Below are positions 1 to 32,246 of a DNA stretch of 32,246 nucleotides, piece after piece; position 1 is the first letter of the stretch, and each line of letters opens with the position of its first letter. The stretch is from Desulfuromonas sp. (lineage in GTDB: Bacteria > Desulfobacterota > Desulfuromonadia > Desulfuromonadales > Geothermobacteraceae). The DNA is taken from NCBI GenBank assembly GCA_002868905.1, contig PKUA01000083.1, positions 1 to 32,246 on the forward strand. Direction: 5' to 3'. The notes beneath the pieces were generated by a model. It was not told the origin of the DNA. It ran no database searches and was given only the letters and a program-made list of their open reading frames with translations. Both the position numbers and the translations under genes were made by a program.

Positions 1-1
1 G

Positions 2-703
2 ATTCGGGACCTTCAGCGGGAGCTCGCTTTACGTCCTCTGGAGGCCGAGCGGAAAATCGCCCTGCTCGACCGTGCGGACACCCTCAACCTCGCTGCTGGC
101 AATTCCTTTCTCAAAACCCTCGAGGAGCCTCCGGGCAGCGCATTGATCATCCTGCTGAGCGCCCATCCCGAGAGGTTACTGCCGACGATCCGGTCCCGCT
201 GTCAACCGTTACCGTTTCGCAAACTTTCCCGCGATGATATCGAGACAGCCCTCCACCGCAGGCTCGGACTGAATGAGGTTGAATGCCATGTCCTGGCCGC
301 ACTGTCGGAAGGAAGCTTCCACAAGGCGTTTGGAGATGAACGTTCCCTTTATCTCGAAGAACGCGTAACAATTATCAAGGCCATAGCGAACTTGTCGACG
401 TTGGCTATCGGCCCAATGCTGGATCTTGCCGAAAAACTCTCCAAGGAAAAAGAGAACCTACCCCAGCTCCTGGAGATTGTGCTCGCCTTTTACCGGGATT
501 TGTTTCTGATACTTCACGGACGACCTGAATCGGAGATCGTGAATATCGACCTGATGGAACTACTGGAAACAATGGCCCATCGGACCGGAGTCAAGACAGT
601 TCTCTACCAGCTTGCTGCGGTACTACGCACGATTGACCTGCTCGGCCGGAACGTTAATCGTCAACTGGCCCTCGAAATGATGTTACACGACCTGGCCGCC
701 TGA
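2..703 (+). CDS. holB: DNA polymerase III delta' subunit (partial, 5' end outside window)
   Basis: This is the C-terminal part of the clamp-loader subunit delta', which helps load the sliding clamp onto primed DNA. The reading frame is open from the first bases of the window, so the Walker-A region lies upstream and is not seen. The visible part begins with IRDLQRELALRPLEAERKI and contains NSFLKTLEEPP, the classic delta'/tau block, then a segment ending in RSRCQPLPF, which is the SRC region of clamp-loader AAA+ proteins. The remaining 150 or so residues are helical, as expected for the C-terminal collar domain. It is followed after 32 bases by the PSP1 gene and then metG, an order I recall from Geobacter-type genomes. 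A tau/gamma subunit is unlikely given this neighbourhood. Confidence 0.9.
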   Translation: MRDLQRELALRPLEAERKIALLDRADTLNLAAGNSFLKTLEEPPGSALIILLSAHPERLLPTIRSRCQPLPFRKLSRDDIETALHRRLGLNEVECHVLAALSEGSFHKAFGDERSLYLEERVTIIKAIANLSTLAIGPMLDLAEKLSKEKENLPQLLEIVLAFYRDLFLILHGRPESEIVNIDLMELLETMAHRTGVKTVLYQLAAVLRTIDLLGRNVNRQLALEMMLHDLAA

Positions 704-735
704 AAACGGCTTTTAACGACTGGATATTATTTTTC

Positions 736-1806
736 ATGCGCATTGTCACCATTAAGTTTCGAACTGCCGGAAAACGTTACGATTTCAACGCCCTCGATTT
801 CGAGCTCCACTCCGGGGATGAGATCATTGTCGAAACCGACCGGGGTCGGGCTTTGGGGACCGTTGTCCAGGACCCACGCGATGAACCGGAGCACCCGTCT
901 CCCGAAAAGATCAAAAATGTCATTCGACTGGCCAATGAAGACGACCTGAAAATGGCCGAGGTCAATTCCGGCCGGGAAAAAGAGGCTTTCGATTACTGTC
1001 AAAAACGTATCGCCGAACGTGGCATGGAGATGAAACTGGTCCGCGCCGAATACCTTTACGACGGATCGAAGATCCTTTTCTATTTTACGGCCGATGGCCG
1101 CGTCGATTTCAGGGAACTGGTTCGCGACCTCGCCCATCACTTCCATACCCGGATCGAGATGCGGCAGATCGGTGTCAGGGACGAGGCAAAACTGACCGGA
1201 GGTATCGGTATCTGCGGTCGCGAGCTGTGCTGCTGCTCCTTCCTGACCGAATTCAACCCGGTATCGGTCAAAATGGCCAAGGAACAGGGGTTGGCGCTCA
1301 ACCCGAACAAGATCTCCGGTCAGTGCGGGCGTCTTCTCTGTTGCCTCAGTTACGAATTCAAAACCTATTGCGATTTGAAAAAGGGGCTGCCACGCAGCGG
1401 AAAACGGATCGAATTCGACGGTCGACAGGTCGATATCCTCGATGTCAACATCATTGGTCAGAAAATTACCATCGGCTTGGGTGAAGGAAAACGTGAAACG
1501 TTGACCGCCGAGCAGTTCCGCAAGGGGAAACTGACCACTGAATCGTCAGGAGAGAAACAACAACAGCCCGAACAACGTCCTCCGAGGCCCAGAAACGCAA
1601 GCAAGCCCGGGGCCCCCTCTTCGGAGACCGAGGGCAAATCACAACAGGGCGACAGGCGCAAGAAAAAACCCCGCCCCCAACCCCGCCCCGAAGCGCAGCA
1701 GGATAAACAGGCGAAACCGCCCGAGACTAAGTCGGAATCCGAAACCAAGCCGCGGCCTAAACGGAGGCGACGAGGACGGCGACGGCCGAAACCGAAAACC
1801 GAATGA
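736..1806 (+). CDS. ricT: PSP1 domain protein, RicT/YaaT-like
   Basis: This 356-residue protein has the PSP1 C-terminal domain found in Bacillus RicT (YaaT), a Fe-S protein that works with RicA and RicF in RNA processing and developmental control. The N-terminal half opens with a beta-rich segment (MRIVTIKFRTAGKRYDF). Two cysteine groups follow near residues 158-164 (CGRELCCC) and 194-201 (CGRLLCC); these match the cluster-binding region of RicT. The last 90 or so residues are a low-complexity Lys/Arg/Pro/Gln tail ending in RRRRGRRRPKPKTE, which looks disordered and could bind nucleic acid. There is no strong Shine-Dalgarno before the ATG, but it sits 32 bases after holB, suggesting co-transcription. 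The family call is firm; the cellular role in this organism is inferred. Confidence 0.88.
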   Translation: MRIVTIKFRTAGKRYDFNALDFELHSGDEIIVETDRGRALGTVVQDPRDEPEHPSPEKIKNVIRLANEDDLKMAEVNSGREKEAFDYCQKRIAERGMEMKLVRAEYLYDGSKILFYFTADGRVDFRELVRDLAHHFHTRIEMRQIGVRDEAKLTGGIGICGRELCCCSFLTEFNPVSVKMAKEQGLALNPNKISGQCGRLLCCLSYEFKTYCDLKKGLPRSGKRIEFDGRQVDILDVNIIGQKITIGLGEGKRETLTAEQFRKGKLTTESSGEKQQQPEQRPPRPRNASKPGAPSSETEGKSQQGDRRKKKPRPQPRPEAQQDKQAKPPETKSESETKPRPKRRRRGRRRPKPKTE

Positions 1807-1900
1807 GAAAAACGGCCATACTGACCGGCGGATATCGGTACCATTTTTAAGTATTATATTCAGTCATCATCGCTTTTGAGTACGTGACGAGGGAGTGAAC

Positions 1901-3433
1901 ATGTCCAAGAAATTCTATATCACAACGCCGATTTACTATGTTAATGACGTCCCACATATCGGCCATGCCTACACCACGCTGGCCTGTGACGTTCTGGCTC
2001 GATACAAGCGCTCCCGCGGTTTCGATGTTTTTTTCCTGACCGGGACCGACGAACATGGTCAAAAAGTCGAGAAAGCAGCACAGGCTCAGGGCGAGACACC
2101 TCTCGAACTTGCCGACAGGGTGATGAAGCGTTTTCAGTCACTCTGGGAAAAGCTGAACTGCTCGAATACCGACTTCATCCGCACGTCCCAGGAGCGGCAC
2201 AAGATCGGTGTGCAACAGATGTTCAAACTGATCAAGGAAAAAGGTGACATTTATCTCGGCGAATATGAGGATTGGTATTGTACTCCCTGCGAGACCTTCT
2301 GGACCGAAAAACAACTGCTTGATGGCTGTTGCCCCGATTGCGGGCGTCAGACGGATAAACTGAAGGAAGAATCCTACTTTTTCCGCATGAGCAAATACCA
2401 ACAGGCCCTTCTCGACCATATCGAGGCGAACCCTGACTTTATCCAGCCCCGATCTCGTAAAAACGAAATCCTCAGTTTTGTTAAAGAAGGTCTGCGCGAT
2501 CTGTCGATTTCCCGCACCAGCTTCTCCTGGGGGATTCCTGTCCCCGAGGATGAGAAGCATGTGATCTATGTCTGGTTCGACGCCCTGAACAACTACATCA
2601 CCGCGCTCGGTTACCCGCATACCGAATCCGGAAACTTTGCGCAGTTCTGGCCGGCAGATGTCCATGTCATCGGCAAAGACATTCTCCGTTTTCATGCAGT
2701 TTACTGGCCTACATTCCTGCTTGCCGCAGGCGTTCCGCTCCCGGAAAAGGTCTTTGCTCATGGCTGGTGGACCGTCGAGGGGCAGAAGATGAGCAAAAGC
2801 CTGCGCAATGTGGTTGAACCGAATATGCTGATCGAAAAATTCGGAGTCGACCCCATCCGTTACTTTCTGCTGCGGGAGGTCCCCTTCGGCCTCGACGGTG
2901 ATTTTTCCCACACGGCCCTGGTCAACCGAATCAACTCAGATCTCGCCAACGATATCGGCAACCTGCTCAGTCGCAGTTCAGCCATGATCAATAAGTATTT
3001 CAACGGCTCTCTACCGAAACCGGCAGTGGACCTGGATGTGGACGCAAAACTGAAGGATTCGGTGCCCGAGACCGTCGCCCGGATCGATGAGAACATGACC
3101 GAGCTCGCCTTTAACAAGGTGCTCATCGCTATCTGGGAGTTGATCGGTGCCGGCAACAAGTATATCGACGAGACGGCCCCCTGGGCCCTCGCCAAGGACC
3201 CTGAGCAACAGGAACGACTCGGCACTGTCATGTACAACTTGATGGAACTCCAACGCATCATCGCCCTGCTGGTCGCTCCGTTTATGCCGGAAACCGCTGA
3301 AAAAATGCAGGCAGTGATGGGACTTGAACCTTCGAGCCAGAGTCTTGAGAAGAACGAGGCCTGGGGCGGGCTCACTCCGGGAATCACCATCATCAAGGCT
3401 GAGCCATTGTTTCCGCGGATTGAAGTCGAGTAA
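1901..3433 (+). CDS. metG: Methionyl-tRNA synthetase
   Basis: This cytoplasmic class I aminoacyl-tRNA synthetase charges tRNA-Met. The N-terminus MSKKFYITTPIYYVNDVPHI leads into the HIGH motif, and KMSKSLRN is the KMSKS loop. Between them lies a zinc knuckle with CTPC and CCPDC pairs, and the WFDALNNYI segment typical of MetRS. The protein is 510 residues and ends after the anticodon-binding helical domain, so it lacks the C-terminal Trbp111/EMAP-II-like dimerisation domain of longer bacterial MetRS. An upstream in-frame GTG at 1895 exists, but the GAGGG at 1889-1893 is correctly spaced only for the ATG at 1901. A strong hairpin follows the stop codon. Confidence 0.96.
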   Translation: MSKKFYITTPIYYVNDVPHIGHAYTTLACDVLARYKRSRGFDVFFLTGTDEHGQKVEKAAQAQGETPLELADRVMKRFQSLWEKLNCSNTDFIRTSQERHKIGVQQMFKLIKEKGDIYLGEYEDWYCTPCETFWTEKQLLDGCCPDCGRQTDKLKEESYFFRMSKYQQALLDHIEANPDFIQPRSRKNEILSFVKEGLRDLSISRTSFSWGIPVPEDEKHVIYVWFDALNNYITALGYPHTESGNFAQFWPADVHVIGKDILRFHAVYWPTFLLAAGVPLPEKVFAHGWWTVEGQKMSKSLRNVVEPNMLIEKFGVDPIRYFLLREVPFGLDGDFSHTALVNRINSDLANDIGNLLSRSSAMINKYFNGSLPKPAVDLDVDAKLKDSVPETVARIDENMTELAFNKVLIAIWELIGAGNKYIDETAPWALAKDPEQQERLGTVMYNLMELQRIIALLVAPFMPETAEKMQAVMGLEPSSQSLEKNEAWGGLTPGITIIKAEPLFPRIEVE

Positions 3434-3462
3434 ACTGTTTACAAACAGCATTGAAGATCGAT

Positions 3463-3496
3463 TTTCAAGGGCGCTGCGGCGCCCTTGAAACGTTTT
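3463..3496 (+). terminator. Rho-independent-type hairpin after metG
   Basis: Positions 3463-3474 (TTTCAAGGGCGC) pair perfectly with 3479-3490 across a 4-base loop, and a short CGTTTT run follows. It lies 29 bases after the metG stop and before the downstream TatD start, which argues that the in-frame TTG at 3451 is not a real start. The T-tract is short, so termination may be partial. Confidence 0.7.
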
Positions 3497-3513
3497 GCCG
3501 GAGTCAGACAACC

Positions 3514-4899
3514 ATGAGTTCACTTCCACCATTAATCGACACCCACGCGCACCTCGACAGTTCACAGTATCATGAAGACCTGGATGCCGTTCTGCTAAGG
3601 GCGCAGGAAAACGGAATTTCCAATATCATCACGATCGGGTGCGACCTCCCGAGTTCAAAAAAGAGCGTCGCTCTGGCGGAATCGATCCCGGGACTATACG
3701 CAGCCGTCGGCGTCCATCCCCACGACGCGTCGACAGTCGACGCTGCCTGTCTCAGGGAGATTGGACAGCTTGCCGGCTCGGACAAGGTCGTTGCCGTTGG
3801 CGAAATCGGCCTCGATTACTACCGGGATCGCTCACCCCGCGAAACTCAACGGAAAGTCTTCAGTCAACAGATCGAACTCGCCAAAGAGATGAACCTGCCG
3901 ATCATCGTTCATGACCGCGATGCCCATTTTGATGTCATTGATATCATGGGGCAATCCGGCGCGGAGGATGTCGGTGGGATACTGCACTGTTTCAGCGGAG
4001 ACCTGGACATGGCCCGCAAGTGCATTGACCTGGGGTTCCTGATCTCTTTCGCCGGTCCCCTTACCTACCCGAAAAATGATCAGTTGCGCGATATCGCCCG
4101 GCAAATTCCAACGGAACATTTGCTGGTCGAGACTGACTGCCCCTACCTTGCACCGCAAAAATTCCGGGGCAAACGGAACGAGCCTGCATACGTGCGTCAT
4201 ACGGCCGAAAAGCTGGCCGAAATCAAGGGCCTGAGTATGGAGGACATTTCCCGCATCGTCCAGCTCAACTGCCAGCGACTGTTCGGCATCGGCCGGATCG
4301 ATCAGTCGACCAAAATCGCCTACAAGATCAGGAATTCCCTCTACCTGAACGTCACCAATCGCTGCACCAATCAGTGCGTCTTCTGCGCGAAACGGAATGA
4401 CTTCTTCGTCAAGGGCCATCAGCTGCGCCTCGAGAGTGAACCATCCGCAGCTGAAGTCATCAGCGCTATTGGAGAACCGTCCGTTTACGACGAGATCGTT
4501 TTCTGCGGCTACGGCGAACCGCTGCTGCGTCTCGATCTGGTCATCGAAGTTGCCGCCTGGTTAAAGAAAAAGGGCTGCAGGGTCCGGATCAATACGGACG
4601 GCCTCGCCAACCTGGTCCACCAGCGGAATATCCTGCCGGATTTAACGGGTCTGGTTGACGTTATCTCGGTATCACTGAATGCGGCCGATCCGGCAACCTA
4701 CCAACACTGGTGCCAGTCGACCATTGGCGAAGAAGCCTTCGATGGAGTTGTCTCTTTTCTGGAGCTGGCGAAGGACCAGGTCCCGACCGTCATTGCGACA
4801 GCCGTAACCCTCCCGGAGGTCGACATGCGCGCCTGCAGGGCACTGGCAGACAGAATCGGGGTAGAATTTCGCGAACGACCCTATAACGAGGTGGGGTAA
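3514..4899 (+). CDS. TatD family hydrolase fused to a radical SAM domain
   Basis: This 461-residue protein joins two enzymes. Residues 1 to about 260 are a TatD-type metal-dependent deoxyribonuclease/hydrolase: it starts with LIDTHAHLD (metal-binding HxH), has GEIGLDYYRD, HDRD, HCFSG and ETDCPYLAP, and ends with the CQRLFG helix. Residues from about 280 to the end are a radical SAM domain, with the cluster motif CTNQCVFC (CxxxCxxC) after YLNVTNR and a GYGEPLLRLD segment. I recall radical SAM proteins associated with TatD as a recognised family; the reaction is unknown. The ATG at 3514 has a GGAG 10 bases upstream and starts the conserved TatD sequence; the in-frame TTG at 3451 would place the metG terminator inside the gene. 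It is convergent with the PilZ gene. Confidence 0.9.
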   Translation: MSSLPPLIDTHAHLDSSQYHEDLDAVLLRAQENGISNIITIGCDLPSSKKSVALAESIPGLYAAVGVHPHDASTVDAACLREIGQLAGSDKVVAVGEIGLDYYRDRSPRETQRKVFSQQIELAKEMNLPIIVHDRDAHFDVIDIMGQSGAEDVGGILHCFSGDLDMARKCIDLGFLISFAGPLTYPKNDQLRDIARQIPTEHLLVETDCPYLAPQKFRGKRNEPAYVRHTAEKLAEIKGLSMEDISRIVQLNCQRLFGIGRIDQSTKIAYKIRNSLYLNVTNRCTNQCVFCAKRNDFFVKGHQLRLESEPSAAEVISAIGEPSVYDEIVFCGYGEPLLRLDLVIEVAAWLKKKGCRVRINTDGLANLVHQRNILPDLTGLVDVISVSLNAADPATYQHWCQSTIGEEAFDGVVSFLELAKDQVPTVIATAVTLPEVDMRACRALADRIGVEFRERPYNEVG

Positions 4900-4931
4900 A
4901 AATCTTCGAGGGTGTGGCAGGCAGGGGCTGG

Positions 4932-5294
4932 CTAGCCGGATACTGCCGTACGATCGTTATGCAGCCCGTCGAGTTCCGTGCAGAAATCGCGATAGGCGTC
5001 CTCACCCTGAAGGATTCGGTGGATTCTCATGCCCATCCCACCGCGCATTCTCCGTATCATGGTTGGCGGAACCCGTTTTGCCCAACGAACTCTGGCTTCG
5101 ATCTGAACCAGGGATCGGTCTGGGAGGGTGAGTTCGACCAGGAGAAGGGTCCCTGGGTTAAACACGACCCCGGACTTGATAAAGAAACCCTGGGCTGAGA
5201 TGTCATCCGTAAAGGCAATACGCGTCGGCCGATCTTGACCGAAACGGACATTCACCCTCTTCCGGTGCCTGGTTTCGTCTCTTAATTCTGCCAC
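4932..5294 (-). CDS. PilZ domain protein (c-di-GMP receptor)
   Basis: This 120-residue single-domain protein carries both c-di-GMP-binding signatures of PilZ: an RxxxR motif near residues 9-13 (RHRKR) and DISAQG (D/NxSxxG) near residues 31-36, followed by a beta-barrel core. It likely changes conformation on binding the messenger and acts on a partner, but no partner gene is adjacent. The start is a GTG preceded closely by GGAGGGG; no other start codon precedes the conserved RxxxR. It is convergent with the TatD/radical SAM gene and has a well-formed promoter upstream that overlaps a palindrome. Confidence 0.88.
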   Translation of the reverse strand: MAELRDETRHRKRVNVRFGQDRPTRIAFTDDISAQGFFIKSGVVFNPGTLLLVELTLPDRSLVQIEARVRWAKRVPPTMIRRMRGGMGMRIHRILQGEDAYRDFCTELDGLHNDRTAVSG

Positions 5295-5336
5295 ATCCCC
5301 TCCAGTTCCTAATAAAATCTCAATGAGTTGACAATT

Positions 5337-5365
5337 ATTTATTCACATTCCCATGTTGACGTCAA
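5337..5365 (-). promoter_or_regulatory. Sigma70-type promoter for the PilZ gene
   Basis: On the minus strand, TTGACG (5365-5360) and ATAAAT (5342-5337) are separated by exactly 17 bases, close to the sigma70 consensus. The predicted transcript starts about 35 bases before the PilZ GTG. The -35 box is inside a 14-bp palindrome, so a repressor there could block polymerase. Confidence 0.5.
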
Positions 5366-5367
5366 CA
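5354..5367. promoter_or_regulatory. 14-bp perfect palindrome, possible operator
   Basis: TGTTGACGTCAACA is perfectly self-complementary and overlaps the -35 element of the PilZ promoter. A further GTTGAC half-site occurs at 5327-5332. The regulator is unknown; the half-site resembles but is not spaced like the HcpR-type site upstream of hcp. Confidence 0.45.
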
Positions 5368-5384
5368 AAAAACAGAATGGCGTT

Positions 5385-5870
5385 CTAACCAGATAACGGA
5401 TCCGGTAATCCCTCTATCTCAAGCACGGCCTGCCATTCTGACGGGGTGACCGGCTGAACCGAAAGCCTGTTCCCCTTCCTGAGAACGCCCATCCCCCGTA
5501 GAACCGGATGCTGCTTCAACATCGCGCGGGTCAAAGGGAGTGGCAGCTCAGATAAAAATTGCACGTCGACCATGGACCAGATCGGTTTTTCAACGGTCGC
5601 CTTCGGATCGAAGTGTTTTTCATTCGGATCGAGGGCGGTGTGGTCCGGATATCCCTCACGGACGACGACAGCCAGGCCGACGATGGCCGGCTCCTTGATG
5701 TTGCTATGATAAAAAAGCACACCGTCCCCGACTTTTATCTCGTCTCGCAGCAGGTTCCTCGCCTGGTAATTCCTGACACCATCCCAGCAGGTGGTTTGGT
5801 CCGGACATTGTTGCAAATCTCCCAGGCCGAAGCAGTCCGGCTCAGATTTCATCAACCAGTAACGTGGCAT
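5385..5870 (-). CDS. EVE domain-containing protein
   Basis: This 161-residue protein is a stand-alone EVE (PUA-like) domain, the family of human THYN1, thought to bind modified bases in DNA or RNA. The opening MPRYWLMKSEPDCFG, then WDGVRNYQARN and VLFYHSN, are the standard blocks lining the ligand pocket. The reading frame extends upstream to 5927, but the ATG at 5870 has AGGAGG seven bases before it and begins the conserved sequence, while the ATG at 5876 is almost on top of the Shine-Dalgarno. It is divergent from hcp. Its substrate here is unknown, and nothing adjacent suggests a defence system. Confidence 0.88.
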   Translation of the reverse strand: MPRYWLMKSEPDCFGLGDLQQCPDQTTCWDGVRNYQARNLLRDEIKVGDGVLFYHSNIKEPAIVGLAVVVREGYPDHTALDPNEKHFDPKATVEKPIWSMVDVQFLSELPLPLTRAMLKQHPVLRGMGVLRKGNRLSVQPVTPSEWQAVLEIEGLPDPLSG

Positions 5871-5903
5871 GAACATTCCTCCTTTATCAAAAAATTGTTT
5901 CTC

Positions 5904-5943
5904 TTGACCGGAGTCAAAGTCTCCCATCTGAGACCGGTATAAG
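5904..5943 (+). promoter_or_regulatory. CRP/FNR-type (HcpR-like) operator plus -10 element for hcp
   Basis: TTGAC-CGGA-GTCAA at 5904-5917 is a perfect inverted repeat with 5-bp arms and a 4-bp spacer, the form recognised by CRP/FNR-family regulators such as HcpR. TATAAG at 5938-5943 is a good -10 box. An A at 5952 as transcription start would put the operator centre at -41.5, the standard class II activator position. No good -35 box is needed in such promoters. The regulator gene is not in this window. Confidence 0.65.
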
Positions 5944-6058
5944 CTCGGCTCACATCGATCAGAAAAGAGTCAGGCGGTTGCCGTCTGGAAATTCTATCAA
6001 AGCACGTTACACTTGTCGGGTCTTTGCGACCCGGGAACCTATCGAAAAGGAGAAAAAT

Positions 6059-7684
6059 ATGTTCTGTTATCAATGTGAAACAGCAGTCAATGGCGTCGGT
6101 TGCGACAAGGTCGGGGTCTGCGGCAAGCAGCCGACCACCTCGGATCTCCAGGATCTCCTGGTCTATACCGTCAAAGGGATCAGCTTCTGGGCCGATCTCG
6201 CCCGGACCAAGGGAGCCAAGAACGATGAGATCGACCGTTTTGTGATTGAAGCCCTGTTTACCACGGTCACCAACGTCGACTTTTCCGATGACTCCGTCGC
6301 CGCTGTTATCGCCGAAGCGGTTGCACTACGCGACAAGGCTCGCTTCCTGGCGGAACAAGCCGGAGCACAGGCTGACACCATTCCGGAAGCGGCGCAAAAC
6401 TGGGAATTTCCTACTGACCGTACCGCCCAACTCGCCCTCGCCCAGCTGCACGGAGTCAAAGATCCGACAATCGACCCGGACATCCAGTCGATGCGCAGCA
6501 CCATCCTGTTCGGCATCAAGGGATACGCCGCCTATGCCGATCATGCTTTGATCCTGGAACATGAGAGCGAAGAGATCTACGCCTTCACCCACAAGGCCCT
6601 CGCAGAACTTCAGAACGACAGCCTCGGCCTGATGGATTATGTCAATCTCGCCATGGAGACCGGTCGTATCAACCTGGTGACCATGGAGTTGCTCAACAAT
6701 GCTCACACTGAACGTTACGGCCACCCGGTTCCGACCCCGGTCCAACTCGGCACCAAGGCGGGCAAGGCGATCCTGGTCTCCGGCCACGACCTCAAGTTCC
6801 TCGAAGAGCTGTTGATTCAAACCGAAGGAAAAGGGATCAACATTTACACCCACGGGGAAATGCTCCCGGCCCACGGCTACCCGGGTCTGAAGAAATACGC
6901 TCACCTGGCCGGCAATTATGGCGGTGCCTGGCAGGACCAGCACACCGAATTCCAGGCGTTCCCCGGCGCTATCATCTTCAACACCAACTGTATCCAGCGC
7001 CCGGCCGCCGACTACAAGGAGCGGCTGTTTACCTGGGGACGCGTACAGTTCCCAGACGTCAAACATGTCGATGGCTGGGATTTCAGCGAGGTGATCGACT
7101 GCGCCCTCGCCTGTGAAGGGTTCGAGGACAATCCGGGCCAGGAGATCCTGACCGGATTCGGCCACAACGCCGTGCTCGGCGTCGCCGACAAGGTAATCGA
7201 GGCGGTCAAGTCCGGCGACATCAAGCATTTCTTCCTGGTCGGCGGTTGCGACGGCGCCAAGCCGGGCCGTAATTACTACACCGAATTCGCCGAGAAGGCA
7301 CCGAAGGATACGGTGATCCTGACCCTCGCCTGCGGAAAGTTCCGTTTCAACAAGATGGAGTTCGGCGATATCGGCGGCATTCCACGTCTGCTCGACGTCG
7401 GCCAATGCAACGACGCCTACTCCGCCGTTCAGATCGCGGTCGCCCTGGCCAATGCCTTCGAATGCGGCGTCAACGACCTGCCGCTCTCGCTGGTCCTCTC
7501 CTGGTATGAGCAGAAAGCGGTCGCCATCTTGTTGACCCTGCTCCATCTCGGGATCAAGAACATCAAGATCGGCCCGAGCCTGCCGGCCTTCATCACTCCG
7601 AATGTGTTGAACTTCCTGGTGGAAAACTTCAACATTGCCCCGGTCAGCACCCCGGATGCCGACCTGAAAGAGATCCTGGGCTGA
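6059..7684 (+). CDS. hcp: Hybrid cluster protein (hydroxylamine reductase)
   Basis: Hcp is a cytoplasmic Fe-S protein that handles nitric oxide or hydroxylamine under anaerobic nitrosative stress. The N-terminal cysteines C3, C6, C15 and C21 have the spacing of the anaerobe-type (class I) 4Fe-4S cluster. Later blocks such as SGHDLKFLEE, YTHGEMLPAHGYP, FNTNCIQRP, GGCDGAKPGRNYY, LACGKFRFNK and DVGQCNDAYS carry the ligands of the hybrid cluster. At 541 residues it is full length. The frame runs 27 codons further upstream, but AAGGAG at 6047-6052 and the invariant MFCYQCE start fix the ATG at 6059. No hcr reductase gene follows; a strong terminator does, so it is probably monocistronic. Confidence 0.96.
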   Translation: MFCYQCETAVNGVGCDKVGVCGKQPTTSDLQDLLVYTVKGISFWADLARTKGAKNDEIDRFVIEALFTTVTNVDFSDDSVAAVIAEAVALRDKARFLAEQAGAQADTIPEAAQNWEFPTDRTAQLALAQLHGVKDPTIDPDIQSMRSTILFGIKGYAAYADHALILEHESEEIYAFTHKALAELQNDSLGLMDYVNLAMETGRINLVTMELLNNAHTERYGHPVPTPVQLGTKAGKAILVSGHDLKFLEELLIQTEGKGINIYTHGEMLPAHGYPGLKKYAHLAGNYGGAWQDQHTEFQAFPGAIIFNTNCIQRPAADYKERLFTWGRVQFPDVKHVDGWDFSEVIDCALACEGFEDNPGQEILTGFGHNAVLGVADKVIEAVKSGDIKHFFLVGGCDGAKPGRNYYTEFAEKAPKDTVILTLACGKFRFNKMEFGDIGGIPRLLDVGQCNDAYSAVQIAVALANAFECGVNDLPLSLVLSWYEQKAVAILLTLLHLGIKNIKIGPSLPAFITPNVLNFLVENFNIAPVSTPDADLKEILG

Positions 7685-7701
7685 TCAGCTTTTTACTCCG
7701 A

Positions 7702-7744
7702 ACAAGACCGGCCGGGGCAATCGCCCCGGCCGGTCTTGTATTTT
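7702..7744 (+). terminator. Strong rho-independent terminator after hcp
   Basis: A 17-bp perfect stem (7702-7718 with 7723-7739) around an AATC loop is followed by ATTTT. The GC-rich core and position 17 bases after the hcp stop make it a convincing terminator. It isolates hcp from the MFS gene. Confidence 0.88.
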
Positions 7745-7793
7745 GCCCTCATATCGGGGAGAATGGCGCCACTTTCCCCGGAGACGCCCACTC

Positions 7794-9041
7794 ATGCCCA
7801 CCCGCCTGACATTGCTGTTTCGGGTCTTCCCGCCGTTCGCCTTCGGATATTTTCTCAGCTACCTCTACCGTACGGTCAATGCTGTTATCGCACCCGACCT
7901 GATGCGGGATCTCACCCTGGAGCCTGCCAGTCTCGGGCTGCTGACGTCGGCCTATTTTCTCGCTTTCGCAGCATTTCAATTACCCCTGGGTCTTCTCCTG
8001 GACCGGTTCGGTGCACGGCGGGTCGAAGCGATTTTGCTGGTATTTGCCGCGGCCGGTGCGCTGGTTTTTTCCCTGGCGCAGACGCTCCCGATTCTGCTTT
8101 TGGGCCGGGCGCTGATCGGCCTCGGGGTTTCAGCCTGCCTGATGGCGGCATTTAAGGCATTCAGGACCTGGTTGCCAACCGACAAACTTCCCCTGGCCAA
8201 CGGGATTCAGATGGTATCCGGTGGTATCGGCGCCCTGGCCGCAACCGCGCCGGTTGAGATGGCTTTACGCTTCACAGACTGGCGTGGTTTGTTCATGATT
8301 CTCAGCGGACTGACCCTGGTGGCGGCCCTGATCATTTACCTTGCTGTCCCCGAGCAACCTCAAACGGAACGGCGGGAGTCCTTGATCCAGCAACTGTCAG
8401 GCCTGCGTGATGTCTTCACCAGTCGCGATTTCTGGTCGATTGCGCCATGGGCCTTCACGTCACAAGCTGCCTACCTGGCCATTCTCGGCCTATGGTCCGG
8501 GCCCTGGTTATCAGACGTCGCAGGCCTGGACCGAATGCAACTTGCCAATGTTTTGATGGGAATCTCGATTGCCATGATCTGCGGATATTTCCTGTTCGGA
8601 GCGCTTGCCGAACGATTGTCCAGAATCGGTATCCCACCATCGACCGTCGCCGCAAGCGGGATGAGTGGGTTCATGCTGATTCAGCTGCTGCTCGTTTTTC
8701 GGCTTGAATCCTTATATCTCCCATTATGGCTCGGGTTCGGCCTGTTCGGCACGTGCTGCATTCTTCCCTACGCCATTCTCTCCCAGGTCTTCCCCCCCCA
8801 CTTGAGCGGACGAGCCAACACCGGCCTGAACCTGCTGGTGTTCACCAGTGCCTTCGCCGCACAATGGGTGATCGGGGTCATTGTCGGTCTCTGGCCCGTT
8901 GGGGTCGGGCAATACGCCCCGATCGGCTACAGCGCCGGTTTTGGCCTTATCCTTCTCTTCGAGATCGCAGCGGCCGGCTGGTACTTCTTTTGCCGCCGAA
9001 AATTAATGCCTGTCAAAAAAAATTCTCTTGATAAGACATGA
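7794..9041 (+). CDS. MFS transporter, substrate unknown
   Basis: This is a 415-residue inner-membrane major facilitator with about 12 hydrophobic segments. It begins MPTRLTLLFRVFPPFAFGYF, has a conserved SYLYRTVNAVIAPDL segment in helix 1, and the loop 2-3 signature LGLLLDRFGARRVE (GxxxDRxGxRR type). A charged central loop around EQPQTERRESL separates the two six-helix halves. The frame opens 17 codons earlier, but the upstream part is proline/arginine-rich and the ATG at 7794 has GGAG 10 bases upstream. Neighbours give no hint of substrate because the hcp terminator separates it from hcp. Confidence 0.85.
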   Translation: MPTRLTLLFRVFPPFAFGYFLSYLYRTVNAVIAPDLMRDLTLEPASLGLLTSAYFLAFAAFQLPLGLLLDRFGARRVEAILLVFAAAGALVFSLAQTLPILLLGRALIGLGVSACLMAAFKAFRTWLPTDKLPLANGIQMVSGGIGALAATAPVEMALRFTDWRGLFMILSGLTLVAALIIYLAVPEQPQTERRESLIQQLSGLRDVFTSRDFWSIAPWAFTSQAAYLAILGLWSGPWLSDVAGLDRMQLANVLMGISIAMICGYFLFGALAERLSRIGIPPSTVAASGMSGFMLIQLLLVFRLESLYLPLWLGFGLFGTCCILPYAILSQVFPPHLSGRANTGLNLLVFTSAFAAQWVIGVIVGLWPVGVGQYAPIGYSAGFGLILLFEIAAAGWYFFCRRKLMPVKKNSLDKT

Positions 9042-9057
9042 TATTTTTGTATATATT
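9028..9057 (+). promoter_or_regulatory. Promoter for the FmdB-type gene
   Basis: TTGATA (9028-9033) and TATATT (9052-9057) are spaced by 18 bases, inside and just after the end of the MFS gene. A transcript would begin about 20 bases before the ATG at 9086. The short AT-rich gap supports it. Confidence 0.45.
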
Positions 9058-9085
9058 GTTTTTAAAATGTCTCAAGGAAAGCCGA

Positions 9086-9256
9086 ATGCCTATTTTTGAA
9101 TTCAAATGCTTGGAATGCGGACACCTGTTCGAAAGAATATGCAAGACGGATCAGGACAGATCCACCTGTCCGGAATGTGGTGATTCCGCTCAACGCCTTG
9201 TCTCCGTGACGGCAGCTTGCAGTTCCAGCTGCGAACTGACAAGCGGCTTTACCTGA
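9086..9256 (+). CDS. FmdB-family zinc ribbon protein
   Basis: This 56-residue protein is a small putative regulatory zinc ribbon. It begins MPIFEFKCLECGHLFERI and has two zinc-binding pairs, CLEC and CPEC, as in the FmdB/CxxC_CxxC_SSSS family. The tail ACSSSCELTSGFT is short and serine/cysteine-rich. The frame extends upstream to 9038 but AAGGAAA at 9074-9080 and the conserved MPxFEF start favour 9086. The role is unknown; members are often called regulatory only because of the formamidase-linked FmdB. Confidence 0.85.
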   Translation: MPIFEFKCLECGHLFERICKTDQDRSTCPECGDSAQRLVSVTAACSSSCELTSGFT

Positions 9257-9295
9257 AACCCTTAACTGCGACGGCGTGACCGTTGCCTTTCAATT

Positions 9296-10168
9296 TCAGC
9301 CAGTGCCTCCCCCTCTCCTGGCCAGACACTCCTTTAGCTCCGTGAAACAGCTATAAGGGATTCGTTGCTGACAAGCGGCAAAACCGATTCTTGAGGCGTC
9401 ATCCTCGTGGCCGTGAAAATCTGACCCTCCTGTTACCAGCAACCCGCGTCGACGTGCTTCAGTCAGATACCAGCCCGTTTCGGTTGGGCCGGCGCCGGAA
9501 TTATATGCCTCTATTCCGTCCAGGCCGTAATCGGCCAGGGCATCCAGCATGTTGGAAAATTTCGCTCGGTCGCGTGTTATGTAGGGGGGGTGGGCCAGGA
9601 TGGAAACCCCTCCGGCCTGCTGGATCAATTCAATGGCATCCCGGATCGGGAAAAGACGTTTTTCGACATTACATGGAACAAGGTAGCGTTGAAATGCCTC
9701 TTCCATGTCCTTGACGTGACCGACTTTAACCAGAGCCAGCCCGATATGAGGTCGTCCAACTGTGCCGTCGGCCGACACCCGGATTGCCTCAAAGCAGAGC
9801 GGGGTTTTCCCCTCCCCTGCAAGACATTGATTGACCCGTTCCACGATCTTCTCATTCCGATTTTCCCGATAATCCCTGGCAAGCGCCAGCTCGTTGACCA
9901 GCGCAGGGTCCTTATGGTCGAAGCCATAACCGAGCAGATGGACATCGTGCAAATCTCCCCAGACCACGGAGAGTTCAACCCCCATGACACATTCGAGACC
10001 CAATTTTGCGGCAGCAGAGGTCATACGGTCAATTCCGTCGACGTTGTCGTGATCGGCCAGGGCAATGGCGGTAAGACCAGCCTTCTCGGCGAGGGCGACA
10101 ACCGCTTCCGGTGGATAACTGCCGTCGGAGCAACTGCTGTGCAGGTGCAGATCGATGTAAGGAGGCAT
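9296..10168 (-). CDS. PHP domain phosphoesterase, YciV/RNase AM-like
   Basis: This 290-residue protein is a metal-dependent phosphoesterase of the PHP family; relatives (E. coli YciV/RNase AM) cleave 3',5'-bisphosphonucleotides and short RNA ends. Metal ligands appear as DLHLHSSCSDG, ALADHDNVDG, a GVELSV glutamate, GRPHIG, ILAHP and GGSDFHG, the normal order for the family. The N-terminus is uncertain: TTG at 10213 and ATG at 10177 are also in frame, but MPPYIDLHLHS from 10168 matches the family best. No start has a good Shine-Dalgarno. The gene lies about 50 bases after the TesA-like gene and may be co-transcribed with it. Confidence 0.87.
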   Translation of the reverse strand: MPPYIDLHLHSSCSDGSYPPEAVVALAEKAGLTAIALADHDNVDGIDRMTSAAAKLGLECVMGVELSVVWGDLHDVHLLGYGFDHKDPALVNELALARDYRENRNEKIVERVNQCLAGEGKTPLCFEAIRVSADGTVGRPHIGLALVKVGHVKDMEEAFQRYLVPCNVEKRLFPIRDAIELIQQAGGVSILAHPPYITRDRAKFSNMLDALADYGLDGIEAYNSGAGPTETGWYLTEARRRGLLVTGGSDFHGHEDDASRIGFAACQQRIPYSCFTELKECLARRGGGTG

Positions 10169-10219
10169 AATTCTCATAACTTGATTAGAAGCGATCTTGT
10201 GCTCAAAAGGCAAGTGATC

Positions 10220-10861
10220 TTAGCGTTCCAGCGTCTCGATCATCTCTGTGAGATAAGGAATGATGTTCCGAACTATCACACGATACCCATCCCTATTTGG
10301 GTGAATACCATCTGCAAGGTTCAAATCAGGGTCGCCAGCGACACCTTCGAGAAAGAAGGGGTATAGTGGGACATGATAGGTGGCAGCCAATTCAGGATAC
10401 AGGGCGTCGAACTTGGTATAATATCCCTTACCAAGGTTTCTCGGGGCCCGCATTCCGGCAAGCAATGCGGAGACATTCTCTTTTTGCAGCCGTTGCAGGA
10501 TGTACTCGAGGTTCTGCTTGGTGATATTGGGGTCGAGTCCGCGCAGGGCGTCATTCCCCCCCAGCTCAATAATCACCAGGTCGGGAGACGATTTGAGCAT
10601 CCAGTCAAGGCGCGCGAGGCCGCCGGCCGTGGTATCACCGGAGATACCGGCGTTGATGACGGTTACGTTCTTCCCTTTTTCCGCCAGTCTTTTTTCGAGT
10701 TGAGCCGGGAATGAATGCTCCTCGGCGAGGCCGTAACCTGCCGTCAAACTGTCACCCAGGACGGCAATCCGAATTGCCTGATCGGCAGCGCAAGCCATTG
10801 GCAGCGGGGAAATCAAACGAAGCAGCGCTATAGCAAGGGAAATTGCAATGCAGAATCTCAT
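10220..10861 (-). CDS. tesA: TesA-like arylesterase / lysophospholipase (SGNH hydrolase)
   Basis: This is a 213-residue periplasmic SGNH/GDSL esterase, the family of E. coli thioesterase I/lysophospholipase L1. The first 25 residues (MRFCIAISLAIALLRLISPL onwards) form a signal peptide. All four blocks are present: GDSLTAGYG (nucleophile Ser), NAGISGDTT, GGNDALRG and DGIHPN (Asp/His). The frame is open to 11005 but that extension has no signal peptide at its start and lies inside the ABC gene. The ATG at 10861 shares a CATG with the opposite strand, and the gene overlaps the divergent ABC ATPase gene by 14 bases. The arrangement matches tesA-ybbA-ybbP of Gammaproteobacteria as I recall it. Confidence 0.9.
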   Translation of the reverse strand: MRFCIAISLAIALLRLISPLPMACAADQAIRIAVLGDSLTAGYGLAEEHSFPAQLEKRLAEKGKNVTVINAGISGDTTAGGLARLDWMLKSSPDLVIIELGGNDALRGLDPNITKQNLEYILQRLQKENVSALLAGMRAPRNLGKGYYTKFDALYPELAATYHVPLYPFFLEGVAGDPDLNLADGIHPNRDGYRVIVRNIIPYLTEMIETLER

Positions 10862-11519
10862 GGTCGATATCCGTCGCCTCGAGTTAAGTCTCGTAGGCGG
10901 AAGCGGCAGGGTCGAAATTCTTCGCGGACTTGACATGCAGGCATCTCCCGGAGAAACAATCAGCATTGTCGGCCCTTCAGGGGCCGGCAAAACCACCTTG
11001 CTCATGGCGCTCGCCGGTCTGGAAAGTCCAACGACAGGAGAGGTTAAGGTTGCCGGTGTGGAACTGAGCGGCTTGTCCGAGGACGACCTGGCTCGTTTCC
11101 GCCGAGAGCATATAGGTATCGTATTCCAGTCCTTTCACCTGGTCAATACCATGACCGCACTGGAGAATGTTGCCCTCCCTCTCGAATTTTCCGGTGCGGA
11201 TAATGCCGAGGCCCTTGCAGCGCAGGCGCTTGAAGCGACTGGCCTTTCCGCCAGAATGACTCACTACCCGGGACAGCTATCCGGAGGAGAACAACAACGA
11301 GTTGCCGTGGCCCGCGCCTTCGTCGCCCGCCCCTCCCTGATTCTGGCCGACGAACCGACAGGAAACCTCGATACCGACACCGGAAAAAAAATAATGGATA
11401 TCCTGTTCAGTCTGCAAAACGACCTTGGCACCACCCTCGTCCTGGTGACACATGACGAAAGCCTGGCAGAGCGCTGTGACCGCACCATCCGGATGCGCGA
11501 TGGGAGACTGGCCTCCTGA
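10848..11519 (+). CDS. ybbA: ABC transporter ATP-binding protein, YbbA/LolD type
   Basis: This 223-residue ATPase powers a MacB/LolCDE-type transporter at the inner membrane. It has Walker A GPSGAGKTT, Q-loop near FQSFHL, signature LSGGEQQRVAVARA, Walker B LILADEPTGNLD and the switch histidine in LVTHD. AGGGA at 10836-10840 supports the ATG at 10848; ATG at 10860 is an alternative. Its start overlaps that of the TesA-like gene on the other strand, and its stop overlaps the permease start (TGATG), so translation of the two transporter parts is coupled. It likely acts on lipids or lipoproteins, which is inferred from family and the esterase neighbour. Confidence 0.93.
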   Translation: MQNLMVDIRRLELSLVGGSGRVEILRGLDMQASPGETISIVGPSGAGKTTLLMALAGLESPTTGEVKVAGVELSGLSEDDLARFRREHIGIVFQSFHLVNTMTALENVALPLEFSGADNAEALAAQALEATGLSARMTHYPGQLSGGEQQRVAVARAFVARPSLILADEPTGNLDTDTGKKIMDILFSLQNDLGTTLVLVTHDESLAERCDRTIRMRDGRLAS

Positions 11520-14053
11520 TGCAAAAGCCGAGAACCGTGATGCTGGCCTTTCGGCTAGCCTACCGTGAACTCAGAACCGGGCCGAAAGGTTTCGGAGTCT
11601 TTCTGGGGTGCCTGTTCCTCGGCGTATTCGCTATCACTGCTATCGGAGCGTTCAGCGAAGCTGCCCGCTCCGGACTCCTGGCCGATGCCGGCGCCTTGCT
11701 GGGCGGCGACCTTGAGATTCGTCGTGTGCACCGTCCCCTCTCAGCAACGGAATTCGACTTCATCAAACGGTACGGATCTCTCTCCACAGTACAGGAGATG
11801 CGCACAATGGTTTCCCCGCTCGAAGGAGACGGGCTGCCATTGCTGGTCGAGTTAAAAGCGGTGGATGAAGGCTACCCACTTTACGGCGATTTCAAGATAA
11901 AGCCCACGCAATCCCTTAAAACGGCTCTAGCGAACGACAGAGGTGTTTTCGGCGCGGTCGTCGAGGAAAACCTGCTGCAGCGTCTCAACCTCACAATCGG
12001 TTCAAGCATCCGCCTGGGAGAGACGACCATTGAGATCAGGGGACGGATTCTCAGGGAGCCTGATCGGTCGATTCGGCCATTCACCCTCGGGCCTCGTCTA
12101 CTCGTCAGTTCCGATGCCTTGGCAGGAACCGGCCTGCTGCAACCCGGAAGCCTGATTACGTATGGTTATCGGCTTAAACTTCCCGACAATCAACAGGTCG
12201 AAAAAGTTCAGAATGCCATCGGCGATGCGTTTCCGGATGCCGGATGGAGGTTGAGAACCTGGAAACAGGCCGCCCCGAGAGTGCGGTTCTTTCTGGATCG
12301 GATGCAGACCAACCTGACCCTGATAGGGCTCTGCGCACTCCTGGTTGGGGGGCTTGGCGTTTCCGGGGCGGTGCGTGGCTACCTGAACGGAAAAATTATC
12401 CACATTGCTACCTTCAAGTGTCTTGGAAGCTCGGTCCGGTTGGTCTTTTTTTCCTATCTGCTGCAGATTCTATTTCTTGGTGCGGTTGGAGCAGGATTGG
12501 GCCTGGTCTGCGGTTCAGCAGTCCCGTTCGCGGCCAAAGAACTTTTGGGAGAAAATCTGCCACTCCCCCTGAATCCCGACATCTTCCCCGGGGTCGTCGC
12601 CACCGCCGCTCTCTTCGGACTCCTTATCGCACTCGCGTTTTCCCTGACCTCCCTCGGTAAGGCCCGCCTGACCCCTCCGTCGGTCCTGTTTCGGGGATAT
12701 GCGATCGGACTCCCGGTAAAACTCGATTTTCCGATCAAATTGATCATCGCCGTTGTCGGCATCGGCCTCGTAGTCCTTGCGCTGGCAACAAGCAGCGATT
12801 TACGGATGGCCCGCTGGTTCATCATGGGGGCGGCCGGTTGTTTCCTGCTGTTCCGCTTGATGAGTTCCCTGGTGATCTCTGCTGCACGACGTGCTCCACG
12901 GTCGAGATTCCCCAGCATCCGCTTCGGTCTCGCCAACCTGCATCGTCGCGGTTCTCCTGCCGCCAGCACCCTGTTTTCCCTTGGTATCGGACTCACTGCG
13001 CTGGTCATTATCGCCCTGGTGCAAAGCAACCTTGAATCACTGGTTGGAGAAACTGTTCCGGAGGAAGCCCCTGCTTTCTTCTTTCTCGACATCCAGCCGC
13101 AGCAAACCGAAGAGTTCGAAACAACCGTCAAACAGCGTGGACCTTCTTCAGAAATCAACCGCTATCCGACATTGCGTGGACGGATCACGGCAATCGCCGG
13201 AACTCCTGTTGATCAGGCCAAGATCGATCCGAAAGTGCGCTGGGCGGTCCGGGGGGACCGTTTTCTCAGCTACACCTCTGAATTGCCTCCGGGAACCGAA
13301 ATATCTGCTGGTCAATGGTGGCCGAAGGACTATCAGGGCCCGGCCAAAATTTCGCTTACGGCCGATATCGCTACCGGGTTCGGTATAGGAGTTGGAGACA
13401 CATTGACCATTAATGTGCTCGGCCAGGAGATCGAGGCGGAGATCGCCTCATTGCGGGAGGTCGACTGGTCGACCCTGAAACTTAATTTCGCCATCCTCTT
13501 TGCACCGGGGACCCTGGAAAATGCACCCCAGACCCATATCGCGACCGTTCATCTCCGGCAGGAGGATGAGCAGGCTGTCTACTCTGCCGTCACGCGCCGG
13601 TTCGGCAACATATCGGTCATCAGCACTCGCGAAATACTGGAGAATGTCGCCCGCACCCTCGACCGGATCGGCGGGGCTTTCGGGGGGATGGCTGCAGTCG
13701 CCCTGTTATGTGGATTTCTGGTGCTGGCCGGCGCGGTTTCCGCCGACCAGCACCGGCGTATTCACGATGCGGTGATTTTCAAGATCTGTGGGGCAACTCG
13801 ATGGGATGTATTAAAAGCTTTTTGCGCAGAATTTCTGCTTCTGGGACTTTCCGCAGGATTGGTCAGTTCGCTTGTCGGTAGCCTGGCAGCGTTTGGTATT
13901 ATCCGCGGCTTGATGAATACGACCTTCTCTTTTGATTTGGGCATTGTCCTGACGACAATCGCCTCGGGCGTGGCACTGACGGTCTTACTCGGCCTGCTTG
14001 GAACATGGAAAGCATTGGGCCAGAAACCCTCTGTTCACCTCCGGCGGGAATGA
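11519..14053 (+). CDS. ybbP: ABC transporter permease, YbbP-like (FtsX domains)
   Basis: This 844-residue inner-membrane permease has an N-terminal membrane helix (near FLGCLFLGVFAITAIGAF), a large periplasmic domain, then two FtsX-type membrane modules. The first begins near LIGLCALLVGGLGVSGAVRG with cytoplasmic KCLGSS, and the second near GGMAAVALLCGFLVLAGAVS with KICGATRWDVLKAF. These repeats are the coupling-helix pattern of FtsX/LolC permeases. Length and arrangement match E. coli YbbP (about 800 residues). The ATG shares its A with the ATPase stop. An in-frame ATG at 11540 is possible. The substrate is unknown; the DNA contains no frameshift. Confidence 0.9.
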   Translation: MQKPRTVMLAFRLAYRELRTGPKGFGVFLGCLFLGVFAITAIGAFSEAARSGLLADAGALLGGDLEIRRVHRPLSATEFDFIKRYGSLSTVQEMRTMVSPLEGDGLPLLVELKAVDEGYPLYGDFKIKPTQSLKTALANDRGVFGAVVEENLLQRLNLTIGSSIRLGETTIEIRGRILREPDRSIRPFTLGPRLLVSSDALAGTGLLQPGSLITYGYRLKLPDNQQVEKVQNAIGDAFPDAGWRLRTWKQAAPRVRFFLDRMQTNLTLIGLCALLVGGLGVSGAVRGYLNGKIIHIATFKCLGSSVRLVFFSYLLQILFLGAVGAGLGLVCGSAVPFAAKELLGENLPLPLNPDIFPGVVATAALFGLLIALAFSLTSLGKARLTPPSVLFRGYAIGLPVKLDFPIKLIIAVVGIGLVVLALATSSDLRMARWFIMGAAGCFLLFRLMSSLVISAARRAPRSRFPSIRFGLANLHRRGSPAASTLFSLGIGLTALVIIALVQSNLESLVGETVPEEAPAFFFLDIQPQQTEEFETTVKQRGPSSEINRYPTLRGRITAIAGTPVDQAKIDPKVRWAVRGDRFLSYTSELPPGTEISAGQWWPKDYQGPAKISLTADIATGFGIGVGDTLTINVLGQEIEAEIASLREVDWSTLKLNFAILFAPGTLENAPQTHIATVHLRQEDEQAVYSAVTRRFGNISVISTREILENVARTLDRIGGAFGGMAAVALLCGFLVLAGAVSADQHRRIHDAVIFKICGATRWDVLKAFCAEFLLLGLSAGLVSSLVGSLAAFGIIRGLMNTTFSFDLGIVLTTIASGVALTVLLGLLGTWKALGQKPSVHLRRE

Positions 14054-14148
14054 AAGTTTGGACAAGCAGACTAAGAGAGCATCTTCTCCACGAGGAAGAA
14101 GGTGGCCATAGGCCGGATGAGGGGAACTAACACATCCCCCTCACAGTG

Positions 14149-15204
14149 TTACTCCACACCGACAAACAGCTTGATATACTGCAGGCGCTCAAACTGTTCC
14201 GGCGAAGCACTCTTCTCCTGGCTCAGCCGACCCCGAAAATCCTCAAGAGACTTGAATCCGTGCCGTTCCATCCAGCTGGTTAATTCTTCAAGGATGCGTC
14301 CCACCTGTTCAAGACCGTTTTGAAACAGGGTTGAGCAAAGCTGAGTGACGGTTGCTCCGGCCAACAATGCTTTGATCACATCCGCACCGTTATGCACCCC
14401 GCTGGTTACGGCCAGGTCGGAGTCAAGCCGCCCTGCCAGCAGGGATACCCAGCGAAGCGGTGTATGGAGTTCATCCGAAGTTGAGTAAGGGTTCCCTGCC
14501 GTGAGCTCCAATTGGTCGATGTCGATATCGAACTGGTAGAAGCGGTTGAAGAGAACCAGCGAATCGGCGGCATGCCAGACAATCTTCTGTTCACCGCTAG
14601 CCGGTCCACACCAGCCAACCCCAAATGGCGGCGGCTGGGTTCGGTTACGTCCAAGCAGATCCCCGAGGTTGGCGAAAGATGTAAAATAGGGTCCGATTTT
14701 CATCGCAACGGGAATAGACAGCTGCTGCTTGACCAGCTGCAGGGTTTTGCAGTAGCGGGCTTCCAACTCCGCTGCGGTCACCTTCGCCGAGGTCGGCAGC
14801 CAGGCGACGTTCAATTCCAGGGCATCGGCGCCTGCTCTTTCGAGTTTGGCGGCATAGGAAAGCCACTTCTCCTCACTCAGGCAATTCAGGCTCGGTATAA
14901 TCGGGACGTCGGTTTCCTGTTTGGCCTGACGCACCAGGGAAACATATTCGGATGGACCGAGTTCCATGCCGTAACGATGAAGATAGTCAGTCGCCTCGCC
15001 ATGACCGGAGTATTCGGCATATTCTCCCAGTTGGCCGGCCTCAGCGGCAATCTGCTCCTCGAACAGCGATTTCAGGACGATGGCTCCAGCCCCGGAAGCC
15101 GCGCATTTTTTGACTCCGGCAAGATGGCCGGTCAGGCTGCTGCTGCCGACAACTAAAGGGTTTTTCAAACTCAGTCCCATGTAGCTCGTTTTCAGGTCAA
15201 GCAT
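14149..15204 (-). CDS. Dihydroorotate dehydrogenase-like flavoprotein
   Basis: This 351-residue protein is a TIM-barrel FMN enzyme related to class 1 dihydroorotate dehydrogenase but of the separate DHOD-like family. It opens with LKTSYMGLSLKNPLVVGSSS; later GAGAIVLKSLFEEQI, LELNVAWLPTSA, VLFNRFYQFDIDID and AVTSGVHNGADVIKALLAGA are family blocks. Where true PyrD has NxSCPN with a catalytic Cys/Ser, this has NVAWLPT, so it may not act on dihydroorotate. Residues about 187-211 (rich in Pro, Gly and Trp) appear to be an extra segment between GDLLGR and ADSLVLFNRF. GGAGG five bases upstream supports the start. It is convergent with the ABC permease. Confidence 0.85.
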   Translation of the reverse strand: MLDLKTSYMGLSLKNPLVVGSSSLTGHLAGVKKCAASGAGAIVLKSLFEEQIAAEAGQLGEYAEYSGHGEATDYLHRYGMELGPSEYVSLVRQAKQETDVPIIPSLNCLSEEKWLSYAAKLERAGADALELNVAWLPTSAKVTAAELEARYCKTLQLVKQQLSIPVAMKIGPYFTSFANLGDLLGRNRTQPPPFGVGWCGPASGEQKIVWHAADSLVLFNRFYQFDIDIDQLELTAGNPYSTSDELHTPLRWVSLLAGRLDSDLAVTSGVHNGADVIKALLAGATVTQLCSTLFQNGLEQVGRILEELTSWMERHGFKSLEDFRGRLSQEKSASPEQFERLQYIKLFVGVE

Positions 15205-15268
15205 GTTTCCTCCGGTTCTTTATCCTGTACAGATAGCGGTCAATTGAAACAAGACGTAAAGCAAAAAT

Positions 15269-16069
15269 TTATGGATCAAGGGCCCGGAACACGATCATAC
15301 CGGGACGCTCGGCCAGGTAACCGGCCAACGGAACATCTGTAACTTTTTTCACATCTTTGGAAGACGAAGCATGGCGGAAAAACAACCCGTTTTCAGATCG
15401 GATCGCGATCCCGACATGACTGACATCGAGCCCTTTTCGTAAGCTGAAAATGCCGATAAAATCACCGGTCCGAAGACGACCAAGGACGTCGTGGTCAATC
15501 CGCTCTCCGGGGACATATCGTATCTGGCGACTCGTCACCGGAATGTCAGGCAACCACAGTCCGTCGGACCCTTTCCGATTCAGCATTTTCGTCACGATTT
15601 CAGACTGTTCAGGGGCAACGATCGAGGTCACATCTTCAAGATATCCGCCTGAATCAATCAGCCAGTCAGAAAAGAAATGGCGCCGCGATTCATACGCGAT
15701 ATCAGCATGAAAGTATCTGACTTTCACCAGGTTAGGAGTGAACTGCTTGAAATCTTCAGAGCGTCGGAGCGCTTCAATCGTCTCAAGGAATGTCATGCAG
15801 TCGAAGGAATCCAACTTGACGACCAGCCGTTCCGGCACATCTGGCCCACCGATCAGGGTGGCCGGTTCGTAGGGCATGCCGAGAAAGGCTGTTGACAGCG
15901 AAGTGATTCTCTCCCCGGCATCTGTGGAATCACCGAGCCGAGAAAAATAGCTGTCGACCCCCGCAGGATCAGCGGGCCTGGTTGATGCGATCCCGCGAGT
16001 GGGCAAAGCCATCACCGCGAGAAACAGCAGAATTGCACTGACAACCTGAAAAAATGACAGGCTCGACAT
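15269..16069 (-). CDS. DUF1460 family protein (amidase-like, secreted)
   Basis: This 266-residue protein begins with a signal peptide (MSSLSFFQVVSAILLFLAVM) and belongs to the DUF1460 / N-acetylmuramoyl-L-alanine amidase-like family with an NlpC/P60-type fold. Key blocks are LGMPYEP, DSFDCMTFLE with the likely nucleophile Cys, DWLIDSG, RTGDFIGIFS and DVSHVGIAI with the likely catalytic His. It probably cleaves peptidoglycan fragments in the periplasm, an inference from the family. The frame is open to 16135 but the ATG at 16069 starts the signal peptide and lies 19 bases after the upstream cytochrome gene, with GGAAG upstream. The two genes likely form an operon. Confidence 0.82.
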   Translation of the reverse strand: MSSLSFFQVVSAILLFLAVMALPTRGIASTRPADPAGVDSYFSRLGDSTDAGERITSLSTAFLGMPYEPATLIGGPDVPERLVVKLDSFDCMTFLETIEALRRSEDFKQFTPNLVKVRYFHADIAYESRRHFFSDWLIDSGGYLEDVTSIVAPEQSEIVTKMLNRKGSDGLWLPDIPVTSRQIRYVPGERIDHDVLGRLRTGDFIGIFSLRKGLDVSHVGIAIRSENGLFFRHASSSKDVKKVTDVPLAGYLAERPGMIVFRALDP

Positions 16070-16088
16070 GGAGAATTCTTCCGCCCCG

Positions 16089-16574
16089 TTAATGGGGATT
16101 GCCAAAGTTGATATAGCGTGTGGTTGGTTCGACATTCGGCGGTAACGGTGCCGGCGCCGGGTCCCCCTTGGGGCCCAGGAAGGTGACGAAGCGATAAATG
16201 GCCCGCAAGTCGATTTCCCTGACTTTGGGGAGCATGACCCACATCATCGGAGTCTGTTTCCTCATGCGGCGCGCCATGGATATCCACTCATCCTCTGACA
16301 TCCTGTTCAACAACAGACGCAGATTCGTCGGATAGACCGTTCCCCTATCATTTCGATAGCCGAGCGTGTCCCCGACAAGCCAGTCTTCCTCGGGGATATA
16401 ACCGCCCTTCTCCATGTAACCCGGTGTATGGCAATCGTTACACCCCATGATTTCGATCAAATACCGCCCTCTTTCGGCATCTCCGGGCATCGGACTGGGC
16501 ACAGAACAGCCGAATTGAACGAGAATCGGTGCAAGACACGCGATTGCTAATAGTGTGCTGAAAAATCGTGACAT
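16089..16574 (-). CDS. c-type cytochrome, single haem, exported
   Basis: This 161-residue protein has an N-terminal hydrophobic leader (MSRFFSTLLAIACLAPILVQ) and one haem-binding motif, CNDCH, near residues 45-49. The FGCS at residues 21-24 is a possible but poor lipobox, so it may be a lipoprotein or a soluble periplasmic protein. Conserved GRYLIEIMGCNDCHTPGY is typical of mono-haem cytochromes attached to oxidoreductases, and several Met residues (QTPMMWVML) could supply the distal ligand. GGGAG five bases before the ATG at 16574 decides the start over the in-frame ATG at 16610. The redox partner is not evident nearby. Confidence 0.85.
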   Translation of the reverse strand: MSRFFSTLLAIACLAPILVQFGCSVPSPMPGDAERGRYLIEIMGCNDCHTPGYMEKGGYIPEEDWLVGDTLGYRNDRGTVYPTNLRLLLNRMSEDEWISMARRMRKQTPMMWVMLPKVREIDLRAIYRFVTFLGPKGDPAPAPLPPNVEPTTRYINFGNPH

Positions 16575-16743
16575 AAATTCTCCCTGATCAAATGACTCTG
16601 ATTGTCGCAATTGGGCTGGATGAAGTCAACAATTGACAACTGTCCCGAAGGATTAATTCTTTACCGAACAGCGCACTCTAAAGCTCCCGGTTTTACGGCA
16701 TAGGATATACTGGATGGAACAGAAAACGGCAGGAGGCCGGACA

Positions 16744-17739
16744 ATGTTCTTTAAACTTCTCTGCCTGTTCGTCGTCTTTCTCTTGGCCCTCGGGATTGTC
16801 ATCCACGTACGACGAAATGCCCGCAATAGCGATTTGTCAATCCCCCTTGATCCAGCTCAGACGTCCTTGAGACAACGATTAAGCCAACATGTCAACTTTC
16901 TTGCGGCAACCGTCGGTGAGCGCCACCTTGGAAAGCCTGAAAAGCTGGCTGCCGCAGCAGAATACATCCGGAGTCAACTTGCAGCAACAGGGTTACCGGT
17001 GCACCGGGAATCATACACCGTGATGGGCCAATCGGTCGCCAATTACTGGGTCCAATGGGAGGGCAACGAGTCTTCAGGCAAAACTCTGGTCGTGGGCGCC
17101 CATTACGACACCGTCCCCGGCACCCCTGGAGCGAATGACAACGGGAGCGGGATCGCCGCACTGCTTGAAATATCCCGGGCTTTTCAAACTCTTGCTCCGG
17201 CGATTGACCTCCGGCTGGTTGCATTCGTCAATGAAGAACCGCCCTACTTTCAGACTGAATCGATGGGGAGCCTGCACCATGCGCGTTGGACCAGCCAGCA
17301 AGGAGACGAGATTATCGGGATGGTGACATTGGAGACGATCGGCTATTATTCGATAACCCGCGGCAGCCAGGATTACCCTGTCCCGGGCATGCGGCTCTAC
17401 TACCCTTCTGCTGGAAATTTCGTCGCCTTCGTCGGCAATTTCAATTCTTTTTCCCTGTTGCGATCCGGTCTTTCGGCTTTCAGAAAATCGAGTCATTTCC
17501 CCGCCGAGGGTCTGGTAGCGCCGGAGACGCTGCCGGGCATCGGTTGGTCGGACCACTGGTCATTCTGGCAACAGGGCTATCCTGCCATCATGATCACCGA
17601 CACCGCTTTATACCGGTATCCCCATTACCACCTGGCGGGTGACCGACCGGAGCAACTCGATATGGATTCATACACAAAAGTCGTCGATGGCGTGATCGGG
17701 ATGCTTGAAACATTGACAGCTGTCACATCCCAGGAATGA
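16744..17739 (+). CDS. M28 family zinc peptidase, membrane-anchored
   Basis: This 331-residue protein has an N-terminal signal anchor (FFKLLCLFVVFLLALGIVIH) and an M28 aminopeptidase domain outside the membrane. The zinc ligands are visible in order: His120 in GAHYDTVPG, Asp132 in ANDNGSG, Glu164/165 in VNEEPP, an aspartate in WSDHWSFW and a histidine in HYHLAGD. It likely trims peptides or acts as a glutaminyl cyclase-like enzyme. AGGAGG at 16731-16736 fixes the ATG at 16744 over the in-frame ATG at 16714. It is divergent from the cytochrome gene and convergent with the HD-GYP gene. Confidence 0.88.
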   Translation: MFFKLLCLFVVFLLALGIVIHVRRNARNSDLSIPLDPAQTSLRQRLSQHVNFLAATVGERHLGKPEKLAAAAEYIRSQLAATGLPVHRESYTVMGQSVANYWVQWEGNESSGKTLVVGAHYDTVPGTPGANDNGSGIAALLEISRAFQTLAPAIDLRLVAFVNEEPPYFQTESMGSLHHARWTSQQGDEIIGMVTLETIGYYSITRGSQDYPVPGMRLYYPSAGNFVAFVGNFNSFSLLRSGLSAFRKSSHFPAEGLVAPETLPGIGWSDHWSFWQQGYPAIMITDTALYRYPHYHLAGDRPEQLDMDSYTKVVDGVIGMLETLTAVTSQE

Positions 17740-17762
17740 AGAGCTACAGGCCCGGATAGCGG

Positions 17763-18935
17763 TCACCCCTTTTGTGCGGCATCATTGAAACTCGAATGCG
17801 GCTGATCCCGGAATCGTTCCTGTATCTCCAGAATCCCACCTTCTTCTGAAATCAGGGCATTCACGCAATCAGAATCGAGCTTGCTGGTCGAAAGCAGACG
17901 GAGCATTGCAAAAGCGAGTTCATTTGACCAGGGCTGGTGATAGGGGCGCCAGCTGGTCAAAGCATCAAAGATATCGGCAACCGCCACGATACGGGCTTCA
18001 AGCGCAATTTCTTCACCCTTTAACCTGTCCGGATACCCATGTCCATCCATTGTTTCATGATGATGCTCAGTGACGTGGCGCAGCAACTCCACACGAAGCT
18101 GGGAAAACTGGCTGATTTCATCCAGCAGACCGTCCAGCAACTCCCTGCTTTTCAGAGGGTGTTTTTCAACTTCACGGCGTTCGTCATAGTCAAGACGCCC
18201 CGGTTTCCGCAAAACCTGACCGGACACACCAAGTTTTCCCATATCGTAAAGACGGGCATAGTCGAACAGATTCTCGATGTATTCATCACTGAGATCATAG
18301 CGACCGGTCTCGGCAAGGCGTCTGGCAATCAGGCGGGCATAGTTGGCTATCCGATCGGGTTGGTTGCGAGACCTGTCAGGACGTCGATGCACCAGCCCCG
18401 ACGCGACTTTCAGCGAAGTCGCGAGAGTTCTGACCTGGCTCATTTCGCCCATAACCATCTGTCCGACAAGGTAACCGTACAGATCGAACGTTTCCAGCCT
18501 GTCCAGGTCGAAGCTGTCCATTTGGGTACTGTTGAAAAAGACGAATCCGTTAATTCGTTCATGGCTGAGCATCGGGACTGTATAGCTGGACCGGATTCCG
18601 GCGGAGAGCAATTTTCGGACATGCACCTTGTCGCTTCCCCGGAAACAGTTCAGATCGTTGATCAACCTCGGCCTTCCAGTTTCAATCAGAGCCAACAACG
18701 ATGGCATGTCGTGCAACGGAAACTGATAATGTTCCAAGGGGTTATCTTCGGCGTCGCTGCTATGAATGAAAGCCTTCAAAAGGCCAGTTTTTTCGTCGTA
18801 GAGGGCCACGCTGATACGAGCGAGGAAGGGAAAATCCTTCTTTATGGTCTGATGGATGACCTTGAGACGTTCGCTGCCATTCTCAGCCTTGTGCAAAAGT
18901 TCAAACGAGGTCAATGATAATGCCGTCGATCCCAT
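17763..18935 (-). CDS. GAF domain plus degenerate HD-GYP domain protein
   Basis: This 390-residue protein has an N-terminal GAF-like domain (about residues 15-160) and a C-terminal HD-GYP domain, the class that hydrolyses c-di-GMP. The second part retains KHPLKSRELL (His259), HHHETMDGHGYP (His291-293, GYP) and VAVADIFDALTS (Asp321). However, the HD dyad is Tyr-Asp (YDMGKLG, residues 230-231), and the upstream metal-binding His is not seen in NQPDRIANYA. It may therefore bind but not cleave c-di-GMP. No membrane segment is present, so it is cytoplasmic. GGAGGG five bases upstream supports the ATG. Confidence 0.86.
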   Translation of the reverse strand: MGSTALSLTSFELLHKAENGSERLKVIHQTIKKDFPFLARISVALYDEKTGLLKAFIHSSDAEDNPLEHYQFPLHDMPSLLALIETGRPRLINDLNCFRGSDKVHVRKLLSAGIRSSYTVPMLSHERINGFVFFNSTQMDSFDLDRLETFDLYGYLVGQMVMGEMSQVRTLATSLKVASGLVHRRPDRSRNQPDRIANYARLIARRLAETGRYDLSDEYIENLFDYARLYDMGKLGVSGQVLRKPGRLDYDERREVEKHPLKSRELLDGLLDEISQFSQLRVELLRHVTEHHHETMDGHGYPDRLKGEEIALEARIVAVADIFDALTSWRPYHQPWSNELAFAMLRLLSTSKLDSDCVNALISEEGGILEIQERFRDQPHSSFNDAAQKG

Positions 18936-19073
18936 AAAAACCCTCCCCCCTGATTGGCGCCAAGCGACAGGCCTTGGTACAAATTAGATAATGCTTATCC
19001 TCCTTTCAGTCTAAAGGGTGGGAAAGATATTGCAAGAGGACGAGCCTGGCTACGATAACTGATGACTACATGA

Positions 19074-20075
19074 TTACGGCTTTTCTCCCTGCAATACGCC
19101 GGCGCCATTTGGCAGATCCAACTGCAACCGCTTGATTGCTCTAAGCCCTGCCCCGGACATCATTTCGACAATCTCTGCCTCGCTGTAGGCTCTTCCCTCT
19201 GTGGTATTGAGCAGCATATTAAGAGAAAAGAGAGTCGGGAACGGTGGGCCGTCTTTGGCGTCGTTGAGAACAAACTCCTGAACCAGCAGCAGGCCACCCG
19301 GGGCCATTGCATCGACCACCTTGGCAAGCATGGCGCGACATTCGTCCTCTCCTTCCCCATGAAGGACATGCGAGAGCCAGGCGGCGTCGAATTCTCGGGG
19401 CAACGGTTCCTTGTTGAAATCGCCAGGGACAAACGGGATCAGATCTTCCAAGCCGAACCGTCGTATGGTCTTCTCTGCAAACGGCTGACTGGTCGGCAGG
19501 TCAACCACGGTGGCCGCTAATTGAGGGTTGTTCTGGCAGAAATGAATGGCATAAGTCCCGGGGCCACCACCCAGGTCGAGCAGGGAATAACGACCCTGCA
19601 AATTGACCTGACTCACCACCTTCGGAGCGGTCAACATGGCCAGGTTGAACATTCCCATCAGGAAACTCTCCCGCTCAACCGGGTCATCGCCATGGCTCAC
19701 CGGCTCCCTGTACGGTTGACCGCTTTTGACCGCACCAGCGAGTTCCGACCAACCCCGTACAAGATGATGATGGTGCATGATGATATGACCGAGATACTTC
19801 TCCGAATCGCTGGCGAGATAAAGATTGGAAAATTCGGACCCGGCATACCTCTCCCCCTCTTTATGCAGCAGGCCAAGTGCGCTCATGGCATCGAGCAACA
19901 TGGCGAGCGCGCGAGGCTCGACCGCCAACTCAGCAGCCAGGGAGTCGGCGGTAAAGGACTGTTTTTGCAAGGGCGTGAACAGGTCGAGTTTGACGGCAGC
20001 ATGCAGCGCACAGGTCGCCCAGTAGCTACCGGAGAGTTTCAAAAGTTCGGCGGGATTCCATTCGAATTTGGTCAT
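19074..20075 (-). CDS. SAM-dependent methyltransferase (O-methyltransferase type)
   Basis: This 333-residue enzyme has the plan of plant-type/bacterial O-methyltransferases: a winged-helix dimerisation domain at the N-terminus (LAMLLDAMSALGLLHKEGERY) and a Rossmann methyltransferase domain. SAM-binding motif I is LLDLGGGPGTYAI, then VVDLP, and a catalytic-region SHVLHGEGED with a histidine. The substrate is unknown; relatives methylate phenols, quinones or tetrapyrrole-like compounds. An AGGA nine bases upstream supports the ATG. It lies 33 bases after the SprT-like gene on the same strand, so it may be the last gene of the TauE-Memo-SprT operon. Confidence 0.85.
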   Translation of the reverse strand: MTKFEWNPAELLKLSGSYWATCALHAAVKLDLFTPLQKQSFTADSLAAELAVEPRALAMLLDAMSALGLLHKEGERYAGSEFSNLYLASDSEKYLGHIIMHHHHLVRGWSELAGAVKSGQPYREPVSHGDDPVERESFLMGMFNLAMLTAPKVVSQVNLQGRYSLLDLGGGPGTYAIHFCQNNPQLAATVVDLPTSQPFAEKTIRRFGLEDLIPFVPGDFNKEPLPREFDAAWLSHVLHGEGEDECRAMLAKVVDAMAPGGLLLVQEFVLNDAKDGPPFPTLFSLNMLLNTTEGRAYSEAEIVEMMSGAGLRAIKRLQLDLPNGAGVLQGEKP

Positions 20076-20108
20076 GGCGAATCATCCTGTTGTTTGAAAA
20101 TTCAGGCA

Positions 20109-20636
20109 CTAAACGGGCGCAATGCGCCCGCCACAGACGTGGCGATAACGCCTTCCACGATTCAATCTTCTGGTTCTGCGAATCTCTTCGCCACAGCGAA
20201 GACAGGTTGCGACAACCTTGAGCCTTTTTTGATAAAGCTGGCACAGTGCGGGACTTTCTCCCCTGACCCGGCCGGGCAAACCGAAACTCTCCATCCAGGT
20301 TCTCCAGCCTTCCCCGTGGGCTTGCCGGTAATGCTCACCCGGGAGACGGTGCAGGTGGTCACAGGCATGAGCGACCTCATGCAGAAAGGTTTCCCGGAGC
20401 TGGTCCATTTCCTGGGAAAATTGAATACGGACCGAAACCGGCCGGCCCGCGCAGGAGGAATAGCTGCCGAGGCGACGCGTCGCCCGACTCGGTTTGACCG
20501 ATACGCTAGCGATGGTCAGGATGAAGCCATCAGCGAGGTCCGGGGCGACGCGACGGCGAATCCCCTGCTGAATCAAACCCCAGAGGTCTAACTTCAAGGC
20601 GAGGGTCTCGACATCATGGCAATGATAAAGGCTCAT
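20109..20636 (-). CDS. SprT-like zinc metalloprotease domain protein
   Basis: This 175-residue protein carries the SprT/Spartan-type active site HEVAHACDH (HExxH) near the middle, followed by a zinc-ribbon tail with CLRCG and HVCGG. Eukaryotic Spartan removes DNA-protein cross-links; bacterial SprT-like proteins are largely uncharacterised. The open frame extends upstream into the Memo-like gene, but the ATG at 20636 overlaps its stop (TGATG, one base shared) and begins MSLYHCHDVETLALKL. Translation is thus coupled to the Memo-like gene, which suggests the two are needed together. The N-terminal 50 residues resemble SprT helices. Confidence 0.86.
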   Translation of the reverse strand: MSLYHCHDVETLALKLDLWGLIQQGIRRRVAPDLADGFILTIASVSVKPSRATRRLGSYSSCAGRPVSVRIQFSQEMDQLRETFLHEVAHACDHLHRLPGEHYRQAHGEGWRTWMESFGLPGRVRGESPALCQLYQKRLKVVATCLRCGEEIRRTRRLNRGRRYRHVCGGRIAPV

Positions 20637-21457
20637 CAGGTTACTGGCACCACGGCACCGGCATAACCGACGACTTCGCTCATATCCCCGTTCACTTCGC
20701 CGGAATTGCCATAACGAACCAGTTCGACCTGTGACGCACCGAGCCTGCGGCACGTCTCAAGAACAACCACCGTCGCTATCATGCCGCACATGCTGATCCG
20801 ATTGTCACGGACTGTCCTGTATAGATTTTCAGGGTCGAGAGCGAGGACTTCAGCCAGTGCCAGCTGATCTTTGACCCGGGCCGCATCGGCCGACTCGAAG
20901 TGGGTCATGTCGGTGCTGGTGACCAGCAACACCGGCTCCGGGGTCTCGCTGATGACAGCCGCAATCGCGGCGCCGAGGGAGAGCAGTCGATCAAGGGACA
21001 GGTGCATGAGACTCAGCGGCGTGATCTGCAAATCCGGCTGCAGGTATTGCAACAACGGGACCTGGACTTCGAGCGAATGTTCATGGCGATGAGCCGAATC
21101 ACTTTGACTGATCAGGTCGCTCTGGGCCAAAATTCTTTGACTCAAATCCTGGTCGATCCGTACCACCCCGAGTGGAGTTCTCCACCCCTGTTGCGTCACC
21201 ACGCTGGCCGGTTCGCCAATACCATGGTGGTTCGGGCCGAGAAGAATAACTCTTTTCGGGATGACCACCCGGGCTAAGGTTTCCGCGGCAATCGCACCAC
21301 TGTAGATGTATCCGGCATGCGGTAGCATGACGGCGATAGCTGTTCGAGGTACGATGCCCGTTGGGAACATCCCCTTCAGGACCTCCTTCAACCCCTCGGC
21401 TTCTCCCGGATAAAACTGCCCGGCGACAGCCGGTTCTCGAATGGATGCTACCGGCAT
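20636..21457 (-). CDS. amrB: AmmeMemoRadiSam system protein B (Memo-like)
   Basis: This 273-residue protein belongs to the MEMO1 family, related to class III extradiol dioxygenases. It starts MPVASIREPAVAGQFYPGE, the normal N-terminus, and has the metal-site residues in LPHAGYIYSG, LGPNHHG and EHSLEVQVPLLQYL, with TSTDMTHFE further on. In bacteria and archaea such proteins accompany an AMMECR1 protein (A) and a radical SAM protein; neither is in this window. AGGAGG six bases upstream supports the ATG. It sits eight bases after TauE and overlaps the SprT-like gene, so the three form an operon. Its reaction in this setting is unknown to me. Confidence 0.92.
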   Translation of the reverse strand: MPVASIREPAVAGQFYPGEAEGLKEVLKGMFPTGIVPRTAIAVMLPHAGYIYSGAIAAETLARVVIPKRVILLGPNHHGIGEPASVVTQQGWRTPLGVVRIDQDLSQRILAQSDLISQSDSAHRHEHSLEVQVPLLQYLQPDLQITPLSLMHLSLDRLLSLGAAIAAVISETPEPVLLVTSTDMTHFESADAARVKDQLALAEVLALDPENLYRTVRDNRISMCGMIATVVVLETCRRLGASQVELVRYGNSGEVNGDMSEVVGYAGAVVPVT

Positions 21458-21465
21458 ATGGCCTC

Positions 21466-22293
21466 CTAACCTGCTGAAGTGACCTGCCAGATCATTTTGA
21501 TTCCGACCAGGATGAGCAAAACTGAAAATGCCTTTAATAGCCTAGCATGACTGGTGCCTCCGGCAACCCTCACCCCCAACCTGGCGGTGACAATGGTAAA
21601 CGGGGCCACCAGGAAAACAACCAGAAGATTGACAAAACCGGCGGAGAATTGAGGCAGACCTGCAGCATGCCAACCGTGAATCACGTAGGAAAGAGCGCCG
21701 CTCAAAGAAGAGATGACAATCAGCGCACTTGAATTGCCGACAGCACGATGAATCGGCAGCTGCAGGGCAATCACCATCAAAGGAACAGCGACGACACCTC
21801 CGCCGACTCCGAAGAAAGCGGAAAAACAGCCGCCAGCAGAACCGACTAAAAACAGGGAGAGAGGAGGAGTCAGACTGTTCCGCTCCGGTGGCAGGTAGCG
21901 ACGGGAACGAAACATTTTGATCGACACCAGAATCTGCATCACCCCGAAAGCGAATTGCAGCGAGTTACCGTTCAGCAGTGATGCAAACCAGGCTCCCGCC
22001 ACCGAGCCGGCAATTCCTCCCAGGGCGAGATACTTGACTTCGTGCCAATCAACATTTCCACGCTTGCGATGACCCGCGGTTGAGCTGATGGAGGTTGGCA
22101 AAATGATGGCGAGGCTGGTGGCAAAGGCGGCGTGAACGAGAATGTCTGCAGAATATCCGGCCAGCGGGAAAGCCCAAAGGAACAAGGGGACCAAAAGGAT
22201 TCCCCCGCCGATGCCGAGCAACCCTGCGAGAAATCCGGCAGAGATCCCGATTCCGGCAAACATGAGCAGGCTGAGAACGGAGAAGGATTCCAT
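21466..22293 (-). CDS. TauE/SafE family permease
   Basis: This 275-residue inner-membrane protein has about eight hydrophobic segments and two repeats with the family glycine motif, GLLGIGGGILLVP at residues 24-36 and FFGVGGGVVAVPL in the second half. The family exports sulfite, sulfoacetate or related anions in some bacteria. Which substrate it carries here is not shown. It begins after the tRNA-Cys terminator and is the first gene of the operon with the Memo-like gene. There is no clear Shine-Dalgarno; the ATG at 22293 gives the usual N-terminus. Confidence 0.88.
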   Translation of the reverse strand: MESFSVLSLLMFAGIGISAGFLAGLLGIGGGILLVPLFLWAFPLAGYSADILVHAAFATSLAIILPTSISSTAGHRKRGNVDWHEVKYLALGGIAGSVAGAWFASLLNGNSLQFAFGVMQILVSIKMFRSRRYLPPERNSLTPPLSLFLVGSAGGCFSAFFGVGGGVVAVPLMVIALQLPIHRAVGNSSALIVISSLSGALSYVIHGWHAAGLPQFSAGFVNLLVVFLVAPFTIVTARLGVRVAGGTSHARLLKAFSVLLILVGIKMIWQVTSAG

Positions 22294-22301
22294 AAGGGCG
22301 C

Positions 22302-22331
22302 AAAAAACAAAAGCCAGCCTTACGGCTGGCT
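22302..22331 (-). terminator. Terminator of tRNA-Cys
   Basis: On the minus strand AGCCAGCC (22331-22324) and GGCTGGCT (22319-22312) pair over a GTAA loop and are followed by TTTGTTTTTT. It stands 11 bases after the tRNA 3' end and just before the TauE start. Confidence 0.85.
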
Positions 22332-22342
22332 GAAGTTGTGAA

Positions 22343-22416
<74 letters not shown>

Positions 22417-22484
22417 ATTGGCGGGGATGCCCGCCGAAGTGGGGTATTGATAACAGATTGCGTCATTGAGTGTCAATAGAGAAA

Positions 22485-22802
22485 TCAACCATTTGGGTGC
22501 GTTTTCATACGGTCTTCCACAACCGCCACTTTTCCCTTGAGGTCATGCGCGGCACCGTCACGTCGGTCGTCAAGCTTGATCAGGGTTGAAACGCGCTGAG
22601 CCGCCATCCCAAACGGCGCCTCGTGCATCCGTTGCAGCAACGGAAACAGTTCGTCGATCTCTCCTTCAATGACGGTTCCCATCGGAGTCAACTCATAATT
22701 CAGACCACTCGCCTTGACCAGTTCAACGCAGGCGGCGACATAGCGGGACACACCCCCTTCTCCTGTTCCCAACGGAGCCACACTGATTTCCACGATCGCC
22801 AT
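22485..22802 (-). CDS. MTH1187 family thiamine-binding protein
   Basis: This 105-residue protein is of the MTH1187/YkoF-like (DUF77) family, small ferredoxin-like-fold proteins; some members bind thiamine or thiamine pyrophosphate. It begins MAIVEISVAPLGTGEGGVS, with the conserved PLGTG loop, and has LTPMGTVIEGEIDELF and the C-terminal KLDDRRD segment. The frame extends further upstream but the ATG at 22802 is the canonical start, with GGAG eight bases upstream. No thiamine genes or THI-box riboswitch are visible nearby. It lies 69 bases before the tRNA-Cys gene on the same strand. Confidence 0.88.
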   Translation of the reverse strand: MAIVEISVAPLGTGEGGVSRYVAACVELVKASGLNYELTPMGTVIEGEIDELFPLLQRMHEAPFGMAAQRVSTLIKLDDRRDGAAHDLKGKVAVVEDRMKTHPNG

Positions 22803-23005
22803 CCTCTTTACTCCAATGAAAAGGCTGCTGGTTATTCGGCTGCCGGGACAATACGGAAAATTGGTCCGGCGCAATCATCTCCGAGAAGGACAATGGCAAA
22901 TAGTGTCCGGAGAAAAGAGAGCATGATCTTTCACTCAGGTTACCGGTAACCATTTTAATCAAAAGGCTCCAGGCAAGCTTACCATACCCTCGCAGTTGAA
23001 CAGAT

Positions 23006-24259
23006 TCAGTTCAGCAGCCCAATGATCGCCCCGGTTATGCATGTAGCCATGGTACCGGAGAGAACCGATTTCATGCCGAGTCCGACGAGGTCCCTCCGAC
23101 GTTCAGGGACCATCGCACCCATGCCGCCGATCATGATACCGAGGCTGCCGAAATTGGCAAAACCGCACATGGCATATATCAGGATCAACCTGCTTCGCGG
23201 TGAAAGGGCTTCTGGCGGCAATGCCGAGAGGTTCAAGTAGGCGACAAATTCATTGAGGACGGTCTTTGTGCCGATCAATCCCCCTGCCGTTACCGCTTCG
23301 CTCCAGGGGATGCCGAGCGTCCAGGCAAGCGGTGCCAGTAACCAGCCAAGCAGCGACTGCAGCGTCAGAGGGCTCTCGCCCGCCGGTATCAAAGCCAGAA
23401 GATGGTTGACCAGGCTGACCAGGGCAACAAACACAATCAGCATGGCCACGATGTTGAGCAGCAATCCGACTCCGTCAATCACCCCCTTGACCACGGCATC
23501 CATGCTGCCATGCGCATCGCTGCAGGCCAACTCACCGGCGCCAGTCCGGTCTCCCGTATCCGGTATCAACAGATGGGAAATCATCAACGCCGCCGGGGCA
23601 CTGATCAGCGATGCCGTCAGGACATGCCCAAGCGCCGCAGGGAGGACCGGTTCGAGAATCTGAGCATAAAGCACCAGAACCGTTCCGGCAATGGTACTCA
23701 TGCCGCAGGTCATGACCATAAACAATTCGCCCCGCGACATGGCGTGCAAATATGGACGGATCAGCAACGGAGCTTCAACCATCCCGACAAAAATATTGGC
23801 AGCCGCACCGATACCGACCGCGCCGCCTACACCGAGAGTGCGCTGCAGAATAGCGGAGCAGAACTTAACCACGAGAGGGAGAACCCTCCAGTAATAGAGC
23901 AGCGCCGAGAGCGCGCTGACAACCAGCACCAGCGGCAGGGCCTGGAATGCAAGGATAAAGGAATTGGCCGGCTGCTCCATGCCGAATGGAGTTGGACCTC
24001 CGCCGATGTAACCAAAAACCAGAGAGGTCCCAGCCTTGGTGGCATCCGACAGAGCGAGCGTCACCCTGTTCAAGGAGAGGAATACATCCTGCAGCAGCGG
24101 AACCCTGAGCATGACCAGGACAATAACTAATTGCAATAGCATCGCACCAACCACGAGACGCCATCGAACGTTTCGTCGGTCTTCGGAAAATCCCCAGGCC
24201 GTCGTCAGCAACAAAAGAATGCCGATCCATCCCTGGCTGAAAGTTGGATCACCGGACAT
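23006..24259 (-). CDS. Concentrative nucleoside transporter, CNT family (NupC-like)
   Basis: This 417-residue inner-membrane protein imports nucleosides with a cation. Characteristic CNT blocks are NIFVGMVEAPLLIRPYL, MTCGMSTIAGTVLVLYA and GTKTVLNEFVAYLNL, with FANFGSLGIMIGGMG near the end. Length agrees with E. coli NupC (about 400). The ATG at 24259 lies two bases after the GGDEF stop (TGAGATG), so translation is probably coupled. AAGGAAAG is about 10 bases upstream. An in-frame ATG at 24280 would overlap the GGDEF gene and lacks a Shine-Dalgarno. The coupling to a GGDEF protein is unexplained. Confidence 0.9.
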   Translation of the reverse strand: MSGDPTFSQGWIGILLLLTTAWGFSEDRRNVRWRLVVGAMLLQLVIVLVMLRVPLLQDVFLSLNRVTLALSDATKAGTSLVFGYIGGGPTPFGMEQPANSFILAFQALPLVLVVSALSALLYYWRVLPLVVKFCSAILQRTLGVGGAVGIGAAANIFVGMVEAPLLIRPYLHAMSRGELFMVMTCGMSTIAGTVLVLYAQILEPVLPAALGHVLTASLISAPAALMISHLLIPDTGDRTGAGELACSDAHGSMDAVVKGVIDGVGLLLNIVAMLIVFVALVSLVNHLLALIPAGESPLTLQSLLGWLLAPLAWTLGIPWSEAVTAGGLIGTKTVLNEFVAYLNLSALPPEALSPRSRLILIYAMCGFANFGSLGIMIGGMGAMVPERRRDLVGLGMKSVLSGTMATCITGAIIGLLN

Positions 24260-24260
24260 C

Positions 24261-25553
24261 TCAGGACAACTTTCCTTCATCGAGATGCGCCGAGTTGGCC
24301 GGCATGGTCTGCTGAGAAATCGAGCGGTTACGGCCGGACTGCTTGGCGGCATACAACGCCAGGTCCGCGCGTTTGAGAACCTCATTCATCTGAGTATCGG
24401 ATATCTGGGCGGATCCGATACCGATACTGACAGTAACCTTATGCATGCCCCCGTCAACCTCAAAAGGGGCGTTCTCTACAGACTTTCGTATCTCCTCCGC
24501 CCTGGTCAAGGCCTGTTGCGAATTGCAGTCCGGAAACAGTAAGAAGAAACGATCTCCCCCCCAGCGACCTATAAAATCAAAAGGACGTCTCAGGCTATCG
24601 AGCAGTTCACCCGTCAGTCGCAAAATCTGGTCACCGATCGCCATTCCATGAATTTCGTTGAATCCCTTGAAGTGGTCTATATCGACCATAACCAGACTGA
24701 AAACCTGGCGGCGGCTCGGTTCCTGATGAAGATAACGAGCCATCTCTGTTTCGGCGTGTTCAATAGCATGCAGCCTGTCGGTAAGGCCCGTCAGGGGATC
24801 GACGCTGGTCAGGTCGCTCATCCGGTTTAAAAGTTTCTGCATGGCCCGGATTTTTCTTGAAAAAACATTCCCTGCAGCCGCAAGTGCAAACGCAAGGAGA
24901 ATCCCCAAAAGGAGAATCGACGTAATGACTGCTTCCAGGATCTCTTCCCGGTAAGGGGTTACGTCACGATAAATTTCAAAACTCCCGATGACTTTCCCCT
25001 GATGGGACCGGATCGGAATATAGGCCTCGACGACATCAACATTAAATTTTTCCTCGAGGTCGAGGTCGAGAACCATCTCCTTGGTTTCCAGCCGGCTGTC
25101 ATTATTCCCGGCCAGGGCATTATTGAGGCGCTGGTTGCCGAAATCGATCTGGCCGATGATTTGATGGTCTGTGCTGTAAAGGATCATCCACTCAGGAGAA
25201 AAGACCTTGATCTTCAAAATGTCGAAAGGCGACAGCAAGTTCTTCATTCTCTGATCAAACTGTTGCAGGCGACTGTGAGGAAGAGTCAGTTCTTCCTCGC
25301 CCCGCCGGTTTTGATTGACCAGTAAAAACCCTTCAAGCCGCAAGATCGACTGACTGACAGCAACAGCCTCGTTCTCGGCCAACTTGATGACCATATTCGA
25401 AAGAACCCGATTCAGGCCGACACCTGCCAGAACCAGAACCAGCAAGGTGGCAAGACAGGACAGGCCGAAAAACAAGCGAATGAGGTTCTCGGAATGTGCG
25501 CGGATGATTTTCTCTGTGATGTTCGTTTGCGGGGATGGTCTGTCGACTTGCAT
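24261..25553 (-). CDS. Membrane GGDEF protein with degenerate active site (GGDRF)
   Basis: This 430-residue membrane protein has a transmembrane helix near residues 26-46, a periplasmic sensor of about 150 residues, a second helix near 208-228, then a GGDEF domain. GGDEF blocks DPLTGLTDR, VDIDHFKGFNE and ADLALYAAK are present. The signature is GGDRF (residues 332-336): the second acidic residue is Arg, so cyclase activity is doubtful. The inhibitory-site RxxD is intact as RPFD (323-326), five residues before the signature. Hence it may be a c-di-GMP receptor. The start is uncertain: ATG at 25637 and 25598 have no Shine-Dalgarno; 25553 has GGAGGG, about 11 bases upstream. Confidence 0.85.
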   Translation of the reverse strand: MQVDRPSPQTNITEKIIRAHSENLIRLFFGLSCLATLLVLVLAGVGLNRVLSNMVIKLAENEAVAVSQSILRLEGFLLVNQNRRGEEELTLPHSRLQQFDQRMKNLLSPFDILKIKVFSPEWMILYSTDHQIIGQIDFGNQRLNNALAGNNDSRLETKEMVLDLDLEEKFNVDVVEAYIPIRSHQGKVIGSFEIYRDVTPYREEILEAVITSILLLGILLAFALAAAGNVFSRKIRAMQKLLNRMSDLTSVDPLTGLTDRLHAIEHAETEMARYLHQEPSRRQVFSLVMVDIDHFKGFNEIHGMAIGDQILRLTGELLDSLRRPFDFIGRWGGDRFFLLFPDCNSQQALTRAEEIRKSVENAPFEVDGGMHKVTVSIGIGSAQISDTQMNEVLKRADLALYAAKQSGRNRSISQQTMPANSAHLDEGKLS

Positions 25554-26255
25554 GGCCGCTGTGGCCCTCCATGGTCTGAAAATTATCGGAGTGGTCATCC
25601 AAACAGGACAAGTTTGGCAAAACCGCGGCCGACCCATAAAATAATGGCAGAAAAGATAGTTATTCTTGTCTATCGCAGTGACGTTAAAACATCAAAAAAG
25701 GCAGGTCAATATCGGTGTAGAAACAAAAATACTTGGAAAATGGGAAGCTTGTGATTTCAAATTCTTACGCAGTCTTCCCATTTTTTGTTTCTGCCCAAAT
25801 ACCCATAAAAAAAATAGGAACGTTCCATGATCCGACAAAAAAAATGGGAAGATCCCCAACACACATTTTTGTCTGCCTAAAACTCTGCTTTATGATTTTG
25901 ACAGAAAACAGATCAACCTGCCACCCCTAACTCCCCGAATATCTCTGCTACCACTCATCACCCCTTCGGAACCCCAAGCAAAAATGGACAGCAACCCTAG
26001 GACACGAAGGTTGCAATATTTATGATCAAGCAAACGGTTGGCCCTCTTTGGCTTACTGATCACCCAGAAAGTCTTCTTTCGAATCCTACTGCCTATCTGG
26101 TGTATGGGGTCATCTCAAGCTAAAAACAACTCAATTTTTCGCCTTACATTTCCTCGTGTGATGTGAGCAGAGTTCTGAACCGACGAATCTAGCTGTTCTT
26201 GTAACTTCTGATGTCTTTAAAGGCAGGCCGTTATTGTCCGCGCCTTGAAAGCTGT
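25554..26255. other. AT-rich intergenic region, no convincing gene
   Basis: About 700 bases between the GGDEF gene and the P-type ATPase end contain only short open frames without Shine-Dalgarno or family motifs. The part up to 25553 may be leader of the GGDEF gene. The middle holds a repeated motif described separately. I see no terminator with a T-tract for the ATPase operon, no tRNA and no known riboswitch. Confidence 0.6.
25719..25852. repeat. Repeated AAAATGGGAAG motif, inverted and direct
   Basis: AAAATGGGAAG occurs at 25737-25747, inverted at 25774-25784 (CTTCCCATTTT), and again direct at 25841-25851. The first pair is extended outward by AGAAACAAAAA / TTTTTTGTTTCT (25719-25729 and 25781-25792), giving an imperfect hairpin. 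A GGAACGTTCC palindrome is at about 25817-25826. It could be a transcript hairpin or the relic of a small repeat element. Confidence 0.5.
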
Positions 26256-28928
26256 TTATTGATTTACGAGAAACAAGCGCTTACGCAGATAGTCGGCACC
26301 AAAAATCAGCGGGATGCCCAGCCAGGCCGCCAAGTAGACATTTATATCAACCGGGCCGGTTCCGAGTACAGTCTGCAACCAGGGGACGTAGAGCAGAGCC
26401 CATGAGAACACGATCTGGATAGTGATTCCCGCCAGCATCAGGCGGTTCCTGAAGATCCCTATATCGAGACCGGCGCGCAAATTGTAGCGCCGTCCGATCA
26501 GGTTTCCGATCTGCATAAGGAGAATCGTCGCCAGTGCGATTCCGGTCGCCGAGCGATAAAGTGGATCATCCGCCGCCAGGTCGCTGCCATAGTGCCAACC
26601 ACCTTCCACTAATACCCAGAAGAACAGGCCAAGTGACCAGGCCGCCTCCAGAAGACCGAGGAACAAGTAGCTGTGGACCACCAGTCCAGGACTGAGCAGG
26701 CGAAAATCCCGGCTCCTGGGCGGTTGTTTCATAGCCTCTGGGTCCGGTGGTTCCTGCCCGAGGGCCATGGAGGGGACGATATCGGTGCCGAGGTCGATTG
26801 ACAGGATCTGGATCACGGTCAGAGCCAGCGGCACCGGCAGCAGGATATAAATAAGATAAGGGAGAATCTCCGGGCCGTTGCTCACCAGCACGTAATTGGT
26901 GAACTTGCGGATATTGAGGAAGACTGTACGCCCTTCCTCGATGCCGGCGACGATCGAGGCGAAATTATCATCGAGCAGAATGATCTGGGCCGAAGCACGG
27001 GCCACGTCAGTGCCGCTTTTCCCCATGGCAATGCCTATATCGGCAGCCTTGAGAGCTGGCGCATCGTTGACACCGTCACCGGTCATGGCCACCACCCGGT
27101 CCATATTCTTCAACGCCATGACAATCTTCATCTTCTGAGCCGGGCTGGTCCGCGCGAAAATCCGCACTCCGCTCTCGATCGCCTCCTCAAGTTCTGCCTC
27201 GGTCAGGCTTTCAAGGACTTCACCGGTCAGGACCATCTCCTTTGAAAGATTCTGAGTGACAATACCGCAACGTGTTGCAATCGCCAGAGCCGTATCCGGA
27301 TGGTCGCCGGTAATCATGATCACCGATATGCCGGCAGTATGGCAACTTTCCAGGGCCTGCGGGACCTCGGGGCGCAGCGGGTCTTCAACACCGAGGAAAC
27401 CATAAAGGACAAGATCCTTTTCCAATTGGTCCCGCTCGCAACTGCCCGTTACGGGTACGTCAAGATGACGCCCAGCAACCGCAACAACCCGGCAACCGGT
27501 CTCGGCCAATCTCTCCATGACAGCCTCAGCAGTCCTCAAGATCTCCTCGCTGGCCAACAAATTCTGATCATCGACCTCCCGTATTCGGGTCAACATCGGC
27601 CGGATCACCTCCCAGGCCCCTTTGACTGCAAAAACCTGTTGACCATCAACTAGGCCCAGCCCTGCCGCCCGTTTTTTGTCGAAATCGAAGACAAAATGCT
27701 TCACCCCTTCAGGGAGTTCCCGTCCCCCGGTTTCTTCGGTGAATTTATGTGCGATCGAAACATCAAGCGGGTCACCGCTGAAATGCTGGTCAGCAAGGTG
27801 GACATCGGAGGCGAACAATGCCATCTGCAACAAGGTCTGGCGATCCTGATTCGAACCCATATCCTCAGAAGAGGTCGGTGGCAACAACCTGGTCACAGCA
27901 AGCCTGTTCTGAGTCAGAGTCCCGGTCTTGTCAGTGCAGATGACCTGGGTCGCACCGAGCGCTTCGACGGCGTTCAGGCTTGTGACCAGAACGTTTTTGC
28001 GAGCCATGCGCAGACTTCCCATCGCTAGGGACAAGGTAAAGGTCGGCAACAGACCTTCCGGGACGTTAGCAACGATGATTCCCATCATGAAGACCAAGTT
28101 GACCCACAGAGAACGACCGCTAAAAACACCATAGAGGAAGAACGAGGTCCCGAGAGTCACGGCGATAATCGTCAGCACCCGGACCATGTGTGTGGTCTGC
28201 CGTTCGAGCGGCGAGGTCGTCCGTCTGATTGCCTGGGAGAGATGGGCGAGTTTACCGAATTCGGTGCGCAGGCCGGTAGCAAACACCACTGCCTGGCCGC
28301 TGCCGCGCATAACCAGACTGCCGGCAAAGGCGATGTTGCTACTCTCAACCAGCCGCCCCGCGACCGGTTCGGCCGTCAGAATAACCGGTCTGGCTTCGCC
28401 GGTCAGCGGCGCATTGTTGACGACAAGGTCTTCCGCTTCGACCAGCCTTGCATCGGCCGGCACACGGACGCCTTCGCCGAGCAGCAGCAAATCGCCGGGC
28501 ACCAGCATCTCAGCAAGAAGTGTCATGGTCTGGCCGTCACGGATTACTTCTACCCGCGCCGGCAGGAAAGCGCGAAGGGACTGCATGGCCTTCTCGGCGC
28601 GGTACTCCTGGATAAAGCTGAACAAAGCGTTGAGCATGGCAACACCGGCCAGCGCCCAGCCGAGGACCGACATGCTCTGTCCGGGCTGCACTGACTCGGC
28701 GACAAAGCAGATCAGCGCCGAGGCTACCAAAAGAAGGGTGAAGAAATTGGTGAACTGCCGCAGCAGGCTGCGGACCAACCGCCACGGGTCTTTGAACTCG
28801 ACGCTGTTGCGACCGACCTCGGCCAGACGCTCCGCTGCCTCGGCACCGCCAAGCCCCTGCGTACAACTACCAAGTGCACTGTAGACCCGTTCCGGCGGGA
28901 GATGTTGGATTTGGCGGGATTCGTTCAT
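26256..28928 (-). CDS. P-type cation ATPase, type IIC-like (Na,K-ATPase-like)
   Basis: This 890-residue inner-membrane pump uses ATP to move cations. It has the phosphorylation site CTDKTGTLTQ (Asp333), an actuator motif TGEA in place of TGES, and the hinge TGDGVNDAPALKAAD. Membrane residues match the Na,K-ATPase: M4 VANVPEGLLP, M5 SNGPEILPY (Ser-Asn-x-Pro-Glu) and M6 IDLGTDIVPS with two Asp. Hence it probably carries Na+ and/or K+ rather than Ca2+ alone; this is inferred from motifs. The ATG at 28928 overlaps the stop of the upstream USP gene (ATGA), so the two are translationally coupled. No beta or gamma subunit gene is present. The end of the operon shows no clear terminator. Confidence 0.92.
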   Translation of the reverse strand: MNESRQIQHLPPERVYSALGSCTQGLGGAEAAERLAEVGRNSVEFKDPWRLVRSLLRQFTNFFTLLLVASALICFVAESVQPGQSMSVLGWALAGVAMLNALFSFIQEYRAEKAMQSLRAFLPARVEVIRDGQTMTLLAEMLVPGDLLLLGEGVRVPADARLVEAEDLVVNNAPLTGEARPVILTAEPVAGRLVESSNIAFAGSLVMRGSGQAVVFATGLRTEFGKLAHLSQAIRRTTSPLERQTTHMVRVLTIIAVTLGTSFFLYGVFSGRSLWVNLVFMMGIIVANVPEGLLPTFTLSLAMGSLRMARKNVLVTSLNAVEALGATQVICTDKTGTLTQNRLAVTRLLPPTSSEDMGSNQDRQTLLQMALFASDVHLADQHFSGDPLDVSIAHKFTEETGGRELPEGVKHFVFDFDKKRAAGLGLVDGQQVFAVKGAWEVIRPMLTRIREVDDQNLLASEEILRTAEAVMERLAETGCRVVAVAGRHLDVPVTGSCERDQLEKDLVLYGFLGVEDPLRPEVPQALESCHTAGISVIMITGDHPDTALAIATRCGIVTQNLSKEMVLTGEVLESLTEAELEEAIESGVRIFARTSPAQKMKIVMALKNMDRVVAMTGDGVNDAPALKAADIGIAMGKSGTDVARASAQIILLDDNFASIVAGIEEGRTVFLNIRKFTNYVLVSNGPEILPYLIYILLPVPLALTVIQILSIDLGTDIVPSMALGQEPPDPEAMKQPPRSRDFRLLSPGLVVHSYLFLGLLEAAWSLGLFFWVLVEGGWHYGSDLAADDPLYRSATGIALATILLMQIGNLIGRRYNLRAGLDIGIFRNRLMLAGITIQIVFSWALLYVPWLQTVLGTGPVDINVYLAAWLGIPLIFGADYLRKRLFLVNQ

Positions 28929-29761
28929 AGGGCGCGATAGATGCCGACATCGCACGGCGTTTCATGGAGAATCCGTTCAATCGCAGCGTTGTGAAACACG
29001 CGATAAACGAGACTGCGTTCACTCAGGCCAAGCAGCATCAACTGGGATTTGAGTCTGCTGGCCTGCAACAGGATTTCATGGGCCCAGTCCGTGGCGATCA
29101 TGACGCGCTGATCGCAGCGAAATGGCAACGGGCCAAGAGAGTCTTCCATTTCGGTTCGGAAGCCTGTCAGGTATTTATGGCCCCAGTTTTTCAGCAGCAC
29201 TTCCGACTCCTGAGACAGGTGGGGATGCCGTAGCGGGTTGATCTGCATGGCCCGGCACATGTGAAGCGAGCGGAGATGAGTCCCAAACCTTCGGAGGAGC
29301 GGTTTGACCCGGGGATAGCCACCCAGATGCCCGGCGAGAGGAAGTAGCAGGTCATGGGGGTTGCCGAGCAGGCCGGGCTGCACGACCCTGAACGCCACAA
29401 CAGGGCACTGGTTCATGCACAGCAGTTTCTCCGAAATGGTTCCGGACAAGTACTTTTGGCGCCGTGGCCTGACCCGGGTGCCGCAAACCAGGAGGGCCTC
29501 AGGATCGGCAGGGGTGGCCTGACACAGTGTGCGGTGTACGGATAACCCCATGGGAAGATGCTGCGGCAGGAAGTTGACGTTACAGGAAGCGCACTCTCCG
29601 GCCAGCACATTGAAGCGGGTTTCCACGACTTCTGGGCTGACCCTGCCATCCAGCACATGGAGCACCAGTAGCTTGCGATCCTCCTCCATTGCGGCGAAAC
29701 GAATGGCGTAGCGGGCCACCCAGTCGTCATAGATCGAACCGTCGTGCGCCAGTATGATCAT
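28925..29761 (-). CDS. Tandem universal stress protein
   Basis: This 278-residue protein holds two Usp-like halves: the first starts MIILAHDGSIYDDWVARYAI and ends near PVVAFRVVQPG; the second spans about residues 135-278 and ends ILHETPCDVGIYRAL. The second-half NTP-binding loop resembles LLGLSERSLVYRVFHNAAIERIL. The first loop (GTRVRPRRQKYLSGTISEKLL) is a looser match to GxxG-x9-G(S/T). GGAGG five bases before the ATG supports the start. It is coupled by four bases to the P-type ATPase downstream, suggesting it senses ATP or ion status for that pump, an inference. Confidence 0.85.
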   Translation of the reverse strand: MIILAHDGSIYDDWVARYAIRFAAMEEDRKLLVLHVLDGRVSPEVVETRFNVLAGECASCNVNFLPQHLPMGLSVHRTLCQATPADPEALLVCGTRVRPRRQKYLSGTISEKLLCMNQCPVVAFRVVQPGLLGNPHDLLLPLAGHLGGYPRVKPLLRRFGTHLRSLHMCRAMQINPLRHPHLSQESEVLLKNWGHKYLTGFRTEMEDSLGPLPFRCDQRVMIATDWAHEILLQASRLKSQLMLLGLSERSLVYRVFHNAAIERILHETPCDVGIYRAL

Positions 29762-29809
29762 GCATCCTCCCCAGACAGCGGTTGCGCAGTCGGCAATCCA
29801 ACTGCGCCC

Positions 29810-29908
29810 TCAGCTCAGCAGCCCATCAACAATCAGCCGGGACGCCTCCTCGCTGTCGAAACTTTGGGAGATGAAAGCTTTGATAGCGAGGAAGATAAAC
29901 TTTAGGTG
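29810..29908 (-). pseudogene. Possible remnant of a truncated gene's 3' end
   Basis: A 32-codon open stretch on the minus strand reads HLKFIFLAIKAFISQSFDSE and ends EEASRLIVDGLLS before a TGA, with an in-frame stop directly upstream and no start codon. It looks like the C-terminus of a real protein rather than random sequence, but I cannot name it. It sits where GC-rich DNA gives way to AT-rich DNA. Confidence 0.3.
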
Positions 29909-29970
29909 TTAAGGCCCATTACTCACCACTTAATGCTTCAGATAACCAAATTCGTTAGCTTAATTTTGTA

Positions 29971-30675
29971 TCAATGTTTCTGCTGTAGCTCTGCGAGCAT
30001 ATCAAATTGAATTTCTTGAATTTTCATCAGGCGTTCCCATTGTCGAGATAAAAGGTGGTCGATCTTTTCATGAAGGTGTCTAATTTCCAATTCAGCCTTC
30101 AGATTTACTTGATAATCATGCTGAGAACGGAGTCTGTCTTTGGCATTGTGACGATTCTGACTCATCATGATGATCGGTGCCTGAATGGCTGCAAGACATG
30201 ACAGAAGTAAATTGAGAAGAATGAATGGGTAAGGGTCCACCGGTCGGTTTAAAAACACCATTGAGTTTATGGCAATCCAGGAGATAATGAAGATCCCAAA
30301 GGCAATAAGGAACCACCAACTTCCCCCAAAGCTGGCAATACGATCTGCCAGGCGTTCCCCCATTGACCATTTCTGCTCAAATTCTGCATCAATGTTGGTT
30401 GCTAAAACTTGGTGTGCTTGAATGCTTTCCATGACTTCTTGTTCGAGAGAAGTTAACTCCCCTTTTTCTGACACCAGAAGTTGCTGAACATATTTATCCC
30501 TGTAATGGGACAGGTCTTTACGGCAAAGGTAATTCTCAATAGACCAGTCGGGATGCTCGGATTGAATCACTTGGACGACCGTATTGCGAACGAGGGCACC
30601 AGCAGTCATCTCCTGAAGAGGAAACTTCTTCCCACAGATTGAGCAGGTATGCACACTTTTTTGATTCTGCTGCAT
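29971..30675 (-). CDS. DUF1003 membrane protein with N-terminal zinc-type motif
   Basis: This 234-residue protein has a short N-terminal cysteine motif (CSICGKKF, with a further Cys near residue 51) and two membrane helices (WWFLIAFGIFIISWIAI and the ILLNLLLSCLAAIQAPIIMM segment). The DUF1003 hallmark follows the second helix: MSQNRHNAKDRLRSQHDYQV then NLKAELEIRHLHEKID. A helical C-terminus may be a coiled coil. GAGGT about six bases before the ATG at 30675 supports the start. The function of DUF1003 is unknown. The DNA is AT-rich compared with the genes to the left. Confidence 0.86.
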   Translation of the reverse strand: MQQNQKSVHTCSICGKKFPLQEMTAGALVRNTVVQVIQSEHPDWSIENYLCRKDLSHYRDKYVQQLLVSEKGELTSLEQEVMESIQAHQVLATNIDAEFEQKWSMGERLADRIASFGGSWWFLIAFGIFIISWIAINSMVFLNRPVDPYPFILLNLLLSCLAAIQAPIIMMSQNRHNAKDRLRSQHDYQVNLKAELEIRHLHEKIDHLLSRQWERLMKIQEIQFDMLAELQQKH

Positions 30676-31155
30676 GGGGTACCTCGCTTTTTGTAATATC
30701 AATCACTTACGTTTTTCATGGGTTCTTCCATCCCGTCAACTTCTGCGTTGTGGGCCGAAGGACTTCCCTCACACCTCCTGTTTGCTCGGTTATATACACA
30801 ACATTCGGCTCACGGTGCTAAATAGTTGAGGTCAGATATTTAAAGTCATGGTGACGGCAAAAGTCATTCATTTCCCTTGTCGGGCATCCATCCTCATCGC
30901 CGGATAATGAAAAAAATAAAAGTAAACATCATATAGACTCTGATAAATCAGACACAATTGAGTGATTTGACTACTATTAAAAATATCATGAGGTCTTCCA
31001 TATGCAATAATCTCAGATTTTTCCTTGATCAACTTAATCTCATGAGTTAATCGCCCGATCAATCAACAAACATGTAAATATGTTCATTTTTTTTAAATAA
31101 AAAAACGCCTATGAGGCGTTTAATTTAAAGGGGTATTGAGTTTTTTTAGTTGAGC
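30676..31155. other. AT-rich intergenic region, no convincing gene
   Basis: About 480 bases between DUF1003 and hsp20 hold only a 64-codon open frame without motifs. The hsp20 terminator lies at its right end; an upstream TTGACG on the minus strand near 30735 has no matching -10 at normal spacing. I see no RNA gene. Confidence 0.55.
31096..31121 (-). terminator. Rho-independent terminator after hsp20
   Basis: On the minus strand AAACGCCT and AGGCGTTT form an 8-bp stem over a CAT loop (31121-31103), followed by TTTTTTATTT. It is about 35 bases after the hsp20 stop. Confidence 0.8.
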
Positions 31156-31647
31156 TCAATGAACTTTCTTGTCTTTTTTCTGATCGGCAACACCTTCGAT
31201 TAAAATTTTTCTTTCCGCCGATATTTTCTTTTCAATCGGCATGGAAATAATCAGCAATCCATTGTCGAATTTTGCTTGAATCTTTTCTGAGTCAACGCCA
31301 TCGGGTAGATTTAACCGACGAACAAATGAACCATAATGAGATTCCCGAACAAAATAATCAGCGTCTTTCGATTCCTTTGCCGCCTCCCTTTTTCCATGCA
31401 GAGTCAGAATGTCACCATCAATGCTAAGATCTAAATCGTCTGATCTCACACCGGGCAACTCTGCTTCAATAAAAAACTTTTTGTCCTTCACATAAGAATT
31501 GATGGCTGGCATCAACTGAAGCTTCCCTTCTCCTCCAACCTGTTTTGTAAGGCCAAATGTGCGCCGAAAGAGTTCGTCCATTTCGCGATGCATTGATCCT
31601 AGTTCTTGCGAAAAACCGTGGAATGGGTCCCAGCGAATCGGTAACAT
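31156..31647 (-). CDS. Hsp20/alpha-crystallin small heat shock protein
   Basis: This 163-residue protein is an ATP-independent holdase chaperone. The N-terminal arm (MLPIRWDPFHGFSQELGSMH) is followed by an alpha-crystallin domain: FFIEAELPGVRSDDLDLSID, GDILTLHGKREA, GSFVRRLNLP and NGLLIISMP (the GxLxxxxP signature). The C-terminal ILI in RKILIEG is the IxI oligomerisation motif. AAAGGG nine bases upstream supports the ATG. No CIRCE or clear sigma32 promoter was recognised upstream. It is probably expressed with the SAP-domain gene upstream. Confidence 0.94.
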   Translation of the reverse strand: MLPIRWDPFHGFSQELGSMHREMDELFRRTFGLTKQVGGEGKLQLMPAINSYVKDKKFFIEAELPGVRSDDLDLSIDGDILTLHGKREAAKESKDADYFVRESHYGSFVRRLNLPDGVDSEKIQAKFDNGLLIISMPIEKKISAERKILIEGVADQKKDKKVH

Positions 31648-31738
31648 TTTTATAACCCTTTCTGTGTTTGAATACCCCCGTGCTCAAGGCACCGAGAGGT
31701 CCATCTCATTACGTTCATGGACCAACTGTGTATTGGGT

Positions 31739-31936
31739 TTAATGTCGTAAGTCATATTTTTGGCAGTCTTCCATCCAAAGACAATTGTTTTGTCCACAAC
31801 AATCTGAATGACCAGTTTGGTAGCATTGTGGATTCCCTTCTTCGGCTTGAATTTCCCTAATCAAATCTGTTTTATTGAATTGGGCTGCTTTGATACCATG
31901 TTGTTTTGCAATCGATCGAACATCAGAAACTTTCAT
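31739..31936 (-). CDS. Small SAP/Rho-N domain protein with Cys-rich tail
   Basis: This 65-residue protein begins MKVSDVRSIAKQHGIKAAQF, a SAP or Rho N-terminal helix-loop-helix likely to bind nucleic acid. The tail has five cysteines (CYQTGHSDCCGQNNCLWMED then C), a pattern I recall in small conserved Desulfuromonadales proteins; it may bind zinc. GGAG six bases upstream supports the ATG. It lies 21 bases after the unknown partial gene and 91 bases before hsp20 on the same strand, so all three may be co-transcribed. Function unknown. Confidence 0.75.
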   Translation of the reverse strand: MKVSDVRSIAKQHGIKAAQFNKTDLIREIQAEEGNPQCYQTGHSDCCGQNNCLWMEDCQKYDLRH

Positions 31937-31957
31937 GACAACTCCAGAATTTGGATT

Positions 31958-32246
31958 TTAGCTGTTAATGTTTCGTTTTTTTATTGGCCTGATGAAAGAC
32001 TGTCGATCATCATCCTCTACAAGAACGCTGATATTCAAACTGATAAGAAAATCAGAGACTTTAATCCCTTCAACGTAGCCTTCATGCTCTTTCAGAAGGG
32101 AAAAATTAATTGATGATTGAGGAAGCATTGCGTAATGAGTCTTCCCCCTTACCCGAAGTTTTCTTACAAAGATTTGGTCAGAAAATTTATGGTAATAAGA
32201 CTCCAAAACTTCTATCGTTTCACCTTGTCTTATATTTATGCTTGAA
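31958..32246 (-). CDS. Hypothetical protein, partial (5' end outside window)
   Basis: The minus-strand frame is open to the window edge and ends in a stop at 31958; an internal TTG at 32206 is not needed as a start. The visible 95 residues read SSINIRQGETIEVLESYYHK onwards, with basic KLRVRGKTHYAMLPQSS and an acidic/basic C-terminus RPIKKRNINS. I do not recognise a family. Alternating hydrophobic residues suggest beta strands. It is AT-rich like its neighbours. Confidence 0.55.
   Translation of the reverse strand, partial: SSINIRQGETIEVLESYYHKFSDQIFVRKLRVRGKTHYAMLPQSSINFSLLKEHEGYVEGIKVSDFLISLNISVLVEDDDRQSFIRPIKKRNINS

Follow-up and report, generated by a model that had tools for sequence, protein, structure and literature searches.

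The analysed window is a stretch of 32,246 nucleotides of contig PKUA01000083.1 from Desulfuromonas sp. (family Geothermobacteraceae; the genus is represented by one genome, the window's own). Its minus strand carries a gene for a protein combining a sensor region with a GGDEF domain (Table 1), for which translation could also start at the internal ATG codons of residues 14 and 29. A single G separates the stop codon TGA of this gene (24263-24261) from the ATG of a gene for a CNT (NupC-type) nucleoside transporter, giving the junction TGAGATG. The CNT gene matched TIGR00804 with 321.4 bits, below the cut-off of 442 for that model. Downstream of the CNT gene lies a block comprising genes for a thiamine-binding protein, tRNA-Cys, a TauE/SafE permease and a Memo-like protein. 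Some 5 kb from the sensor-GGDEF gene, the window also encodes a GAF and HD_5 (HD-GYP type) protein (17763-18935, minus strand), in which the HD pair is found as LYDMGK, with His replaced by Tyr, and GYP is kept; judged by the HD-GYP motif, it resembles a degenerate c-di-GMP phosphodiesterase. A single ORF at 3451-4899 (plus strand) combines a TatD-type DNase with a radical SAM domain.

Table 1. Features of the sensor-GGDEF gene and its neighbours (window coordinates; residue equivalents refer to PleD)
Feature	Coordinates	Strand	Basis or remark
Sensor-GGDEF protein gene	24261..25637	minus	458 aa from first ATG
Periplasmic sCache/PDC-type sensor domain, about residues 78-228, between two membrane helices (predicted)	24954..25406	minus	Model and structure matches
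GGDEF domain, residues 278-438	24324..24806	minus	PF00990, 125.2 bits; model; PleD fold
Met332 at H340 position	24642..24644	minus	Alignment; H in 63/66 relatives
Primary I-site motif RPFD (R359, D362)	24576..24587	minus	Translation and DNA
Degenerate active-site motif GGDRF	24546..24560	minus	Translation and DNA
Arg363, codon CGT, at E371 position	24549..24551	minus	Glu in 66/66 GGDEF-bearing relatives
Glu382, codon GAG, at R390 position (secondary I-site residue)	24492..24494	minus	R or K in 66/66 relatives
CNT (NupC-type) nucleoside transporter gene	23006..24259	minus	PF07662, PF01773, PF07670
Thiamine-binding MTH1187-family gene, conserved block downstream of CNT	22485..22802	minus	PF01910, TIGR00106
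tRNA-Cys(GCA), conserved block, between TauE and thiamine-binding genes	22343..22416	minus	Recurring neighbour
TauE/SafE permease gene, conserved block	21466..22293	minus	Pfam; recurring neighbour
Memo-like gene, conserved block	20636..21457	minus	Pfam; recurring neighbour

The gene product is a two-pass membrane protein in which a periplasmic sCache-type sensor is joined to a GGDEF domain; the membrane helices flanking the sensor were assigned by visual inspection of the sequence. An earlier, sequence-only reading of this DNA had already described a membrane sensor whose GGDEF domain is devoid of the fourth-position Glu, and this description was borne out. Assignment to the GGDEF family is supported by the PF00990 score, which far exceeds the curated Pfam cut-off of 23.8. 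The full-length model had a mean pLDDT of 80.3 and a pTM of 0.62, and its GGDEF part, where all but one of the 16 ten-residue blocks between residues 281 and 440 reach a pLDDT of at least 95, could be superimposed on PleD (1w25_A) with an rmsd of 1.3 over 167 columns. When modelled alone (residues 81-235, two-sequence alignment), the sensor gave a pLDDT of 74.5 and a pTM of 0.73. This model matched the sensor domains of WalK, DcuS (entry 3by8) and CitA with VIA-align Z values of 13.3, 12.1 and 11.6, respectively, the rmsd to WalK (4ywz_B) being 3.4 over 135 residues. The sensor domain is thus predicted, by a model of moderate confidence, to have the sCache/PDC fold. Scanning with Pfam yielded nothing above the cut-off for the sensor domain and detected neither EAL nor another effector domain in the chain.

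The span 24543-24587 translates on the minus strand to RPFDFIGRWGGDRFF, inside the 458-residue ORF 24261-25637. The domain reads RPFDFIGRWGGDRF exactly where the sequence-only reading had placed GGDRF with Arg instead of the catalytic Glu, and RPFD lies, as it had also stated, exactly five residues upstream of the GG motif. The underlying DNA is CGT CCT TTT GAT ... TGG GGG GGA GAT CGT TTC, and the frame stays open through the run of seven G into normal GGDEF sequence. A single base-call error as the source of Arg363 was rejected, since CGT is three changes away from both GAA and GAG.

The domain was mapped on PleD using a reference sequence that agrees letter for letter with PDB entry 9g86. 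In PleD numbering, L294, R313 (Arg301 of the window protein), D327, D329, F331, K332, N335, D344, L347, R359, D362, R366, K442 and R446 are kept. The metal ligand D327 and the third-position acid, the guanine ligands N335 and D344, and the phosphate ligands K442 and R446 are therefore all present. Four sites are changed, namely D336 to Glu, H340 to Met, E371 to Arg and R390 to Glu, while Asp at E370 is a normal variant; at column 304, outside the mapped set, the Arg of the family is replaced by His. The motif expected of an active cyclase, GG[DE]EF with Glu at position 4, is interrupted by Arg363. For the I-site, the equivalents of R313' and R390 are Arg301 and Glu382; DgcR illustrates that these supporting positions differ from one enzyme to another (PMC8041772). 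A Hypr GGDEF domain (cGAMP synthase) was considered and rejected: the D344 site is occupied by Asp336 of the window protein, where Hypr domains have Ser.

When the 277 genomes of the class were searched with the sensor region, 108 gave matches with E 1e-6 or better. The sensor set was built from the best of these, 80 regions with matches reaching E 3.6e-29, weaker matches being left out; it omits G124:C215, which has an internal stop, and keeps G046, which also has one. Together with the Marinobacterium locus L020, it yielded 82 sensor ORFs in 81 loci. A GGDEF domain was present in 66 of them, and the other 16 (14 with a cysteine-rich tail, L171 with a PAS-like part identified by eye, and L214, which was unclear) were excluded from the GGDEF counts. 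The PleD E371 column accordingly contained 66 Glu and 16 gaps. Complete RxxD was found in 65 of the 66 GGDEF-bearing relatives, the exception being the Marinobacterium protein. Within this set, Arg at the E371 position thus occurs in the window alone, and the I-site motif is inherited. Conservation of GGDRF among relatives, a check suggested along with the sequence-only reading, was not observed: none of the 66 has Arg, and the protein copies in two genomes of the same bacterial family (G003 and G004) have GGEEF. G001 and G002, the remaining genomes of this family, contained only weak sensor matches. The window protein thus shares with the sCache/PDC sensor and GGDEF family of the class the sensor region, the placement of the GGDEF domain and RxxD, but has GGDRF, Met and Glu where this family has GG[E/D]EF, H340 (63/66) and R or K at 390.

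Of the 40 GGDEF columns conserved in at least 90%, the window protein loses 8, against a mean of 1.1 for the 67 rows; for the 29 sensor columns conserved at the same level, it loses none, the mean being 1.4. The G003 and G004 copies have also lost eight conserved GGDEF columns each, partly different from those lost in the window (F331, K332, D336, H340, R446 and three more), and kept GGEEF and RxxD. The tree groups the window with these two copies at a support of 77/83, with an end branch of length 2.18 for the window, and carries a warning from the tree program of a possibly false joining of the two long branches.

In 14 relatives (L192, L208, L211, L212, L215, L216, L218-L222, L224, L225 and L228) the same sensor carries a cysteine-rich tail instead of the GGDEF domain, with the pattern P[IV]CxxCKKIRxxxxxWxxxExYIxxxSExxFxHxxCPxC. 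A Pfam scan of this tail in L192 and L211 gave no convincing name. The tail may constitute a separate, small output domain.

Arg at the fourth motif position was also searched for at the DNA level in the 277 genomes of the class, using the pattern R-[YFWCL]-GG-[DE]-R-F; the patterns for the variant match sites where R366 is encoded by CGN and residue 367 by a TDB codon, and the counts refer to these forms. The canonical pattern occurs in 274 of the 277 genomes. For the variant, 43 sites with CGN and 13 with AGR were found, more than chance would give, as the reversed control patterns matched 5 and 3 sites, respectively. Examination of all 56 placed six in GGDEF domains, the window included. 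The other five belong to G194, G195, G196 and G198, which are four species of one genus (g72), and to G256. Two of the four g72 GGERF proteins were scanned with Pfam and both have the architecture PocR-GAF-GGDEF, and the G256 GGDRF protein has GGDEF alone above the cut-off. GG[D/E]RF is therefore found in three different architectures, one of them in four species. All six variants keep R359, D362, D327, N335, D344 and K442. The g72 lineage also keeps H340, R390 and R446, and in G256 K332 is replaced by Glu, H340 by Tyr and R446 by Asn. Among the loci with GGERF or GGDRF in other architectures (L335, L352, L353, L354 and L358), the first four are those of the g72 lineage; of these, L335 differs from PleD only at 371 of the 19 mapped sites; besides the change at 371, L352 and L353 have Glu at 336, and L354 has Glu at 336 and Arg at 332. 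The g72 and G256 proteins thus resemble the window protein in having Arg at the E371 position and RxxD, and differ from it in their N-terminal parts (by Pfam, for the two g72 proteins and the G256 protein scanned), in R or K at 390, and in His (g72) or Tyr (G256) instead of Met at 340. None of the PMC papers searched contains GGDRF, or GGERF as a whole word.

The role of the fourth Glu is disputed. For GacA, a function as the general base that acts across the dimer has been proposed, and replacement of this Glu by Gln kills activity (PMC6456294), whereas for DgcR it is argued to coordinate metal M2 (PMC8041772). Arg at this position should be inactivating under either role. In VCA0965, changing AGDEF to AGDAF abolished c-di-GMP synthesis, and the same source quotes a figure of 24% for the share of degenerate motifs among GGDEF proteins (PMC3974145, in part). 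Judging from these residues, the window protein probably no longer makes c-di-GMP.

The explanation we prefer, with a probability of about 0.7, is that the window encodes a catalytically degenerate cyclase behind a preserved sCache-type sensor, with the GGDEF part acting as a non-catalytic module. It is based on the changes of Glu371 to Arg, His340 to Met, Asp336 to Glu and Arg390 to Glu, together with the retention of GTP-binding residues, RxxD and the sensor columns. The ancestor would have belonged to a family with the residues of product-inhibited diguanylate cyclases, and the GGDEF domain would have become catalytically degenerate in the window lineage. The sensor would still respond to a periplasmic ligand, and the GGDEF part may bind a partner protein, a guanine nucleotide or both, the nucleotide being either GTP or c-di-GMP, the latter at a weakened I-site. 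Several points speak against this explanation. The disputed role of the fourth Glu makes loss of activity less certain, Arg might not mean inactivity, as the g72 GGERF lineage keeps nearly all other mapped residues, and the grouping of the window with G003 and G004 at 77/83 may reflect falsely joined long branches.

It is very improbable that the protein is still an active cyclase in which Arg is tolerated and other residues compensate. GG[DE]RF does occur in two other GGDEF lineages, including the four species just mentioned, and active variants at the first motif position have been published, but the active variants described in the available text concern position 1, not 4 (PMC3974145), and replacement of Glu at position 4 by Ala or Gln inactivates (PMC3974145, PMC6456294). 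Residual decay, with the GGDEF domain no longer under selection and the gene on its way out, could account for the long end branch and for the 8 of 40 conserved GGDEF columns lost; it is made unlikely by the full-length open frame and the retention of 29/29 sensor columns and most nucleotide-binding residues.

Two further possibilities are narrower versions of the degenerate-cyclase explanation, and their odds overlap with it. In the first, the protein would be a c-di-GMP receptor in which the ligand, bound at RPFD of the I-site, alters interaction of the sensor with a partner, as in PopA or SgmT. The sequence-only reading had favoured this function, taking GGDRF together with an intact I-site as the usual mark of a receptor. 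Only the primary part of the site proved intact, RxxD being present and the secondary residue R390 being replaced by Glu382, at a position where all 66 relatives have R or K; and because RxxD is inherited by 65 of the 66 relatives, it is no mark of a receptor. Its retention in the window and in the G003 and G004 copies agrees with c-di-GMP binding, but as an ancestral feature it is weak evidence: with 8 of 40 columns lost, simple arithmetic predicts that two given residues would be kept about 0.64 of the time. SgmT provides a precedent, as it binds c-di-GMP with a degenerate active site and RxxD, and the R763A replacement abolishes binding (PMC3509222, in part). SgmT and PopA resemble the window protein in both features, although SgmT is a GAF histidine kinase with the motif GGGVF and without K442/R446 (PMC3509222), while the window protein keeps K442/R446 and has Glu at R390. 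In PleD, R390 belongs to the I-site (PMC8041772, PMC12943098), but its equivalent in DgcR is described as too distant to take part (PMC8041772, in the passages available), so the loss of R390 weakens the receptor idea and need not abolish binding. Reception of c-di-GMP is thus a possible, candidate function, with odds below even.

The second version, which we regard as doubtful, is a sensor of a guanine nucleotide (GTP or ppGpp), whose pocket would be kept for binding without turnover, as in Caulobacter CC3396. The retention of D327, N335, D344, L294, L347, K442 and R446 agrees with this function, and PDB entries 9g85 and 9g86 are listed as PleD with ppGpp and pppGpp. CC3396, a non-catalytic GGDEF domain reading GTP, is similar to the GGDEF part of the window protein but has as its target an EAL domain of its own chain (PMC12943098, in part), and an EAL-like effector domain was not found by Pfam in the window protein. 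Arg beside the metal ligand and the changes at His340 and Asp336 also argue against such a sensor.

The adjacent CNT gene had been regarded as translationally linked to the sensor-GGDEF gene, in a pairing that might tie nucleoside uptake to c-di-GMP. The CNT start codon does lie one base past the stop, but this makes coupling plausible at most; co-transcription of the two genes is likewise plausible from their arrangement. A search with the CNT protein gave matches at E 1e-20 or better in 65 of the 277 genomes, and the CNT set comprised the 39 best matches after the window's own together with G193 (40 loci). Several sensor and CNT loci are short where contigs end, and neighbours there could be missed. 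With this limit, the 80 sensor loci and L020 yielded no CNT ORF, and none of the 40 CNT loci had a sensor-GGDEF gene adjoining CNT, so that the proposed pairing did not recur in relatives. Five of the CNT loci contained some other GGDEF ORF. The one in L301 (G102) encodes 717 amino acids, begins like a response regulator as judged by eye, and has the orientation of CNT, from which it is separated by about 1 kb on the upstream side; a tblastn search with the sensor of the window protein gave no match to this locus. The GGDEF ORFs of L272, L277, L279 and L297 are more distant from CNT and have the opposite orientation. A weak sensor relative (32% identity) was seen near CNT, in convergent orientation, in G124 (L267, about 6606-7052).

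The genes on the other side of CNT do recur. Seven of the 40 CNT loci, including one of the same bacterial family (L288, G002), have the thiamine-binding, tRNA-Cys, TauE and Memo genes near CNT, as in the window, and L270, L278 and L281 have a partial block; tRNA-Cys occurs in 10 of the 40, with at least one block gene. Among the loci compared, the sensor-GGDEF gene before CNT is seen in the window only. CNT therefore looks like a local neighbour only, and the comparison does not support a functional connection of nucleoside uptake with c-di-GMP. A literature search for nucleoside transporters with c-di-GMP or GGDEF showed no such gene pair in the titles and abstract openings of the matches listed. 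The ammonium transporter Amt-GGDEF (PDB entries 8qpf and 8qj3, as described there) also combines a transporter with a GGDEF domain, but as one chain, whereas the window has two separate genes whose adjacency was not found in other loci compared.

The recurrence of GG[D/E]RF is the most interesting by-product of this analysis. It would be quite speculative to regard it as a natural GGDEF subclass, a module reading guanine nucleotides that arose more than once from cyclases, with Arg replacing the catalytic Glu and the GTP-binding residues and RxxD kept. If it is a real functional class, GG[D/E]RF would be a simple motif for finding non-catalytic guanine-nucleotide sensors, as well as a natural test of whether the fourth Glu is a general base or a metal ligand. 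A degenerate cyclase domain is in itself a familiar kind of change, to which the window adds one more case. On the simplest reading of the sequences, the catalytic role would have weakened in this bacterial family while the sensor would have stayed under selection.
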